Positions 1 through 64,000 of a stretch of 64,000 nt of DNA are shown in pieces. The position numbers and the translations under genes were made by a program. The notes below the pieces were generated by a model. That model had not been told where the DNA came from, searched no databases, and was given only the letters and a program-made list of their open reading frames with translations. Every line of letters begins with the position of its first letter. Positions within the stretch are counted from its first letter, which is position 1. Source of the DNA: Planctomycetota bacterium (GTDB taxonomy: Bacteria > Planctomycetota > Planctomycetia > Pirellulales > UBA1268). The DNA lies in assembly GCA_016872555.1 (NCBI GenBank), contig VGZO01000015.1:1-64000 (forward strand), in the 5' to 3' direction.

Positions 1-10
1 GGCGACCGCC

Positions 11-81
11 GCAGGCGTGGGACACCTCGGCTGTCCCACCGCCTGCGCAAGCCTGCGGGGGCCATGGAAGGCCCCGCAGGC
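11..81 (-). terminator. Two tandem hairpins downstream of ppdK
   Basis: Two strong inverted repeats lie just past the ppdK stop codon. The nearer has arms at 51-63 and 70-81 (GCCTGCGGGGGCC paired with GGCCCCGCAGGC, one bulged G) and a 6-base loop. The farther has arms at 11-24 and 32-46 built on GCAGGCG/CGCCTGC and GGGACA/TGTCCC with one bulge. Neither is followed by a clear T-run on the minus strand, so an intrinsic terminator is likely but not certain. RNA stabilisation or a repeat family are alternatives. Confidence 0.55.
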
Positions 82-88
82 GCTGAAA

Positions 89-2890
89 TCAGTACGTCTT
101 GCCGAGCGCGGCCTGCGCCGCGGCGAGGCGGGCCACCGGCAGCCGGAACGGCGAGCAGCTCACGTAATCGAGCCCGACGTGGTGGCAGAAAACCACCGAG
201 TGGGGATCGCCGCCGTGCTCGCCGCAGATCCCCAGCTTGATGTCCGGACGGGTCTTCTTCCCCTTCTCGACGGCGATCCGCATCAGCTGCCCGACGCCGG
301 TGGCGTCGAGCGAGGCGAAGGGATTGGCCTTCACGATCCCCAGTTCGGTGTAGCGGGGAAGGAACGTCGCCGAGTCGTCGCGGCTCATGCCGAGGCAGGT
401 CTGCGTCAGGTCGTTGGTGCCGAACGAGAAAAACTCGGCACTCTCGGCGATCTCGTCGGCCGTCAGCGCGCCGCGCGGGATCTCGATCATCGTGCCGACG
501 AGGTACTTGATCTTCTGACCCGTCTCCTTCATCACTGCCGCCGCCACCTGATGGACGATCTCGACCTGGTGATCGAGCTCCTTCCGGAAGCCGACCAGCG
601 GGATCATGATCTCCGGCTTCACCTTGATGCCGTCCTTCTGCACCTTGGCAGCCGCCTCGAACACGGCGCGGGCCTGCATCTCGGAGATCTCGGGGTAGCT
701 GATCCCGAGGCGGCAGCCGCGGTGGCCGAGCATCGGGTTGAATTCGTGCAGGGCGTGGACGCGCTGGCGGACCGTCTCGACCGGGAGGCCGAGCTTGCGC
801 GCCAGATCGGCCTGGGCCTTGTCGTCGTGGGGGACGAATTCGTGGAGCGGCGGATCGAGGAAGCGGATCGTCGCCGGCCGCCCCTCGAGGGCCCGGAAGA
901 TCCCCTCGAAGTCGTCGCGCTGGTAGGGGAGGAGCTTCGCCAGCGCCTCGCGGCGGGCCGGCTCGCCGTCGGCGAGGATCATCTCGCGCATCGCGTCGAT
1001 CCGGTCCCCCTCGAAGAACATGTGCTCGGTCCGCGTCAGGCCGATCCCCTCGGCGCCGAAGGCGATCGCGTGGCGCACCTGCTCCGGCGTGTCGGCGTTG
1101 GTCCGCAGGCCGAGCTTCCGGTGCTTGTCGGCGAGCCTCATGATGAAGTCGTAGTACTGGAAGACGGCCGAGTCCTCCGGCTTCATCGTCCGCGTGATCA
1201 GCACCTGCTTGAGCTCGCTGTCGGCGGTCGCCAGCGCCCCGGCGAGCACCTCGCCGGTGCTGCCGTTGATCGAGATCGCGTCCCCCTCGCGGAGCGTCGT
1301 CGTTCCGCAGGTCAGCGTTCCCTTGCCGTAGTCGATGACCAGCGCCCCGGCGCCCGCCACGCAGACCTTCCCCATCTGCCGGGCGACGAGGGCCGCGTGG
1401 CTCGAGACGCCCCCGCGGCTGGTGAGGATCCCCTCGGCGGCGATCATCCCGCGCAGGTCCTCGGGGCTCGTCTCGACGCGCGCCAAGACCACCTTTTCCC
1501 CTTTGCCGGCGAGCTCCTCGGCGCGGACGGCGGAGAACACGAGCTTCCCGGTGGCCGCCCCCGGGCCGGCCGGCAGGCCGGTGGTGAGGACGCGGCCGGC
1601 CTTCTTCGCCGCCTCGTAGCCGTGCCGGTCGAAGATCGGCGCCAGGAGCTGTGACAGGGCATCGGGATCGGCCGACTGGATCGCGTGCTCCGGCGACATC
1701 AGCTTCTGCTTGACCATGTCGTGGGCGATCTTCACGTAGGCCAGCGCCGTCCGCTTCCCGTGCCGCGTCTGCAGCATGTAGAGCTTCTTCTTCTCGACGG
1801 TGAACTCGAAGTCCTGGACGTCGCCGAACTTCTTCTCGAGCCGCTCCCGGACCTGCTCGAGCTGCTTGTAGGTGCCGGCGAAGCCCGGGTCGTCGGCCAT
1901 CGCGACCACCGGCTTGGGCGTGCGCACCCCGGCGACGACGTCCTCCCCCTGGGCGTTGACGAGGTATTCGCCGTAGAAGACGTCCTCGCCGGTCGCCGGG
2001 TCGCGCGTGAAGGCCACGCCGGTGGCGCAGTCGTCGCCCATGTTGCCGAAGACCATCGTCTGGACGTTGACCGCCGTGCCCCACTCGTCGGGGATCTTGT
2101 ACTTGCGGCGGTAGAGGATCGCCCGCTCGTTCATCCAGCTGCCGAACACGGCGCCCACGGCACCCATCAGCTGCTCGAACGGGTCCTGCGGAAACGGCTT
2201 CTTCGTCCGCTCGTGGATCAGCTTGACGTAGCGGCGGATCAACTCCTGGAGAGCCTCGGCGGAGAGGTCGGTGTCTTCGTGGACGCCGCGCTCGTGCTTG
2301 AGTTGCTCCATCACCTCCTCGAACGGATCGTGCTCGTTCTCGTGGCGCTTCTGGACCCCCATCACCACGTCGCCGTACATCTGGATGAAGCGGCGGTAGG
2401 AGTCGTAGGCGAAGCGCGGGTTGCCGGTGGCCTTGGCGAGGCCCTCGACGGAGCGGTCGTTGAGGCCGAGGTTGAGGATCGTGTCCATCATCCCCGGCAT
2501 GCTGTCGCGGGCGCCGGAGCGGACGCTCACCAGCAGCGGATGGACGGGATCGCCGAACTTTTTCCCGCACTCCTTCTCGAGCAGACGGACGTAGGAGTGG
2601 ACCTCCTCCTCGAGCCCCTTGGGGAACTTCTTGTGGTTGTGGTAATAGTCGATGCAGACGGCGGTGGTGATCGTGAATCCCGGCGGCACCGGCAGCCCGA
2701 TCTTGGTCATCTGCGCGAGGTTCGCCCCCTTGCCCCCCAGCAGCGGCTTCATCGTGCCGTCGCCGTCGCAGCGCTTCGCCCCGAAGTAGTAGATCATCCG
2801 TCCCGGCTTCGCCGCCCGGGCGGTCTTGGCAGCCTTGGGGGAAGGGGTCGCGGACTTCTTCGCGGCGGACTTCTTTCCGGAGGTGGCCAT
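89..2890 (-). CDS. ppdK: Pyruvate, phosphate dikinase
   Basis: Interconverts pyruvate, ATP and phosphate with PEP, AMP and pyrophosphate in the cytoplasm, at the glycolysis/gluconeogenesis branch point. The 933-residue product matches the family in length. It has an N-terminal ATP-grasp domain ([12 protein letters not shown] near residue 50), a swivelling phosphohistidine domain with [11 protein letters not shown] (catalytic His at about 498) and a C-terminal PEP/pyruvate barrel ending with [10 protein letters not shown]. The first 30 residues form a Lys/Ala-rich basic tail not typical of the core family. The reading frame is open to 2968, but I place the start at ATG 2890, because a good promoter at 2950-2978 lies inside the longer version and that tail begins here. 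The gene is monocistronic and divergent from the PSD1 gene at 3083. The enzyme call is secure; the direction of flux in vivo cannot be told. Confidence 0.97.
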
Positions 2891-2949
2891 GGGGTGGAAG
2901 GGGCCTTTCGCAGGGGAAACAGTGCGGGATTTCGGGAAAAACCGCCCGG

Positions 2950-2978
2950 AATCTACGGTCGTGGCCACACCCAGTCAA
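2950..2978 (-). promoter_or_regulatory. Sigma-70-type promoter of ppdK
   Basis: On the minus strand, TTGACT (2978-2973) and TAGATT (2955-2950) are separated by exactly 17 bases, a close match to the housekeeping consensus. Transcription would start near 2943, giving a leader of about 50 bases before the ATG at 2890. It is one of the best promoter matches I found in the window. Confidence 0.6.
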
Positions 2979-3082
2979 CGCGGCGGGCCACGGTGGGGGG
3001 CAGCGCCCCGCGGGGGCTACACTGCCCGCGGCGGCGTGGGACGGGGTGCGAGTCCTTCCGGCGAGGGAGCGGGCGGGTTGCC

Positions 3083-5494
3083 ATGACCGACAGGTATCGC
3101 GGCACAGTCATCGCGCTGGTGCTCGCGCTGGGGGCGCGGGCCGTTGCGGCCGGTGCTCCCGACTACTCGGCCACCGTCCGGCCGATCCTCGCGCGGAGCT
3201 GCTTTCCCTGCCACGGCCCCGACGGGGAAGCGCGGCAGGCGGGCCTCCGCCTCGACGACGTCGGCGCGGCGCGGCGCGTGCTGGCCAGTGGCGCGGTCGC
3301 GATCGTTCCCGGCGACGCCGGCGCGAGCGCCTTGGTGACGAGGATCGAAGCCAGCGACCCCGACCTGATGATGCCGCCGCCGGCCGGACCGCATCCTTTG
3401 TCGGCCGCCGAGCGGCAGATGCTCCGCGCCTGGGTCGAGGCCGGCGCTCCGGCGGCGGAGCCGTGGGGACTGGTGGCCCCGGTCCGCCCGGGACTGCCGG
3501 CCGGGGGTCCGGGATGGATCGACCGGGCACTCGAGGCACGATTCACCGCGGCCGGCCTCGGCGCCGCGCCACCGGCCGATCCCGTCACGCTCGTGCGCCG
3601 CGTGCACCTCGATCTCACCGGCATCCCGCCGACGCCCGACGAGGTCACCGCGTACCTCGCCGACGGGCGCCCCGACCGCTGGGAGCGGCTCGTCGACCGT
3701 CTCCTCGCCAGTCCTCGGCACGCCGAACGGATGGCGACCTGGTGGCTCGACCAGGTCCGCTACGCCGACACCGTCGGCTACCACGGCGACCAGGACCAGC
3801 GCGCCGCGCCGTACCGCGACTGGGTCATCAAGGCGTTCCTCGACGATCTGCCCTTCGACCGGTTCACGATCCTCCAGCTGGCCGGCGATCTCACCGAGCC
3901 CGGCCCCGGCGAGCACCCCGACGATCGCGACCTCGCGAGCTGTTACAACCGCCTCCTGCAGACGAGTCACGAAGGGGGGGTCCAGGCGCGCGAGTACCGG
4001 GCGATCTACCAGGCCGACCGGGTGCGGAACCTGTCGGTGGTGTGGATGGCGGCGACGATCGGCTGCGCCCAGTGCCACGACCATAAGTTCGATCCGTTCA
4101 CGGCCCACGACTTCCACGCCCTGGCGGCGTTCTTCGCCGACGTCGACGACGAGGCCCACTTCAAGGACGGCTCCAACGACCTGCCGACGCGGCGCCGTCC
4201 GGAGCGGCGCGTCGTGCCCCCCTTCGCGCGCGACGAGGCGGCGGCGATCGACGGGCGTCTCGCCATCCTCGACCGCCGGCTGCCGGCACTGGTGCTGCCG
4301 CCGTGGGCCGCGCCCGAGGTTGCCGAGGCCGACGAGACGGTGGCCCTGCGGATCGAGCGCGAGCGGCTCGCGGCCAGGCGCGCGGCGCTCGAAGAAGGGG
4401 TGATGGTCACCCGCGCCCTGGCCGAGCCGCGCGAGGTGCGGATCCTCCCCCGCGGCAACTGGCTCGACGACTCCGGGGCGCCGGTGGCCCCGGCCGTTCC
4501 CACGCGCCACGGCCGGTTGGATCCCGCCGGCCGCGCCGGCCGGCTCGAACTGGCGCGGTGGCTCGTGACTCCCGTCGCGGCCGGGGGGCAGGGGGAGATG
4601 ACGGCGCGGGTGATCGCCAACCGCGTCTGGGCGATCTGTTTCGGCACCGGGCTGTGCCGCTCGCCCGGCGACTTCGGCGCCCAGGGGCAGCCCCCCGACC
4701 ACCCCGAGATCCTCGACGGCGTGGCCCTCGAGCTGCTCGACGGCGGCTGGAGCCTGCGCCGGCTCCTCCGCACGATCCTCACCAGCCGTGCCTACCGGCG
4801 CTCGAGCGAGCCGTCGGCAGCGCAGCTCGCCGCCGATCCCGACAACCGGCTCCTCGCCCGCCAGGGGCGCTGGCGGCTGCCCGCCGAGCACGTCCGCGAC
4901 ACGCTCCTGGCGGTCAGTGGCCTCCTCGAGGAGCGCCTCGGCGGCGAAACCTCGCGCCCCTACCAGCCGGCCGGCCATTACCGCCTGCTCAACTTCCCGC
5001 AGCGCGAGTACCACGCCGACGGCGACTGGCGGCAATGGCGGCGGGGCGTGTACGTCCACTGGCAGCGGACGTTCCTCCACCCGCAGCTGGCCGCCTTCGA
5101 CGCGCCGTCGCGCGAGGAGTGCACCGTCGCCCGGCCGCGCTCGAGCACGCCGCGCGCGGCGCTGGTGCTCCTCAACGACCCGAGCTTCGTCGAGGCCGCC
5201 CGGCGGCTGGCGGAGGAGGTGCTGCGCCACGCCGGGCCGACCGACCCGGAACGGATCGGATGGCTGTGGTGCCGCGTGCTGTCGCGGCCGCCGCTGCCGG
5301 CCGAGGTGGAGCTGCTCGCCGGCCTCGTCGCCCGGCGCCGTGAGGAATACCGGGCCGACGTGCCGGCCGCGGCGGCGCTGGTGGCCGTCGGTGAATCCCC
5401 GCGCGACGACGCGCTCCCGCCCGGCGAACACGCCGCCTGGACCGCCGCCGCCCGTGTGGTCCTCAACCTCCACGAAACGACGAGCCGCCAGTGA
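3083..5494 (+). CDS. PSD1 / DUF1549 / DUF1553 secreted protein
   Basis: The 803-residue protein has a signal peptide (residues 1-23) and then the PSD1 planctomycete cytochrome-C-like domain with a CFPCH heme-binding motif at 40-44. DUF1549 follows, containing the family's internal [12 protein letters not shown] motif, a second CxxCH, and then C-terminal DUF1553 with NRVWAICFGTGL. The biochemical role of this family is unknown; secretion and c-type heme attachment are inferred from the signal and motifs. The start is ATG 3083; the frame extends upstream only as an antisense shadow of ppdK. A TACACT hexamer at 3018-3023 may be its -10 element, without a clear -35. The stop overlaps the GTG of the DUF1501 partner at 5491, so the two are translationally coupled. 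The length is usual for the family. Confidence 0.93.
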   Translation: MTDRYRGTVIALVLALGARAVAAGAPDYSATVRPILARSCFPCHGPDGEARQAGLRLDDVGAARRVLASGAVAIVPGDAGASALVTRIEASDPDLMMPPPAGPHPLSAAERQMLRAWVEAGAPAAEPWGLVAPVRPGLPAGGPGWIDRALEARFTAAGLGAAPPADPVTLVRRVHLDLTGIPPTPDEVTAYLADGRPDRWERLVDRLLASPRHAERMATWWLDQVRYADTVGYHGDQDQRAAPYRDWVIKAFLDDLPFDRFTILQLAGDLTEPGPGEHPDDRDLASCYNRLLQTSHEGGVQAREYRAIYQADRVRNLSVVWMAATIGCAQCHDHKFDPFTAHDFHALAAFFADVDDEAHFKDGSNDLPTRRRPERRVVPPFARDEAAAIDGRLAILDRRLPALVLPPWAAPEVAEADETVALRIERERLAARRAALEEGVMVTRALAEPREVRILPRGNWLDDSGAPVAPAVPTRHGRLDPAGRAGRLELARWLVTPVAAGGQGEMTARVIANRVWAICFGTGLCRSPGDFGAQGQPPDHPEILDGVALELLDGGWSLRRLLRTILTSRAYRRSSEPSAAQLAADPDNRLLARQGRWRLPAEHVRDTLLAVSGLLEERLGGETSRPYQPAGHYRLLNFPQREYHADGDWRQWRRGVYVHWQRTFLHPQLAAFDAPSREECTVARPRSSTPRAALVLLNDPSFVEAARRLAEEVLRHAGPTDPERIGWLWCRVLSRPPLPAEVELLAGLVARRREEYRADVPAAAALVAVGESPRDDALPPGEHAAWTAAARVVLNLHETTSRQ

Positions 5495-6912
5495 CTCCCG
5501 AGCTCCTCGCGATCCACCGCCGCACCTTCCTCCGCGATCAGGGGCTCGCCCTCGGGGCGGCGGCGCTGGGGCTTCTCGGGGCGCGGCCGGCACCGGCGGC
5601 CCCGGGGCGCGACCCGCTGCCGGGGCTGCCGCACCACCCGCCCCGCGCCCGGGCGGTGATCTTCGTCTGCCTCGCCGGTGGTCCGAGCCACCTCGAGTCG
5701 TTCGACCACAAGCCCACGCTCGCCGCCCGCGACGGCGAACCGATGCCCGAGAGCATCACCGCCGGCCAACCGATCGCGCAGCTCCAGGGGCAGAAGCTCG
5801 TCTGCCTCGGGCCGCGCGCGGGTTTCCGGCGCTACGGCGCGTGCGGCGCCGAGATCAGCGACCATTTTCCGCGGCTCGGTGCCCAGGCCGACCGGCTGGC
5901 GATCGTGCGCTCGCTGGTCACCGAGCAGATCAACCACGATCCCGCCCACACCTTCATGAACTGCGGCACCGCGCTGTCCGGCCGGCCGAGCATGGGGGCG
6001 TGGGTGACCTACGGCCTGGGGAGCGCCGCCGACGACCTGCCCGGATTCGTCGTCCTCACCAGCCGGCTGGGGCGCAATCCCCAGCCGATCGCGGCGCGGC
6101 AGTGGCACTCGGGATTCCTCCCCGGCGCCTGCCAGGGGGTGGAGTTCGGCACGGCGGGCCCGCCGGTTCACTACGCGGCCAGCCCGCCGGGAGTCGGCAC
6201 CGGTCACCAGGCCGACGTGGTCCGCACGGTGCAGGCGCTCGACCGGATCGCCGCCGGCACCGGAACCGACCCCGAGATCGCCACGCGGATCGCGCAGTAC
6301 GAGCTCGCCTTCCGGATGCAGACCGCCGTGCCGGCCCTCGCCGACCTCGCCGACGAGTCGCCGGAGACGCTGGCCCTCTACGGCGCCGAGCCGGGACGGG
6401 CGACGATCGGCACCAACTGCCTGATGGCGCGCCGGTTGGTCGAGCGCGGGGTGCGGTTCGTGCAGCTCTACCATTCCGACTGGGACCACCACGACCGGAT
6501 CGACGCCTACATGGCCGAGATCTGCCCCCCCACCGACCGCGCCGTCGCCGCGCTGGTGGCCGACCTCGCCCGCCGCGGCCTCCTCGACGAGACGCTCGTC
6601 GTCGTCGGCGGCGAGTTCGGCCGGACGCCGATGGCGCAGGCCAACAAGGGGCCGGTCGGGCGCGATCATCACGTGAAGGGGTTCAGCATGGTGCTGGCCG
6701 GCGGCGGGATCCGCGGTGGTGTGACCCACGGGGCGACCGACGACTTCGGCTACCGCGCGGTCACCGACGTCGTCCACGTCCGTGACCTGCACGCCACGAT
6801 GCTGTGGCTGCTGGGCATCGACCATGCCCGGTTCTCCGTGCCCCACGAGGGGCTCGACACCCGGCTCACCGGAGTCGTGCCGGCGACCCCCGTCGTTTCC
6901 CTGTTCGGGTGA
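5491..6912 (+). CDS. DUF1501 secreted protein (alkaline-phosphatase-like fold family)
   Basis: The 473-residue protein begins with a twin-arginine-like signal (HRRTFLRDQG at 9-18, then a hydrophobic Ala/Leu stretch), which suggests Tat export. It carries family landmarks: [32 protein letters not shown] and GGEFGRTPMAQ towards the C terminus. DUF1501 belongs to the alkaline phosphatase/sulfatase-like structural clan, but no member's substrate is established to my knowledge. The GTG start at 5491 overlaps the stop of the preceding PSD1 gene (GTGA), which fixes the start. Such adjacent DUF1549 and DUF1501 genes are typical of planctomycetes and suggest joint function at the cell surface. This pair lies apart from the three others at 35-49 kb. 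Confidence 0.93.
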   Translation: MTPELLAIHRRTFLRDQGLALGAAALGLLGARPAPAAPGRDPLPGLPHHPPRARAVIFVCLAGGPSHLESFDHKPTLAARDGEPMPESITAGQPIAQLQGQKLVCLGPRAGFRRYGACGAEISDHFPRLGAQADRLAIVRSLVTEQINHDPAHTFMNCGTALSGRPSMGAWVTYGLGSAADDLPGFVVLTSRLGRNPQPIAARQWHSGFLPGACQGVEFGTAGPPVHYAASPPGVGTGHQADVVRTVQALDRIAAGTGTDPEIATRIAQYELAFRMQTAVPALADLADESPETLALYGAEPGRATIGTNCLMARRLVERGVRFVQLYHSDWDHHDRIDAYMAEICPPTDRAVAALVADLARRGLLDETLVVVGGEFGRTPMAQANKGPVGRDHHVKGFSMVLAGGGIRGGVTHGATDDFGYRAVTDVVHVRDLHATMLWLLGIDHARFSVPHEGLDTRLTGVVPATPVVSLFG

Positions 6913-7016
6913 CGGCCGGTCCAGGCTCCCGACCCCCGGGGGGACGGTCGCCGGCGGCGTTCACGGGCGACGGCTACACTCGCCACCACTCCGCCGCCGC
7001 AGCTGCCGATGGCCCC

Positions 7017-8837
7017 ATGAGCCGCTCCGCGATCAGCTATGAACCGTCGCTCGACGGTCTCCGCGCCATCGCGGTGCTCGCCGTGCTCGTCTACCACCTT
7101 CTCCCGCGCTGGCTGCCGGGAGGGTTCACCGGCGTCGACATCTTTTTCGTGATCTCGGGCTACCTGATCACGAGGATCCTCCTCGAGCAATTCGACCAGG
7201 GCAGCTTCCGCCTCTGGAGTTTCTATTACCGGCGCGTCGCCCGGATCGTGCCGGCGCTGACGTTCGTCGGCTTCGCGACGCTCCTGGCCGCGCGCTTCGT
7301 CTACGACTCCAAGCACCGCGGTGCGGCCGGTCTGGCGTTCGTGACGAGCATCACGTCACTGATGAACGTCAAGCTCTGCCTGCAGGGAAACTATTTCGAG
7401 ACCAGCCCGCTGTCGCAGCCGTTCCTCCACTGCTGGTCATTGTCGCTCGAAGAGCAGTTCTACCTCCTCTATCCGCTCGTCCTGCGCCAGGCGTAACGCC
7501 GCTCGGCCCGCACCGTGGGCGTCGTCCTCGCGGCGGCGTGCGGGGCGAGCCTCGTCGCCGGCATCGCCGCCACGCCGCGGCTGCCGACGCCGGCCTTCTA
7601 CCTGCTGCCGTTCCGCGCCTGGGAACTGCTCGCCGGTGGACTGCTCGGAGCATGGGTGTGGCGCGGCATGCCGGGGGCCCGTCCCGGGTGGGCGCGGGGG
7701 CTGCGCTGGACGGGCACGGCGGGGCTGGCCGGCTCGATCACCGTGATCGACGAGTCGACGGGGTTCCCCGGCTGGGTCGCTCTCGTGCCGGTCGTGGCGA
7801 CGGTCGCCCTGATCGCTGCGACGGCGCTCGACCGCGACGCCGGCACGTGGCACTGGCTCGGCCGGGGACCGATGGTCCTCGTCGGCAAGCTCTCCTACTC
7901 CCTCTACCTGACCCACTGGCCGGTCTGCTCGCTCGTCGACTACGCCGGGTTTGCCGCGAACGAGTGGTCGCGCCTGCCGGTGAAGATCGTCCTCATCGTG
8001 ATCGCCACGCTGGTCCTCCACGCGGTCGTCGAAGCCCCGGCCCGATCCCGGCTGCTCGACGCGCGGACCACGCGCAGCGAGGCGACGATGCTCGTGCTGT
8101 CGCTGCTGATCGCCATCGGCGTCGGGCTCACGCTCCGCACGCGCCACGCCCCACCGGGAGCATCGCTCGCCGCCGTCGCCTCCGGCGGCCTGGTGCTCAA
8201 CCGCAGCGGCACGCGCGGGACCGTCGCGCTGGTCGGCGACAGCCTGGCCAACCAGTACCTGGGCACGCTCGAGCGCGTCTGCACCAGGCTCGGTTGCCGG
8301 CTGGTCGTCCTCAGTGTCTCGGGCCGGCAGCCGATCCCCAACCGCAGTGATCCGTCACCGGAGCTGTGGGAACGGTCGCTCGCGGCCCTCCACGAGCTGC
8401 GGCCGGAAGCGATCGTGTTTTCCTGCTTCTGGGGGCTGCGGGGCCGGATGGAGCGCGAGCCGGTGGCGAGCGCCATCGCCACGATGGGCACGCTGGCGCC
8501 GGCGCTGGTGGTCACGACCGACACGCCGTTCGCCCCCGGCACGGCGACGCGCGAGGCGATCTGTGCCGGGAGCCGGCCTCCGTATCGCGAGGAGCCTCCG
8601 GCCCGGCAGCGGCGCGAGCGCGTCGACGGCTGGGTGATGGCCGAGCGGTCGACCACCGTCGAGGTGATCGACGTCGGCAGCATGGTCGTCGGCCCGGACG
8701 GCGTGCTGCGTGTGGTCGACGACGCAGGGCGCTACATCTACGACGACCGCGGTCACTTCAACGAGCACGGTGCCGCGCTGTTCGAAGGCGAGTTCGAGGC
8801 GGCGCTGCGCCGGGCGCTCGGGCGGAGCGGCGAGTGA
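7017..8837 (+). pseudogene. Acyltransferase-3 / SGNH protein interrupted by one in-frame stop
   Basis: Two pieces in the same reading frame together make one OafA/YrhL-type membrane O-acyltransferase with a C-terminal SGNH hydrolase-like domain. The first (7017-7496) carries the N-terminal transmembrane segments and the conserved HCWSLSLEEQFYLLYP. A single TAA at 7494-7496 breaks it, and the sequence resumes without frameshift (ARTVGVVLAAACGASL). The second (to 8837) holds the remaining membrane segments and the SGNH domain with GDSLANQ and the DDRGHFNEHG His block. Such proteins acetylate surface polysaccharides. All other landmarks are intact, so the stop is recent, a sequencing error, or read through. 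The restart at GTG 7515 would give a 440-residue C-terminal piece lacking the active membrane half. TACACT at 6975-6980 may be a -10 element. Confidence 0.85.
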
Positions 8838-8856
8838 TCGGCCGGTCGCACGCGCT

Positions 8857-11046
8857 TCAGCGCACCGCGGAGCGGCCTCGATCCCCACGACGCGCCGCGA
8901 ATCCGACCAACCCCGCCCCGACGGCGACGGCCAGCGCCGCGGCGGCGACGACGGCCGGCGGAAGGCGCGTCGCTCCCCCCGTGGCGATCTCCGCCAGCTG
9001 TTCGCCACCCGGGCCACCGGCCATGGCGACGAGCACCAGCGGCACGGCATTGTGGACGGCGTGGAGGACGATCGACGGCAGGATGCTGCCGGTCAGCACC
9101 CGCAGCGCGCCGGTCGCCAATCCCAGGGCGAAGGTCGCCGGCATCCGTTCGGGGAGGAGATGGGCCAGCGCGAACACCGCCGCCTGCGCCGCCACCGCCG
9201 CCACCGCCCGGCCACGCGACGGGGACACGCCGGCGAACGCGGCGAGCACCCAGCCGCGGTACAGCGTTTCCTCGGCGACGGCGGGGAGCAGCACCATCAG
9301 CACCGCGGAAAGCCACCAGGGCGTGTTCCCGAGAAGGTCGAGCAGCCGGCGCGTGAGGTCGCGGACGGCGGGCGAGCCGTCGCCGCCGCCGAGAGCCAAA
9401 AGCAGCGCCGCCGACAGGAAGAACAACCCGGCGCCGATCAGCCCCGCGCCCACGAGCGTGACGGCGCCGCGCGGCCCGCGTGCGGGGGAGGAGAGCCCGA
9501 GGGTGGTGCGCGTGTCGACCCGTTGCCAGGCGAGCATCGCCACCAACGGCAGGATCACCGCGATCCCCTGGTGCAGCGGGATCGAGAGGCGCAGATCACC
9601 CGGCGCGAGCCCCTGGAGATACCACACCAGCGCCAGCCCCGCGACCACCGGAATCGCTCCCTGGGCCACGCTCGGGACCTTCCGCCGGGCCGGCCGCGCC
9701 AGTCCGTGCGGTGCCGCGTCGGGACCGCGGAAGAGGATGTCTTCGTCGGCCAGCAGCAGGGCCGTGCCCTGGAGGAGCAGCGCCGTCAGCGCACCCGCCG
9801 ACGCCAGCGACAGCGCCACCAGCACCGGCACCGGCAGCCCCGGCCCCGGCCCCTCCGGACCGACCAGTGCCAACCGCGAGACGACGATCTGCCCGGCAAA
9901 CGGCACCGCCGCCAGCCAGGCCTTGCCGCGCAGCCCCGGCAGCAGCGCCGTCCCGGCCAGGGCACTGACCAGGAGGATCACCGGCGTGAGCGTGTTCTGT
10001 GCCTCCTTGCCGCTCTTCGAGGCGGTCGTCACCGCCAGGCAGGTCGCCGCGGCGATCGCCGCCAGGCCGACGAAGGCGACGAGGGTCGCCAGGCTGCCGG
10101 CCGACGGGTGGGCGATCTCCATGCTCATCCCCGCCGGCAGCATCCGCACCGCCGCGGCACCGGTCGCCGCGATCGAGAGGACGTTGGCCGCCAACGTCGC
10201 CAGCGTGATCGCGAACACGGCGAGGAACTTGCCGAGGACGATCTGGAGCGTGCTGCAGGGTGCCATCAGCAACGTCTCGATCGTGCCGCGCTCCTTCTCG
10301 CCGGCGATCGCGTCGATCGCCGGATAGAACGCCCCGGTGAGCGTCAGCACCGCCAGCAGCACGAGCACCGATCCGACCAGCGTCGGGCCGATGCTCGGGG
10401 CGACGGGGGCGGCCGCCGGCCCGTCGGGGAACGTCACACGGAGCGGTTCGAGGAACGCGCGCGGCAAGCCGGCGCCCCGGGCGCGGCGCGCGAGCGTGTC
10501 GGCCGCGACGTTGGCGACCAGCGCCTCCCAGAGCCGGGCGGCTCCGGGTTCGGCGTCGCGCGAGGTCGACAGCCGGGCGGTCACGGTGGCCGTGCCGTCG
10601 CCGTCGAGGGCGGCGAGCGTTCCCGCCGGGGCGTCGACGGCCACGTCGGCCGCGCCGCTGGCCAAGGCGCGATTGGCGACCGGATCGGGGAGCGGTTCGA
10701 TCTCGAAGCCCGCCGGCCAGTCGGCCGCCGCCGGGCCGCCGCGCGGGGGCGACGCTGCCACGGCGCGGAGTCGCTCGGCGAAGGGCAGGGCCTCGGCGCC
10801 GGTGACGGCGACGGCGAGGGTCGCGGTCGCCGCCTGCGATTCGATGTCGGCAACCACTGTCCGCAGGCCGAGGGCGCTGGCCAGCGCGACGATCGGGTAG
10901 GTGACCATCGGCAACAACAGCGTCACGAACAGCGTCCGGCGGTCGCGGACGAACTCCACCAGGTCGCGGCGCGCGATCGCCAGGGCGGCGGTGAAGCGCC
11001 CCGGGGGGGCGGGCGGGGCGGCGGCCGGCGGGATCGGGTCGGTCAT
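8857..11046 (-). CDS. ABC-2 permease (NatB-like) fused to CPBP intramembrane protease
   Basis: The 729-residue fusion has an ABC-2 permease half (residues 1-430): one membrane span near 40, a large extracytoplasmic loop (60-215), then several spans from 220 to 395 with the KERGTIETLLMAP element typical of NatB. The second half, from about 480, is a CPBP/Abi-type glutamate protease with EETLYR at 592-597 and His residues in FALAHL and LHAVHN. The permease would export an unknown substrate, sodium being the classical NatAB one, driven by the ATPase encoded immediately upstream (ATGA overlap). CPBP domains are proteases or membrane-protein chaperone-like; here the motif residues are present. Known planctomycete proteins share this architecture. 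The substrate and the target of the protease half are not predictable. Confidence 0.9.
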   Translation of the reverse strand: MTDPIPPAAAPPAPPGRFTAALAIARRDLVEFVRDRRTLFVTLLLPMVTYPIVALASALGLRTVVADIESQAATATLAVAVTGAEALPFAERLRAVAASPPRGGPAAADWPAGFEIEPLPDPVANRALASGAADVAVDAPAGTLAALDGDGTATVTARLSTSRDAEPGAARLWEALVANVAADTLARRARGAGLPRAFLEPLRVTFPDGPAAAPVAPSIGPTLVGSVLVLLAVLTLTGAFYPAIDAIAGEKERGTIETLLMAPCSTLQIVLGKFLAVFAITLATLAANVLSIAATGAAAVRMLPAGMSMEIAHPSAGSLATLVAFVGLAAIAAATCLAVTTASKSGKEAQNTLTPVILLVSALAGTALLPGLRGKAWLAAVPFAGQIVVSRLALVGPEGPGPGLPVPVLVALSLASAGALTALLLQGTALLLADEDILFRGPDAAPHGLARPARRKVPSVAQGAIPVVAGLALVWYLQGLAPGDLRLSIPLHQGIAVILPLVAMLAWQRVDTRTTLGLSSPARGPRGAVTLVGAGLIGAGLFFLSAALLLALGGGDGSPAVRDLTRRLLDLLGNTPWWLSAVLMVLLPAVAEETLYRGWVLAAFAGVSPSRGRAVAAVAAQAAVFALAHLLPERMPATFALGLATGALRVLTGSILPSIVLHAVHNAVPLVLVAMAGGPGGEQLAEIATGGATRLPPAVVAAAALAVAVGAGLVGFAARRGDRGRSAVR

Positions 11047-11780
11047 CGCGCCTCCGCGCCGGAGACGGCGGCGAAGAACGCCTGTTCGAGGTCGCCCCCC
11101 GGGCCGACGAGCTCGTCGCGGGTGCCCGCCGCCACCACCCGGCCGCCGTGGATCACCACGAACCGGTCGCAGCGCCGTTCGATCTCGTGGAGCCGGTGGG
11201 TGGAGACGAGGATCGCGTGACCGGCGTCGCGCAGTCCGGTGAGGATGTCGAGCAGGTCGCGGGCCCCGATCACGTCGAGGGCGCTGGTCGGTTCGTCGAG
11301 GACCAGGGCCGGCGGGTCGTGGACCAGCGCCCGGCCGACCGAGACACGCTGCCGCTGCCCCGACGACAGCCGGCCGGCCGGCCGATCGGCGCAGGAGCCG
11401 AGCCCGAGGGCGGCGACGAGCCGGTCGACCCGGTCGGCCAGCGCCGCACCATCGAGCCCGTGGAGACGGCCGAACGAGCCGAAGATCTCGCGCGGCGAGA
11501 GCCGATCCGGGACGCCGGTGGTGGCGGAGACGTAGCCCAGTCGACGGCGCACGGCGACCGGGTCGGCGCTGGCATCGCAGCCGGCGACGGAGGCCGTGCC
11601 CGCCGTCGGCGTCAGGAGCGTCGCCAGCACGCGGAGGGTCGTCGTCTTGCCGGCCCCGTTGGCCCCCAGCAGGCCGACCATCTCGCCGGGCTCGACGGCG
11701 AACGAGACGCCGTCGACGGCGCGGACGACGCTGCCGTCGCCGGAGCGGTAGTGCTTCACCAGGTCGCGGACCACGATCAC
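11043..11780 (-). CDS. ABC transporter ATP-binding protein (NatA-like)
   Basis: This 245-residue ATPase powers the permease/CPBP fusion downstream. Visible are Walker A (LLGANGAGKTTTLR), the ABC signature LSSGQRQRVSVGRAL, Walker B ALVLDEPTSALD and the switch His in LVSTHRL. The start is GTG 11780, preceded by an AGGAGGGG ribosome-binding site four bases away; that site also spans the stop of the preceding permease gene, implying coupled translation. A longer in-frame ATG at 11819 would give 13 extra non-conserved Arg-rich residues and is rejected. The gene ends in an ATGA overlap with the permease-CPBP gene. Family and partner are secure; the transported substrate is not. Confidence 0.93.
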   Translation of the reverse strand: MIVVRDLVKHYRSGDGSVVRAVDGVSFAVEPGEMVGLLGANGAGKTTTLRVLATLLTPTAGTASVAGCDASADPVAVRRRLGYVSATTGVPDRLSPREIFGSFGRLHGLDGAALADRVDRLVAALGLGSCADRPAGRLSSGQRQRVSVGRALVHDPPALVLDEPTSALDVIGARDLLDILTGLRDAGHAILVSTHRLHEIERRCDRFVVIHGGRVVAAGTRDELVGPGGDLEQAFFAAVSGAEAR

Positions 11781-11781
11781 G

Positions 11782-12567
11782 CTACCCCTCCTCGCTCGGC
11801 GGAAACTGCCGGCGCTCAAGGATAACGATCGCCACGGTGAGGAGGACGACGGCGAGGACGACCACCGCGCCGCACTGGACCCACGCCGGCTGCGGATCGA
11901 CGATCAGCTTCAGCTGGGCGGGGATCTTCTTCTGCCAGTCCAACCCCTGGACCAGCAGGCTGCGCAGCCGGAGGCTGACGGTCGCCTGGTTGACGATCGC
12001 GGGGAGGAACCCGGCGAGGTACTCGACGACCACCGCCACGCCGACGCTGGCGACCAGCGCCCGGCTGGGCATCACCACCGCCGGCAGCGCGAACAGCGCC
12101 CCGCGCCCGACGCTCGAGACCACGACCAACCCGGTGAACACCAGGATCAGCCCGAGCGGCTCGCTCATCCCGCCGACGATGACCGCCACCACCAGCGCCA
12201 GCACGCCGATCGTCGAGGTCCACACGACCGAGGCGACAAACGTGCCCAGGACCAGCGCCCGGCGGCCACCGGGACGGGTGGCGACGTGGACCCAGGTGCC
12301 GCGCTCCAGCTCGTCGGCGACCGCCGGGCACATCGTCACCAGCAACCCCAGCATGCAGACCGCTTCCGGCACCAACGCATAGAGCAGCACCGCCCAGACG
12401 TCGCGGTCGGGATCGACGCGCACCGCGCGGCGGACCGCGAGGACCACCAGCGCCGGAAAGGCCACGCCCAGCGCCGCCAGCGCCAGACGGGGCGCCGTCC
12501 GCAGCCGCGCCAGCTGGAAGCCGGCGACGGCGAGCGTGGCATCGAGCGTGTCGCGCCAGCCGTTCAT
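11782..12567 (-). CDS. ABC transporter permease, six-span type
   Basis: The 261-residue hydrophobic protein has about six predicted membrane segments, starting MNGWRDTLDATLAVAG with a conserved cytoplasmic N terminus of ABC-2 permeases, and a GTWVHVATRPGGRRALVLGTF cytoplasmic loop. Its ATG at 12567 overlaps the stop of the ATPase gene at 12564 (ATGA), so the two form one exporter. The open frame continues upstream to 12804 but only as an Arg-rich shadow. It sits between two ATPase genes; overlap and spacing pair it with the upstream one. The substrate is unknown. Confidence 0.85.
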   Translation of the reverse strand: MNGWRDTLDATLAVAGFQLARLRTAPRLALAALGVAFPALVVLAVRRAVRVDPDRDVWAVLLYALVPEAVCMLGLLVTMCPAVADELERGTWVHVATRPGGRRALVLGTFVASVVWTSTIGVLALVVAVIVGGMSEPLGLILVFTGLVVVSSVGRGALFALPAVVMPSRALVASVGVAVVVEYLAGFLPAIVNQATVSLRLRSLLVQGLDWQKKIPAQLKLIVDPQPAWVQCGAVVVLAVVLLTVAIVILERRQFPPSEEG

Positions 12568-13493
12568 GACGAGGCAGTACCCCGGTGGAGTTGCACGAGG
12601 CGCGAGAACAGGCCCTCGAGCGACCTGTCGGCGGGGACGAGCGATGCCACCGCGATCCCGTCGGCGGTGGCGGCGGCGACCGCCGCGCTGACGATGTCGG
12701 GGGCCCGCGTGGAGATCGTGATCGCCCCCGAGTCTTCGAGCCGCAGCCCGGAGCAGGCGTCGAGGCCGACGAGCCGCGCGGCGAGTCGCCGGGGGTCGTC
12801 GCAATGCACGACCAGCTCGATCGGCAGCGAATCGACCAGCGCCGCGATCTCGGCGACCGATCCGCTGGCCACCATCCTCCCGCCGAGGATCACCGCCAGG
12901 CCGGCATGGAGGGCCTCGATCTCGTGGAGCAGGTGGCTGGCCACCAGCAGCGACCGCTCCAGTGCCCAGTCACGGACCAGCGCGACCAGATCGTGGCGGG
13001 CGACGGGATCGAGGCCGACGAACGGCTCGTCGAGGACGAGCAGATCGGGCTCGTGGGCGATCGCGCCGGCGAGCTTGGCGCGCTGCCGCATCCCCTTGGA
13101 GAGCGTCCCCAGCGGCCGTCCGGCCGCCTCGCGGAGCCCGACCCGCGCCAGTGTCCGCTCCGCGCGGATCGCGGCGTCGGCAACCGAGAACCCGGAGAGC
13201 CGGAGAAGGTACCGGACCCACTCCAGTGGCGTCGCCCGGCGCTCGGTGATGTCGGAGGCGGGGCAGTAGCCGATGCGGCGGAGGACCCGGTCGTTGTTGA
13301 ACGGCGCTTCGCCGAACACCTCGACCCGGCCCATCGACGGCCGGAGTTGGCCGGTCACCAGGCCGATGAACGTGGTTTTCCCCGCGCCGTTGGGCCCGAG
13401 GAGGCCGTGGGCCCCCTGGCCGAGGTCGACGGTCACGTCGTTGACGCCGATCACCGTCCCGTAGAGCTTGGTGACGTGGTTGAAGTGGAGCAT
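12564..13493 (-). CDS. ABC transporter ATP-binding protein
   Basis: The 309-residue ATPase shows Walker A (LLGPNGAGKTTFIGL), the signature LSKGMRQRAKLAGAI, Walker B LLVLDEPFVGLDP and a C-terminal extension of about 90 residues that probably regulates or contacts the permease, as in multidrug and Yhi/CcmA-like exporters. It is translationally coupled to the six-span permease at 11782. A gap of 61 bases separates it from the preceding permease gene, short enough for one transcript. The cargo is unknown. Confidence 0.92.
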   Translation of the reverse strand: MLHFNHVTKLYGTVIGVNDVTVDLGQGAHGLLGPNGAGKTTFIGLVTGQLRPSMGRVEVFGEAPFNNDRVLRRIGYCPASDITERRATPLEWVRYLLRLSGFSVADAAIRAERTLARVGLREAAGRPLGTLSKGMRQRAKLAGAIAHEPDLLVLDEPFVGLDPVARHDLVALVRDWALERSLLVASHLLHEIEALHAGLAVILGGRMVASGSVAEIAALVDSLPIELVVHCDDPRRLAARLVGLDACSGLRLEDSGAITISTRAPDIVSAAVAAATADGIAVASLVPADRSLEGLFSRLVQLHRGTASS

Positions 13494-13554
13494 CGGTCGG
13501 GACCGCGGGTGGCTGGGCTTCCGGCGCCGGGCCGGCGATCGCAGTGGGGGTCTG

Positions 13555-14685
13555 TCAGACGCGCGCCGGAGCCCCGACCCTGTTGACGAGCACCGCGCCG
13601 GCGACGAGGGACAGCACCGACAGCGACAGGACCGGGGGAATGATCACGTCCGGCCGGCGTTCGATCCCGAACACCGCCGCCTGGACCACGCCCAGGGCAT
13701 GGTACGGGGACAGCCACGCCCAGCGGTCGGGCCGGGCGTCGATCCCGCCGGCACGCCGCAACCACTGCAACGGCTCGGGCGGTGGCCGCCGGCGCGGCGG
13801 TGCGCGGCCCGGGAAAGACCGCTGTTCCAGGTCGTCGTCGAGGGGCATGGCCGTGGAGTACGCGGACGCTTCCACCCGGTCGACCGCTTCGGCGGCCATC
13901 ATGTCGGCGGTGGTGAGGGCTCCGTGGGCGACCCAGCAGGCACCCCAGGTGGCGAACCAGGCGAAGCTGGCGATCCGGCTCTCCAGCGTCAGCGACGAGT
14001 AGGCCAAGGCCATCAACACCGTCGGCAGCGCGAGGGTCAGCGCCGAGACGACGATCCGCAGCGGCAAGTCCCAGGTCGTCAGCACGACCTGGAGGCTGGG
14101 GCTGACGAGGACGCCGAGCACCCACAGCGCCAAGGCCGGCAGCATCGTGATCGCCGCCACGAGCATGGCGAGGACGACGAGTTTTCCGACGATGTAGTCG
14201 ATCTCCCGGACCGGCCGGGTGAAGTACACCAGCCAGGCCTTGGCACGCAGGTCGCGCGAAACCAACGCCGGGGCCACCAGCCCGACCACGATCGCCAGGA
14301 GCAGCGCCTGCGGGGCGCGCATGAACGCCAGCAGCAGCCGCGACCAGACGATGTGGCGGAGCTCGTCGGTCGTGGGGCCGTCGGCCGAGGGGCGGCCGCC
14401 GAGGGCGTTGGCGATCACGGTGCCGAGGGCGCCGATGTTGTCGATCGCCTGGTCGAGCCGCAGCCGGGGACGCATCGGCCCGAGGAGGCCGTCCTCGACG
14501 GCCTGCTCGAAGGCGAAGAACGCGAACGCGAACACGATGCCGGGCGTCCAGGCGAACAGCACCGCGCGCCTCAGCCAGCGGCTCTTCCAGGCCAGCTTGA
14601 TGCCCGTCAGGGCGATCACCCCGGCGGCCGAACCGGTCGCCACTCGGCCGCGCCACGGGCGGTAGCCGACGTCATGGAGCGGCAT
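13555..14685 (-). CDS. ABC transporter permease
   Basis: The 376-residue membrane protein begins with MPLHDVGYRPWRGR, a motif common at the start of planctomycete exporters of this group. About six membrane segments follow, with a soluble loop between the first two (residues 65-110) and the YFTRPVREIDYIVGKLVVL element next to a transmembrane helix. Its start lies inside the end of the ATPase gene at 14672 (14-base overlap), which ties the two together as one exporter. The last 90 residues contain an Arg/Pro-rich cytoplasmic loop (FPGRAPPRRRPPPEPLQ). The substrate cannot be inferred. Confidence 0.87.
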   Translation of the reverse strand: MPLHDVGYRPWRGRVATGSAAGVIALTGIKLAWKSRWLRRAVLFAWTPGIVFAFAFFAFEQAVEDGLLGPMRPRLRLDQAIDNIGALGTVIANALGGRPSADGPTTDELRHIVWSRLLLAFMRAPQALLLAIVVGLVAPALVSRDLRAKAWLVYFTRPVREIDYIVGKLVVLAMLVAAITMLPALALWVLGVLVSPSLQVVLTTWDLPLRIVVSALTLALPTVLMALAYSSLTLESRIASFAWFATWGACWVAHGALTTADMMAAEAVDRVEASAYSTAMPLDDDLEQRSFPGRAPPRRRPPPEPLQWLRRAGGIDARPDRWAWLSPYHALGVVQAAVFGIERRPDVIIPPVLSLSVLSLVAGAVLVNRVGAPARV

Positions 14686-15646
14686 GATCGGCCTCCCGGA
14701 GTGCTGCCACGAACACCTCCTCGAGCGGCCGCCGCACCGGCTCGAACTGCCTGACCCGTGTCGCCGCGTCGCGGGCCGCTTCCCAGACCGCTCCGAGGCG
14801 CTCCGGGCGCGTCGCGTCGACCCGCAGCTCGATCCCGGTCGGCTCGTCGGCCGTCCGTGCCACGAGCCCGTGCCGGGCGAGGCTCGCCAAGAGCGTCTCC
14901 GGGTCGCCGTCGGCGACGAGGCGGTATTCCGGCCGGTCGGTGCCGGTGAGGTCGGCGATCGCCCCGGTCAGGCAGATGCGCCCCTGCGAGAGGACGACGA
15001 TGTCGTCGCAGATCGACTCGACGTCGGGGAGGACGTGGGTCGAGACGATCACCGTCTTGCCGTGCCGGCGGGCGAGCGAGACGAGGCGGCCGAGCATCGC
15101 CCGGCGTTCGATCGGGTCGAGGCCGTTGGTGGGCTCGTCGAGGATCACGAGGTCGGGGTCGTGGACGATCGCCGCGGCGAACGACACCTTCTGCTTCATC
15201 CCGACGCTGAGCGTCTCCACCGGCCGGTAGCGCTCCTGGCCGGCGTCGCACCAGTCGAGCACCTCGTGGGCGCGGCGCAGGGCCTCGGTGCCGGGAAGTC
15301 CGGAGAGCCGGGCGGCGTAGCAGACCATCTCCACCCCCGACAACCCCGGGATCGAGCACTCGTCCTCCGGCACCACGCCGAGCCGCTGCCGCACGGTGTG
15401 CGGCTCGCGATACGGATCGCGCCCGAACACCCGCACCCGCCCCGCCTCGAGCCGGACCAGCCCGAGGATCGCGCGGACGAGCGTGCTCTTGCCGGCGCCG
15501 TTGGGGCCCACCAGGCCGGTGATCCCTTGCCGGACCTCGAGCGACACGCTGTCGAGCACCGTCCGCGATCCATACCGCTTCACGAGCCCGTCGACCACCA
15601 ACGGTGGAAACGGGGTGGGATTGTCACCGGTGCGGGGAACGCTCAT
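14672..15646 (-). CDS. ABC transporter ATP-binding protein
   Basis: The 324-residue ATPase has Walker A (LVGPNGAGKSTLVR), the signature LSVGMKQKVSFAAAI, Walker B LVILDEPTNGLDP and the switch VSTHVL, then a C-terminal domain of about 100 residues typical of drug or antibiotic exporters. It overlaps the permease gene downstream by 14 bases. It starts only 9 bases after the frr stop codon, so it is probably cotranscribed with frr, an unusual linkage of an essential translation gene with an exporter. The start ATG at 15646 gives MSVPRTGDNPTPF before the conserved domain. Confidence 0.92.
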   Translation of the reverse strand: MSVPRTGDNPTPFPPLVVDGLVKRYGSRTVLDSVSLEVRQGITGLVGPNGAGKSTLVRAILGLVRLEAGRVRVFGRDPYREPHTVRQRLGVVPEDECSIPGLSGVEMVCYAARLSGLPGTEALRRAHEVLDWCDAGQERYRPVETLSVGMKQKVSFAAAIVHDPDLVILDEPTNGLDPIERRAMLGRLVSLARRHGKTVIVSTHVLPDVESICDDIVVLSQGRICLTGAIADLTGTDRPEYRLVADGDPETLLASLARHGLVARTADEPTGIELRVDATRPERLGAVWEAARDAATRVRQFEPVRRPLEEVFVAALREADHAAP

Positions 15647-15655
15647 CGCGGCCGG

Positions 15656-16216
15656 TCACTCCTCCATCACTTCCGCTTCCTTCGTCTTCGCCAGGTCGCC
15701 GACCCGGGCCTCGAAGCGTTTGGTGAGCTCCTGGACCTGGTCCTTGGCCCCCTTGCAGTCGTCCTCGGTGAGGCCGCCGTCGGCCTGCTCGGTGTCGGCC
15801 GCCTTGTTGGCGTCGCGGCGGACGTTGCGGATCGCGACCCGGGCCTCCTCGGCCAATTCCTTGATCCGCGCCCCCATCTTCCGGCGCACGTCGGTCGACA
15901 GCGCCGGCACGATGATCCGGATGACGCGGCCGTCGCTCTGCGGATTGAAGCCCAGATCGCTGGCCCGCAGCGCCTTCTCGATGTCCTTGATCGTGCCCGG
16001 GTCGAACGGGCGGACGACGATCTGGTTGGGCTCCGGGGCGCCGACGCTCGCCAGCGCCTTGATCGGCGTCGGCGAGCCGTAGACCTCGACGCGCAGCGAG
16101 TCGACGAGGCCGGGATTGGCCCGCCCGGTGCGGATCCCGGCCAGGGCGTGGCGGAACACATCCACCGCCTTCTCCATCCGCTCCTCGGCATCCAAAAGGA
16201 TGTCATCGACCGGCAT
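15656..16216 (-). CDS. frr: Ribosome recycling factor
   Basis: Splits post-termination ribosomes together with EF-G in the cytoplasm. The 186-residue length is exactly that of the family. Landmarks are MEKAVDVFRHALAGIRTGRA near the N terminus, the central PTPIKALASV...EPNQIVVRPFDP hinge region and KMGARIKELAEEARVAIRNVRRDAN in the long helix. The frame is open to 16390, but ATG 16216 gives the canonical MPVDDILLDAEERM start. In most bacteria frr follows pyrH directly; here rpsB, tsf and pyrH lie 11 kb away on the same strand, with an accessory block between. Downstream, an ABC ATPase begins after 9 bases. Identification is secure. Confidence 0.97.
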   Translation of the reverse strand: MPVDDILLDAEERMEKAVDVFRHALAGIRTGRANPGLVDSLRVEVYGSPTPIKALASVGAPEPNQIVVRPFDPGTIKDIEKALRASDLGFNPQSDGRVIRIIVPALSTDVRRKMGARIKELAEEARVAIRNVRRDANKAADTEQADGGLTEDDCKGAKDQVQELTKRFEARVGDLAKTKEAEVMEE

Positions 16217-16533
16217 GCCGTCGTCCCCCGGAGGTGCTCCGTCCGCGATCCACCCGGCGATTGTCGCCCGCCGCCGGAACCCGACGCAAGCGGCCCGCGG
16301 TTCCGGGGCCACCGCTGGCCTCCGGACGAGACGCGGAGGCGAAGGCGACGCGCGAGAGCGGCGTGATTCCGTCGAAACGGGCGAAATCACGGTTCTCGGT
16401 GAGGAGCGTCGTCGCGCCGTGCTCGGCGGGGCAGACTACCGCGCTCTGGGCACGTTGCGGAACGGGATCGACCAGGGCATGCTCGCAGCCGGCGTGGACT
16501 TCGGTCGCTCACTTCCCCCATCGAAAGCCGAAC
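16217..16533. other. Divergent intergenic region frr/sulfatase with a nested hairpin
   Basis: This 317-base region separates frr (-) from the sulfatase fusion (+) and must hold both promoters; I cannot place a convincing -35/-10 pair on either strand. It contains a perfect nested hairpin at 16362-16391. The outer arms are CGTGATT and AATCACG, and the inner CCGT/ACGG stem closes a CGAA loop, which reads TTCG on the minus strand. A UUCG-capped stem would be very stable in a transcript running towards frr. No small ORF here looks coding. Confidence 0.4.
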
Positions 16534-19500
16534 ATGATCCGCGCACGTGTGACGTCGGCGCTGGCGCTCGCGCTCGGGCTGCCGCTGGCCGCCGGTGCCG
16601 CCGAGACGCCCCCCAACGTCGTCGTGATCCTCGCCGACGACCTCGGCTACGGCGACCTCGGCTGCTACGGCCACCCCACGATCCGCACCCCGCACCTCGA
16701 CCGGATGGCCGCCGAGGGGATGCGCTTCACCGACTTCTATTCGGCCGCCGAGGTCTGCACGCCGAGCCGGACGGCCCTGCTCACCGGCCGCTATCCGATC
16801 CGCAGCGGGATGTGTAACGACCGGTTCCGCGTCCTCCGCACGAAGTCGACCGGCCACCTTCCCGACGACGAGATCACGCTTGCCGAGCTGCTCCGCGGCC
16901 GCGGCTACGCGACCGGCTGCTTCGGCAAGTGGCACCTCGGCAACTTCACGCTCAACCCCGCCGGGGCCCCCGCGCGGCACGGGTTCGACGCCTTTGTCGG
17001 CCTCCCCCATTCCAACGACATGGACCCTGCCGGCCGGATCCCGCGCGGCGCGTCGGGCTCCCCCGACCCGCAGCCCGAGTGGTGGAAGGCGGGGATCTAC
17101 CGCGGTGTCGGCGACGCGATCGAGGAGGTCGTCCGCCCCGTCGACCAGACGACGCTCACGCCGCGCACCGTCGACGCCGCCGTCGCCTTCATCGCCGACC
17201 AGGCGGCGCGGCCGTTTTTCCTCTACGTGCCGCTGTCGTTTCCCCACGTGCCGCTGTTCGCCTCGGCCGAATTCCGTGGCAGAAGCCCGCGCGGGCTGTA
17301 TGGCGACGTCGTCGAGGAGCTCGACGCCAACGTCGGCCGGATCCTCGCTGCGCTCCGCGAGCGCGGCCTCGCCGAGCGGACGCTGGTCATCTTCTCGAGC
17401 GACAACGGCCCCTGGCTGATCATGAACCAGCAGGGGGGCTCGGCGGGATTGCTCCGCGACGGCAAGGGGAGCACGTGGGAGGGGGGGATGCGCGTGCCGG
17501 CGATCGCCTGGTGGCCGGGGACGATTGCCCCGGGGCAGGTCCACCACGGCGTGGCGACGATGCTCGACATCCTCCCCACCGTGGCCGCCCTGGCCGGCGC
17601 GCCGCTCCCGGCCGACCGGCCGATCGACGGCGTCGACCTGCGGCAGGCGCTCGTGGCCAACGAGCCGGTCGAGCGCGAGGCTTTTTATTACTACCGCGGC
17701 CAGCAGCTGTTCGCCGTCCGCAGCGGCCGCTGGAAAGCCCATCTGGCGACCCAGGGGGCGTATGGCGACCCGACTCCGGTGCGCCACGATCCGCCGCAGC
17801 TGTATGACCTCGCCGTCGATCCCGGCGAGCGGTTCGACGTCGCCGCCGCGCATCCGGACGAGGCGGCGCGGCTGGTGAGGCTCGCGCGTGCCCACGAGGC
17901 GTCGTTCCAGCCGCCGCCGTCGCAACTCGTGGCCACGACCGACGATCCGGCGACGCCGGCCGCCGTCAAGCCGGGGCAGGGAGCGGCGATCCAGCGCCGG
18001 CTGCCGCCGGTGGCGCCGGCGCTCGACGAACTGGTGGCGAAGCTCGACGAACCGGCGCGAGCAGCCTGGCAGGCCGTCCCCGATCGGCTCGCGGCGCTCG
18101 GGAAGCGCTTGGCGGCGCTGCCGCCGGGCGATCCGCAGGCGCGGGCCGAGGTCGAGGTGCTGCTCAAGGGGGTGCACTACGCGCGCGACTGTGGTGAGTG
18201 GTGGGAGCCGCCGCACCTGGCGCGCGCCACCTGGGCGCTCGATGAGGCGGAGGCCCGGATGGCGGCGTTGGCCGACGGAAAAACCCCGTGGCGCACGCAG
18301 ACCGGGCCGGTCGCGCTCGGTTTCCGCTCGAAACTCGACGGCTCCGTGCAGCCCTACGGGATCGTCGTCCCCGAGCGGCTCGATCCGGCGCGGCCGGTGC
18401 CCGTGTGGATCTGGCTCCACGGCCGCGGCGAGCGCGACACCGACCTCCACTTCCTCTGGCAGAAGAGCCGCAAGAGCGGCGAGTTCTTCCCCACCGACGC
18501 GATCGTGCTCATGCCCTTCGGCCGCTACTGCAACGGCTGGAAGGGGCCGGGCACGACCGACGTCTTCGAGGCCCTCGACGCCCTCGCCGCGCTGCGGCCG
18601 ATCGACCGCGACCGGATCGTCCTCGCCGGATTCTCGATGGGGGGCGCGGGGGCGTGGGGGATCGGCGCCCGGCGCACTGACCGATTCTGCGCGATTCACG
18701 GCGGCGCCGGGTTTGTCGACACGGCGCGGTTCATGGGCTTGGCCGCCACCGACGTGCCCCCGTGGGAAGCGCGCCTCTGGCTGCTCACCGACGTGCCGCC
18801 GGTGGTCCGCAATCTCCTCAACCTGCCGGCGATCGCCTACTCCGGCGAGGTCGACCGGCAGCGGGCCGCCAGCGAGATCATGGTCGAGTCCCTCGCCGCC
18901 GAGGGCAGGGAACTCCCCCACGTGATCGGCGCGGGGATGGCCCACAAATACGACGAGCCGTCGAAGGCGCGGATCGCCGCGTTCCTCGCCCCGGCCGTGG
19001 CGGCGGGGCGGCCGCGGAGCCCGGACACCGTCCACTGGGCGGGGACGACGCTCGCCGACGGCGGGGCCTGGTGGGTCGTGCCCGTGGCCCTCGCCGAGCA
19101 CTGCGCGGCGGCGCGGGTCGACGCCGTCCGTGATCGTTCGGCGCCGCGTGCCGACCTCGACGTGACGACCGCGAACATCACGGCCCTGCGCCTGCGCGAG
19201 GTCGACGGCCCCTGTCGGATCGAGATCGACGGCACGGTGCTCGACGGCCGCGGCGATGCCGACGGGGTCGTGCTCGTCCGGGAGGGCCTCCGCCCCGACG
19301 GTGCCTGGCGGATCGGCAGCGCCGCGGCGCTCCCGGCGAAACGCAAGCGCCCCGGTCTCACCGGCCCGATCGACGACGCCTTCAATTCCCGGTTCGTCGT
19401 CGTCGGTCCGACCGGGCCCGGCTTCCATCCGGCGGTCGACGCCTTCGTGGCCGCGGAACTGGCCCACTTCAAGGCACGCTGGCACGACCTGTTTCGCGGT

Positions 19501-19944
19501 GAGCTGCCGGTGGTGGCCGCCGGCGACGTGACCCCCGAGCTCCTGGCGACGAAGCATCTGGTGTTGTTCGGCGACCCGCGCTCCAATCCGCTCGTCGCCC
19601 AGGTCATCGGCGGCCTGCCGCTGGCCTGGTCGGAGAGCGAGGTGGTGATCGCCCCGCAGTCGCCGCACGCGCGGACGTTTGCCGCGGCCCGGCACGTGCC
19701 GGTCTTGATCCAGCCCAACCCGCTCGCCCCGCCCTCCGCCGCCGCTCCCGGTCGGTATGTCGTTCTCAACAGCGGGATCACGTTCCGCGAGGAGGACGAC
19801 AAGAGCAATGCCCTGCAAAACGCCCGGCTCCCCGACTGGGCGGTGATCGACCTGCTCACGCCCCCCGACGGCCTGGCACCGGGGCGGATCGTCGCCGCGG
19901 AGTTCTTCGACGAGGCGTGGCAGGTGCCGGTCCCGCTGCGTTGA
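16534..19944 (+). CDS. Sulfatase fused to an alpha/beta-hydrolase (esterase-like) domain
   Basis: The 1136-residue secreted protein has a signal peptide (1-23). A type I sulfatase domain (about 27-460) follows with metal ligands DD at 35-36, the formylglycine motif CTPSR at 75-79, GKWHLG at 131-136 and SSDNG around 288. After a linker comes a second catalytic domain (about 590-800) with WLHGRGE, the nucleophile elbow GFSMGG (Ser 701) and a probable His in GAGMAHKYDEPSK, as in PHB-depolymerase/prolyl-oligopeptidase-like esterases. About 200 further C-terminal residues form an unassigned domain ending VAAEFFDEAWQVP. Such a protein could strip sulfate and acyl groups from one algal or mucin polysaccharide. 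The start ATG 16534 is set by the signal peptide. A sulfatase-maturating enzyme would be needed; none is in the window. Confidence 0.92.
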   Translation: MIRARVTSALALALGLPLAAGAAETPPNVVVILADDLGYGDLGCYGHPTIRTPHLDRMAAEGMRFTDFYSAAEVCTPSRTALLTGRYPIRSGMCNDRFRVLRTKSTGHLPDDEITLAELLRGRGYATGCFGKWHLGNFTLNPAGAPARHGFDAFVGLPHSNDMDPAGRIPRGASGSPDPQPEWWKAGIYRGVGDAIEEVVRPVDQTTLTPRTVDAAVAFIADQAARPFFLYVPLSFPHVPLFASAEFRGRSPRGLYGDVVEELDANVGRILAALRERGLAERTLVIFSSDNGPWLIMNQQGGSAGLLRDGKGSTWEGGMRVPAIAWWPGTIAPGQVHHGVATMLDILPTVAALAGAPLPADRPIDGVDLRQALVANEPVEREAFYYYRGQQLFAVRSGRWKAHLATQGAYGDPTPVRHDPPQLYDLAVDPGERFDVAAAHPDEAARLVRLARAHEASFQPPPSQLVATTDDPATPAAVKPGQGAAIQRRLPPVAPALDELVAKLDEPARAAWQAVPDRLAALGKRLAALPPGDPQARAEVEVLLKGVHYARDCGEWWEPPHLARATWALDEAEARMAALADGKTPWRTQTGPVALGFRSKLDGSVQPYGIVVPERLDPARPVPVWIWLHGRGERDTDLHFLWQKSRKSGEFFPTDAIVLMPFGRYCNGWKGPGTTDVFEALDALAALRPIDRDRIVLAGFSMGGAGAWGIGARRTDRFCAIHGGAGFVDTARFMGLAATDVPPWEARLWLLTDVPPVVRNLLNLPAIAYSGEVDRQRAASEIMVESLAAEGRELPHVIGAGMAHKYDEPSKARIAAFLAPAVAAGRPRSPDTVHWAGTTLADGGAWWVVPVALAEHCAAARVDAVRDRSAPRADLDVTTANITALRLREVDGPCRIEIDGTVLDGRGDADGVVLVREGLRPDGAWRIGSAAALPAKRKRPGLTGPIDDAFNSRFVVVGPTGPGFHPAVDAFVAAELAHFKARWHDLFRGELPVVAAGDVTPELLATKHLVLFGDPRSNPLVAQVIGGLPLAWSESEVVIAPQSPHARTFAAARHVPVLIQPNPLAPPSAAAPGRYVVLNSGITFREEDDKSNALQNARLPDWAVIDLLTPPDGLAPGRIVAAEFFDEAWQVPVPLR

Positions 19945-19953
19945 GAGTCGGTT

Positions 19954-19976
19954 GTTGAATCCGGACGCGGTTCAAC
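19954..19976 (+). terminator. Hairpin 10 bases after the sulfatase stop
   Basis: GTTGAA (19954-19959) pairs with TTCAAC (19971-19976), extended by CCG/CGG inside with one bulged T and a GACG loop, about nine base pairs. There is no T-run after it, so this is a possible rather than a classical intrinsic terminator. Confidence 0.35.
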
Positions 19977-20224
19977 TCGACGACCGTCAGGGTGCCGGCG
20001 GGGCGCGAGTGCCGGCGTCGCCCCGGGAGGAACACGACCTCCTGCCGGGGCGACCGCCCGCACCGCTGCCATCCATGATGCACGGCCATGGCGTGACTCG
20101 CCACGAAGCACCCGTGCACGAAGAACCCGTCAGCGGCCGGGCCCATCCGGAATCTTCGTGGGCGACGACAGCAGACGACTTCCCGCCAATTGAGCCGGAG
20201 CGGAGACTCGGTTCGTCGCCGGCG

Positions 20225-20253
20225 TTGCCCCTCGGCAGGAACGCCTGTACACT
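20225..20253 (+). promoter_or_regulatory. Promoter of the PD-(D/E)XK-like gene
   Basis: TTGCCC (20225-20230) and TACACT (20248-20253) are spaced by 17 bases. The predicted transcription start near 20260 gives a short leader of about 24 bases before the ATG at 20284. The -35 matches the consensus only in its first three bases. Confidence 0.45.
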
Positions 20254-20283
20254 CCTTCTGGGCACCCCCGGATCCCGCGACCC

Positions 20284-20937
20284 ATGGCCACGATCTCGTC
20301 GATCCGCACCAAACTCCTCGAGCAGTTCCCCGAGCCGCAGGCCACGCTCATGGCCACGGTGTTCGTCGAATCGCACGACGAATTGATCCACCGCGCCGAG
20401 TTCAACGAGCTCACGGCCGTCGTCAGGGACTTGGCCGAGGCACAGCAGCGCACGGAAGCCCGGGTCGAGGAGTTGGCGGAAGCCCAGAAGGAGTTGGCGG
20501 AAGCCCAGAAGCAGACGACGTGGGCCGTCAAGGACCTCGCCAAGCAGGTCGGCGGCTTGGCCGGAGCCCTCGGTGGCAGCCTCGAGGACTTCGCCTGCGA
20601 TCTCGTGCCCGAGTTGCTCGAGCATCACCAGGGGATGGTGATCGCCTCGGCGGGGCCCGAAGAGCTCGTCGTCGCGGGCGAACCGAAAGAGTTCGACGTC
20701 GTGATCCGCGGCACGCTTGCCGCCCGGCCGGTGATCGTCCTCTGCGAGGTCAAGGCGGCGGTGAGTGCCAGCGAGGTCCGCCGGTTTCTCAAGGTCGTCG
20801 ACGCGGCCCGGGCGTCCACTCCGGGAGCCGAGATCCGTGCCCTGTTCTTCGGTTACCGGGCCGACAGTCAGGCGCGCAGGGCGATCGCCGCCGGCGGCGC
20901 CGCGATGGTCTTCACCCGCGGGATCATGATTCCCTGA
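20284..20937 (+). CDS. Coiled-coil protein with a PD-(D/E)XK nuclease-like domain
   Basis: The 217-residue protein is not assignable to a named family. Residues 40-95 form an Ala/Glu/Gln-rich coiled coil, part of it made by a perfect 21-base tandem duplication (AEAQKEL unit). The C-terminal half (about 97-217) has the order expected of a PD-(D/E)XK nuclease fold: a helix with Glu 101, Asp 138 in EFDVVIRG, then CEVK with Glu 155 and Lys 157 after 16 residues. It resembles the DUF3782/DUF1887-like predicted nucleases frequent in cyanobacteria and planctomycetes, whose roles are unknown. A good promoter and the start at ATG 20284 support a real gene. It is monocistronic, next to a broken ATPase. 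It could act in DNA repair or defence, but nothing around it shows which. Confidence 0.7.
   Translation: MATISSIRTKLLEQFPEPQATLMATVFVESHDELIHRAEFNELTAVVRDLAEAQQRTEARVEELAEAQKELAEAQKQTTWAVKDLAKQVGGLAGALGGSLEDFACDLVPELLEHHQGMVIASAGPEELVVAGEPKEFDVVIRGTLAARPVIVLCEVKAAVSASEVRRFLKVVDAARASTPGAEIRALFFGYRADSQARRAIAAGGAAMVFTRGIMIP
20470..20511 (+). repeat. Perfect 21-bp tandem duplication in a coiled-coil coding region
   Basis: The 21-base unit beginning GAGTTGGCGGAAGCCCAG is present twice without a mismatch (20470-20490 and 20491-20511). It keeps the frame and adds seven residues, one heptad of the coiled coil, so copy number could vary by slippage without destroying the protein. Confidence 0.85.
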
Positions 20938-20976
20938 CCGGGGAGAAAACGGGAACTGGCTCCGAGGGCCTGCCAG

Positions 20977-21045
20977 GTGCCTGTCCCGTATCCGGCACGC
21001 TCCTGTCAGCACCCCGGCGATGTGCCTGTCCATTGTCCGGCGAGC
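20977..21045. repeat. Imperfect direct repeat in intergenic DNA (GTGCCTGTCC...TCCGGC)
   Basis: Two 24-base copies start at 20977 and 21022. They share GTGCCTGTCC and, after four variable bases, TCCGGC, with an offset of 45. The sequence just to the left (GGAACTGGCTCCGAG) together with AGGTGCCTGTCCC resembles, from memory, a dispersed intergenic repeat of planctomycete genomes. The repeat lies between the nuclease-like gene and the broken ATPase and may mark a rearrangement boundary. The homology to that family is not tested. Confidence 0.45.
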
Positions 21046-21161
21046 GCGTTGTCCGACGCAGTGTCGGCTTCCGGAGCAGCGTAGGATTCCCGCCATGCGG
21101 CAACTGCGTGGGTGACCTCCCGGGAGCTGGCCCGGGTCGATTTCCTCCCGGACCCCCGACC

Positions 21162-23037
21162 ATGCCGGACCAACCCACCGCGCCGTGGCACGCCCTCGGC
21201 GTCGACGAGATCGTCGCCCGGTTGGCCAGCGATCGTGAGCGGGGGCTGACCGCGGCCGAGGCGGCCGCGCGCCTCGCCCGGCACGGCGAGAACCGCCTCC
21301 GCGAACAGCCCCCCGAGCCGCGCTGGTGGAAGCTCGTCCGCCAGTTTCGGGAAGTGGTGGTGTGGATCCTGCTGGTGGCGGCGGTGATCGCCGCGGCGAC
21401 GGGCGACTATGCCGACGCGGCGGTGATCGTCGCGATCGTGCTGGTCAACGCGCTGATCGGGTTTTTCCAGGAGGAGCGGGCGCAGACGGCGCTGCAGCGG
21501 ATGGCGGCGCCCGTCGCCACGGTCGTGCGCGACGGTGTGCCGGTCGTCGTGCCGGCGCGGGAGATCGTGCCCGGCGACCTGCTCGCCCTCGCCGCCGGCG
21601 ATGCCGTCGCCGCCGATGCCCGGATCGTCGGCGCGTTCGCGCTGCGCGTCCAGGAGGCGGCCCTGACCGGCGAGAGCGCGCCTGTCGACAAGGAGGCCGG
21701 GGTCGTTCCGGCGGCGACGCCCCTCGCGGAGCGGAAGCGTGACGGTGATCTGCACCGACAAGACCGGCACGCTGACGCGCGACGAGATGACCGTCCGGGC
21801 GATCGAGACGGCCACGGCCCGCTATGCCGTGACCGGCAGCGGCTACGCGCCACACGGGGAGTTTCGCGAACGCGGCGCGGACGGCGCGGAGGAGGCGATC
21901 GAACGTGACCTGGTTCACCTCGGGGTGGTGGGGATGATCGACCCGCCGCGCGACGAAGCGCGGGCGGCGGTCGCGACCTGCCGCTCCGCCGGGATCCGTC
22001 CGGTGATGATCACCGGCGACCACCCCGCGACGGCCCTGGCGATCGGCCGCGAGCTCGGGCTCGCCGACGGCGACTCGCACGCGGTCACCGGGGTGGAGGT
22101 CGCACGGCTGACCGACGACGCGCTCGCCGCCGCCGTCGGGGAGATCGCCGTCTACGCCCGCGTGACCGCCGAGGACAAGCTGCGGATCGTCCGCGCCTGG
22201 CAGCGGCGCGGCGAGGTCGTGGCGATGACCGGCGACGGCGTCAACGACGCGCCGGCGATCCGCGAGGCCGACATCGGCATCGCGATGGGGAAGAGCGGGA
22301 CGTTCGTCACCCGCGAGGCGGCCGACATGGTGCTCACCGACGACGACTTCGCGTCGATCGTCGGTGCCGTCGAGGAAGGGCGCGGGATCTACGACAACAT
22401 CCGGAAATTCATCCACTACCTCCTCGCCTGCAACGCCGGCGAGGTGATGGTGATGCTCGTGGCGGCGCTGGCCGGCTGGCCGGCACCGCTGGCGGCGATC
22501 CAGATCCTCTGGCTGAACCTCGTGACCGATGGTCTCCCCGCCCTGGCCCTCGGGCTGGAGCCTCCCGAGCCGGACCTCATGCATCGGCCGCCGCGGCTGC
22601 CGCAGGAGGCGGTGATCACGCGCTCCCGGGGGCTCGTGATCCTCGCCCATGGCGCGCTGGTGGCGGCGGTGATCGTGGCGGCGTTTTGGCTTTCATGGCG
22701 GGGCAGCGACGACCCGGCGGTGGTCGAGCGCGCGCGGACGACGACGTTCTGCGTCGCGGCATTCGCGCAACTGTTTTTCGCGGTGGCGTGCCGAAGCGAC
22801 CGCTCGACGGCGCCCGGGATCGGCTTCTTCCGCAATCCGGCGCTGGTCGCGGCGATCGTGATCTCGGGGCTGCTCTAGGCGGTGGTGGTCACTCTGCCGG
22901 TGGCGCGCCCGTGGTTCGACGTCGCCGGCGACCTCGGGCAAGCCTGGGCAGCCGTGCTCGGCTTGGCGCTGGTGCCGGTGACGGTGATCGAGATCGGGAA
23001 ATGGGCACTGCGTGGGCACCAGCCGGCCCGTGCGTGA
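21162..23037 (+). pseudogene. Broken P-type cation ATPase (PMA1/PMR1-like)
   Basis: An ancestral transporter of roughly 900 residues is reduced to about 620 codons by three lesions. The N-terminal part (21162-21730) keeps the cytoplasmic N domain, two membrane spans and the actuator motif LTGESAPVDKEAG. It then jumps, with a frame change near 21731-21735 inside GCGGAGCGGA, directly to GSVTVICTDKTGTLT, losing membrane spans 3-4 with the ion-binding PEGL region. A second, in-frame deletion near 21880-21910 joins the phosphorylation region to DLVHLGVVGMIDPPR and removes the nucleotide-binding domain. The hinge (MTGDGVNDAP) and C-terminal spans survive. A TAG at 22876-22878 stops the frame 53 codons early; reading through restores a normal tail ending VTVIEIGKWAL at 23037. 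No functional pump can be made. The gene faces the APC permease gene convergently. Confidence 0.9.
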
Positions 23038-23041
23038 CCTG

Positions 23042-25000
23042 TCATCCCACCAAGACGGTCGGCCGGCGGGCCGCGTCGGGAACGGCCTTCTCCAACAGGT
23101 CGAAGACGACGTTGGGGATGTCGCCCTGTCCGAAGAGGAGGAACTCGAGCGCGAGCTTGAGGCTGCTCCCCTGGCTCCACCCGAAGACGATGTCGAGCGG
23201 TGCGCCCGACTTGCTCATCTCGATCGCGATCTGGACGACAGTGTGCGACACGCTGGCGACGTCCCGGGCAACGATCACGAACCGCTCCCCCTCCTGCTTG
23301 GCGGAGATGATCGGGGCGTTGTGGAATTCGCTCGTGTCGCCGTAGTGCACCTCGAGGAACACCAGCGGCACGTCGGCGGGGATGCGGTGGCGGCGGCGGA
23401 TCTCCGCCTCCTTCTCGTCGAGGCTGCGGTGGCCGGGGCGGTGTGGCACGAGTACGCGAAACGCCCCCTCGGCGCAGATGTCGGTCCACAGCATCCGGTC
23501 GGCGTCGTCGGCGAAGCGGAACTCCTTGAGCCGCAGCTCCTGGCTCCGCCAGATCCGCGACAGGATCGACAGCGCGAGCACCGAGCCGATGAAAATCGAG
23601 GCGATGATGATCCCGTCGGGGCGCTCGTAAATGTTGGCGATCGTCGTGTAGATGAACACCAGCGCGATCGCCGTGAAGGCGGCGATCGACCGGCGCCGCG
23701 CCCGGGCCGCGGCGGCATCGGCCGGCTCGCGGTGGATCTCGTGGGCCAGCGACGCCAGGCAGGCGCTGGTCATCAGCACCAGCACGCCGGTCGCATAGGC
23801 GCCCCCCTGCGCTGAGACGTCGGCGCGGAAGGCGAGCGTGACGAGGAGATTGATGACCGTGAACGCGATTACCAGCGGCCGGTAGGCGGCGGCCCACTCC
23901 GGCGCCATGCCGTAGCGCGGCAGGTAGCGCGGCACCATGTTGAGCAAACCGGCCATGGCCGAGGCGCCGGCGAACCAGAGGATGAGGATCGTGGAGATGT
24001 CGTAGACCGTGCCGAACACCCGGCCGAACAGCGGGCAGATGGCATGCGGGCTCTCGCCATGGGCGAGGTAGGCCAGCGCCCGGTCCATCGCCTTGCCCTT
24101 GACCGGCTCGAGGCGCAGCTCGTCGGCGGGGATCAGCGTGTCGGTGCCGGTGACCAGCGACGAACCGAGGAGGAAGCACGACATGATCAGGGCCGCGGAG
24201 AGCAGCAGCCGCTGCGTGTTGGCCACCCGGGCGGCGCTGTCGGCGGGGTCGGCGTCGGTGCCCTTGACCATGTGGATCTGCAGCACGCCCGTCTCGAACC
24301 CGCTCATCCCCAGGGCGAGCTTGGGGAACACGAGGAACGCGATCCCCAGGGCGACCCACGGCCCGCCGCCCGACAGGGGCGCGTGCTCGATGTGGAAGTT
24401 GCCGGCGGCGAGATCGCCGAGCCAGTGCTGCACCAGCGTCGGATGCGTGACGAGGTGGAACAGGCCCGCCCCGACGATGATCCCGGTCAGCGACAGGTAG
24501 GCGGCCACGAGCACGACCGCCAACCCGACCACCTCGCTGAAGCCACGGAGGAACATCGCCCCGAGGGCGACGAGCAACGCCACCGTGATCGCCAGCTGGT
24601 TCTGCAGGGCCGGCGGCGCCGCCCCGGCGAAGGCGGCGTTGCTGATGACGTGCGCCGCGGCGTCGGCCGCCGACAGTGTCTGGGTGATGACGAAGTCGGT
24701 GGCGGCGAAGCCGACGAGGACAAGCACGGCGAGCTTCGCACCCCAGCCGGAGAACATCCGCTCGATCATGCCGACGCTGCCGACCCCGTCGGGGACCTCG
24801 CCGGCGACGTGCCGGTAGACCGGCAGCGCCCCGAAGAGGGTGACGAGCACGAGGATCAGCGTGGCGATCGGGGCCAGCGTTCCGGCCCCCTCGAAAGCGA
24901 TCGAGGGCTGATACCCGAGGGTGCTGAAGTAGTCGACGCCGCACAGGCACATGATCAGCCACCAGGCGTAATGGTGGTGATCACGGGCGGAATGGCTCAC
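23042..25000 (-). CDS. APC-superfamily amino acid permease
   Basis: The 652-residue integral membrane protein has about 12 predicted spans. Its start, CGVDYFSTLGYQPSIAFEGAG, places the unwound first helix typical of APC transporters. Further landmarks are HVAGEVPDGVGSVGMIERMF and KLALGMSGFETGV in the sixth span region. The last 170 residues are soluble (EFRFADDADRMLWTDICAEG onwards) and may be regulatory. It probably imports an amino acid or similar organic cation by proton or sodium symport. The start is GTG 25000, with GGGGGAG just upstream. It is convergent with the P-type ATPase remnant, four bases apart, and separated by 118 bases from the gene upstream. The substrate is not predictable. 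Confidence 0.85.
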   Translation of the reverse strand: MSHSARDHHHYAWWLIMCLCGVDYFSTLGYQPSIAFEGAGTLAPIATLILVLVTLFGALPVYRHVAGEVPDGVGSVGMIERMFSGWGAKLAVLVLVGFAATDFVITQTLSAADAAAHVISNAAFAGAAPPALQNQLAITVALLVALGAMFLRGFSEVVGLAVVLVAAYLSLTGIIVGAGLFHLVTHPTLVQHWLGDLAAGNFHIEHAPLSGGGPWVALGIAFLVFPKLALGMSGFETGVLQIHMVKGTDADPADSAARVANTQRLLLSAALIMSCFLLGSSLVTGTDTLIPADELRLEPVKGKAMDRALAYLAHGESPHAICPLFGRVFGTVYDISTILILWFAGASAMAGLLNMVPRYLPRYGMAPEWAAAYRPLVIAFTVINLLVTLAFRADVSAQGGAYATGVLVLMTSACLASLAHEIHREPADAAAARARRRSIAAFTAIALVFIYTTIANIYERPDGIIIASIFIGSVLALSILSRIWRSQELRLKEFRFADDADRMLWTDICAEGAFRVLVPHRPGHRSLDEKEAEIRRRHRIPADVPLVFLEVHYGDTSEFHNAPIISAKQEGERFVIVARDVASVSHTVVQIAIEMSKSGAPLDIVFGWSQGSSLKLALEFLLFGQGDIPNVVFDLLEKAVPDAARRPTVLVG

Positions 25001-25118
25001 GGAACTCCCCCGGAGAGACGGTTGACAGGGGCTTCATCCTGCCGCGGCAAACGGGCGGCGTGCAACACGCGCGCCCACGGCCCCGAAGGATGCCCTGTTC
25101 CGGGCGGCGGCGCCGTCG

Positions 25119-25820
25119 TCACTGCCACTCCGGCAGGTCGATCTTCCGTTCCTTGGCGCGGTCGCGGACCGCCGCGGAATACTTCTCCGCCAGGGCCCTT
25201 CGGGCAGCGGCCGATTCGTCTTCCTCCGCCTTCTGGTCCGGTTTGTCGCGGCCGCGCCGGCGGCTGTCGCCGCGGCGGATCCGGCCGGCGTAGGGGCCCG
25301 ATGCCTGCGGGTTGAGCCCGAACCGCAGCTGGCGGAAGGCGAGCGTGCGGTCGATCGCCTCGTCGAGGAGCGCGGGGCGGCTGTCCTCCGGGGCGTCGAA
25401 GTAGGCGGCGAGCCCCTTGTCGTAGGCGGTTCGCCAATCGCTGTCGAGCGATTCGCGGGCCTGCTTGAGCTCGTCGCGGCTCATCTGATCGACGTTGCGG
25501 ATGATCGAGTCGACGGCGCGCTTCATGTCCCGGCCGCGGACCTCGCCGGCGAGGACGCGCTGCTGGAGATCGCGAGTGTCATCAACCAGCCCGCTGTCGC
25601 GTGTCGCCCACCACCAGCCGGCCGCCGCCAGCAGCGCGAGCCCCAGGACGAGGAGCAGGAGCCAGCCGGCCCGCTTCCGCCGCGGGGCGGCACCGGGCGC
25701 GGATGCGGCCACGGCCCGGCTTGGCTTCATGCCGGCGGCCTCCCGGGCGGCTGCGAGCCGCTCGCGTGCCGACGGAGGGGGCGCGGAATGGCCGGCGGCG
25801 CTCTCGGCGGAATCGTTCAT
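25119..25820 (-). CDS. Single-pass membrane protein of unknown function
   Basis: The 233-residue protein matches no family I recognise. It has an Ala/Pro-rich cytoplasmic N terminus, a positive patch (RRKRAG) and one strong transmembrane helix at about 52-71 (LLLLVLGLALLAAAGWWW). The mostly helical, charged C-terminal region holds QMSRDELKQARESLDSDW and an Arg/Lys/Asp-rich low-complexity segment near 185-205. Codon use matches the neighbours. It starts 36 bases after the DUF1559 stop and is transcribed with it, so a link with the pseudopilin-like protein is possible but unproven. Confidence 0.75.
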   Translation of the reverse strand: MNDSAESAAGHSAPPPSARERLAAAREAAGMKPSRAVAASAPGAAPRRKRAGWLLLLVLGLALLAAAGWWWATRDSGLVDDTRDLQQRVLAGEVRGRDMKRAVDSIIRNVDQMSRDELKQARESLDSDWRTAYDKGLAAYFDAPEDSRPALLDEAIDRTLAFRQLRFGLNPQASGPYAGRIRRGDSRRRGRDKPDQKAEEDESAAARRALAEKYSAAVRDRAKERKIDLPEWQ

Positions 25821-25856
25821 GGCGTGGTGGGGCGCGGGCGGACCGGCAGCCGATCG

Positions 25857-26828
25857 TCAGGTGCCGCCGTCGGGGCTGTCGGCCGGCGCGGTCGGATCGT
25901 TGCCGTCGCCGATCGTGCTGTACCAACGGAGCACGTCGAGATCGATCTCGTTGGCGATCGCGTCGACGTGACCGTCGAGGAACACGAAGTTGGTGACGCC
26001 GGGGTGGAGGCTGCCGAACTTGCGCGCGTTGGTGTCGCGCGACGAGGAGGCGAGTCCGCGGGCGGTGTCACGGAACTGCGTGTTGGGATTGTCGGCGGCG
26101 AAGATCGCCAGATCGCCCTGCCAGTACTGGACCATGTCGGAGCGCCACGACGGGTCGCTCGGCGGGATGTGCTTGTCGCCGATCGCGAACGTCTGGCTGA
26201 GGCCGTCGGTGACCTGTGCCGCGGTGACCTTGGAAAAGGTGTGGATCGGACCGGCCTGCCGGGCGTCGATGCCGCCGGAGGAATTGGGTGAGTAGTTGAA
26301 GTAGGTGCCGGCGTTGGCGGCGTAGTCGCTGCCGGCGGCGCAGCCGGTCACCAGCGGCGGTGAGTTGTCGTTGTCGAAGTTGCGGTCGGCGAGCGGAGGC
26401 CGCCGGCTCGGGCAGTAGAACGTGCCGACGGCGGTCCGCATCGCGGCGGCGTTCTCCGGCGCGTCGCAGCGGAACTGCGACCGGTAGGCGTTGGCGACGT
26501 TCGACTCCTCCATGTAGGGAAGGATGCGGAACGCCCACGACACGCCGGTGTTGTCGCGGGTGTTGCGCCCCGAGGGAAACGACTTCCGCGCGTCGTGGTG
26601 GAGCGTGACGGCCAGCCCGATCTGCTTGAGGTTGTTGGTGCACGACATCCGCCGGGCCGCCTCGCGAGCCGCCTGCACCGCCGGGAGCAGAAGACCGACG
26701 AGCGTGCCGATGATCGCGATCACCACGAGCAATTCGACAAGGGTGAAGCCACCGCGACGCGATCCCCTCGGGAGAGTGGACTGGACGGCGGGCCGTGACA
26801 AAGCGGTCGGCAGGCGACGGATGACCAT
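25857..26828 (-). CDS. DUF1559 prepilin-like protein
   Basis: The 323-residue protein has a type IV prepilin leader: cleavage is expected after Gly 27 in RRGGFTLVELL, with the +5 Glu at residue 32. A single hydrophobic helix (VVIAIIGTLVGLLLPAVQAA) and the DUF1559 region follow, starting RMSCTNNLKQIGLAV and closing with NFVFLDGHVDAI. DUF1559 proteins occur in many copies per planctomycete genome. They are probably exported and assembled or anchored by a pilus or type II secretion-like machine; the function is unknown. I use ATG 26828 because GGAG sits nine bases before it; a TTG at 26843 would add five residues. No other pilus gene is nearby. Confidence 0.92.
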   Translation of the reverse strand: MVIRRLPTALSRPAVQSTLPRGSRRGGFTLVELLVVIAIIGTLVGLLLPAVQAAREAARRMSCTNNLKQIGLAVTLHHDARKSFPSGRNTRDNTGVSWAFRILPYMEESNVANAYRSQFRCDAPENAAAMRTAVGTFYCPSRRPPLADRNFDNDNSPPLVTGCAAGSDYAANAGTYFNYSPNSSGGIDARQAGPIHTFSKVTAAQVTDGLSQTFAIGDKHIPPSDPSWRSDMVQYWQGDLAIFAADNPNTQFRDTARGLASSSRDTNARKFGSLHPGVTNFVFLDGHVDAIANEIDLDVLRWYSTIGDGNDPTAPADSPDGGT

Positions 26829-27171
26829 GTCGGCGGTCTCCAAGGGGGGAGCCAGAGGCCGGTGCTCATCGGCACCTGTCTGGAACGGCTGACAAAACCG
26901 ACGGTTCCGCTGAAAAAGTGCGGGAACCGCCCGGTCATCGCAGCGTCCCGGAGCTCCTCGGCGGGCGGCGGATGCTTTTGGGGTGGGACCGGATGGCCTT
27001 TGGGGGACAGCCGGCAGTGATCATGAAGAAGTTGGAGTTTCCCCCCGCCCCCGCAGGCAGTCAAGGCGGCGGCAGGGGAGCAAGTCTCCGCGATCCCCCC
27101 AGGCCCCCCAAACACCCATCTGGCCAGGACTTGTGGGGGAAATGGGAAACAAATGCGGGGTGTGTGGTCGA
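26829..27171. other. Intergenic region between DUF1559 and pyrH
   Basis: These 343 bases separate pyrH from the DUF1559 gene, both on the minus strand. They should hold the end of the rpsB-tsf-pyrH transcript and the DUF1559 promoter. The stretch is rich in G-runs and less uniform in composition than coding DNA. I find no strong hairpin, no clear -35/-10 pair and no credible small gene. Confidence 0.35.
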
Positions 27172-27915
27172 TCAGTCGCGCCGGCCGCTGACCAGCGTCC
27201 CCACCCGCTCGCCGGCGACGGCACGCTCGATGTTGCCCTCACGGCGGTAATTGAAGACGAGGATCGGCATCGCATGCTCCATGCACTGCGAGATCGCCGT
27301 CGAGTCCATCACCCGGAGGTTCTGCTCGCGGACCTGCTGGTAGGTGAGGTCGCGGTACAGGAGGGCGTGCGGGTTCTTCTCCGGGTCGTCGGAGTAGACG
27401 CCGTCGACCCGGGTCGCCTTGAGGAGGATGTCGGCCTCGAGCTCCAGCGCCCGCTGCGCGGCAGCGGTGTCGGTGGTCACGAACGGGCTTCCCGTGCCGG
27501 CGGCGAGGATCACGATCCGCCCCTTCTCGAGGTGGCGCCGCGCACGGCGACGGATGTATGGCTCGGCGACACCGTCCATCCGGATCGCGGTCATGAGGCG
27601 TGTCTGCGCGCCGAGGCTCTCCAGCGCGTCCTGCAGTGCCAGGCCGTTGATCACGGTGGCGAGCATCCCCATGTAGTGGGCCGTCGCCTCCTGGATCGCG
27701 GTCTGCCCGCCAGAGAAGCTCGCGCCGCGGAGGATGTTGCCGCCGCCGATCACCACCGCCAGCTGCACGCCGCGGTTCGCCGCCCGGAACGTCTGCGTCG
27801 CCACCTGGAGGACCTCCTCCATTGCGATCCCGCGCTCGCCGGGGCGGACGAAGCTCTCACCCGACAGCTTGAGGAGGACGCGACGGTGCGCGGGGGGCAC
27901 GGCGGACCCAGCCAT
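27172..27915 (-). CDS. pyrH: UMP kinase
   Basis: Phosphorylates UMP to UDP with ATP in pyrimidine nucleotide synthesis, as a cytoplasmic hexamer of the amino acid kinase fold. The 247-residue length is normal. Landmarks are [10 protein letters not shown] at 14-23, the GGGN segment in [12 protein letters not shown], the [17 protein letters not shown] helix and [16 protein letters not shown]. It starts four bases after the tsf stop, so it is the third gene of an rpsB-tsf-pyrH operon. The usual fourth gene, frr, is missing here and found 11 kb further on. The identification is secure. Confidence 0.97.
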
Positions 27916-27919
27916 GGCG

Positions 27920-28762
27920 TCAGCCTCCGAGGCGCCAGTTCTCGATCCGCTTCACCTCCAGGCCGGCCCCCTTCACGAGCTGGCCGACCGACTGCTTGTC
28001 GTCCTTCACGAACGGCTGCTCGAGGAGCACGCACTGGCTGTAGAAGTTGCGCAGCCGCCCCTCGATCATCTTGGCGATGATGTTCTCGGGCTTCCCTTCG
28101 GCCCGGGCCGCCGCCGAGAGGACCTCGCGCTCCTTGGCGACGACCTCCGGGTCGAGCTCCTCCTTGGTGATGCTCTGCGGGCCCATCGCCACGACGTGCA
28201 TCGACACGTCCTTGGCGACGGTCGCGGCGCCGGGGTCGGTCGTCTTGCCGGACACGACGACCAGCGCTGCCTTGGAGCCGTCGTGGTGGGCGTAGCCGCC
28301 GCACGGCGCATCGATCCGGCAGATCCGCGACAGGTCGAAGACCTCGCGCATCCGGTTGAAGAGGTCGTCCTTGAGCTCACCGAGCGTGCGATCGGGATGC
28401 GCGTGGCTCTTCTGCGCGAGCAGCTCGGCCGGCGTCTTCGCGCCCGGTCCCAGCGCCAGCGTCGTCGCGATGTCCTCGGCGAGGGCCTTGAAGTCGGGGC
28501 TGCCCGCCACCGGAGCGCTTTCGCACTTCAGCTCGATCATCGCCCCGACGCCGCGCGCCGGGTCGGCGTGGACGGCCAGCCGGCCGGTCGAGGTCTCGCG
28601 GTCGGCACGGAGGGCCTGGGTCTTCTGCCCCTGTTTGCGCAGCCACTCCACCGCCCGCGCCTCCTCGCCGCCGCATTCCTGGAGCGCCTTCTTGCACTCC
28701 ATCATCGGCAGCCCCGTCTTGTCGCGCAGGGCCATGACCGCCGCCGCAGTGATCTCCGCCAT
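27920..28762 (-). CDS. tsf: Translation elongation factor Ts
   Basis: Nucleotide exchange factor for EF-Tu. The 280-residue product begins [17 protein letters not shown] and continues with the diagnostic [14 protein letters not shown]; the N-terminal UBA-like domain is followed by the core and C-terminal domains, with LNDxAxHVAA replaced by [11 protein letters not shown], as in planctomycete members. The open frame reaches 28906, but ATG 28762 gives the canonical N terminus, and GGAG lies just upstream. It lies between rpsB (222-base gap) and pyrH (4-base gap). Confidence 0.96.
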
Positions 28763-28984
28763 GTGAGGCTCCTCCGGTCGTGGGTGTAACGTGTGGCAGT
28801 GTGACGAATGGATGGTTTTGGCGTGCCGGTGGGACGCGTCCGGCGGGGCAGCCGGCCCGGGGTTGATCGCCGGTCCGGTCATGCGGCTGGCGGAATCGCG
28901 TGCCAACCGGGAAGGAAACCGCCTCCCCGCCCGCCACCACGGCGACCGGGAAAGGGGGGCCGACCGCGGCCCCGGACGGCTCCC

Positions 28985-29794
28985 TCAGGAGGGCTTCGCC
29001 GGCCGTGGGACGGCCCGCTTCGAAACGTTGCCCCGGGCACGCGGCGGCGTCTTCGCGGCGCCATCGGAGAGATCGGCTCCCTCGGCTGCCGCCTGAGCCG
29101 TCGTCCCCGCCGCCGACTTCCCTTCGAGGATCGCGTCGGCGAGCCGTGCCGCCACCAGCTCGATCGAGCGGATCGAGTCGTCGTTGCCGGGGATCGGGAG
29201 ATCGACGAGATCCGGATCGCAGTCGGTGTCGATCAGCGCCACCGTCGTGATGCCCATCTTGCGGGCCTCGTTGACGGCGTTCTTCTCCTTCTTGGGGTCG
29301 AACACCACCAGGCATTCCGGGAGCCGGGCGAGCGTGCGGATGCCGCCGAGATTGCGCTCCATCTTGCGGAACTCGCGCCGCAGCGACGACTGCATCTTCT
29401 TGGAGTAGGCGCCGAACTCCTCCGACGGCATCAGCTTCTCCAGTTCCTCGAGCCGCGCCAGCCGGTTGCGGATCGTGCGGAAGTTGGTCAGCGTGCCGCC
29501 GAGCCAACGGTCGGAGACGTAGGGCATGCCGCACCGGGCGGCCTCGCGGGCGACCGCCTCGGCCCCCTGCCGCTTGGTGCCCACGAAGAGGACGAGGCTG
29601 CCGGTTCCGGAGACCTGCTTGAGGTATTTGCGGGCCCGGAGCAGGCCGCGCACGGTCTCGCGGACGTCGATGATGTGGATCAGGTTCTTGCGGCTGTGGA
29701 TGTAGGGCTTCATCTTCGGGTTCCACCGGCTCGCGCGATGGCCGAAGTGGACTCCCGCTTCGATCAATTCCTGTGCCAGGACGACGTTCGACAC
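28985..29794 (-). CDS. rpsB: 30S ribosomal protein S2
   Basis: Binds the small subunit near the platform and helps load S1. The 269-residue protein has the S2 landmarks [41 protein letters not shown] and [22 protein letters not shown] tail of about 45 residues, rich in Ala, Arg and Pro, extends beyond the usual end. The start codon is GTG 29794, with no strong Shine-Dalgarno sequence in front. A consensus promoter lies at 29852-29881. First gene of the rpsB-tsf-pyrH operon; autogenous control by S2 is common but not shown here. Confidence 0.97.
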
Positions 29795-29851
29795 GTGGGG
29801 ACTTTCGATTGCTGGGGAACTGATGGGTGGAGGATTCCCGAAAAGTCTTTC

Positions 29852-29881
29852 AGGTTAGTTCTGCCGGCCATGGGGTGTCAA
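29852..29881 (-). promoter_or_regulatory. Promoter of the rpsB operon
   Basis: On the minus strand, a perfect TTGACA (29881-29876) is followed after 18 bases by TAACCT (29857-29852). The start would be near 29845, giving a leader of about 50 bases to the GTG of rpsB. The -35 is excellent and the -10 moderate. Confidence 0.55.
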
Positions 29882-29942
29882 CGGAATCGGGGGTTTCGCG
29901 GGGGAAAACAGGGTGACCGGCCCATGCTGGGGGGTCAGTGGC

Positions 29943-29972
29943 TTGAAACCCTGGCCGCGGACGAAATACACT
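29943..29972 (+). promoter_or_regulatory. Promoter of ilvN
   Basis: TTGAAA (29943-29948) and TACACT (29967-29972) are 18 bases apart on the plus strand. The start would be near 29979, leaving a leader of about 27 bases before ATG 30006, which is too short for a leader-peptide attenuator. Confidence 0.5.
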
Positions 29973-30005
29973 CCGGGATTCCCGCCCGCTCGACAGACAG
30001 CCCCG

Positions 30006-30563
30006 ATGCGCCACGTCCTCTCGGCCACCGTCCAGAACGTTCCCGGTGTTCTCGCGCACATCTCCGGGATGCTCGCGTCGCGGGGCTACAACATCGACAG
30101 CCTCGCGGTCGGCGAGACCGAGGACCCCGGCTTCTCCCGGATGACGTTCGTCCTCCGCGGCGACGACCGGGTGCTCGACCAGGTCCGCCGCCAGCTCGAG
30201 AAGATCGTCACGGTCGTCCGCGTCGACGACATCAGCGCCCGGAATTACGTCGAGCGCGATCTGATGCTGATCAAGGTGGCCGCGACGGCCGGGTCGCGCC
30301 GCACCGAGGTCAAGGAGCTGGCCGAGGTGTTCCGCGGCAAGATCGTCGACGTCGCCCCCGACAGCGTGATCGTCGAGATCTCGGGGACCGAGGCCAAGAT
30401 CGAGGGGTTCATCGACTTGATGCGTCCCCTGGGGATCCTCGAGATGGTCCGTTCGGGGAGAATCGCCCTCGTCCGCGGCAGCCCGCCGACCCGCGAATGG
30501 ACCCATGCCAGCGACGGCGCCCGGCCGGCCGATGCCGCGGCGGGAGCCGAGTCGCTCGCCTGA
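30006..30563 (+). CDS. ilvN: Acetolactate synthase small (regulatory) subunit
   Basis: Regulatory subunit of acetohydroxyacid synthase, the first common step to valine, leucine and isoleucine, conferring valine feedback. The 185-residue product has an N-terminal ACT domain (VQNVPGVLAHISGMLASRGY, then IDSLAVGETEDP) and the second conserved domain with DLMLIKVAA and a PLGILEMVRSGRIAL end. The start is ATG 30006, matching the family; the upstream extension is rejected because the promoter lies inside it. ilvC follows 116 bases downstream in the same direction. The catalytic subunit ilvB is not adjacent and not in the window, which is unusual but seen in planctomycetes. Confidence 0.95.
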   Translation: MRHVLSATVQNVPGVLAHISGMLASRGYNIDSLAVGETEDPGFSRMTFVLRGDDRVLDQVRRQLEKIVTVVRVDDISARNYVERDLMLIKVAATAGSRRTEVKELAEVFRGKIVDVAPDSVIVEISGTEAKIEGFIDLMRPLGILEMVRSGRIALVRGSPPTREWTHASDGARPADAAAGAESLA

Positions 30564-30679
30564 GCCCCGTCGCCCGTACCGTCGCCTTCCCGTCCGCCCC
30601 GTTGACCGTCGCTCGGCGGCGGCGGACCCACCACCGCCCCCGACCGATCCCCACTGTGACCCGCCACGAGAGGTAAGCC

Positions 30680-31684
30680 TTGGCCGCCACGATGTACTAC
30701 GACTCCGACGCCGATCTCGGTGTCCTCGCCGGGAAGACGATCGCGATCATCGGCTACGGCTCGCAGGGGCACGCCCAGGCGCAGAACCTCCGCGACAGCG
30801 GCCTCGACGTCGTCGTCGCCCAGCGGCCCGGCGGCCCGAACCACGCCCTCGCGGTGAGCCACGGTTTTCAGCCGCTGTCGGTCGAGGAGGCGGTCAAGCG
30901 CGCCGATGTCGTCAACATCCTCCTGCCCGACGAGCTCCAGGCCGACGTCTACCGCACGAGCATCCGTCCGCACCTCAAGCCGGGCGCCGTGCTGATGGCC
31001 AGCCACGGGTTCAATTTCCACTTCGGCCAGGTGGAGCCGCCACCCGGGCACGGCATCCTCCTCGTCGCCCCCAAGGGGCCCGGGCACCTCGTGCGCAGCG
31101 AGTACGTCAAGGGGGGCGGGGTGCCGTGCCTGATCGCGCTCGGGCCCGGCGCCTCCCCCGAGACCAAGAAGATCGGCCTCGCCTACGCCAAGGGAATCGG
31201 CGGCACGCGCGGCGGCGTCATCGAGACGACGATCGCCGAGGAGACGGAGACCGACCTGTTCGGCGAGCAAGCGGTGCTCTGCGGCGGTGTTTCCGAGCTG
31301 ATCAAGGCGGGGTACGACACGCTCGTCGAGGCGGGCTACCAGCCGGAAATGGCCTACTTCGAGTGCCTCCACGAGATGAAGCTGATCGTCGACCTGTTCT
31401 ACCAGGGGGGGCTGGAGTACATGCGCTACAGCGTCTCCAACACCGCCGAGTACGGCGACTACACGCGCGGCAAGCGGATCATCACCGAGGAGACCCGCCG
31501 GGAGATGAAGAAGATCCTCGAGGAGATCCGCTCGGGGCAGTTCGCCCGCGACTGGATCCTCGAGAACCGCGGCGGGGCGGCGATGTTCAAGGCGACCCGC
31601 CGGCGCGAGCGGGAGCACCCGATCGGCGAGACCGGCCGCCGGCTGCGGCGGATGATGAAGTGGATCGACTCGAAGGAAGTCTGA
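30680..31684 (+). CDS. ilvC: Ketol-acid reductoisomerase
   Basis: Converts acetolactate and acetohydroxybutyrate to dihydroxy acids with NAD(P)H and magnesium. The 334-residue length is that of the short class I enzyme. The Rossmann domain has [16 protein letters not shown] (residues 19-34). The helical C-terminal domain carries the metal ligands in [11 protein letters not shown] and [10 protein letters not shown]. The start appears to be TTG 30680, with GAGAGG eight bases before it, giving MAATMYYD; ATG 30692 is the alternative. It lies between ilvN and a small unknown gene. The identification is secure. Confidence 0.97.
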
Positions 31685-31731
31685 GCCGCGGGCGCCGCGG
31701 CGCCCCGACCACCGCGGTGCGGGAGGATCCG

Positions 31732-32007
31732 ATGACACCCGACGAGAAGCAGTCGCGCGACCTGTTCGACGCCCTCCAACCCGGCGAGCGGATCGAGGTC
31801 GTCCACGGCGTGAGGGTGGGTTCGAGTGCCCGCTGGACGACGACCACCGTCGGCCGGGTGCTGCGCCGCGAACGGCGCCGCCATGGGCTCCATTTCCGCC
31901 GCAACACCGACGACAAGGTCTACTCCGACGTCCTCATCGTCGCCCGCGACAGCGGCGAACTGACGACCGTCACGATGGACGAATTCACGCGGCTGAAGCG
32001 CGTCTGA
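31732..32007 (+). CDS. Small protein of unknown function downstream of ilvC
   Basis: The 91-residue basic protein begins MTPDEKQSRDLFDALQPGER and has a mixed charged, beta-rich pattern (IEVVHGVRVGSSARWTTTTV, then DKVYSDVLIVARDSGEL). I recognise no domain. A GGAGG sequence at 31722-31726 sits well for the ATG at 31732, and the frame stays coding-like to the TGA, so I accept it. It is 47 bases after ilvC in the same direction and convergent with the oxidoreductase gene. It looks like a small regulatory or SH3-like fold protein, but this is a guess. Confidence 0.65.
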   Translation: MTPDEKQSRDLFDALQPGERIEVVHGVRVGSSARWTTTTVGRVLRRERRRHGLHFRRNTDDKVYSDVLIVARDSGELTTVTMDEFTRLKRV

Positions 32008-32026
32008 ACCATGGTTCCGCCGGCGC

Positions 32027-33385
32027 TCATTCGAGCGCCCAGCCGGCGCGGTACTCGCGCCCGAGGTAGGCCTCGGCCTCCGGGGCGTTGGGGATCCGCA
32101 GCGCCGCGGCGTCCCACTCGATCGTCCGGCCGGCGCGGTAGGCGACGTTGCCGAGGTGGTTGGCCTCGGTGAGCTTCGCGGCATAGGCGAAGTTGCAGGT
32201 CGTCGGCGCGCCGGTGCGGCAGGCGTGGAGCCACTCGGCGTGCTGGCCGCGCGACGGGGGGATCGATTCCGGGGGGCGCTTGTAGTCGCGGAACCGCTCC
32301 TCGGGAAGGAGGAGGTGGCGTTCGTAGTCGGCCAGGAGCATGCCGGAGTCGCCGACGAAGAGGATCCCGCTGCCCCAGCGCGGGATTTCCTGGGCGTGCC
32401 AGGCGAGCGGCTTCCGCTCCCCCTGGTACCAGGCGAGGCTCACCGCCGGCCGGTCGCCGCGCGCCGGGAAGCGGTAGCGCGCCACCATCGACGCCGGTGC
32501 CAGGTCGGGATGGGGGGGCGGTCCGTCGGCCTCGACCACGGTCGGCGCGTCGAGGTCGAGCGCCCAGAACGGCAGGTCGTTCATGTGGCTGCCGAGGTCC
32601 GACATCGTGCCGCTCCCCCAGTCCCACCACCGGTACCACTTGGGACCGGGGAAGTAGAGGTCGTTGAACGGCCTGTAGGGGGCCGGGCCGAGCCACAGCT
32701 CCCAGTCGAGGTCGTCGGGAACCGGGGCGGTGTCGTCGGGGCGCGCTTGCGTGGAGACGATGTCGCCGAGGCGCTTGGCGTCATCGGCCGACTGCCAGCC
32801 CCAGGCCCGGCCGGTCCAGACGTGGCACTCGCGGACCGGACCGATCGCCCCGGCGCGGATCAGTTCGACGACGCGGCGGTAGTTGCTGCCGGCGTGGATC
32901 TGCGTCCCCATCTGCGTGGCGACCCCCGCCTTCTCCGCCGCCCGTGCGATGCTCCGCGCCTCGCGGATCGAGTGGGTCAGCGGCTTCTCGCAATAGACGT
33001 GCTTGCGGCGCTCGAGGGCCGGCAGCGTCGCGAAGGCGTGGGTGTGTTCCGGTGTGCTGACGACGACGGCGTCGTAGCCCGCCGGGTCGAGGTCGCGGTA
33101 CAGCTCGCGGAAGTCGCGGAACGTGCGCGCGGCGGGGTGGGCCGCCGCGGCCCGGGCGAGGGCGCCGCGGTTGACGTCGCAGAGGGCGACGATCGTCCCC
33201 CCGGCGGTGGCGACCTCCTGGAGGTTGCCGGCCCCGCGGCCACCACAGCCGATGACGACGACGCGCACGGGGGCAGGTTCGGCGGCGTTGACCCGGCCGA
33301 CGGCCGTCGTCACCGTGGCGACCGCCGCGGTCCTCGCCGTGGCGGTGAGAAACGAGCGGCGCGGTGCGGATGCGAAGCCGTGCAT
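32027..33385 (-). CDS. Secreted Gfo/Idh/MocA-family oxidoreductase
   Basis: The 452-residue protein has a twin-arginine signal ([14 protein letters not shown] near residue 9-22), then an NAD(P)-binding Rossmann domain ([13 protein letters not shown]) and [13 protein letters not shown], the family's conserved lysine/proline stretch. The C-terminal alpha/beta domain includes [18 protein letters not shown]. Planctomycetes have many such Tat-exported members, probably acting on sugars or glycosides with a bound cofactor in the periplasm; the substrate is unknown. I use ATG 33385, with GGAG nine bases before it; a TATGCT hexamer at 33436-33431 may be its -10. It is convergent with the small gene after ilvC. 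Confidence 0.92.
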
Positions 33386-33637
33386 GGCCGGTCTCCAGGG
33401 GGCACCGAGGGGCGATCCCCCGGCGGCGGCAGCATACCGCCGCGCCCCGCGCGGGGGCAGCGACGAAGGGGCGGCACCCTTCCCGATGTTGGCTGCTCTC
33501 GGGGCATCGGCCGGGGGACCATCCACGCCGGCAACCGATCACGTCACGCGGATGGTGTCGTTCGTGTTCCCGTTGGTGCGCCGGGGCACGGAAGCCTCAA
33601 CTCGGGCTCGACAGAGGGGGACGCCCCTCGCGCCTTT

Positions 33638-33684
33638 GCCCTCGCATCGACCCGCACGAGGTTGCGACGGGCCGATGCGAGGGC
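33638..33684. repeat. Long inverted repeat (16-bp arms)
   Basis: GCCCTCGCATCG (33638-33649) is the exact reverse complement of CGATGCGAGGGC (33673-33684). The pairing continues inward through ACCCG/CGGGC with one mismatch, leaving a loop of about 13 bases. It is a REP-like structure or a terminator; no gene ends immediately beside it. Confidence 0.6.
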
Positions 33685-33722
33685 GACGGCGGAGGGGCTT
33701 CGCGGGTCCTGTGAAATAGAAA

Positions 33723-33739
33723 GGGAGCCGCAGGCTCCC
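33723..33739. repeat. Perfect 7-bp hairpin with GCA loop
   Basis: GGGAGCC-GCA-GGCTCCC forms a perfect stem with a three-base loop. It is 38 bases after the long inverted repeat and about 115 bases before the next gene, so it would lie in that gene's leader or promoter. The paired arrangement resembles REP/BIME elements. Confidence 0.6.
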
Positions 33740-33853
33740 GGCGTGTGGTCGAAACGCGACAGGATCGTTGGGCCGGTTTTCCTCGATCGGGTCGGCGGTC
33801 TCGACGCCGGCACGGTTGTCGTCGAGGATGCCGGGGGTCTTGGGGAGGCCATC

Positions 33854-34948
33854 ATGCAACTGTCGATTCCCGTATTTTTCAGGTCGCTGCTCGTCGCGGC
33901 TGCCGCCGCTGTCATCGCCGCGACTCCCGCTGTCACGGCGGCTGTCTTGGTCGCCGTTGCCGCCGGCACCGGCGCTCCTGCCGTGGCGGCCGAGCCGACC
34001 CGGCGGGTGCTCACCGCCCGGGCCAGCGCCCTCGATCCCCGCGCCCGGCCCCACCCGGAGATCGATTTCGTCTTCGAGAAGGACGGCAAGCCGGCCGATC
34101 TCGAACATGCCAGCGTCGACACGGCCGTCCCGGCGCGCGGGCGGCTGCTCGTCTGGCTGATGGACCACAACGCCGGGTTGTTCGAGCGTGCCAACGCGCT
34201 TGGGCTCCACGCCCTCCAGCCGCACTACGCCAACAAGTGGTTCGCGACCGTGAAGCCGACCGACCGGCTCGCCCGTGGCCTGGTCCGCCTCGAGGCGGCG
34301 ACGGGGCGCGACGTCAGCACCCAGGTGGCGATTCCCGAGGCCGACGGGATGATGGAGCGCGTGCGGATGTTCCTCGCGTGGCTGGCGCGCGAGCAGCCCG
34401 CCGCCGGCTGGGAGCAGTTCCTCACCGCCGACGGCACGGCCGTCCGCTGGGACAAGGTGGTCGTCGCCGGCTCGTCGCATGGGGCGACGACGGCGGCCCG
34501 GTTCGCGATGGATGTCCCGGTCGATCGCGTCGTCATGCTCTGCGGGCCGCGTGACCAGGACCAGGACTGGCAGGCCGGGCCCTCGGCGACCGCCAAGGAA
34601 CGGTTCTTCGGGTTCTCGCACGTCCTCGACGGCGGATGGAGCGGCGACCACTACTGCCGGAGTTGGGAGTTGCTCGGCCTGGAGCGCTTCGGACCGATCG
34701 TCACGGTCGACGACGCGCGTCCGCCCTTCGGTCATTCACGCCGGCTGGTCTCGGCTGCCGACGTCGGCGGCGACGAGAAGCGCGCCCACTCCGCGGTGCA
34801 GCCGGGGAAGGGGTCGCCGCGGAAGGCCGACGGCTCGTTTCTCTACGAACCGGTGTGGGAATACCTGCTCACCCATCCGGTCGAGCAGGTCGGCGCGCCC
34901 ACCGCCCGCGACCCGGGCTGCCGCCACGACCACCCGCTCGGGCAATGA
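33854..34948 (+). CDS. Secreted BPSS1187-family alpha/beta-hydrolase-like protein
   Basis: The 364-residue protein has a long Ala/Val-rich signal sequence (about residues 1-45). The mature part resembles the BPSS1187 family, a planctomycete-rich group of secreted alpha/beta proteins. GSSHGATTAARFAM provides a plausible nucleophile elbow (GxSxG-like GSSHG), and RGRLLVWLMDHN and RVVMLCGPRDQDQDWQ are further hydrolase-like strands. Catalytic function is not established. The start ATG 33854 begins the signal sequence. It ends three bases before the convergent DUF1549 gene. Confidence 0.75.
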   Translation: MQLSIPVFFRSLLVAAAAAVIAATPAVTAAVLVAVAAGTGAPAVAAEPTRRVLTARASALDPRARPHPEIDFVFEKDGKPADLEHASVDTAVPARGRLLVWLMDHNAGLFERANALGLHALQPHYANKWFATVKPTDRLARGLVRLEAATGRDVSTQVAIPEADGMMERVRMFLAWLAREQPAAGWEQFLTADGTAVRWDKVVVAGSSHGATTAARFAMDVPVDRVVMLCGPRDQDQDWQAGPSATAKERFFGFSHVLDGGWSGDHYCRSWELLGLERFGPIVTVDDARPPFGHSRRLVSAADVGGDEKRAHSAVQPGKGSPRKADGSFLYEPVWEYLLTHPVEQVGAPTARDPGCRHDHPLGQ

Positions 34949-34951
34949 CCG

Positions 34952-36979
34952 TCAATCGACGTACATGAACTCGGCGCTGTTGAGCAGCGCCCGGCAGACC
35001 TCGACCAGCGCGCCGCGCGCGAGCAGATCCCGGCACGCCGCGCGCTCCTCGTCGGCCGGGGGCCGCTGGAGGGCGAGGGCGAACAGGCGATCGAGTCGCG
35101 AGTCGGGATCGGCCCCCGCCTCGTGCGCGACCCGGGCCGCGAGGGCCCGGGCCGCGTCGGCCGCCAATCCGCCGTTGAGCAGCGTGAGGGCCTGCGTCGC
35201 GGTCGTCGAGACGGTGCGGCGGCCGCAGGGGACGGCGTTGTCGGGAAGGTCGAGGGTCGCCAGCAGCGGCACCGGGGTGTTGCGCTTCTGGACGAGATAC
35301 AGGCTCCGGCAGCCGAGGGCCTCCGGGGGCGAGGGATACCACCCCTTGGTCTTCTCGGCGTTGTCGTCGAGGAACGCCGGGTTCGAGGCAAGCACCTCGG
35401 GGGGCAGCGGTGGCCACACCGGCGGGCCGCCGCGCCGGTCGTCGAGCAGCCCGCTGACGGCGAGCAGGGCGTCGCGGACCTGCTCGGCTGACAGCCGGCG
35501 CGGCCGCCGCAGGCCGACGTGGTCGACGTCGCCGCGGGCCGCCTGGCGATAGGTGGCACCGGTGACGAGCTGCCGCACGAGGCGCTTCACGCTCCAGCCG
35601 TCGGCCACGAACCGGCAGGCGATGTGGTCGAGAAGGGCGCGGTCGAGCGGCGCCGCACCGGCCGTGCCGAAGTCGTCCGGGGTCGCCACCAGCGCGCGAC
35701 CGTGGACCCAGAGCCAGATTCGATTGACGATCACCCGCGCCGTGAGCGGGTTGGCCGGCGAGACGATCCACTCCGCCAGCGCCAGGCGCCGGCCGCTGGA
35801 GAGGGGATTGGGAGGGGCAGGGATCGCCGTCGGATGCGGGTCGAACAGCGCCGGGATCCCCGGCTCGACCGTATCGCCCGGGTGGCGATGGTCACCCTGG
35901 ACGAGGACGTGCGTCCGCGGCACGGCGGTTCCATCGGTCATCACCAGGCCGTGGGTGAACGCCCGCGTGTCGGCGCGGAGGGCGTCGATCCGCGCCGCGA
36001 GAGCCGCGCGGGCCGGCGTGTCGGACTCTCGGGTCAGCGCCAGCTCCGCCTCGAAACGTGCCAGGTCTTCGGCGACGGCGCGGTTGTGGCCGCGGATCAC
36101 CTCCTGCTCCGGAGCGAGGTCGAGCGCGAGATCGTCGGCGAAGCGGACCGGGGCGAAGAAGGCGCGGAGCCGGTAGTGGTCGGTCTGTGGGAACGGGTCG
36201 TGCTTGTGGTCGTGGCAGCGGCAGCAGGAGAAGGTGAGCCCGAGGAACGCCGTGGCGGTGGTCTCGGTGAGGTTGGCGAGGAGCTCGGCGCGGCTCCGGT
36301 CCTGCTCGTCGAACAGCCCGGCGGCGTTGTCGTGGGGCCCGAGCCGGAGGTAGCCGGTGGCCACGAGGGCGTCCTGCTCGGCGCGAGTCCGCGGCGACCC
36401 GGCGACGAGCTCGTCGCCGGCGAGCTGCTCGCGGATGAACTGGTCGAACGGCTTGTCGGCGTTGAACGCGCCGACGACGTAATCGCGGTAGCGCCACGCC
36501 TGCGGGCGGAACTCGTCCCAGTCGAAGCCGTTGCTGTCGGCGTAGCGAACGACATCGAGCCAGGACCGGGCGAGATGCTCGCCGAATCGCTCGCTGGCGA
36601 GCAGTTCGTCGACCAACGCCGCCACGGCGGCGTCGAGACCGACCGCGGCGACGGCGGCGACGAAGCGATCGACGGCCTCGGGTGCGGGGGGTAGGCCGTG
36701 GAGGTCGAACGACAGCCGCCGGGCGAGGGCCCGCGGATCGGCGGCCGGCGGCGGGGCCAGCCCGTCGCGGAGCAGGTTGGCAAGGACGAACCGGTCGACG
36801 TCGTCGCGAGGCCAGTCGGCCTGGGCCGACGGTTGCGGCACGGCCGGGGGCTCGAGCGCCGCCACCGACCACATGCCGTCGCCGGGAGCCGCGGTGGGCG
36901 GTGCCGCCTCGCCGGCCGCGGCAGCCACGGCGGCGACGACGACGAGCCAGTCACGCCCGAGCGCGTATCTCCGGGTCAT
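34952..36979 (-). CDS. DUF1549 / DUF1553 protein without PSD1 domain
   Basis: The 675-residue secreted protein starts with a short signal (1-25). It passes straight into DUF1549 (DVDRFVLANLLRDGL), lacking the N-terminal PSD1 CxxCH found in its three paralogs here. It keeps the internal SCCRCHDHKHDP motif and the DUF1553 region (VIVNRIWLWVHGRALV). At most one c-type heme seems possible. It is the last gene of a long minus-strand array, and its ATG overlaps the stop of the DUF1501 gene before it (ATGA). That order, DUF1501 first, is the reverse of the other pairs. The biochemical role of the family is unknown. Confidence 0.92.
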   Translation of the reverse strand: MTRRYALGRDWLVVVAAVAAAAGEAAPPTAAPGDGMWSVAALEPPAVPQPSAQADWPRDDVDRFVLANLLRDGLAPPPAADPRALARRLSFDLHGLPPAPEAVDRFVAAVAAVGLDAAVAALVDELLASERFGEHLARSWLDVVRYADSNGFDWDEFRPQAWRYRDYVVGAFNADKPFDQFIREQLAGDELVAGSPRTRAEQDALVATGYLRLGPHDNAAGLFDEQDRSRAELLANLTETTATAFLGLTFSCCRCHDHKHDPFPQTDHYRLRAFFAPVRFADDLALDLAPEQEVIRGHNRAVAEDLARFEAELALTRESDTPARAALAARIDALRADTRAFTHGLVMTDGTAVPRTHVLVQGDHRHPGDTVEPGIPALFDPHPTAIPAPPNPLSSGRRLALAEWIVSPANPLTARVIVNRIWLWVHGRALVATPDDFGTAGAAPLDRALLDHIACRFVADGWSVKRLVRQLVTGATYRQAARGDVDHVGLRRPRRLSAEQVRDALLAVSGLLDDRRGGPPVWPPLPPEVLASNPAFLDDNAEKTKGWYPSPPEALGCRSLYLVQKRNTPVPLLATLDLPDNAVPCGRRTVSTTATQALTLLNGGLAADAARALAARVAHEAGADPDSRLDRLFALALQRPPADEERAACRDLLARGALVEVCRALLNSAEFMYVD

Positions 36980-38439
36980 CCGAGGACTCCGGGGATCACC
37001 GTGGCGCTGCCCGCCACGCCGGTAAGCCGCTCGTCACGGCCCGCGGCGCGGAAACTCAGCCGGTCGTTCGACAGGCCGAGTGCCGCGAGGATCGTGGCGT
37101 GGAGGTCGGCGAACGGCGTCGGCCGCTCGATCGCCATGTAGCCGAGCTCGTCGGTGGCGCCGATCCGCTGGCCGGGCCGGACCCCCCCGCCGGCGAGCCA
37201 GACGGTGAATCCGGCGGCGTTGTGGTTGCGCCCGCCGTTGCCCTGCACCAGCGGCGTACGGCCAAACTCACTGGCCCAGACGACGAGCGTCTCGTCGAGC
37301 AGGCCGCGCGCGGCGAGGTCGGAGACCAGCGCGGCGATCGGCTGATCGGTCCAGCGGGCGCGCGGCGTGTGGTTGTCGGCGAGAAGCGCGTGGGCGTCCC
37401 AGCCGTCCTTGTCGGGCATGTCGTAGAGCTGCACGAAGCGCACCCCGCGCTCGACGAGGCGCCGGGCGAGGAGGCACTTCCGCCCGAAGGCCCGCGTCCG
37501 TTCGTCGGCGTGGTCGAGGCCGTAGGCGCGGAGCGTGGCGGGGGTCTCGGCCTCGACGTCGCCGAGCTCGAGGGCGCTGGACTGCATCCGGTAGGCCAGC
37601 TCGTAGGAGGCGAGGCGCGCTTCGAGCTCGGTGAGGCCGGGGCGCTGCCGGGCGTGGCGGATCCCGAGGCGGCGGATCAGGTCGAGCGTGTCGCGCTGCC
37701 CGGCGGCGAATTCCTCCGGGGGGGCGAGGTCGGGGAGCGGCGCGCCGGTGTCACGGAGACGCGTCGGCTGGAACGCGGCGGGGAGGAAGCCGTGGGAGTA
37801 GTTGGCCGCCCCGCCGAGCGGACCGGCGTCGAAGAGGACGACGTAGCCTGGGAGGTCCGCGCTTTCCGAGCCGAGGCCGTACGTCGTCCAGGCACCGAGG
37901 CTCGCCTTGCCGGCGCGGATGTCGCCGGTGTGCGCCTGGTAGCTGGCCGGGGCGTGGTTGTTGGAATCGGCCTGCAGCGAATGGATGAAGCACAACCGGT
38001 CGACGTGGCGGGCGACGGCCGGGAACAGCTCGCTGACCCACATGCCCGACTCACCATGGCGCTGCCAGCGGTAGGGGCTGGCCAGCAGCCGGTCGGTGCA
38101 GCCGTGGAGCACGTTGGCGAACCGCGAGCCGGCGATCGCCGCGCGCAGCGAGCCGGGGAGCGGCTGGCCGTCGAGCGCTTGCAAGGCGGGCTTGTGGTCG
38201 AAGGTGTCGACCTGTGACGGCCCGCCGACCATGAACAGGAAGATCACCCGCGTGGCGCGCGGCGTGAAGTGCGGGCGGCGCGGTGCCAGCGGACGGAGCG
38301 GATCGATCGCCGGGCCGTCGTCGCCGCGCCCGTCGGCCGCCGCCAACGCCGCCAGCGCCACCGGCCCGAGGCCCGCGAGCCACCCGCGCCGCGCCGCCGC
38401 CGCTCCGCCCATGGTCCGCCGCCCCGTCGCCCGTGTCAC
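36976..38439 (-). CDS. DUF1501 secreted protein
   Basis: The 487-residue member of the alkaline-phosphatase-clan family has VIFLFMVGGPSQVDTFDHK near residue 65, [23 protein letters not shown] and ASEFGRTPLVQ. The N-terminal export signal (RRGWLAGLGPVALAALAA) has a twin arginine. It starts at GTG 38439, overlapping the stop of the DUF1080/PQQ gene (GTGA), and its own stop overlaps the DUF1549 gene downstream; the three are coupled. An ATG at 38412 is a possible alternative. The substrate is unknown. Confidence 0.92.
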   Translation of the reverse strand: MTRATGRRTMGGAAAARRGWLAGLGPVALAALAAADGRGDDGPAIDPLRPLAPRRPHFTPRATRVIFLFMVGGPSQVDTFDHKPALQALDGQPLPGSLRAAIAGSRFANVLHGCTDRLLASPYRWQRHGESGMWVSELFPAVARHVDRLCFIHSLQADSNNHAPASYQAHTGDIRAGKASLGAWTTYGLGSESADLPGYVVLFDAGPLGGAANYSHGFLPAAFQPTRLRDTGAPLPDLAPPEEFAAGQRDTLDLIRRLGIRHARQRPGLTELEARLASYELAYRMQSSALELGDVEAETPATLRAYGLDHADERTRAFGRKCLLARRLVERGVRFVQLYDMPDKDGWDAHALLADNHTPRARWTDQPIAALVSDLAARGLLDETLVVWASEFGRTPLVQGNGGRNHNAAGFTVWLAGGGVRPGQRIGATDELGYMAIERPTPFADLHATILAALGLSNDRLSFRAAGRDERLTGVAGSATVIPGVLG

Positions 38440-40394
38440 TTCGCCGTGAGGCGGTAGATCCCCTGGCCATCACCGCTGACGATGAGGAAATAGCTCTCCC
38501 CGGCGCCGTCGGCACCGAACGAGATCACCGGCATCTTCGGGCTCTCGATGGCATGGTTGGCGGCCGCCCGGCCGGTCGCCTCGTCGAGCGACAGGGCGAA
38601 CAGCTTCCCGGAGACGTAGTCGGCGTAGAGATACTTTCCCAGCAGCGCCGGGACCGACGCGCCACGGTGGACGTGACCGCCGGTGATCGACAGGCCGACG
38701 CCGTGGTCGTATTCGTAGACCGGCTCGACCAGCCGCGTGCCGGGCGGCGTCGGCAGGGCACCGAACCCATGGCGCCCCTCGCGCAGGCTCCAGCCGTAGT
38801 TGCCGCCGCGCTCGATGAGGTCGATCTCCTCGAACAGGTTCTGGCCGACGTCGGCGCACCACAGCCGGCCGGTCGGCGGGTCGAAGGCGATCCGCCAGGG
38901 ATTGCGCAGCCCCCACGCCCAGATCTCGCCCCGGGCCCCCGGGACGCCGACGAGGGGATTGTCCGGGGGGATCGCGTAGCCGAGCCCCGGGTCGTGCCGG
39001 TCGACGTCGATGCGGAGGATCTTGCCGAGCAGCGTCGCCGGGTTCTGGCCGTGGTGGAGCGGATCGTTGGCCGCGCCGCCGTCGCCGAGGGCGACGTACA
39101 GGCAGCCGTCGGGACCGAAGCACAGCGTGCCGCCGTTGTGGTTCCAGAACGGCTGCGGGATCACCATCACCTCCTCCTCGAACGCGGCGTCGAACCGGTC
39201 GGGGGCGTCGGGGGAGACGCGGAACCGGGAGATCACCGAGGTGTGTGGTTCCTTCCGCGCCGAGGTGTAGTAGACGAAGAACTGGCCGTTGTCACGGAAC
39301 CGCGGATGGAACGCCAAGCCGAGGAAGCCCTCCTCGTTCTGGCGATCCTGGTACACGACGCGGTCGGAGAGGTCGGCGAACAACGTGCTCTCCGTCGCCC
39401 CTGGACGGACGACGTGGATCTGGCCGTGCTGGGTGGCGACGAAGATCCGCCCCGAGCCGTCGCCGGCATGGGTGAGGACGATCGGCCGGAACGAGTTGGC
39501 GCGCCCGTCGGCGGTGAGCGGCTCGTAGCCGGCCCAGCGGATGCCGGGGAACGCCGGCTCGTGGCCCACCGGCAGGACGCCGTCGATGATCGCCGCGGCC
39601 GCCTCGGGGCGGGGCAACGCGCGGATCTTGACGTTGCGGTAGGCGACCTCATCGCCATGGTCCTGGAGGCAGATGTGCCCCTGCTCGGCCGTGCCGAAGC
39701 CGGGGAACTTCGCGAACTTGCTCGCCGCCACCTTCTTCTGCCAGTCCTCGCTGCCGATTTTGAATTGCGAATAGCGCAGGCCGTTGACGTACACCTCCCC
39801 CTGCTCGGGGCCGACGCGGAGGAGGATCGTGTTCCATTCGCCCGCCGGACGCGTCGCGTCGAGGGGAGCGCCGGTCGCCTGGTCCTTGCCGGGGGGGTAG
39901 AGCTGGTAGAGCCAGCCGGCGCGCTGCGGGTCCTTGCCGGCGGCGTTGTCGAGCAGCTGGACCTCCGGGCCGCTGTGCCACGGCGCCGGCTGGTCTTCTG
40001 TGACGCGGAACATGATGCCGCTGTTGCCCCCCGGGGCGATCTTGTAGTCGAGCGACAGCTCGAAGAATCCGAACGTGTCGGCGGTCACGATGTCGCCGGC
40101 CCCCGCGGCGGCGCGGACCAGCGCGCCGTCTTTGACCTGCCAGCCGGCCGAGATCGCCTCCTTGCGGTAGTTGCGCCAGCCGGCGGTCGAACGGCCGTCG
40201 AAGAGCAGCTTCCAGCCCCCCCGGGCTTCCTCGGGCGCGAGGACGTTTTCCTCGCCGCGCGCAGCCGCGCCGGCGAGCGCTACGCAGACCGCCAGGGCGG
40301 CGCGGAGACCGGCGCGACGGGCGGTCGCCGGCTGCCGGCGCGGCGGCTCATTCGGGTCGCGGACGCCGTCGGGCTGCCAGGTCGGGCTCGTCAT
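38436..40394 (-). CDS. DUF1080 (3-keto-disaccharide hydrolase) fused to PQQ sugar dehydrogenase
   Basis: The 652-residue secreted fusion has a signal (about 24-47), then a DUF1080 concanavalin-like domain (55-235; EEARGGWKLLFDGRSTAGW, GGNSGIMFRVTE, GEWNTILLRV). Some DUF1080 proteins hydrolyse 3-keto-glycosides. The second half (about 255-650) is a six-bladed soluble PQQ glucose/sorbosone dehydrogenase-like domain (EEGFLGLAFHPRF, NHNGGTLCFGPDGCLYVALGDGG, RNPWRIAFDP, GGNYGW). Together they suggest oxidation and cleavage of a glycoside outside the cytoplasm, with electrons passed to a cytochrome. The gene is embedded between DUF1501 genes, 44 bases upstream of a DUF1501 stop and overlapping the next DUF1501 start. 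Confidence 0.9.
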   Translation of the reverse strand: MTSPTWQPDGVRDPNEPPRRQPATARRAGLRAALAVCVALAGAAARGEENVLAPEEARGGWKLLFDGRSTAGWRNYRKEAISAGWQVKDGALVRAAAGAGDIVTADTFGFFELSLDYKIAPGGNSGIMFRVTEDQPAPWHSGPEVQLLDNAAGKDPQRAGWLYQLYPPGKDQATGAPLDATRPAGEWNTILLRVGPEQGEVYVNGLRYSQFKIGSEDWQKKVAASKFAKFPGFGTAEQGHICLQDHGDEVAYRNVKIRALPRPEAAAAIIDGVLPVGHEPAFPGIRWAGYEPLTADGRANSFRPIVLTHAGDGSGRIFVATQHGQIHVVRPGATESTLFADLSDRVVYQDRQNEEGFLGLAFHPRFRDNGQFFVYYTSARKEPHTSVISRFRVSPDAPDRFDAAFEEEVMVIPQPFWNHNGGTLCFGPDGCLYVALGDGGAANDPLHHGQNPATLLGKILRIDVDRHDPGLGYAIPPDNPLVGVPGARGEIWAWGLRNPWRIAFDPPTGRLWCADVGQNLFEEIDLIERGGNYGWSLREGRHGFGALPTPPGTRLVEPVYEYDHGVGLSITGGHVHRGASVPALLGKYLYADYVSGKLFALSLDEATGRAAANHAIESPKMPVISFGADGAGESYFLIVSGDGQGIYRLTAK

Positions 40395-40438
40395 CGGTCG
40401 GGGTTCCTCTCGGTCGGGGGAAAAGTCGGCGCCACCGG

Positions 40439-41917
40439 TCAGGCGAGCAGCTCACGGACCACAGCTTGCCGCTCGACGCCCGTGAGGCGCTGGTCGAGCC
40501 CCTGGAAACGGAACGTGAACCGCTCGTGGTCGATGCCCAGGAGGTGGAGGATCGTGGCGTTGAAGTCGTTGATGTGGACCGGGTTCTCGACGACGTTGTA
40601 GGAGAAATCGTCGGTCTCGCCGAACGACACCCCGCCCCGCGCGCCACCGCCGGCCAGCCACATGCAGTAGTTGCGCGGATGATGGTCGCGGCCGTAGGTG
40701 TCCTTCGTGAGCGTGCCCTGCGAGTAGACGGTGCGGCCGAACTCGCCCCCCCAGACGACGAGCGTCTCGTCGAGCATCCCGCGCTGCTTGAGGTCGGTGA
40801 CCAAGGCCGCGGTCGCCTGGTCGGTGTCGAGGCACTGGGCCTTGAGGTCGGCGGGCAGGTTGCCGTGCTGGTCCCAGCCGCGGTGGAGGATCTGCACGGC
40901 GCGCACGCCGCGCTCGACCAGCCTCCGGGCGAGCAGGAGGCTGTGGGTGAACGACCCGGGCTTGCGGACGTCGTCGCCGTAGAGGGCCAGCGTCGCCGCC
41001 GATTCCCCCGCCAGGTCGGTCAGTTCCGGCACGCTGGATTGCATCCGGAAGGCCATCTCGTACTGGGCGATCCGCGTCCGGATCTCCGGGTCACGGTAGC
41101 GGGCGAAGGCGCGCTCGTTGAGCCGGCCGAGGCCGTCGAGCATCGTGCGGCGGTCGGCGCCGGTGACGCCGTCGGGATTGGGAAGGTAGAGGACCGGATC
41201 CCCCGACCCGCGCAGCGCCACCCCCGAGTAGCGGGTCGGCAGGAACCCGCTCGACCACATCCGCGTGAACAGCGCCTGCGAGGGGTTGATGTCGGGCAGT
41301 GGTGTGAACACCACGAACGCCGGCAGGTCGTCGTTCTCGCTGCCAAGGCCGTACGCCAGCCAGCTCCCCAGGCTCGCCTTGCCGGGGATCTCGCTGCCGG
41401 TCATCACGAACGTGCAGGCGGGATCGTGGTTGATGGCGTTGGTGTGGATCGTCTTCACCAGCGCGATGTCGTCGACGATCCCCGCCGTGTACGGGAGGAG
41501 CTCCCTGTTGATCCACCGGCCGCATTGCCCGGCCTGGGTGAAGGCGAACTTCGACGGGGCGACGGGAAATCGCGCCTGGCCGCTGGTCATCGTCGACAAC
41601 CGCTGCTCGCCGCGCACGCTCGGCGGCAGGTCCTTGTCGAAGTATTCCTGGAGCTTCGGCTTGTGGTCCCAGAGGTCGATCTGCGAGGGGCCGCCGTTGG
41701 TGTGGATGTAGATCACGGCCCGGGCGCGCGGGGCGTGGTGGGGCAGACCCGGCAGGGGCGGGTGGACGCGTGCCGTAACGCCGGCCGACGCGGCCGTCGC
41801 GCGGCGCTCGAGCAGCGCCAGTGCCGCCGTACCCAGGGCCATCCCCGACGACTGGAAGAACAGCCGGCGCGCGGCGGCGGTGCGGAGTGCTTCGCGCACG
41901 GTGGTCGGCATCGTCAT
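40439..41917 (-). CDS. DUF1501 secreted protein
   Basis: The 492-residue protein has landmarks [37 protein letters not shown] and [13 protein letters not shown]. An export signal with a double Arg ([19 protein letters not shown]) suggests Tat. The ATG at 41917, or 41911 two codons later, follows the 1052-residue PSD1 gene by 22 bases. The frame extends far upstream (to 42247) only as a shadow of the PSD1 gene. It pairs with that gene. The function is unknown beyond the alkaline-phosphatase-like fold. Confidence 0.92.
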
Positions 41918-41939
41918 CGTGGCGGGTCTCCGTGGGCCG

Positions 41940-44900
41940 TCAGTTCCGCGACAGCGTCTCGTCGAGATTGAGCAGCAGGTTGGCCAGGAGCGTGTAGGCG
42001 GCCAGCTCCTCGACCGCCATTCCCTCCGGCGGTTTCGATTCGCCATGGCTGACCAGCTTCCGCGCCGCCTCCGCGTCGGTGGCGTAGCGGGCCCGGTGGG
42101 CCGCCAGCGTGGTCGCCACGACCGCCGCCTCGTCCGACTCGGGATCACGGGCCAGGACCGTGCGGAACAACCAGCCGATCCGGGCGGAGTCGTCGGCTCC
42201 CCCCTCGGCCAAGGCGCGGGCCGCCAGCGCCCGGGCTGCCTCGACATGCTGGACGTCGTTGAGCAACTGCAGCGCCTGCAGCGGTGTATTGCTCCGCTCG
42301 CGGCGGGCGCAGAATTGCTCGCGGTTGGGCGCGTCGAAATTGACCATGAACGGCGGCGGCGCCGTCCGCTTGAGAAACGTGTACAGGCTGCGCCGGTAGA
42401 GCGCGGGCCCGGAGTCGCGCACGTACTTCGCCGTGTTGCTGCCGGCGAACCCGACCGGCTCCCAGATGTTGTCGGGCTGGTAAGGGCGCACGCCGCGGCC
42501 GCCGAACGTGCGGTCGAGCAGCCCCGACAGCGCCAGCGCGTTGTCGCGGATCAGCTCGGCGTCGAGGCGGATCCGCGGGCCGCGCGCGAGGAGCCGATTC
42601 TCCGGATCGGCCGCGAGCTGGGCCGGCTCGACGACGGCCGAGCGGAGAAACGCCCGGCTGGTCACGATCAGCTGCACCATCCGCCGCGTGTCCCAGCCGC
42701 CGTCGCGGTACTCGCACGCCAGCCAGTCGAGCAGTTCGGGGTGGCTGGGCGCCTCGCCCTGGAGGCCGAAGTCCTCGCTCGTCTTTACCAGCCCCGTCCC
42801 GAAGAACTGCTGCCACAGCCGGTTGGCGGCGACGCGCGGCGTGAGCGGCTGGCGTGGCGCCATGATCCACTGGGCGAGGTCGAGGCGGTTGGGGACGTCG
42901 CCGGTGGCCACCAGCAGCGGCGGGAGGAAGCCGGGCGTCGCACGCTGGACCTTCGCGCCGGGCTTGTCGTAGGCCCCGCGCTGCATGACGAAGCTCTCGC
43001 GCATCGTCGGCAGGTCGTTGAACACGAACGTCCGCGCCAGCCCCTTCTCGAGCTCCTCACGCCGCGCCGTCGCCGTGCGGAGGAGGGACACCGCCTCGGC
43101 GAGCGCCGCGGTGCGCTCGCCCCACACCTGCGCCAGCCAATGCCGGCGCACGCGCGCCTGCTCCGCCGCGTCGGTCGTCTTCTCGATCCCCTGCTTGACC
43201 AGGCCGCGGAGGTCGCCGGGAACGTCGTCGAGCTTGTCCTTGCCGGTGCGCTCCTGCCACCAGGCCGCCAGCGACCGGGCCGGGTCGCGAGCCGGATCGG
43301 AGACGGCGACGATGCCGAGGGCATCCCAGCGCACGTGGCCGCCGAATTGCGTCAGCGCGAACCCTTCCAGTTTCGTCCCCGGGGCGAGCCCGACCTGCTC
43401 CGGCGCGATCGTGAGTTTCCGCCAGCCCCCCGGCTCCGGCAGGGGCCCGGCATGGAACCGCGACGGCTTCCCCGCCTCCCCCCAGTCGATCGCCGCCGGA
43501 TCGCCCCACACCGCGCGGTGGTTCCAGCTGCCGGCGTGGAACTGGAGCATCACCGACTTCGGCGGAGCGGCCGGGTCGAGCCAGACATGGGCGACGATCT
43601 CGGCACCGACCGGGATCACGAGCGGCTCGGCGCCCGACTGGTAGAAGTCCTGGCCGATGCCGGTGGCGGTCCGGTCGAGGCAGCGCCGGCCGGAGTGGAC
43701 GGCGCCCGGCTCACTGCCCTCGAACCACGCCAGCGGGGCGCCGGCCGACTGGACAGCCGCTCCGGCAGGAAAGTCGTCGTCGAGCCAGACCGTCTCGGTG
43801 CGCACCGGCTCGGGGCGCGGGTCGGCGGTCGCCGGATCGGCGTAGGCCACCGCGTCGAGCGCCGTCTCCAGCCCCTGGCGCAGACCCGGCAAACGGGCGT
43901 CGAGATCGGCCAGCTCGCGCTGTTCGTCGGCGGTGGGCAGCGTGATCGTCGGGGCGGTGGTGAGGATGTTGCCGTCGAACCCGGGATCGGCGGCCGAATT
44001 GAAGAACGCGTACAGCGAGTAGAACTCGCGCTGCGAGAGGGGATCGAACTTGTGGTCGTGGCACACGGCGCACTGCCCCGTCAGCCCCATCCACGCCTGG
44101 ACCATCGTCGCCGTGCGGTCGACGGCGTAGCGGAACAGCAACTCGTCGTTGATCGAGCCGCCTTCGCTGGTGGTGACGTTTGAGCGCGAGAACCCGGTGG
44201 CCGTCTGCTGGGCCGTCGTCGCCCCGGGCAGGAGGTCGCCGGCGAGCTGCCAGATCGTGAACGTGTCGAAGGGGAGGTTCTGTTTGAAGGCCTCGACGAC
44301 CCAGTCGCGGTAGGCCCACATCTGCCGCTCGTTGTCGAGGTGGAGACCGTGGGTGTCGGCGTAGCGCGCCGCGTCGAGCCAGTGGCGCGCCATCTCCTCG
44401 CCATGGTGGGGGCTGGCGAGGAGCCGCTCGACGAAGCGATCGACGGCGTCCGCGGCCGGATCGGCGACGAACGCTTCGACTTCCGCCGGAGTCGGGGGCA
44501 GCCCGACCAGCGCGAACGACAGCCGCCGGGCGAGCACGCGCCGGTCGGCCGGCGGATTGACCGGCAGCCCCTCCTCCGCCAGCCGCGTTTCGAGGAACCG
44601 GTCGATCGGGTTGGCCACACCGGCCGGCCCGGCAGGGACCGGCGGGCGCGACAGCGGCCGGAACGACCAATGCGGTTCGAATGCGGCGCCGGCGGCGATC
44701 CAGCGCTCGAGGAGGTCCTGCTGGGCGGGGGTGAGCGATTTGTTGGTGTGCGGCGGCGGCATCACCACGTCGGCGTCGGTGGCCCGGATCCGCGCCACCA
44801 GGGCGCTGGCCGCCGGCTGGCCGGGGACGACGGCGACGACGCCGCTGGCCAGGGCCGTCGTCGCCGCGGCCCCGTCGTCGAGCCGCAGCCCGGCCTCCTG

Positions 44901-45098
44901 CTTGGCCGGCCCGTGGCAGGCGTAGCAGGTGTCGGCGAGGAGCGGGCGGATGTCGCGGTCGAAGTGAACGGGTTTTTCCGCCGCCAGGCCGGTGGCCGCG
45001 AGGAGGGCCGCGGGGAGCCCGAGAAGACACGCCGTCGCCGTGGCCGACGACGGCCAGCGACGGCTTCGTCCACGGACAATCAGACGCCGTTCGGCCAT
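41940..45098 (-). CDS. Large PSD1 / DUF1549 / DUF1553 protein with inserted domain
   Basis: This 1052-residue member is about 200-250 residues longer than its paralogs. It has a signal peptide (about 18-40), a PSD1 cytochrome motif CYACH at 58-62, DUF1549 with [12 protein letters not shown], and DUF1553 ending with [15 protein letters not shown]-like repeats near the C terminus. Between DUF1549 and DUF1553 (about residues 430-620) lies an extra beta-rich segment ([52 protein letters not shown]) like a LamG/concanavalin carbohydrate-binding domain. The gene is 22 bases upstream of its DUF1501 partner. Confidence 0.92.
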
Positions 45099-45324
45099 GG
45101 TCGTGCCCCGGGACCCCTGATCTGTCGAAACCGCACCCCGCCGTCGGCCGCGCCTGCCGGCGACCTGGCAGATCGACGACCTCCGCCGATGTCGCGGCGG
45201 AGTCCCGAGCTCCGGAGACTTCGTTTGCGGATCGCCCTGCGGGACGGGCGACCGACCCCGACCGGGAAGCTCGAAAGTTTCCCCCCGGGAACGTGGTTTG
45301 GCAAGGAATCAAAGACCGTTGCCG

Positions 45325-46692
45325 TCAGGCGACCACCGCCTCGTGAACCTCGCCGGCTACGTCGGTGAGGCGGAAGTCGCGGCCGCCGTGGCGGTAGGTG
45401 AGGCGGAGGTGGTCGACGCCGAGGAGGTGGAGGATCGTGGCGTGGACGTCGTGGATGCTCATCCGCCCGTCGACCGCGTAGTAGCCGTAGTCGTCGGTGG
45501 CACCGTAGCGGAACCCGCCGCGCACGCCCCCTCCGGCCATCCAGATCGTGAAGCCCTCGGGATTGTGGTCGCGGCCGTTGGTGCCCTGGGCCACCGGCGT
45601 CCGCCCGAACTCCCCCGACCAGACCACCAGCGTGTCGTCGAGCAGCCCGCGGCGGGCGAGGTCCTCGAGCAGCCCGGCGATCGGCTTGTCGACCTCGGCC
45701 GCCTTCTCGCCGTGGCCGGCGAGCAGGTCGGCGTGCTGGTCCCACTGCACCTTGCCGTCGCTGTGGGTCACCTGGATGAAGCGCACCCCCGCCTCGGCGA
45801 ACCGCCGGGCGAGCAGGCACTGGCGGCCGAAGTTGGCGGTGACCGGGTCGTCGAGGCCGTACAGCGCGAGGGTCTCCCGCGTCTCGCCGGAGAGATCCTC
45901 GACGGTGGGCATCGCCCGCTGCATGCGGAACGCCAATTCGAAGCTCTCGAGGCGCGATTCGAGGACCGGGTCGGCGGCGGCCTGGTCGCCGAGCCCGCGG
46001 ATGAAGTCGAGCTGGGCGCGCTGGACGTCCGCCGACCAGCGCGGATTGGCGATGAACTTCATCCGTGCCTCGGTCGCCGGCCGGCTGGCGACGCCGAGCG
46101 GCACCCCCTGGTGGCGCGCGGGGAGGAAGGCGCTGCCCCAGTTGTTGGCGCCACCGTGGGCGAGCGTCGGGCAGATCGTGACGAACGCGGGGAGGTCAGT
46201 GTTGAGCGTCCCCAGGCCGTAGCTCACCCAAGCCCCCATGCCGGGACGGACGAACGTGTCGCTGCCGGTGTGGAGCTTGAGGACGGCGCCGCCGTGGGCG
46301 GCATTGGTCCCGTGGACGCCATGGAGGAAACAGATCCGGTCGACGTGCCGGGCGACGTGCGGAAACAGGTCGCTCACCGGGCTGCCGCACTCGCCATACC
46401 GACGGAAGCGCCACGGACTGGCCAGGAGATTGCCGGTGGCGGCGAACTGGACGCGCGGCTTGGCCGCCGGAAACGGCTTGCCATCGTCGGCGCTGAGCTT
46501 CGGCTTGGGATCGAAGGTGTCGACGTGCGACGGGCCCCCCTTCATGAACATGAAGATCACGCGCCGGGCGCGCACCGGCAGGCCGTGGTCGACGGTGCCG
46601 GCCAGCAGGTTCCGCGCGGCCAGCCAGCCGAAGCCGACGGCGCTGCCGGCCAGGGCACGGCGCCGGCTCGTCGGCAGGGGAATCGATTGCAT
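45325..46692 (-). CDS. DUF1501 secreted protein
   Basis: The 455-residue protein starts MQSIPLPTSRRRALAGSAVG, a twin-arginine-like signal. It continues with VIFMFMKGGPSHVDTFDPK, ARRFAEAGVRFIQVTHSDG, SGEFGRTPVAQ and a C-terminal LLGVDHLRLTYRHGGRDFRL. It starts 12 bases after the stop of the 815-residue PSD1/DUF1549 gene and pairs with it. The next gene downstream begins after a 226-base gap in which I find only a loosely palindromic stretch, so a second promoter may lie there. Confidence 0.93.
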   Translation of the reverse strand: MQSIPLPTSRRRALAGSAVGFGWLAARNLLAGTVDHGLPVRARRVIFMFMKGGPSHVDTFDPKPKLSADDGKPFPAAKPRVQFAATGNLLASPWRFRRYGECGSPVSDLFPHVARHVDRICFLHGVHGTNAAHGGAVLKLHTGSDTFVRPGMGAWVSYGLGTLNTDLPAFVTICPTLAHGGANNWGSAFLPARHQGVPLGVASRPATEARMKFIANPRWSADVQRAQLDFIRGLGDQAAADPVLESRLESFELAFRMQRAMPTVEDLSGETRETLALYGLDDPVTANFGRQCLLARRFAEAGVRFIQVTHSDGKVQWDQHADLLAGHGEKAAEVDKPIAGLLEDLARRGLLDDTLVVWSGEFGRTPVAQGTNGRDHNPEGFTIWMAGGGVRGGFRYGATDDYGYYAVDGRMSIHDVHATILHLLGVDHLRLTYRHGGRDFRLTDVAGEVHEAVVA

Positions 46693-46704
46693 CGCGGCCT
46701 CCGC

Positions 46705-49152
46705 TCAGCGCACGAAGAGGAGCTCGTCGCCCGCCAGCAGGCCCTGGGCGACGGCGGTCCAGGCCGCTGCCTCGCGCCCGGCGGGGGGCGTTCCCGCCTC
46801 CGCCAGCCGCGCGGTGATCCGCGCCACCGCCTCGGCGACGAGCCGCTCCTCGGCGGCTGTCGGGGAGCGGCCGAGGACGCGGCGGAAGAGAAGCAGGGGG
46901 CGTGGCGCGCCGTCGCCGGGGGTGGCGGCCAGCACGCTCGTCGCGACGCGTTCGGCCACGTCGAGGACGAGATCGCCGTTGAGCAGCCACAGCGCCTGCG
47001 AGGGCACCGTCGACGTGCCGCGGTCGCCGCAGGGGACGGCGCCGTCGGTGCAGTCGAACAGCCACAGGCAGTCCTGGATGTGATTGCGGATCACCGGCAT
47101 GTAGATGCTGCGCCGCGGGGCGTCGTAGCGCGTGCCGTCGATCGAGGTGTGGTCGAAGAGGAACGCCCGGTTGGCGACGTGGAGCAGCGACCCGCCCATC
47201 GAGCGGTCGAGCGTGCCCCCCACGGCAAGCAGCGAATCGCGGATGCTCTCCGCCTCGAGGCGGCGGACGGTGGCGCGCCAAGCGAGGTGGTTGTCGGGGT
47301 CGACCTCCAGCGCTCGCGCGGCGGTCGGGCTGTCGGCAGCGGTGCTCGACCGCTGCCAGGCCGCCGAGAGGAGGATCCGCCGGTGGAGCGCCTTCAGCGA
47401 CCACCCGGAGTCGACCAGTTCCGCCGCCAGCCAGTCGAGGAGCGGCTGGTTGACGGGCCGGTCGCCGAGCCGCCCGAAATTGTCGGTGGTGGCGACGATC
47501 CCGCGGCCGAAGTGCCAGCGCCACACCCGGTTGACGATCACCCGGGCGGTGAGCGGATGGCGCGGGTCGGTGAGCCAGTCGGCCAATTCGCGGCGGCCGC
47601 TCGCCGCCGGGGGAATCGCCAGCGGGCCGTCGATCTCGAGGACCACCGGCACGCCGCGCGGCACGCGCCGCCCCGGCACGAGGTGGTCGCCGCGGATGGC
47701 GATCCGGGCGTCGGCCGGAGTTCCCTCGACCACCCCCATCGCGGTGTCGAGCGGCACGACCGCCCGCTCGGCCTCCGCCACCGCGTCGCGCAGCGCCGTG
47801 AGGCGCTGGTGAACCTCCTCGGGGAGCGACTCCTCCGCGACCGTCGCCGGATCGGTGCCGGCGGCGGCGACGGCGCCCCGGGCACTGGCCAGTTCGGCGG
47901 CGACCGCCCCCTTCCGCGCCTCGACGGTGGCCGTCGCCTCGGCATGGGCGGCGAGCGCCTCCGGAGTGGCGACGACGTTTTCCTGCCAGCGTGCGATCCG
48001 CGCCAGAGACTCCATCGACCGCGTGCTGGTGAAGATCCCTGCCAGTGCCGCGTAGTCGGCCTGGGAGACGGGATCAAACTTGTGGTTGTGGCAGCGGGCG
48101 CAGCCGAACGACAGCCCGAGGAACGCGCGCGACAGCGTGTCGACCTGCTCGTCGACGACGTCGGCGGCGAGCTTGGCCTGGTCCCCCTCGGCGAGCACCT
48201 TGGGGCCGAGGACGAGGAACCCGGTGGCGACGAAGAGCGCGTTGCGCTCGGCTGCCGGGGTGTCGGGGGTGGCGAGCAGGTCGCCGGCGACCTGGCGGCG
48301 GAGGAATCGGTCGTAGGGGAGGTCTTCGTTGAGGCTCGCGATCACCCAGTCGCGGTAGCGCCACGCGGTGCCGTGGGCGACGTTCTCGTCGAGCCCGTTG
48401 GAGTCGGCGTAGCGGACGACGTCGAGCCAGTGGCGCGCCCAGTGCTCGCCGTACTGGGGCGAGTCGAGGAGCCGGTCGACGACCCGGGCGAAGGCGTCGG
48501 GGGAATCGTCGGCGAGGAATGCCGCGACCTCGTCGGCAGAGGGCGGCAGGCCGGTGAGGTCGAACGTCACGCGGCGCAGGAGCGTCGCCCGATCGGCCGG
48601 TCCGGTCGGTTCGACGCCGACGGCGGCGAGGGCCTGGCGCACGAAGGCGTCGATCGGATCGGCGGCCCCGGCGACGACGGGCACGGGCGGGCGGACGACC
48701 GGGGTGAACGACCAGTGGGCGCGCTGGGCCACCGGATCGAAGGGCGGCAGCGGCGGCGGTGGCTCGAGCGACCCGCCGGGGTGCGGTGCCCCGGCTTCGA
48801 TCCAGGCCGTCACGAGTGCCAGCTCGTCGGCGGGCAGCGCCTCCCCCGGCGGCATGAGGAGCGTTTCGTCGCGGCGGAGCACGGCCCGGGCCAGCAGGCT
48901 CTCGGCGAGGCTTCCCGGAACGATCGCGGGACCGGAGTCACCACCGGCGACGAGGCCCGCGAACGAGTCGAGCCGCAGCCCTCCCTCCTGGCGCTGGGCG
49001 CCATGGCAGTGGCCGCAGCGGCGCTCGAGGACGGGGGCGACCCGCGCCGTGAAGTCGTCGGCGGTCAGGTGCGCTTCGCCGGCTCGGGCCCGGCCCGGAG
49101 CCACGGCGCCGGCCAGCAACAGCGACAGGGCGAGGAGGCGACGGAGGGCCAT
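46705..49152 (-). CDS. PSD1 / DUF1549 / DUF1553 secreted protein
   Basis: The 815-residue protein has a signal peptide (1-24) and a PSD1 domain with CGHCH at 46-50. DUF1549 follows (RHWLDVVRYADSNGLDEN, GCARCHNHKFDP, whose second position differs from its paralogs), then DUF1553 (RVIVNRVWRWHFGRGIV, VPSQALWLLNGDLVLDVAERV). It is first in the DUF block, 62 bases after the RlmI-like gene in the same direction. With the DUF1501 gene after it (12-base gap) it forms the simplest of the three pairs in the array. The cytochrome role is inferred, the substrate unknown. Confidence 0.93.
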   Translation of the reverse strand: MALRRLLALSLLLAGAVAPGRARAGEAHLTADDFTARVAPVLERRCGHCHGAQRQEGGLRLDSFAGLVAGGDSGPAIVPGSLAESLLARAVLRRDETLLMPPGEALPADELALVTAWIEAGAPHPGGSLEPPPPLPPFDPVAQRAHWSFTPVVRPPVPVVAGAADPIDAFVRQALAAVGVEPTGPADRATLLRRVTFDLTGLPPSADEVAAFLADDSPDAFARVVDRLLDSPQYGEHWARHWLDVVRYADSNGLDENVAHGTAWRYRDWVIASLNEDLPYDRFLRRQVAGDLLATPDTPAAERNALFVATGFLVLGPKVLAEGDQAKLAADVVDEQVDTLSRAFLGLSFGCARCHNHKFDPVSQADYAALAGIFTSTRSMESLARIARWQENVVATPEALAAHAEATATVEARKGAVAAELASARGAVAAAGTDPATVAEESLPEEVHQRLTALRDAVAEAERAVVPLDTAMGVVEGTPADARIAIRGDHLVPGRRVPRGVPVVLEIDGPLAIPPAASGRRELADWLTDPRHPLTARVIVNRVWRWHFGRGIVATTDNFGRLGDRPVNQPLLDWLAAELVDSGWSLKALHRRILLSAAWQRSSTAADSPTAARALEVDPDNHLAWRATVRRLEAESIRDSLLAVGGTLDRSMGGSLLHVANRAFLFDHTSIDGTRYDAPRRSIYMPVIRNHIQDCLWLFDCTDGAVPCGDRGTSTVPSQALWLLNGDLVLDVAERVATSVLAATPGDGAPRPLLLFRRVLGRSPTAAEERLVAEAVARITARLAEAGTPPAGREAAAWTAVAQGLLAGDELLFVR

Positions 49153-49214
49153 GCGATCGAGCCCACGGGGACTGCCACGAGTCTACCACCGCCACCGCGC
49201 CGGTCGTGCCCACG

Positions 49215-50453
49215 TCACGGCACCCGCGCGATCACGCACGTGAGGTATTCGCCGTCGAGGCAACTGGCACTCACGGGGTGGTCGGGGGCCGCCCCGCGCA
49301 CCTCGAGGAGCCGGATCGACCGCCGCGCCTGCTGGGCGACGCCGGCGAGCATCGTCAGGAACTCGTCGCGTCCCACGGCCCCGGAACAGCTGCAGGTGAC
49401 GAGCGTTCCGCCCGGTTCGAGGAGGTCGACGGCGAGGCGGTTGATGCGGTGGTAGGCGCGGAGCGCGTCGGCCACGGTGGCGCGGCTCCGGGCGAACTTC
49501 GGCGGATCGAGGACCACCATCCCGTAGCGCTCGCCGGATCCGGCCAGCTCGGCGAGCCGTTCGAAGGCGTCGGCCGTCTCCACCGCCATAGTCGCCAGGC
49601 CGTTGAGCCGGGCGTTGGCGGCCGCCAACGCCGTCGCCTTGGCGCTGGAATCGACCGCGAGCACGGCGCTGGCCCCGGCCGCGGCGGCGGTGAGGGCGAA
49701 GCCCCCCGAGTAGCAGAACATGTCGAGCACGCGCTTTCCCGGTGCGTGGCGCGCCGCGGCGTGACGATTGTCACGTTGGTCGAGGTAGAAGCCGGTCTTC
49801 TGCCCCGCAGCGAGGTCGATCCCGTAGCGGAGATTTCCTTCGCGGACGAACACCGGCCCGTCGGGGGCCTGGCCGCGCACGACCCGGTCGGGGAGGTGGA
49901 GCCCCTCGAGGCCGGCGAGCCCGCGCTCGGCGCCGCGGAGGAGGATGCCCCGCGTCGGCGTCAGCGTCCCGAGGATGCCGGACAGCGTCTCCAGCCGGGC
50001 CGCCATCGCCAGCGCCGTCACCTGGACGCACAGCCACTCGCCGTAGCGGTCGACGACCAATCCGGAGAGGTCGTCTCCCTCGCTGTTGACGAGGCGCACG
50101 GCGCCGTCGGTGGCGTCGAGGCCGAGGTGGCGGCGGAGGGCGACGGCGGCGGCGATCCGCCCTTCCCACAGCGCCCCGTCGAGCGGCTGCGCCGGATCGA
50201 AGGCATACAGCCGCACGCGCAGCCGGCTGTGGGGATTGAACAGCCCGCGGGCCACGAACCGCCCCTCGTGGGTCGCCAGATCGACGACGTCACCGGCCGC
50301 CGGGTCGCCGTCGAGGCGGGCGATCGCCGAATCGAGCACCCAGGGATGGCGACCGAAGAACGGCCGGGCCCGCTTCGGCTTGAGAACGACGGTGGCCGTG
50401 GGCAGCCCGTCGGCGGCGGGCGGCGACGGTGACGGCGGCACAGCGGGGTCCAT
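49215..50453 (-). CDS. Class I rRNA (cytosine-C5) methyltransferase, RlmI-like
   Basis: SAM-dependent methyltransferase of the RlmI/RlmK group, which methylates C1962 of 23S rRNA in E. coli; the exact base here is inferred. The 412-residue protein has an N-terminal PUA domain (FFGRHPWVLDSAIA), a linker domain, and a Rossmann methyltransferase domain with motif I VLDMFCYSGGFAL, VVLDPPKFARS (motif IV) and the catalytic-type TCSCSG cysteines. ATG at 50453. It sits 66 bases after the MMPL transporter gene and 62 before the PSD1 array, so it may share a transcript with either. Confidence 0.9.
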   Translation of the reverse strand: MDPAVPPSPSPPAADGLPTATVVLKPKRARPFFGRHPWVLDSAIARLDGDPAAGDVVDLATHEGRFVARGLFNPHSRLRVRLYAFDPAQPLDGALWEGRIAAAVALRRHLGLDATDGAVRLVNSEGDDLSGLVVDRYGEWLCVQVTALAMAARLETLSGILGTLTPTRGILLRGAERGLAGLEGLHLPDRVVRGQAPDGPVFVREGNLRYGIDLAAGQKTGFYLDQRDNRHAAARHAPGKRVLDMFCYSGGFALTAAAAGASAVLAVDSSAKATALAAANARLNGLATMAVETADAFERLAELAGSGERYGMVVLDPPKFARSRATVADALRAYHRINRLAVDLLEPGGTLVTCSCSGAVGRDEFLTMLAGVAQQARRSIRLLEVRGAAPDHPVSASCLDGEYLTCVIARVP

Positions 50454-50519
50454 GGCTCACACCGGCAGGGGGCCGCGGGCGCCACGGCGCGCCGCGGGGC
50501 GGAACGGTCGCCGCGCGGA

Positions 50520-53039
50520 TCAGGCGTGGACGACCCGGTCCGCGGGGCCGGGCACGACGTGCGGGGCCGGGAGCGTGTCGCTGCCGGGATCGGTGTGGAG
50601 CTCGCGCCGCCCCTCGCGGCGCCGCTTGGCGCGCTCCACCCGCTCCACGCTCCAGGCGAACACGGCGCCGAGCGGACCGGAGAGCATGGCCGGCATGAGC
50701 ACGAGGTTGCCCACCAGGGCGATGGTCAGCATCGCGAGCATCATGTGGCCAAAGCGCTGCGTCGGGCCGAACGGCGACAGCGAGAACACCGACAGCCCGA
50801 TGCCGATCACACCCCAGCTCTGGTACATCGCCCGGGCACAGCCCTTGTAGGCGAGCATCACCGCCTCGCGGCGGGAGAGGCCCTCGGCGATCCCGCGGCG
50901 GAACCAGAGCATGAAGTGGACGACGTCGTCGACGGTCACGCCGAGGGCGACGCTCGGCGCCATCACCGTGCCGATGTCGATCAGCAGCGTGCCGGCGTCG
51001 AGCGACTTGAGGATCGAATTGCCCCAGCCCATGCCGCCGAACACGCAGACCGCCGGGAACGCCGCGGGGAGGAGGAGCACCAGTCCCGCCGAGGCGGCCC
51101 GGCAGAGGATCACCATCACGATCACGATGATCGCGAAGTCGGTGATGAATCCGGCGATCAGCCCGTCGAGCAGCGAGTGCTGCGCCTTGTAGACCAACGG
51201 CACCAGGCCGGTGTAATCGACGGCGATCCCCTCGACGCCCTCGGTGGCGAGCCGGGCGCGGATCGGGTCGATCGTCTTCTGGAGGTCCTGCTTGAACAGC
51301 GCGTAGTCGACTTCCTTGATGGCGCTGACGCGGGCGCTGATCCGCCACAGCTCCTCGGCGTGGCCGTCGTCGTGGACCATCTCGCGGAGGTAATCGCCGG
51401 CGAGGAAGTCGTCGCGGTGGGCGACGAGCCGCTTGTTGAGGACGCTGCGCCGCGTCTTCGACGACAGCCCGAACACGCGTCCGGCCGCGCCGCCGACGCC
51501 GCCGCCGCCGACGTCGAGCTCACGGCCGAACGTGACCGTCGACAGCGAGCTGCCGACCTCGTCGAGCCGGCCGATCTCGCGTTGGATCTCGCCGACCAGT
51601 TCCATCCGCTCGAGGAAGCTCAGCCCGCACTTCGAGTCGTCGATGCGGACGAGGACCTCCATCGGCACCAGCGGCCCGAGCTTGCGTTCCAGCCAGCGGT
51701 AGTCCTCGCGGATCTGCGCCCGCGGCGAGAACAAGCGCATCAGCTGGACGCTGCTCTCGACCCGAGTCATCCCGTAGCCGACGCCGGCCATCAGCGCCAG
51801 GCAGGCGGTCGTCACCAGGGCATGGTTCCGCGTGATCCACTCGCCGATCCGCCACCAGCGGCTCTCCTCCGCGGGGCGCCAGCCGTCGTCGCTGCCGTCG
51901 CCGGCGAGCCGCCCGATCCGCAGCTTCGGCGGAAACAGTTCCAGGGCCGCGGGCATGAAGGTCACGAGAATCAGGAAGCTGACCACGACGCCGATCGCCG
52001 AGAAGATGCCGAACATCCGGATCGGCACCAGCTCACTGACCGCCAGCGTCGCCAAGCCGACGGCGGTCGTGCCGGTGGCCAGCGTCAGCGGGAGCATCGC
52101 GTGGTGCACGGCGCGGCCGGCAGCGCCCTCCTGCTGGCCCGTCTCGGCGAGCTGGTCGCGGTAGTAGTTGGCGAGGTGGATGGCGCCGCTGGTCGTCGCC
52201 ACGTAGACCAGCGACGGCATCGTCAGCAGGATCGCGTCGACCGGGTAGCCGCAGTACCAGACCACCGCCAGGCTGGCGAACATGCTGTACACGCCGGAGG
52301 CGAGCACGAGGCCGACCAGCAGCTTGCTCTTCAGGCTCCACCAGCTGACGAAGAACCCGACGACCAGCGACAGGCCGAAGAGGATCGTGACGCTCGTCTG
52401 CCCCGCCTTGTCGATCGAGACGTTGTCGACCGGGGGACCGCCGAGGTGGAAATCGTCGGCCGGGATCCCGCACTCCTCGGTGGCGACCTGCTTGATGAGG
52501 TCGACGGCTCCGTGGAGGTTCGCCCGGGCGAGATCGGAGAGGGTGAGGACGAGGCAGGTCTGCCGCAGGCGCGGGTCGTCTTCGGGGCTTCCCGGCTCGA
52601 CGCCCTCGGCCGGCGGCCCGATGAGGGCCCCGGTGAGGCGATCGATGGCCGTCGCCTCGTCGAGGTTCAGCGGCTCGGCCGTCATCTGGGCAACGGCCCG
52701 CGGCCCGGTCTGGACGGTCTTGTAGTAGAGGGGCCGGTCGATGCGGGCCGCCTCTTCCGGCGGCGGGAGGAGCTTTTGGGCCAACAGCTCCAGCCGCGGG
52801 TCGGCCATCGTGCAGCCGTCCCAGCTGGCGAGGATGAACTCCTCCCCCTGGAAACTCTGGCGGAACCGCCGGTAGACCTGGGTCTCCGGGTATTCCAGGG
52901 GCAGCCACCCCTTCACGTCGTTGCGGTTGTTTCCCTTCGCATTGATCGCACCGACCACCACCAGCGGCAGCAGGAACATGAGGATCGCCATGATCCCCAC
53001 GCTGAAACGCTGGTAGAAGTTGCCGGACGCGGTCGACAT
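50520..53039 (-). CDS. MMPL-family RND transporter
   Basis: The 839-residue membrane protein has the two-half RND layout: span 1 near residue 15, a large soluble loop, five spans to about 370, then a second loop and the rest to 810. Landmarks are YCGYPVDAILLTMPSLVYVATTSGAIHLANYY in the first half and ALGVTVDDVVHFMLWFRRG in the second; both correspond to the proton-relay spans. It may move lipids or hopanoids across or to the outer membrane, as for HpnN-like or MmpL members; the substrate is not known. Start ATG 53039. Gene first in a minus-strand run of seven or more co-directional genes. Confidence 0.88.
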   Translation of the reverse strand: MSTASGNFYQRFSVGIMAILMFLLPLVVVGAINAKGNNRNDVKGWLPLEYPETQVYRRFRQSFQGEEFILASWDGCTMADPRLELLAQKLLPPPEEAARIDRPLYYKTVQTGPRAVAQMTAEPLNLDEATAIDRLTGALIGPPAEGVEPGSPEDDPRLRQTCLVLTLSDLARANLHGAVDLIKQVATEECGIPADDFHLGGPPVDNVSIDKAGQTSVTILFGLSLVVGFFVSWWSLKSKLLVGLVLASGVYSMFASLAVVWYCGYPVDAILLTMPSLVYVATTSGAIHLANYYRDQLAETGQQEGAAGRAVHHAMLPLTLATGTTAVGLATLAVSELVPIRMFGIFSAIGVVVSFLILVTFMPAALELFPPKLRIGRLAGDGSDDGWRPAEESRWWRIGEWITRNHALVTTACLALMAGVGYGMTRVESSVQLMRLFSPRAQIREDYRWLERKLGPLVPMEVLVRIDDSKCGLSFLERMELVGEIQREIGRLDEVGSSLSTVTFGRELDVGGGGVGGAAGRVFGLSSKTRRSVLNKRLVAHRDDFLAGDYLREMVHDDGHAEELWRISARVSAIKEVDYALFKQDLQKTIDPIRARLATEGVEGIAVDYTGLVPLVYKAQHSLLDGLIAGFITDFAIIVIVMVILCRAASAGLVLLLPAAFPAVCVFGGMGWGNSILKSLDAGTLLIDIGTVMAPSVALGVTVDDVVHFMLWFRRGIAEGLSRREAVMLAYKGCARAMYQSWGVIGIGLSVFSLSPFGPTQRFGHMMLAMLTIALVGNLVLMPAMLSGPLGAVFAWSVERVERAKRRREGRRELHTDPGSDTLPAPHVVPGPADRVVHA

Positions 53040-53505
53040 CGAAGCGTTTTCAGACCTCGTCGGGGATCGAACCGGCGTTGGCGGCCTCGCTGCGGGCTTC
53101 CCGTCCGCGGGACGGCGTCACTGTCTCATCGCCCTCTCATCGCCACCGGCGGTCGCCTGGGCTCGCCCCGGGGCCGGCCGCGAATGGCCGGACGGGGCAC
53201 CGGGAAACCCCGGTTCCGAGCACCGACACCGTACAAGGGATTCAGGTGCCCGTCCATATTGTTTGCCCGTCCGAACCCCGGTTCCCCTCCTGATCGGCGT
53301 GGCGCAAGTGTTTTATGAATCACACCTTCCGTTGTACGCAGCCCTTCCTCATCTGGCGCAATCGGCAGGAATCCCCCCGGCCTCCTTTCTTGCCTTTTCC
53401 CGGCTTGACGTCGGCCAGCACCGCTGTCGCCCCCGGGGAGGCAGGCGGCGTGTGGCTGGCTCGACGAGCCGGCGGCCGACTCGCGGGGAAGCGCGAAACG
53501 ACCGC
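53040..53505. other. Intergenic region upstream of the MMPL gene
   Basis: This 466-base stretch separates the end of the CDGSH gene from the start of the MMPL gene, both on the minus strand. It contains a locally AT-richer segment (about 53235-53350, including TATTGTTTG and TTTTATGAATC) in which a promoter for the MMPL gene could lie, but I see no clear -35/-10 pair. Short G/C palindromes such as ACCGGG-AAA-CCCCGGT near 53198 are present. I find no credible gene. Confidence 0.35.
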
Positions 53506-53832
53506 TCAGCCGGCCGCCCCACCGGGATCCGACCGCTCCCCGTCCCCTGCCGAGCGAAACTCGGCCGCGACATGGGAACCGTCGCAGAACGGCCGACGCC
53601 GCGACTGCCCGCAGCGGCACAGCGCGAGGGACGGCTTGGTGGTGGGGGGCGGGGGGATTTCGACACCTTCGTGGTCGGTCAGCCGCACCAGGACCCCCTG
53701 GGCCGCCAGGTCGGCGGCCAGTTCGACGACCAACGGTCCGTCGAGCCGGCAGCGGATCGAGACGGTTCCCGGGGGTATGCGACGTCCGGGCCGAGACGGT
53801 GTGCCCGCCCCGGGAGATTCTGGTGGGGTCAT
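53506..53832 (-). CDS. CDGSH iron-sulfur domain protein
   Basis: The 108-residue protein has the canonical CDGSH signature: CRCGQSRRRPFCDGSH with Cys 72, Cys 74, Cys 83 and His 87 as [2Fe-2S] ligands. An acidic/hydrophobic N-terminal strand region (PLVVELAADLAAQGVLVRL) and a disordered Asp/Gly tail flank it. Such domains transfer electrons or clusters. Its ATG 53832 overlaps the lgt stop (ATGA), so it is the last gene of folK-panC-lgt-CDGSH. The frame extends across lgt only as a shadow. No transmembrane segment is visible. Confidence 0.93.
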   Translation of the reverse strand: MTPPESPGAGTPSRPGRRIPPGTVSIRCRLDGPLVVELAADLAAQGVLVRLTDHEGVEIPPPPTTKPSLALCRCGQSRRRPFCDGSHVAAEFRSAGDGERSDPGGAAG

Positions 53833-54896
53833 CGGCGATCCTCCCGACCGGCATCCCCCTGCGGTCTCGCCGCGGCCGGGAAAAGCCACAACACCCCCCA
53901 GGCCAGCCCCGCGAGCCCGAGGAGGACGAGCGAAATCAGCTGGGAAATCGACAGGCTCGTGCCGAGCGCACCCGGCTCGTCGATCCGGATCATCTCGAGC
54001 AGGATCCGCGAGATCGGGTGGAGCGACAGCACGAGGGCGAACACCGCCCCGTCGCGGCGGGCGAAGGGGGTGAACAGGACCGCCAGCCAGGCCAGCAGCG
54101 CCGCGTCGATCGCGGCGTAGATCTGGGCGGGGTGCACCGGCAGGCTCCAGGGGGCGGGCGTGTCGCCGGTGGGTGCCGGGAGCAGTCCCCGCGCGACCTG
54201 GTCGAGCCATGGCGGGCTGTGCGGCGGAAACCGCACCCCCCAGGGGAGGTCGCAGGGGCCACCGTAACAGCAGCCATTGAGGAAACAGCCGACGCGCCCC
54301 AGCGCCAGCCCGACGAGCAACCCGGGGGCGATGCAGTCGGCCAGCCGCGGCAGCGACAGCCCGCGGCGCCGGGCGAACCACCAGGCCGCGAGGGCCGCCG
54401 TCGGCAGCGAACCGAAGACCACCAGCCCGCCGGCGGCGAGGTTGAGGATCTCCGGGAGCGCGGCGACGAGGCTCCGCCCCGGCGGGAAGAACTGCGCGTG
54501 GTACTCGACGACGTAGAACAACCTGGCACCGACCAACCCGGCGAGGAACACCTCGAGTCCCAGCGCCAGGATCGTGTCGGCGTCGAAACCCATCCGCCGC
54601 CCGCGGACGATCGACAGCCAGGTGCCGGCGGCCGCCGCCACCAGGAGCATCACCCCGTAGCCGCGGACCGGCACCCCTGCTCCATCGTCGAGCGCCGGCA
54701 AGCCCCAGAGCACGAACGCCCCCGTCAGCGCGATCTGCGGCCCGAGGTGGAGCAGCGCCCGGCTCCAGCCGTCGCGGTGAATCCCCCGTGCCAGGGCGAC
54801 CACCGCGATCACGCCCCACACCGCCAGCAGCGCCCCCCAGCCGAACAGCGGCACGGCGCCGATCCGGCCGGGGACGTGGAACAGGATCGAGCGCAT
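53829..54896 (-). CDS. lgt: Prolipoprotein diacylglyceryl transferase
   Basis: Transfers diacylglycerol from phosphatidylglycerol to the lipobox Cys of prelipoproteins in the cytoplasmic membrane. The 355-residue protein has about seven spans. It shows GRVGCFLNGCCYGGPCDLPW, which covers the family signature with planctomycete Cys residues, PPHSPPWLDQV, and the downstream HPAQIYAAIDA. It starts at ATG 54896, 14 bases after panC, and is coupled to the CDGSH gene. The length exceeds E. coli Lgt by about 60 residues, mostly N-terminal. Confidence 0.92.
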   Translation of the reverse strand: MRSILFHVPGRIGAVPLFGWGALLAVWGVIAVVALARGIHRDGWSRALLHLGPQIALTGAFVLWGLPALDDGAGVPVRGYGVMLLVAAAAGTWLSIVRGRRMGFDADTILALGLEVFLAGLVGARLFYVVEYHAQFFPPGRSLVAALPEILNLAAGGLVVFGSLPTAALAAWWFARRRGLSLPRLADCIAPGLLVGLALGRVGCFLNGCCYGGPCDLPWGVRFPPHSPPWLDQVARGLLPAPTGDTPAPWSLPVHPAQIYAAIDAALLAWLAVLFTPFARRDGAVFALVLSLHPISRILLEMIRIDEPGALGTSLSISQLISLVLLGLAGLAWGVLWLFPAAARPQGDAGREDRR

Positions 54897-54910
54897 CGGT
54901 CGGTCCCGTT

Positions 54911-55777
54911 TCAGGCTGCGCCGGCGCGGCCGTCGAGGAGCTGGTTGTCGATGAGGCGCGTCGTGCCGAGGCGCCCGGCCACGAGGGCCACCGCCGGGGC
55001 GGCGGGATCGGCGAGCGGTGCGAGCGATTCACGCTCGACCACCGCGGCATAGTCGACGGCGATGCCGTGGTCGTCGATGATCCGGCGCATCGTCCCCTCG
55101 ATGTCGGCCACCGGGGCGCCCGCCGCCCAGTCGCGCGCCGCTGCCGCCAGCGCGGCCGAGAGCCCCGTCGCCCGGCGGCGCTCGGCTGCCGAGAGATAGG
55201 CGTTGCGGGAGCTCAGCGCCAGCCCGTCGGGCTCGCGGATCGTCGGCCGGACGACGATCGTGACCGGGAGGGCGAGGTCGGCGACCATCCGGCGGACGAC
55301 GAGCGTCTGCTGCCAGTCCTTCTGGCCGAAGTAGGCGCGCTGCGCCGGCACGAACGCGAACAGCCGCTGGACGACCGTCGCCACGCCGGAGAAATGACCG
55401 GGCCGCAGGGCGCCCTCGAAGGGCAGCGCCGGCCCGTCGACGACGATCCGCGTCGCATGGCCGGGCGGATAGATCGCCGCCACGTCGGGGGCGAAGACCC
55501 AGCGCACGCCACGGGCCGCGAGGAGACGGCGGTCGGCATCGAGGGTCCGCGGGTACCGGGCGAAATCCTCGTGCGGGCCGAACTGCGTCGGGTTGACGAA
55601 GATCGAGGCCGCGACGTCGTCGCACTCGGCGGCGGCCGCCTCGGCGAGGCTCGCGTGCCCGGCATGCAACGCGCCCATCGTGGGGACGAAGCCGACGGTC
55701 CGGCCGCGGTGGCGCGATTCGCGGACCAGCGTTGCGATCTCCTCCGGGTCGGTGATCACCGCGGCCGGGGCTGTCAT
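54911..55777 (-). CDS. panC: Pantothenate synthetase (pantoate--beta-alanine ligase)
   Basis: Joins pantoate and beta-alanine with ATP, the last step to pantothenate. The 288-residue protein has the nucleotidyltransferase PTMGALHAGHASL (32-44), VNPTQFGPHEDFARYPRT (61 onward), YFGQKDWQQTLV and LALSSRNAYLS, all diagnostic. The start is ATG 55777, overlapping the folK stop (ATGA); the upward extension of the frame is a shadow of folK. lgt begins 14 bases after its stop, so the four genes share a transcript. panB and panD are not in the window. Confidence 0.96.
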   Translation of the reverse strand: MTAPAAVITDPEEIATLVRESRHRGRTVGFVPTMGALHAGHASLAEAAAAECDDVAASIFVNPTQFGPHEDFARYPRTLDADRRLLAARGVRWVFAPDVAAIYPPGHATRIVVDGPALPFEGALRPGHFSGVATVVQRLFAFVPAQRAYFGQKDWQQTLVVRRMVADLALPVTIVVRPTIREPDGLALSSRNAYLSAAERRRATGLSAALAAAARDWAAGAPVADIEGTMRRIIDDHGIAVDYAAVVERESLAPLADPAAPAVALVAGRLGTTRLIDNQLLDGRAGAA

Positions 55778-56922
55778 GTCATCGCCTCGACGGCGGCGAT
55801 CCCCTCGGCGATGGCGGTGCCGAGGTCGTCGGCGGGCACCACGACCACGGCTGGCGGCCGGAGGCGGTGGAGGGGATCGTCGGCGGCGCAGCGGCGCTGG
55901 ACGCGCTCGAGGAGCCGCTGCTGGAGTGCGACGAGCTCCGCCGCCGTCGACTCGGGGGTGCCACCGGCGCCGAAGACATCCGTATCCCGGAACAGGTCGG
56001 TGTGGTCCCCGCGCCGCGTGCGGAACGCGATCCGTTCGGCCAGCGTCGTACCGCTGGCCACCGTGACCACCGCGACCCCGGGCGCGAGTGCCGCGGCGGC
56101 GCGGGTGGCGAACCGGTCGGCAAACGCGGCGCGGGGGGCGGGAGGGAGCCAGCCCTCGGCCGCGACCAGGAGCGTTCCCAGCCAGCAGTCGGCGACGACG
56201 GTCACCGGGCCCGGATCGTTCCCGGCATCGGCGCCGTGCGCCGCGGCCCGTTCGGCCGACAGCACGCGTGCCCAATCCCCGAGCGCGGCGTCCCAGTCGG
56301 CCGGATCGGCACCGCGGGGCAGTGGCGTGGGCTGCCGCACCAGGCGTGCCAGCGTGGCATCGGCGATCGCGCCGGCGACCTCGGCCGCGCCGCTCCCCGG
56401 CACGCCCACCACGGCGACGTGGACCGCGGGGCGCGAAATGTTGTCGAGCAGTTCGCGGACGGTGCAGCCGGACAGGGGATGGACCGCCTCGGGGGCGATC
56501 TCGGCGCACGGCTCAAGGACGAACCGGCGCGTCGCCATCCGTGGATGGGGCACCGTCAGCGCGCCATGGTGACGGCCGGCGATCTCGGTCTCCGGCTCGT
56601 CGATGACCAGGTCGTCGTAAAGGAGCAGGTCGAGATCGATCGTCCGCGGACCCCAGCGAACGCTGCGGTCGCGGTGGAGCGTGTTCTCGACGGCCGCCAG
56701 CGATTCGAGCAGCTCACGCGGGCCAAGCGCCGTGTCGACCAGGCAGGCGCCGTTGAGAAACGGCGGCTGGCCCGCCGGACCGCCGACCGGTGCGGAACGG
56801 CGGGTTCGGCTGACCGCGACCAGGCTGATTCCGGGCATGAACCGCAGGAGCTCCACGGCCCGTTCGAGCTGGTCACGCGGCACGCCGGCATTGGCGCCGC
56901 ATCCGATCAGGCATCGTGCCAT
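55774..56922 (-). CDS. folK: HPPK (folate pyrophosphokinase) fused to a degenerate kinase-like domain
   Basis: The N-terminal domain (residues 1-155) is 2-amino-4-hydroxy-6-hydroxymethyldihydropteridine pyrophosphokinase, which makes the pterin pyrophosphate for folate synthesis: PPFLNGAC, the RWGPRTIDLDLLLYDDL signature at 89-105 and VPHPRM at 124-129. The remaining 225 residues resemble a P-loop deoxynucleoside kinase; Bacteroidetes have HPPK-dNK bifunctional enzymes. Here the expected GxxxxGKS reads GVPGSGAAE (173-181), without the Lys, so nucleotide binding is doubtful. The start ATG 56922 gives MARCLIGCGANAG. First gene of the folK-panC-lgt-CDGSH operon. Confidence 0.9.
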   Translation of the reverse strand: MARCLIGCGANAGVPRDQLERAVELLRFMPGISLVAVSRTRRSAPVGGPAGQPPFLNGACLVDTALGPRELLESLAAVENTLHRDRSVRWGPRTIDLDLLLYDDLVIDEPETEIAGRHHGALTVPHPRMATRRFVLEPCAEIAPEAVHPLSGCTVRELLDNISRPAVHVAVVGVPGSGAAEVAGAIADATLARLVRQPTPLPRGADPADWDAALGDWARVLSAERAAAHGADAGNDPGPVTVVADCWLGTLLVAAEGWLPPAPRAAFADRFATRAAAALAPGVAVVTVASGTTLAERIAFRTRRGDHTDLFRDTDVFGAGGTPESTAAELVALQQRLLERVQRRCAADDPLHRLRPPAVVVVPADDLGTAIAEGIAAVEAMT

Positions 56923-57685
56923 GGTCGTGTCCCGCCGCTCCGTCAGCCGCGGGGATTCCGCGCCGGCCAAAGCAGTTTATCAGGCGGCCGGCACTCGCCT
57001 CGGCTCGTTCCGGGCCGCCGGGAGCGAAACCACGGGCGGGGCCAGAGTCCCCTCTCGGGGAGGGGTGGCGTCGGCACGCCGTGTGCCCGATCGACGAGCC
57101 ATGGCCGGCGAACGGCGAACGAATCGAAAAAACGGGGGTGACATCCAGGCCACGACCCAAGGTCGTCGACAGTCGATCCCTCAGTCGTCGCCCCCCATCG
57201 ATCGGCATTCCGGAAGGCGCTGCGGCCATCCCTCCGGATCACGGCACGCAGCCGCGGTGTGCTCCAGGGTCGCTTCTCACCGATCGGCGGCGATCGGTAT
57301 CACGACATGTGGATCGATCGTCCGCGTGCCGAATGGCTCGTTTCGTCGTGCCTCCACGCCAGGTGTGTCGAGCGATCAGTCACGCAGCCACCGTGTCGCA
57401 GGTGCCGCGTCCTCCCGCCACGAAGCGCTCCGGCAACGGTGGCCCTCGTGACCGCCGCGTGCCGCGATGGGGTGGCATTCTGTGAACGACGTCGATCTTG
57501 TCAAGGCTGCGTCGTCCGCGGCGGGACTCGCGGCAGTCGTGCGGTGGCGCGTCGGTGTCGGCCGCGCAGCGCATGCCAGCATGCAGTCACGCGGGCGCTT
57601 GCACGGCCGTCGCCGAGCGGGCACAACACATCCGCGGAGGCAGGGCGCGCCGCGGCGGCGGCCGGCAGGACCGGGTGCTCGATCG
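56923..57685. other. Long divergent intergenic region folK / CPBP
   Basis: This 763-base gap, the largest in the window, separates folK (-) from a CPBP protease gene (+). Both have their promoters here. A hairpin CCCCTC-TCGGG-GAGGGG lies at 57049-57065. Many G/C dyads (for example GATCGGCGGCGATC near 57288) occur, but no sequence fits tRNA, SRP RNA, tmRNA or RNase P as far as I can see. No ORF stands out from chance in this GC-rich DNA; the plus-strand frame of the CPBP gene is open from 57467, so its start could lie further left. Confidence 0.35.
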
Positions 57686-58468
57686 ATGCAGCCACCGTTC
57701 GCAGACGACCCCGAGCCGCTGGATCCGGCGCCCGATGCCGGTGCCGTCGGGGAGTGGGATGGCCCTGGCGCCGATGCGTCGGAGCCCGGCTACTGGGAAC
57801 TGTCGCGCACGCCGCTCACGAGCCTCGTGTTCACGCTCCCGCTGGTCTTGGCGTACGAGGGGGGCGTGCTCCTCCGCGGCCGCGGCACGCCGCGCAACGG
57901 CGCCGACGTCTGGCTGCGCCAGGCCCTCGACGCACTCGGTTTCGGTTCCTATTTCTTCCTCCCCGTGCTCACCGTGCTCGGGCTCCTCGCCTGGCACCAC
58001 GTCGAGCACGACCGCTGGCGCTTCCGCCCCGCCGTGCTGCTGGGAATGGCCCTCGAATCGCTCCTGTTGGCGGCGGTGCTCGTCGGCGTGGCGCGGCTCC
58101 AGGACCGGATCTGGCCCCTCGATGTGGCACTGGTGCGCGAGGGGTTTTTGGCCCGGGTGATCGGCTACTGCGGTGCCGGGCTGTACGAGGAGGTGCTGTT
58201 CCGCTTGCTGCTGCTGCCGGCACTGGCATGGCTCGTGGGGCGGGTGTTCGGCGATGGCGCGCCGGCCTACGGCGCGGGGGTGATCCTGTCGAGCCTCCTG
58301 TTCAGCCTCGCCCATTACGTCGGCCCGCTCAGCGATGCCTTCTCCGTCTACAGTTTCACGTTCCGGTTTCTCGCCGGGTTGTTCTTCGCCGGCGTGTTGT
58401 TGGTGCGTGGTTTCGGCATCGCTGCCGGCACGCACGCGGCCTACGACATGCTCGTCGGCCTGTTCTGA
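57686..58468 (+). CDS. CPBP-family intramembrane glutamate protease
   Basis: The 260-residue membrane protein has a disordered Asp/Pro/Gly N terminus (1-35), about six to seven spans, and the family motif EEVLFR at 168-173, followed by FSLAHYVG and GTHAAYDML with the His residues. These proteins act as Rce1-like proteases or in immunity to bacteriocins; the target here is unknown. The start ATG 57686 gives the shortest well-framed version; the frame is open to 57467. It faces folK divergently and precedes a DUF2617 gene by 94 bases. The second EExxxR protease of the window, the other being in the ABC fusion at 8857. Confidence 0.88.
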   Translation: MQPPFADDPEPLDPAPDAGAVGEWDGPGADASEPGYWELSRTPLTSLVFTLPLVLAYEGGVLLRGRGTPRNGADVWLRQALDALGFGSYFFLPVLTVLGLLAWHHVEHDRWRFRPAVLLGMALESLLLAAVLVGVARLQDRIWPLDVALVREGFLARVIGYCGAGLYEEVLFRLLLLPALAWLVGRVFGDGAPAYGAGVILSSLLFSLAHYVGPLSDAFSVYSFTFRFLAGLFFAGVLLVRGFGIAAGTHAAYDMLVGLF

Positions 58469-58562
58469 CAAGCGCGCCCTGCGGCATGGTGGCTGGCGCA
58501 TGGAAGACCTATACTCCGCAACGGCTGCGGGATCGTCCGCGGTGCCATCCCGGAGTCGACCC

Positions 58563-59102
58563 GTGCTCTCGGCCCGTCCCCGCATCTGCGACCTGGTGTT
58601 CCAGTTGTACGGACGGGCCCTGCACCCCGAGCTGTTCGTCGTCCTCGCCAGCCGCACGATCGAACGGGGGGCCTACCAGGCGACGGTGGCGATCACCTCC
58701 GCCGGGCACCTCGTCTGCTGGCGCCGTGGCGGGCTGACGCTCACCGAGATCGCCGCCAGCGCCGAGCAGCCGTTGCCGCACAAGCGGCGGCTCCTCTCCC
58801 ATCGCCTCGTCGGCGAACGGAGCGACAGCCTCGAATGCCGCGGTGGGACGGGCTACCAGACGGCGTTCCAACTCGAGACCGTGGCCCCGGAGGTGTTCTG
58901 GACGTTCCAGCAGGAACTGGCCACCGAGGGGGAGCGGCACGGGCTGCTCCACCGCTTCGATTCCGCGTCGCGCATCGCGCTGGGCGCGATCAGCTGGTTG
59001 AACATCGAGACCCGGACGAAGACGCTGTCGGTGCACGCGTTCCACACCTTCCCGGACGATCGGGCGATCGTGAAGAGCCAGTCGCTGTTCGAGATTCCCT
59101 GA
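58563..59102 (+). CDS. DUF2617 family protein
   Basis: The 179-residue protein belongs to DUF2617, a small planctomycete/actinobacterial family with no known function. Landmarks are DLVFQLYGRALHPELF and CRGGTGYQTAFQLETVAPEVFW, and the C terminus HAFHTFPDDRAIVKSQS. The start is probably GTG 58563, with CGGAG seven bases before it. A TATACT hexamer at 58510-58515 fits a -10 element for this start, whereas it would lie inside the ORF if ATG 58500 were used. It precedes a response regulator by 77 bases in the same direction. Confidence 0.8.
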   Translation: MLSARPRICDLVFQLYGRALHPELFVVLASRTIERGAYQATVAITSAGHLVCWRRGGLTLTEIAASAEQPLPHKRRLLSHRLVGERSDSLECRGGTGYQTAFQLETVAPEVFWTFQQELATEGERHGLLHRFDSASRIALGAISWLNIETRTKTLSVHAFHTFPDDRAIVKSQSLFEIP

Positions 59103-59179
59103 CGGAGCTCGCCCCGGGCCTGCCTCCCGGGTGCCCTGCCCCTTTCCGGAACGCGGCCGAGCGCCGTGGAGACGCCGCC

Positions 59180-59707
59180 ATGACCCGCTCCGACGCCGCC
59201 GTCCCACCGTCCGCAGCACCGGGGGACGGTCCCGCCGACGCACCCAAGCGCCCGCGGAGCCGGGTGCTGATCGCCGACGACAACGAGCCCAATCGCGAGC
59301 TCCTCGAGGTGTACCTCGCCGACATCGACTGCGAAATCGCCACCGCGGTCGACGGGGCCGACACGCTGGCCAAGGTCTCCGCCTTCGCGCCCGACGTGAT
59401 CCTCCTCGACGTGATGATGCCCAAGCTGTCCGGCTTCGAGGTCTGCCAGCGGCTGAAGCGTGATCCCGCCACCAGCCCGATCATGATCCTGATGGTCACG
59501 GCCCTCGGCGAATTGGGCGACATCGAGCGCGCCGTCGAGGCGGGGACCGATGATTTCCTCTCCAAGCCCGTCAACAAGGTGGAGCTGGTCAAGCGCGTCG
59601 AGAACATGCTCAAGCTGCGGCATGTCAGCGACGAGCTCGAGCGCCTCCGTGCCTACATCGCCACGATGGACGACGAGAAGCCGCCGCGGCCGCGGCCGCG
59701 CCCCTGA
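59180..59707 (+). CDS. Stand-alone response regulator receiver protein
   Basis: The 175-residue protein has a 27-residue Ala/Pro tail followed by a CheY-like receiver domain: acidic pair Asp 33-Asp 34, phosphoacceptor Asp 77 in VILLDVMMP, Thr 107 in MVTALG and Lys 129 in FLSKPVNK. There is no DNA-binding output domain; a short helix and a Pro/Arg tail (PPRPRPRP) end the protein. It therefore probably works through protein partners; no histidine kinase is adjacent. It lies between DUF2617 and metF on the same strand. Confidence 0.92.
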   Translation: MTRSDAAVPPSAAPGDGPADAPKRPRSRVLIADDNEPNRELLEVYLADIDCEIATAVDGADTLAKVSAFAPDVILLDVMMPKLSGFEVCQRLKRDPATSPIMILMVTALGELGDIERAVEAGTDDFLSKPVNKVELVKRVENMLKLRHVSDELERLRAYIATMDDEKPPRPRPRP

Positions 59708-59802
59708 GCGGCCAGCCGGCGGCGATCGCCGCCGTGGGGGGCTTCGCCCACGGGCGGATGAGACTAGGTTCGACCGACAAGGAATCCCACGGGAGTTGCC
59801 GC

Positions 59803-60693
59803 GTGTCGCCATTCGATGCTTACCGGGAAGGGCGGTTCGGCCTGTCGTTCGAGTTGTTTCCACCGAAGACGGCCGAGTCGGAGGCGATGCTGTGGCGGAC
59901 GATGGCCGAACTGGCCCGGTTCGAGCCGGCGCTGGTCACCTGCACCTACGGCGCCGGCGGGTCGACGCGTGGCAAGACGCTCGACATCCTCTCCGGAGTC
60001 CGGTCGCGGCATCCTGAAATTCCCCTCGCCAGCCACCTGACCTGCGTCGGCAGCACGGTCGACGAGATCCGCGACTACCTCCGCGCCGCCGAAGCCCGGG
60101 GAGTCGACGCGATCGTCGCCCTCCGCGGAGACCCGCCGCAGGGGCAGACCGCCTTCGAGGCCGTGGCCGGTGGGCTGCGCTGGGCGTCGGAATTGGTGGA
60201 ACTGGTGCGCCGGGAGTTTCCCCGGTTCGGGATCCTCGTCGCCGGATACCCCGAGACCCACCAGGAAGCGGTCAGCCCGCAGGCCGATCTGGACAACCTG
60301 GCGCGGAAGTGCGCCGCCGGCGGGGACGTCGTCGTCACGCAGCTGTTCTACGACAACGACGATTTCTTCCGCTTCCGCGACCGCTGCGATGCCGTCGGGA
60401 TCGTCGCCCCGATCGTCCCGGGGATCATGCCGGTGACCAACTACCAGCAGGTGCGGCGGATCGCCAGCCTCTGCAAGGCGAAGCTTCCGGAAACGCTGTC
60501 GCGGGCCCTCGAAGCGGCCGGCGACGACGAGGTGGCGCAGTTCGAGGCCGGCGTCGAGTTCGCCAGCCGCCAGGTGCGTGGGCTGCTCGACGGCGGGGTC
60601 GCCGGGATCCACTTCTACGTCCTCAACAAGTCGCCGGCCACGGCGCGCGTCCTCGAGCAGGTGGGGCTCGGGTTCGGCGGGGAGCGCCGGTAG
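59803..60693 (+). CDS. metF: Methylenetetrahydrofolate reductase
   Basis: Reduces 5,10-methylene-THF to 5-methyl-THF with FAD, supplying methionine synthesis. The 296-residue TIM barrel starts MSPFDAYREGRFGLSFELFPPKT, with the catalytic-type Glu 17, followed by PALVTCTYGAGGSTRGKTL, ALRGDPPQGQT, VVTQLFYDNDDFFRF and GIHFYVLNKS. The start is GTG 59803, preceded by GGGAG, with the family's N-terminal length; ATG 59758 or the frame's earliest ATG at 59734 would add non-conserved residues. It follows the response regulator by 95 bases. Confidence 0.95.
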   Translation: MSPFDAYREGRFGLSFELFPPKTAESEAMLWRTMAELARFEPALVTCTYGAGGSTRGKTLDILSGVRSRHPEIPLASHLTCVGSTVDEIRDYLRAAEARGVDAIVALRGDPPQGQTAFEAVAGGLRWASELVELVRREFPRFGILVAGYPETHQEAVSPQADLDNLARKCAAGGDVVVTQLFYDNDDFFRFRDRCDAVGIVAPIVPGIMPVTNYQQVRRIASLCKAKLPETLSRALEAAGDDEVAQFEAGVEFASRQVRGLLDGGVAGIHFYVLNKSPATARVLEQVGLGFGGERR

Positions 60694-60832
60694 GTTTCGT
60701 GGACGCGGCGCTCGGCCCACTGGTGCGGCCGACGGCGCCACGGGGAAACCGATGGCGTGTCCCCGGCGGCGCCCTGACGGCTGCGACCGACCATCGGCAT
60801 TTCCCCCCGACCATGCGGGGTGGGCGTTTGCG

Positions 60833-60861
60833 TTGCGAATGGTCGTCTCGACAAGTATCGT
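60833..60861 (+). promoter_or_regulatory. Promoter of the cation/proton antiporter gene
   Basis: TTGCGA (60833-60838) and TATCGT (60856-60861) are spaced by exactly 17 bases. The start near 60868 gives a 30-base leader to ATG 60898. It supports that ATG over the longer frame that opens at 60820. Confidence 0.5.
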
Positions 60862-60897
60862 AGCGACATTTTTTTCCGCCCTTCCTTCGGCGCGGCG

Positions 60898-62148
60898 ATG
60901 ACGCAGACCGACTGGACGACCCTCTCGCTTCATTTGGCGGCGATGCTGGCCACGGCCCTGGTCCTCGGCGCGGCGGCGCGCCGGCTCGGCATCCCGGCGG
61001 TCGTCGGCGAGATCGCCGGCGGCCTGCTCCTCGGCCCGACGGTGCTCGGGCGGGTGGCGCCGGAGGTGTTCGCGTGGCTGTTCCCGCCGTCGGGGCCGGT
61101 GGCATCGGCGCGCGGCGCCGTGGCGCGGGTCGGGATGCTGTTCTTCATCGTCACCATCGGCCTCGACATCAGTGTCGCCGAGTTGCGGCGCAGCGGGCGG
61201 CGCTCGCTGCTGGTGGGGAGCGTCGGCACGTTCGTGCCGCTGCTGCTCGGGTTCGCGATGTGCTACCTGTTCCCCGACGTGATCGGCGTCACCGCCAAGG
61301 ACCGGTTCGCGACGGCGCTGTTCATGGGGTCGCTGCTGTCGCTCTCCGCCAACCCGGTGATCGCCCGGATCCTGATGGACATGGGGCTGTTCAGGAGCGA
61401 CATCGGGCGGACGATCATGTCGGCGACGCTCGTCGACGACCTCGTCGGCTGGGGATTGTTCGCGGTGATCCTCGCCGAGTTCGCCCCGCGCGCCGCCGGC
61501 GGTGGATCGGGATCGGGCCTGGCGGTCCTCGGCGCGGCGGCGCTGTTCCTCGTCGGCATCGCCCTGGCGGGCCGGTTCGTCATCCCGGGGCTGTTTTCCT
61601 GGGCGCGGCAGCACCTTCCCTACCCCAGTGGTGCGATTTCGCTGGTGCTGGCGCTGGCCCTGGTCGGCGCGGCCGGCTCGGAGCACCTCGGGCTGCATTC
61701 GTTCCTCGGCGCGTTCGTGATGGGGATCGCGCTGGCCGGGACGGCGGCGCGGTTCCCGGAGCCGTTCGCCGTCATCGGTGAATTCGCCTACGCCGCGTTC
61801 ACGCCGGTGTTCTTCGTGTCGATGGCGATCAGCGCCGATTTTCTGGCCGGTTTCGACCCCTGGTTGGTCGGGCTGATCACCGCGGTCGCGTTCCTCGGCA
61901 AGATCACCGGCGTCTACACCGGTGGCCGGATCGCCGGCATGGATCACCGCCAGGCGCTGGCGGTGGGCTGCGGCCTCAACGCCCGAGGGATCCTCGGGAT
62001 CGTGATGGCGGCGGCGGCCTTCGACGCCGGCCTGATCGACCTGCGGCTGTTCGTGGCCTGCGTGCTGATGTGCGTGATCACGACGATGGCCGCCGGCCCC
62101 GCGCTCGGAGCCCTCGTCGGCCCGGCGCGGGGCGGCGCCGTCGCGTAG
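60898..62148 (+). CDS. CPA2-family cation/proton antiporter (Kef-type membrane domain)
   Basis: The 416-residue membrane protein has about 12-13 spans. It starts MTQTDWTTLSLHLAAML and has IPAVVGEIAGGLLLGPTVLG, FFIVTIGLDISVAELRR, SLSANPVIARILMDMG and ATLVDDLVGWGLFAVI, with the paired Asp residues of the ion site. The conserved NARGILGIVM near the C terminus completes the core. There is no C-terminal RCK/TrkA-N domain, so gating must differ from KefB/C. It probably exchanges sodium or potassium for protons. It is convergent with the VirD4-like gene, 26 bases apart. Confidence 0.9.
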   Translation: MTQTDWTTLSLHLAAMLATALVLGAAARRLGIPAVVGEIAGGLLLGPTVLGRVAPEVFAWLFPPSGPVASARGAVARVGMLFFIVTIGLDISVAELRRSGRRSLLVGSVGTFVPLLLGFAMCYLFPDVIGVTAKDRFATALFMGSLLSLSANPVIARILMDMGLFRSDIGRTIMSATLVDDLVGWGLFAVILAEFAPRAAGGGSGSGLAVLGAAALFLVGIALAGRFVIPGLFSWARQHLPYPSGAISLVLALALVGAAGSEHLGLHSFLGAFVMGIALAGTAARFPEPFAVIGEFAYAAFTPVFFVSMAISADFLAGFDPWLVGLITAVAFLGKITGVYTGGRIAGMDHRQALAVGCGLNARGILGIVMAAAAFDAGLIDLRLFVACVLMCVITTMAAGPALGALVGPARGGAVA

Positions 62149-62150
62149 GG

Positions 62151-62170
62151 GCAGCGCCGCCCCGCGCTGC
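62151..62170. terminator. Bidirectional hairpin between convergent genes
   Basis: GCAGCGC (62151-62157) and GCGCTGC (62164-62170) form a perfect 7-bp stem with a CGCCCC loop. It fills the 26-base gap between the antiporter (+) and VirD4-like (-) stop codons and could end both transcripts, although there is no T-run. Confidence 0.45.
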
Positions 62171-62174
62171 GGTG

Positions 62175-63941
62175 TCAGAACGGGATGCCGTCGGTGCCCG
62201 ACGGCTTCCCGTCGTCGTCAGGAAACGAATCGCCGTCGGAGGTCAGTGGGCCGTCGCCGGGGCGGAAGCGGCGGCGCGGCGGCTTGAGTGGTTTGGGGCG
62301 GCGGTCCGCCCCCGGCGGTTCGGCGGCGGCCTCCTTGGCGAGCCGCGCGAGGGCGCCGTGTCCGTACGCCGGCGCGAGGTGCACCTGGAAGGCCGGCGTC
62401 GCCCCGTCGCCCGAGACCACCGTCGCGGCCGGGCCGAGGAGCGGATGGGGGCGGGGATTGGCGATCTCGCCGGGGAGGAACACCGGGCGGGCGAACGTCT
62501 GCCAGCCGCCGAGGACCGCCAGACCGCCGTCGTCGTCCGGGCCGATCGCCGTCGGCGCGATACAGGTCGCGATCCCCGTGGCGCGGGAGATCAACTCGGC
62601 CGTCACCATGTCGAGGCCACCGCCGAGGGCGATCTTCGTCTGGAAGCCCGAGGCGACGGTGTCACCATCGCGGCCGTAGATCGCCGGCAGCTGCGCCAGC
62701 GACTGCGTGCCGGCCACGAAGGAGAGCCGCATATCGCGGCAGGTGTGGAGGAGGTTGGGGAGATCGGGCAACGGCCCGGCCGCGGCCAGCTCGTCGATCG
62801 CCACGAGCGTCTTGTGGGGGAGGCAGCTCGAGGGGCTGCTCCGCGCCGTCTCCTGGAGGGCATGGAGGAGGTCGCCGAGGAGCAGGGCGATCACGACCCG
62901 GAGGTGGACGATGTCCTGCCCGTCGATCTCGACGACGAGGACCCCGCCATTGCGGGCGAAGGCCCCGAAATCGACCTCGTGGGTGCCGAGGAACGGCGCG
63001 AGCTCGTCGACGAAGGCAGTCGACTCGGCCACCGTGTTGGCAACGGTCTCGCCGTTGCTGTTGCGCTCCACGTGCCGGGCGAAGCCGCGCAGGAACGGCG
63101 ACCGCCTGTGCATCCGGGCGAAGTCCTCGTAGAACCCGCCGACGATCACGTCACGGAGGTAGGGGAGCGTGCAGGCCTTCGCCGGGAGATCACGGCCCAT
63201 CGCCTCGATCGCGAATTTGAGGAAGTCCGCGGCCTGGTTGTAGGCCCACACCCCGCCGTCGTGGCGCGACGGGCCCCCGGCCGCCGACACGAGGAACTCC
63301 GCCAGCCGCTTGGCCCGCACGATGTCGGTGCAGGTGGCCAGCGGGTTGTAGCCGAGGGAGCGGTCGGGGGACCGCGGGGCGACGAGCATGAACTCGTCGC
63401 CGCGGCCGAAGGCATGGGCGAGGCGGCGGATGACGCGAGTCTGTTTCTGCCCCTTGACGTTGATCACGACCACCGCCCAGCGTTGCTCGAGAGCGTGGAC
63501 GACCGACGGGAAGGTCACCGACTCGGTCTTCCCCGATCCCGAGCGTCCGATCACCAGCAGGTTCGGCGACTGGCGACCGAGCGGGAGCGGCAGCCCGAGC
63601 GAGCCGACGACCCCGGGCTTCGGGTCGTGGGCGATGGCGAACGAGGGCAGCAGGCGGACGTGGTCTTCGGGAGCGGCATCGGCCGCCGCCTCGCGGCGCG
63701 CCAGGTCGGCACTGCCGGCCGGCACGCCGTTGCCGTAGGGACCGTCACCGAGGAACGTGACCCCTGGCGTGGTGAGGAATCCCGGCGTGGGGAAAAGAAT
63801 GCCCTCCCAGAACGCGAGTTCGTCGCGCTTGCCGTGCCGGTCGGGTCGCCGCCAGCGGTTGGGATCGTTCGGCCGACCGCGGTCGGGACGCGGCGGTTCT
63901 TCGTCGGGAGAGTGGTCGTGATTGGATCCGGAGTCGAGCAA
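62175..63941 (-). CDS. Soluble VirD4/TraG/TraD-like ATPase
   Basis: The 588-residue protein resembles the conjugative coupling proteins of type IV secretion. Walker A is GRSGSGKT at 132-139, Walker B is LVAIDELAAAG at 379-389, and GTQSLAQL at 411-418 is the sensor-like glutamine segment. It lacks the N-terminal transmembrane anchor of typical VirD4. Instead it has an Asp/Pro/Arg-rich disordered head (1-40) and a charged low-complexity tail (535-588) ending in an acidic stretch (SFPDDDGKPSGTDGIPF). No relaxase, mating-pair gene or integrase lies in the window. It may be a DNA- or protein-pumping ATPase of another system. Its start is uncertain near the right edge. Confidence 0.8.
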   Translation of the reverse strand: MLDSGSNHDHSPDEEPPRPDRGRPNDPNRWRRPDRHGKRDELAFWEGILFPTPGFLTTPGVTFLGDGPYGNGVPAGSADLARREAAADAAPEDHVRLLPSFAIAHDPKPGVVGSLGLPLPLGRQSPNLLVIGRSGSGKTESVTFPSVVHALEQRWAVVVINVKGQKQTRVIRRLAHAFGRGDEFMLVAPRSPDRSLGYNPLATCTDIVRAKRLAEFLVSAAGGPSRHDGGVWAYNQAADFLKFAIEAMGRDLPAKACTLPYLRDVIVGGFYEDFARMHRRSPFLRGFARHVERNSNGETVANTVAESTAFVDELAPFLGTHEVDFGAFARNGGVLVVEIDGQDIVHLRVVIALLLGDLLHALQETARSSPSSCLPHKTLVAIDELAAAGPLPDLPNLLHTCRDMRLSFVAGTQSLAQLPAIYGRDGDTVASGFQTKIALGGGLDMVTAELISRATGIATCIAPTAIGPDDDGGLAVLGGWQTFARPVFLPGEIANPRPHPLLGPAATVVSGDGATPAFQVHLAPAYGHGALARLAKEAAAEPPGADRRPKPLKPPRRRFRPGDGPLTSDGDSFPDDDGKPSGTDGIPF

Positions 63942-64000
63942 GGGGCACCTGGCACGCGGGAGGTGGCGGGAGGGAAACCGGCGGGCGGATGAGTGGATAA

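What the first reader, a model, noticed from the sequence alone, without database searches (positions are those of the whole stretch)
62175..63941. Membrane-anchor-less VirD4/TraG-like ATPase without other conjugation genes
The Walker A, Walker B and glutamine motifs of coupling proteins are present, but the N-terminal spans are replaced by disordered charged sequence, and there is also an acidic tail. Nothing in the surrounding 64 kb is conjugative. It may belong to a chromosomal DNA- or protein-translocation system distinct from conjugation, or is the edge of an element beyond the window.
Basis: partly seen in the sequence, partly recalled or inferred. Interest (0 to 1): 0.55.

Follow-up and report, generated by a model that had tools for sequence, protein, structure and literature searches.

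The report
Soluble DNA-pump-like ATPase with SSB tail
A planctomycete carries a relative of the DNA-pumping motor of bacterial mating systems that has no membrane anchor and no mating genes recognised around it, sits next to a sensor-activator gene and a matching promoter, and ends in the same tip that the cell's single-stranded-DNA-binding protein uses to recruit repair enzymes.

Summary
Window 62175-63941 (-) encodes a 588-aa VirD4/TraG/TrwB-type ATPase without a membrane anchor. The next gene upstream on the same strand encodes a 1,239-aa sigma54-activator-type AAA+ protein (AAA+ closest to RtcR) whose duplicated N-terminal domain matches nothing clear in Pfam or PDB. In the gap lies a -24/-12 sigma54-type promoter pointing at the ATPase gene; the same box stands at nearly the same distance in a diverged relative (57% identical ATPase) whose downstream flank differs. 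The 'acidic tail' ends in DGIPF/DDIPF, the SSB C-terminal tip, in all three orthologues; the own genome has three such ends: SSB, this gene and a UVR-motif protein. Best reading: a two-gene, sigma54-inducible cassette whose effector is a cytosolic DNA motor docked on SSB-binding proteins. Signal, activation, docking and DNA translocation are inferred. Found in 3 of 4 genus genomes; no orthologue in the other genomes searched.

The parts
62175..63941 (-). VirD4/TraG/TrwB-type ATPase, 588 aa, no transmembrane anchor
63525..63548 (-). Walker A GRSGSGKT (residues 132-139)
   Evidence: its G, G and K are invariant in the five-way alignment
62790..62807 (-). Walker B LVAIDE (residues 379-384)
   Evidence: I382 and D383 invariant
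62178..62252 (-). acidic tail (last 25 residues, net charge -5)
62175..62192 (-). SSB-type C-terminal tip D-G-I-P-F plus stop
63999..64000 (-). last two bases of the sigma54-type -24/-12 promoter TGGCACG-N5-TGCTT, which runs to contig position 64015, past the window end. Further parts beyond the window, in contig coordinates: inverted repeat 64100-64126 (enhancer site or terminator hairpin) and the sigma54-activator-type AAA+ gene 64154-67873 (-), 1,239 aa, with a duplicated N-terminal domain
   Evidence: promoter, same box in L011 5454-5470; repeat read directly, also in L010; activator

Best explanation
A two-gene chromosomal cassette, not conjugation. Gene 1 is a sigma54-dependent activator: a duplicated sensor domain joined to an RtcR/PspF-like AAA+ domain with the GAFTGA-type loop. 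On sensing an unknown signal it opens the -24/-12 promoter in front of gene 2. Gene 2 is a soluble TrwB/VirD4-type ATPase, presumably a hexamer, that acts on DNA in the cytosol. Its tail ends in a copy of the SSB C-terminal tip, so it is recruited to (or competes for) the proteins that normally dock on SSB, such as RecO, RecQ, PriA or primase, at gaps, stalled forks or incoming DNA. Shown here: gene content, promoter box, tip, conservation of the pair, absence of the conjugation families tested. Inferred: activation by gene 1, DNA translocation, docking through the tip, and a role in DNA repair or defence against foreign DNA.
For: Pair adjacent and co-oriented in G000, G001 and G003, with a different downstream neighbour in G003. 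Promoter box, with 60 and 58 nt from the -12 GC to the start codon, in both diverged forms; four consensus forms have no match in the 64-kb window. rpoN present. AAA+ best matches RtcR; loop is GSFTGA or GAFTGA. Tip D-x-I-P-F in 3 of 3 orthologues although the linker before it has diverged; the SSBs of G000, G001 and G003 end DDDIPF; only 3 such sites in 4.47 Mb, reversed control 0. No PF03432, no PF03135, no other PF02534 match in the genome.
Against: No experiment. Only three orthologues, two of them 98% identical, so independent evidence rests on one comparison. The promoter pattern was shaped on the G000 box, and 6 of 200 shuffles of L011 reach some match with one mismatch allowed. The activator's C-terminal ~240 residues match no known DNA-binding domain. 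The inverted repeats sit about 30 nt after the activator's stop in both forms but differ in sequence and in distance from the promoter, which suits a terminator at least as well as an enhancer. Without its TMD TrwB has no DNA transfer activity and TraD monomers do not interact, and some natural TMD-less coupling proteins are conjugative (PMC7434980, passages). Distant orphan relatives lack the tip. Sensor fold not predicted (pLDDT 33).
Confidence: 0.55

Rival explanations
1. A remnant of a conjugative or mobilizable element: the coupling protein of an element whose other genes were lost, or that acts with a T4SS supplied by another replicon.
For: Closest named family is the conjugal CD1115 VirD4-like group; of 104 plasmid records with a match, 71 are predicted conjugative. 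TMD-less coupling proteins exist in conjugation (PMC7434980, passages). The assembly is incomplete (162 contigs, 97.9%).
Against: No relaxase (PF03432), VirB4 (PF03135) or second PF02534 protein in the genome (other relaxase families not tested). The gene is intact and travels with a sigma54 activator and promoter in two diverged forms with different downstream flanks, not with transfer genes. No tRNA gene in the 20 kb of L002.
Confidence: 0.15
2. An anti-phage or anti-plasmid system: the sensor perceives infection, sigma54 switches on the ATPase, and the motor strips, pumps or loads SSB partners on invading DNA.
For: [quoted passage not shown] weak hit of the ATPase to the Mad8 profile (2.3e-6, 25 bits); patchy presence; an HsdM gene (PF02384 2.3e-97) and a DUF6932 gene at contig 82.9-85.3 kb.
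Against: No nuclease or toxin recognised in the pair; the HsdM gene is about 16 kb beyond the activator, past unrelated genes. The divergent patatin has only a 13-bit match to a PADLOC phospholipase effector and looks resident. No relative found in viral contigs (few short peptide patterns, so low sensitivity) and no sensor relative in plasmids.
Confidence: 0.3
3. The IPF tip is a coincidence of an acidic disordered tail and does not bind SSB partners.
For: Acid-rich C-terminal regions are general in several coupling-protein types (PMC7434980, passages). D-x-IPF-stop sites that are not DDIPF occur elsewhere: 10 of 53 true-stop sites in 40 family genomes, of which 4 are this gene and the UVR-motif gene in G000 and G001 and 6 are unexamined sites in other genomes; G013 and G015 also have a second DDIPF site.
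Against: Tip kept in 3 of 3 while the preceding linker diverged; reversed-pattern control 0 in the own genome and 2 sites in 40 genomes; the third bearer in the own genome is a UvrB/UvrC-motif protein.
Confidence: 0.2

Closest known systems
Type IV coupling proteins (TrwB R388, VirD4, TraG, CD1115 VirD4-like)
   Same: RecA-type ATPase with Walker A, Walker B and Q; TrwB is the only solved relative with a clear sequence match (1e9r, 1gl6; 1.7e-7).
   Different: No transmembrane anchor, no relaxase or T4SS in the genome by the families tested, scores far under every NCBIfam cut-off listed, sigma54-type promoter, SSB-type tip.
Coupling proteins lacking a TMD (TraJ of pIP501; PMC7434980, passages)
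   Same: Coupling-protein ATPase without its own membrane domain.
   Different: Those serve conjugation, some with small membrane partners; no transfer genes were found here.
RtcR / RtcR-like CARF-AAA-HTH sigma54 activators (PMC4012209, PMC7790460, passages)
   Same: AAA+ domain (NCBIfam RtcR 4.6e-36; 31% over 227 aa to E. coli RtcR); sensor in front; effector gene behind a sigma54-type promoter.
   Different: Sensor is two repeats of about 300 aa with no detectable CARF similarity (low power); rtcBA not next door; the adjacent gene is a VirD4-type ATPase; no known HTH.
Bacterial SSB
   Same: C-terminal tip D-D/G-I-P-F after a divergent acidic linker.
   Different: No SSB/OB-fold match in the ATPase; the genome's only PF00436 match is its SSB.

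Membership tests
Type IV coupling protein (VirD4/TraG/TrwB) | coupling-protein nucleotide-binding domain with Walker A/B | tested here: met
Type IV coupling protein (VirD4/TraG/TrwB) | N-terminal transmembrane domain | tested here: not met
   best 19-residue mean beginning in the first 102 residues 1.02
Type IV coupling protein (VirD4/TraG/TrwB) | partner relaxase and T4SS | tested here: not met
   contig to the right; PF03432: 0 of 1 genome; PF03135: 0 of 1; other relaxase families not tested
Type IV coupling protein (VirD4/TraG/TrwB) | passes an NCBIfam curated cut-off | tested here: not met
   CD1115 86.3 bits against 250; the other listed models score lower
Type IV coupling protein (VirD4/TraG/TrwB) | DNA-stimulated ATPase, hexamer | not testable with these tools
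   needs purified protein
TMD-less coupling protein (TraJ pIP501 type) | encoded with conjugation genes | tested here: not met
FtsK/HerA pumps | FtsK/HerA profile match | tested here: not met
   FtsK_SpoIIIE 0.15, 11.9 bits against 24; no HerA-type profile listed
MADS Mad8 | Mad8 profile and partner mad genes | tested here: inconclusive
   25 bits to Mad8; the three neighbours tested match no mad model
RtcR | sigma54-activator AAA+ domain | tested here: met
RtcR | N-terminal CARF domain | tested here: inconclusive
   hhalign probability 0.1% against one E. coli sequence (low power); no Pfam match better than 0.08
RtcR | RtcR equivalog cut-off | tested here: not met
   124.8 bits against 650
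sigma54 activator | GAFTGA-type loop and rpoN in the genome | tested here: met
   GSFTGA (two), GAFTGA (one); PF04552 5.5e-60
sigma54 activator | C-terminal DNA-binding domain | tested here: inconclusive
   no known HTH family in the C-terminal 240 residues
SSB-tip-bearing protein | C-terminal acidic D-x-I-P-F | tested here: met
SSB-tip-bearing protein | binds SSB-interacting proteins | not testable with these tools
   needs binding assay

The most novel reading that the evidence does not exclude
A sensor-triggered, sigma54-switched cytosolic DNA pump derived from a coupling protein that imitates SSB to reach repair and replication enzymes, working as a DNA-repair or genome-defence system of a kind not yet described.
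Probability: 0.35. Interest if true: 0.75.

Novelty: new variant of a known kind. Interest (0 to 1): 0.58.

Why it matters
Coupling proteins are called good markers of conjugative systems (PMC7434980, passages). A TMD-less one with its own sigma54-type switch and an SSB-type tip would show the motor put to cytosolic work, warn against counting such genes as mobility markers, and give a testable case of another protein borrowing the SSB docking tip. The unidentified duplicated sensor domain is a further open question.

Tried and rejected
Viral contigs: the ATPase, the sensor alignment and the ATPase alignment gave no relative; these scans use a few short peptide patterns. Genome contigs: only the 98% identical locus (L010). 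Phages: 8 weak hits of 50,697 records. PHROGs: the ATPase touches a terminase model over 47 residues around Walker A (8.3e-4); the activator matches an unnamed family through its AAA+ part. Plasmids: 104 of 72,556 records for the ATPase, the 20 listed rows at about 24% identity; the activator hits through its AAA+ part in the 8 rows shown of 2,243 records; the sensor alone none.

Patatin as a system part: rejected. The first sensor search used an over-long ORF whose first ~115 residues lie upstream of the true start and run antisense into the patatin gene; 21 of its 24 positive genomes match only within query residues 1-120. I opened one (L018) and it is a patatin gene; the other 20 were not opened. 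With that part removed, 1 of 392 phylum genomes matches, the own one.

Empty-site test: the neighbouring Na/H exchanger has only a 34% relative in G002, so no empty site could be shown.

Sensor by profile: no PDB hit, only chance-level Pfam hits. Inverted repeats as enhancers: left undecided. No phylogeny was built.

Papers: the searches (no paper held the terms) listed no title or abstract start describing such an ATPase-activator pair; a limit of those terms and of the held library. PMC7434980, PMC4012209, PMC7790460, PMC7145534 and PMC7159879 were seen as passages; PMC5872125 only as listing and abstract start.

Full report
Observation. The ORF at 62175-63941 (-) is a real gene: it has a full-length 98% identical orthologue in G001 and a 57% identical one in G003. 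Pfam recognises the coupling-protein ATPase with three models above cut-off. The first 120 residues hold no transmembrane span by hydropathy.

What lies past the window edge. The contig is 85,460 bases long. Reading on the minus strand, the gene upstream of the ATPase is a 1,239-aa protein (L002 4154-7873, contig 64154-67873) with a Sigma54_activat AAA+ domain; then come a divergent patatin, DUF1501, PSD1/PSCyt1/PSCyt2, DUF480 and a large DUF7133/cytochrome protein, and near the contig end a kinase, DUF6932 and HsdM genes. No relaxase or T4SS gene was recognised; 11 proteins were scanned by Pfam, the other ORFs were read by eye. In the whole own genome the coupling-protein family PF02534 has this single match, relaxase PF03432 none and VirB4 PF03135 none. 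Other relaxase families were not tested and the assembly is 97.9% complete. ARAGORN finds no tRNA gene in L002.

The pair is the unit. In G000, G001 and G003 the activator gene and the ATPase gene are adjacent and in the same orientation. G000 and G001 share flanks; in G003 the downstream neighbour is an OprB-type porin gene instead of a Na/H exchanger gene, while its upstream side cannot be seen because the contig ends at the activator's first codons. G002, 92% complete, lacks both. Beyond the genus, the ATPase search of 59 genomes (own included) gave 6 positives: these three, and three only distant ones of about 20 to 49 bits. The ATPase profile matched 7 of 392 phylum genomes, the best other than the own at E 2.7e-27; the sensor profile matched 1 of 392, the own.

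A sigma54-type promoter. Between the activator's stop and the ATPase start stands TGGCACGCCCTCTGCTT (L002 4015-3999, minus), the -24/-12 consensus (recalled: TGGCACG-N4-TTGCW) with one mismatch; G001 has the same letters. In G003, where the gap has diverged, TGGCACGGCGTGTGCTT stands in the same role; from the -12 GC to the start codon it is 60 nt in G000 and 58 nt in G003. The search pattern was shaped on the G000 box, so only the G003 match is independent: one exact match in 9,435 bases, while 6 of 200 shuffles reached any match with up to one mismatch. Four consensus forms have no match in the 64-kb window (the box itself runs past the window edge). The genome has rpoN. The activator keeps the loop GSFTGA or GAFTGA. 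Its AAA+ domain is nearest RtcR and PspF.

The sensor. The activator's first ~655 residues hold two copies of one domain (28% identity over 297 columns, E 4e-17). Its profile matches nothing in PDB and only chance-level Pfam hits; no similarity to the E. coli RtcR CARF region was detected (low power). A single-sequence structure prediction failed.

The tip. All three ATPases end in D-G/D-I-P-F, while the linker before it differs between G000 and G003. The SSBs of G000, G001 and G003 end DDDIPF. A search for D-x-I-P-F-stop in the own genome gives three sites: SSB, this gene and a protein with a UvrB/UvrC motif; the reversed-pattern control gives none. In 40 family genomes the pattern gives 59 sites; 53 have a true stop, 43 of these are DDIPF and every genome has at least one; I opened the SSB genes of three genomes only. 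The 10 others are this gene and the UVR gene in G000 and G001 (4) and 6 unexamined sites; G013 and G015 have a second, unexamined DDIPF site. The reversed control gives 2 sites in 40 genomes. In E. coli this tip is the docking site for at least 17 proteins (PMC7145534, passages). Distant orphan relatives in G033 and G393 lack the tip.

Mechanism. Shown: the pair, the promoter box, the tip, the missing conjugation families. Inferred from the families: gene 1 responds to a signal and activates gene 2; gene 2 is a DNA motor; the tip brings it to SSB-binding proteins. Whether this repairs the cell's own DNA or acts on foreign DNA cannot be decided here; RtcR-like activators associated with restriction systems (PMC4012209, passages) and the induction of the RtcR-controlled operon by DNA damage (PMC7790460, passages) point both ways.

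Comparison. TMD-less coupling proteins and acid-rich C-terminal regions are in print (PMC7434980, passages), so those two features alone are not new. The combination with a sigma54-activator partner, a sigma54-type promoter, an SSB-type tip and no conjugation genes did not appear in the listings, nor another SSB-tip bearer of this kind in those (titles and abstract starts only).

Noticed in passing
L044 313-1518 (+) (own genome C1, tip at 70309-70326); L083 793-1671 (+) in G001: A UvrB/UvrC-motif protein (PF02151 7.6e-7) also ends in an SSB-type tip (DFGADGIPF), in two genomes.
   Followed up: partly
L012 6854-8794 (G033) and L042 8913-11663 (G393): Two more VirD4-type ATPases with no conjugation gene recognised by eye among the listed neighbouring ORFs; they share a C-terminal extension with each other but have no IPF tip and no activator of this kind recognised directly beside them.
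   Followed up: partly
L002 8072-10312 (+): Patatin-like phospholipase divergent from the activator gene; a relative in G010 (L018) has a different neighbour, so it looks like a resident gene.
   Followed up: partly
L003 2856-5318: HsdM (PF02384 2.3e-97) and DUF6932 genes near the contig end, about 16 kb beyond the activator gene; the contig ends before any hsdR or hsdS could be seen.
   Followed up: partly
L002 4126-4100 (-) and L011 5712-5681 (-): Inverted repeats about 30 nt after the activator's stop in both forms, unlike in sequence: terminator hairpins or enhancer sites.
   Followed up: no
L012 5669-6571 (-): 300-aa ORF without a Pfam match, divergent from the G033 VirD4-type ATPase.
   Followed up: no
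G013:C71:15467, G013:C223:12584, G015:C49:5469, G015:C150:17362: Two relatives have two DDIPF-stop sites each; one of each pair is presumably SSB, the other unexamined.
   Followed up: no
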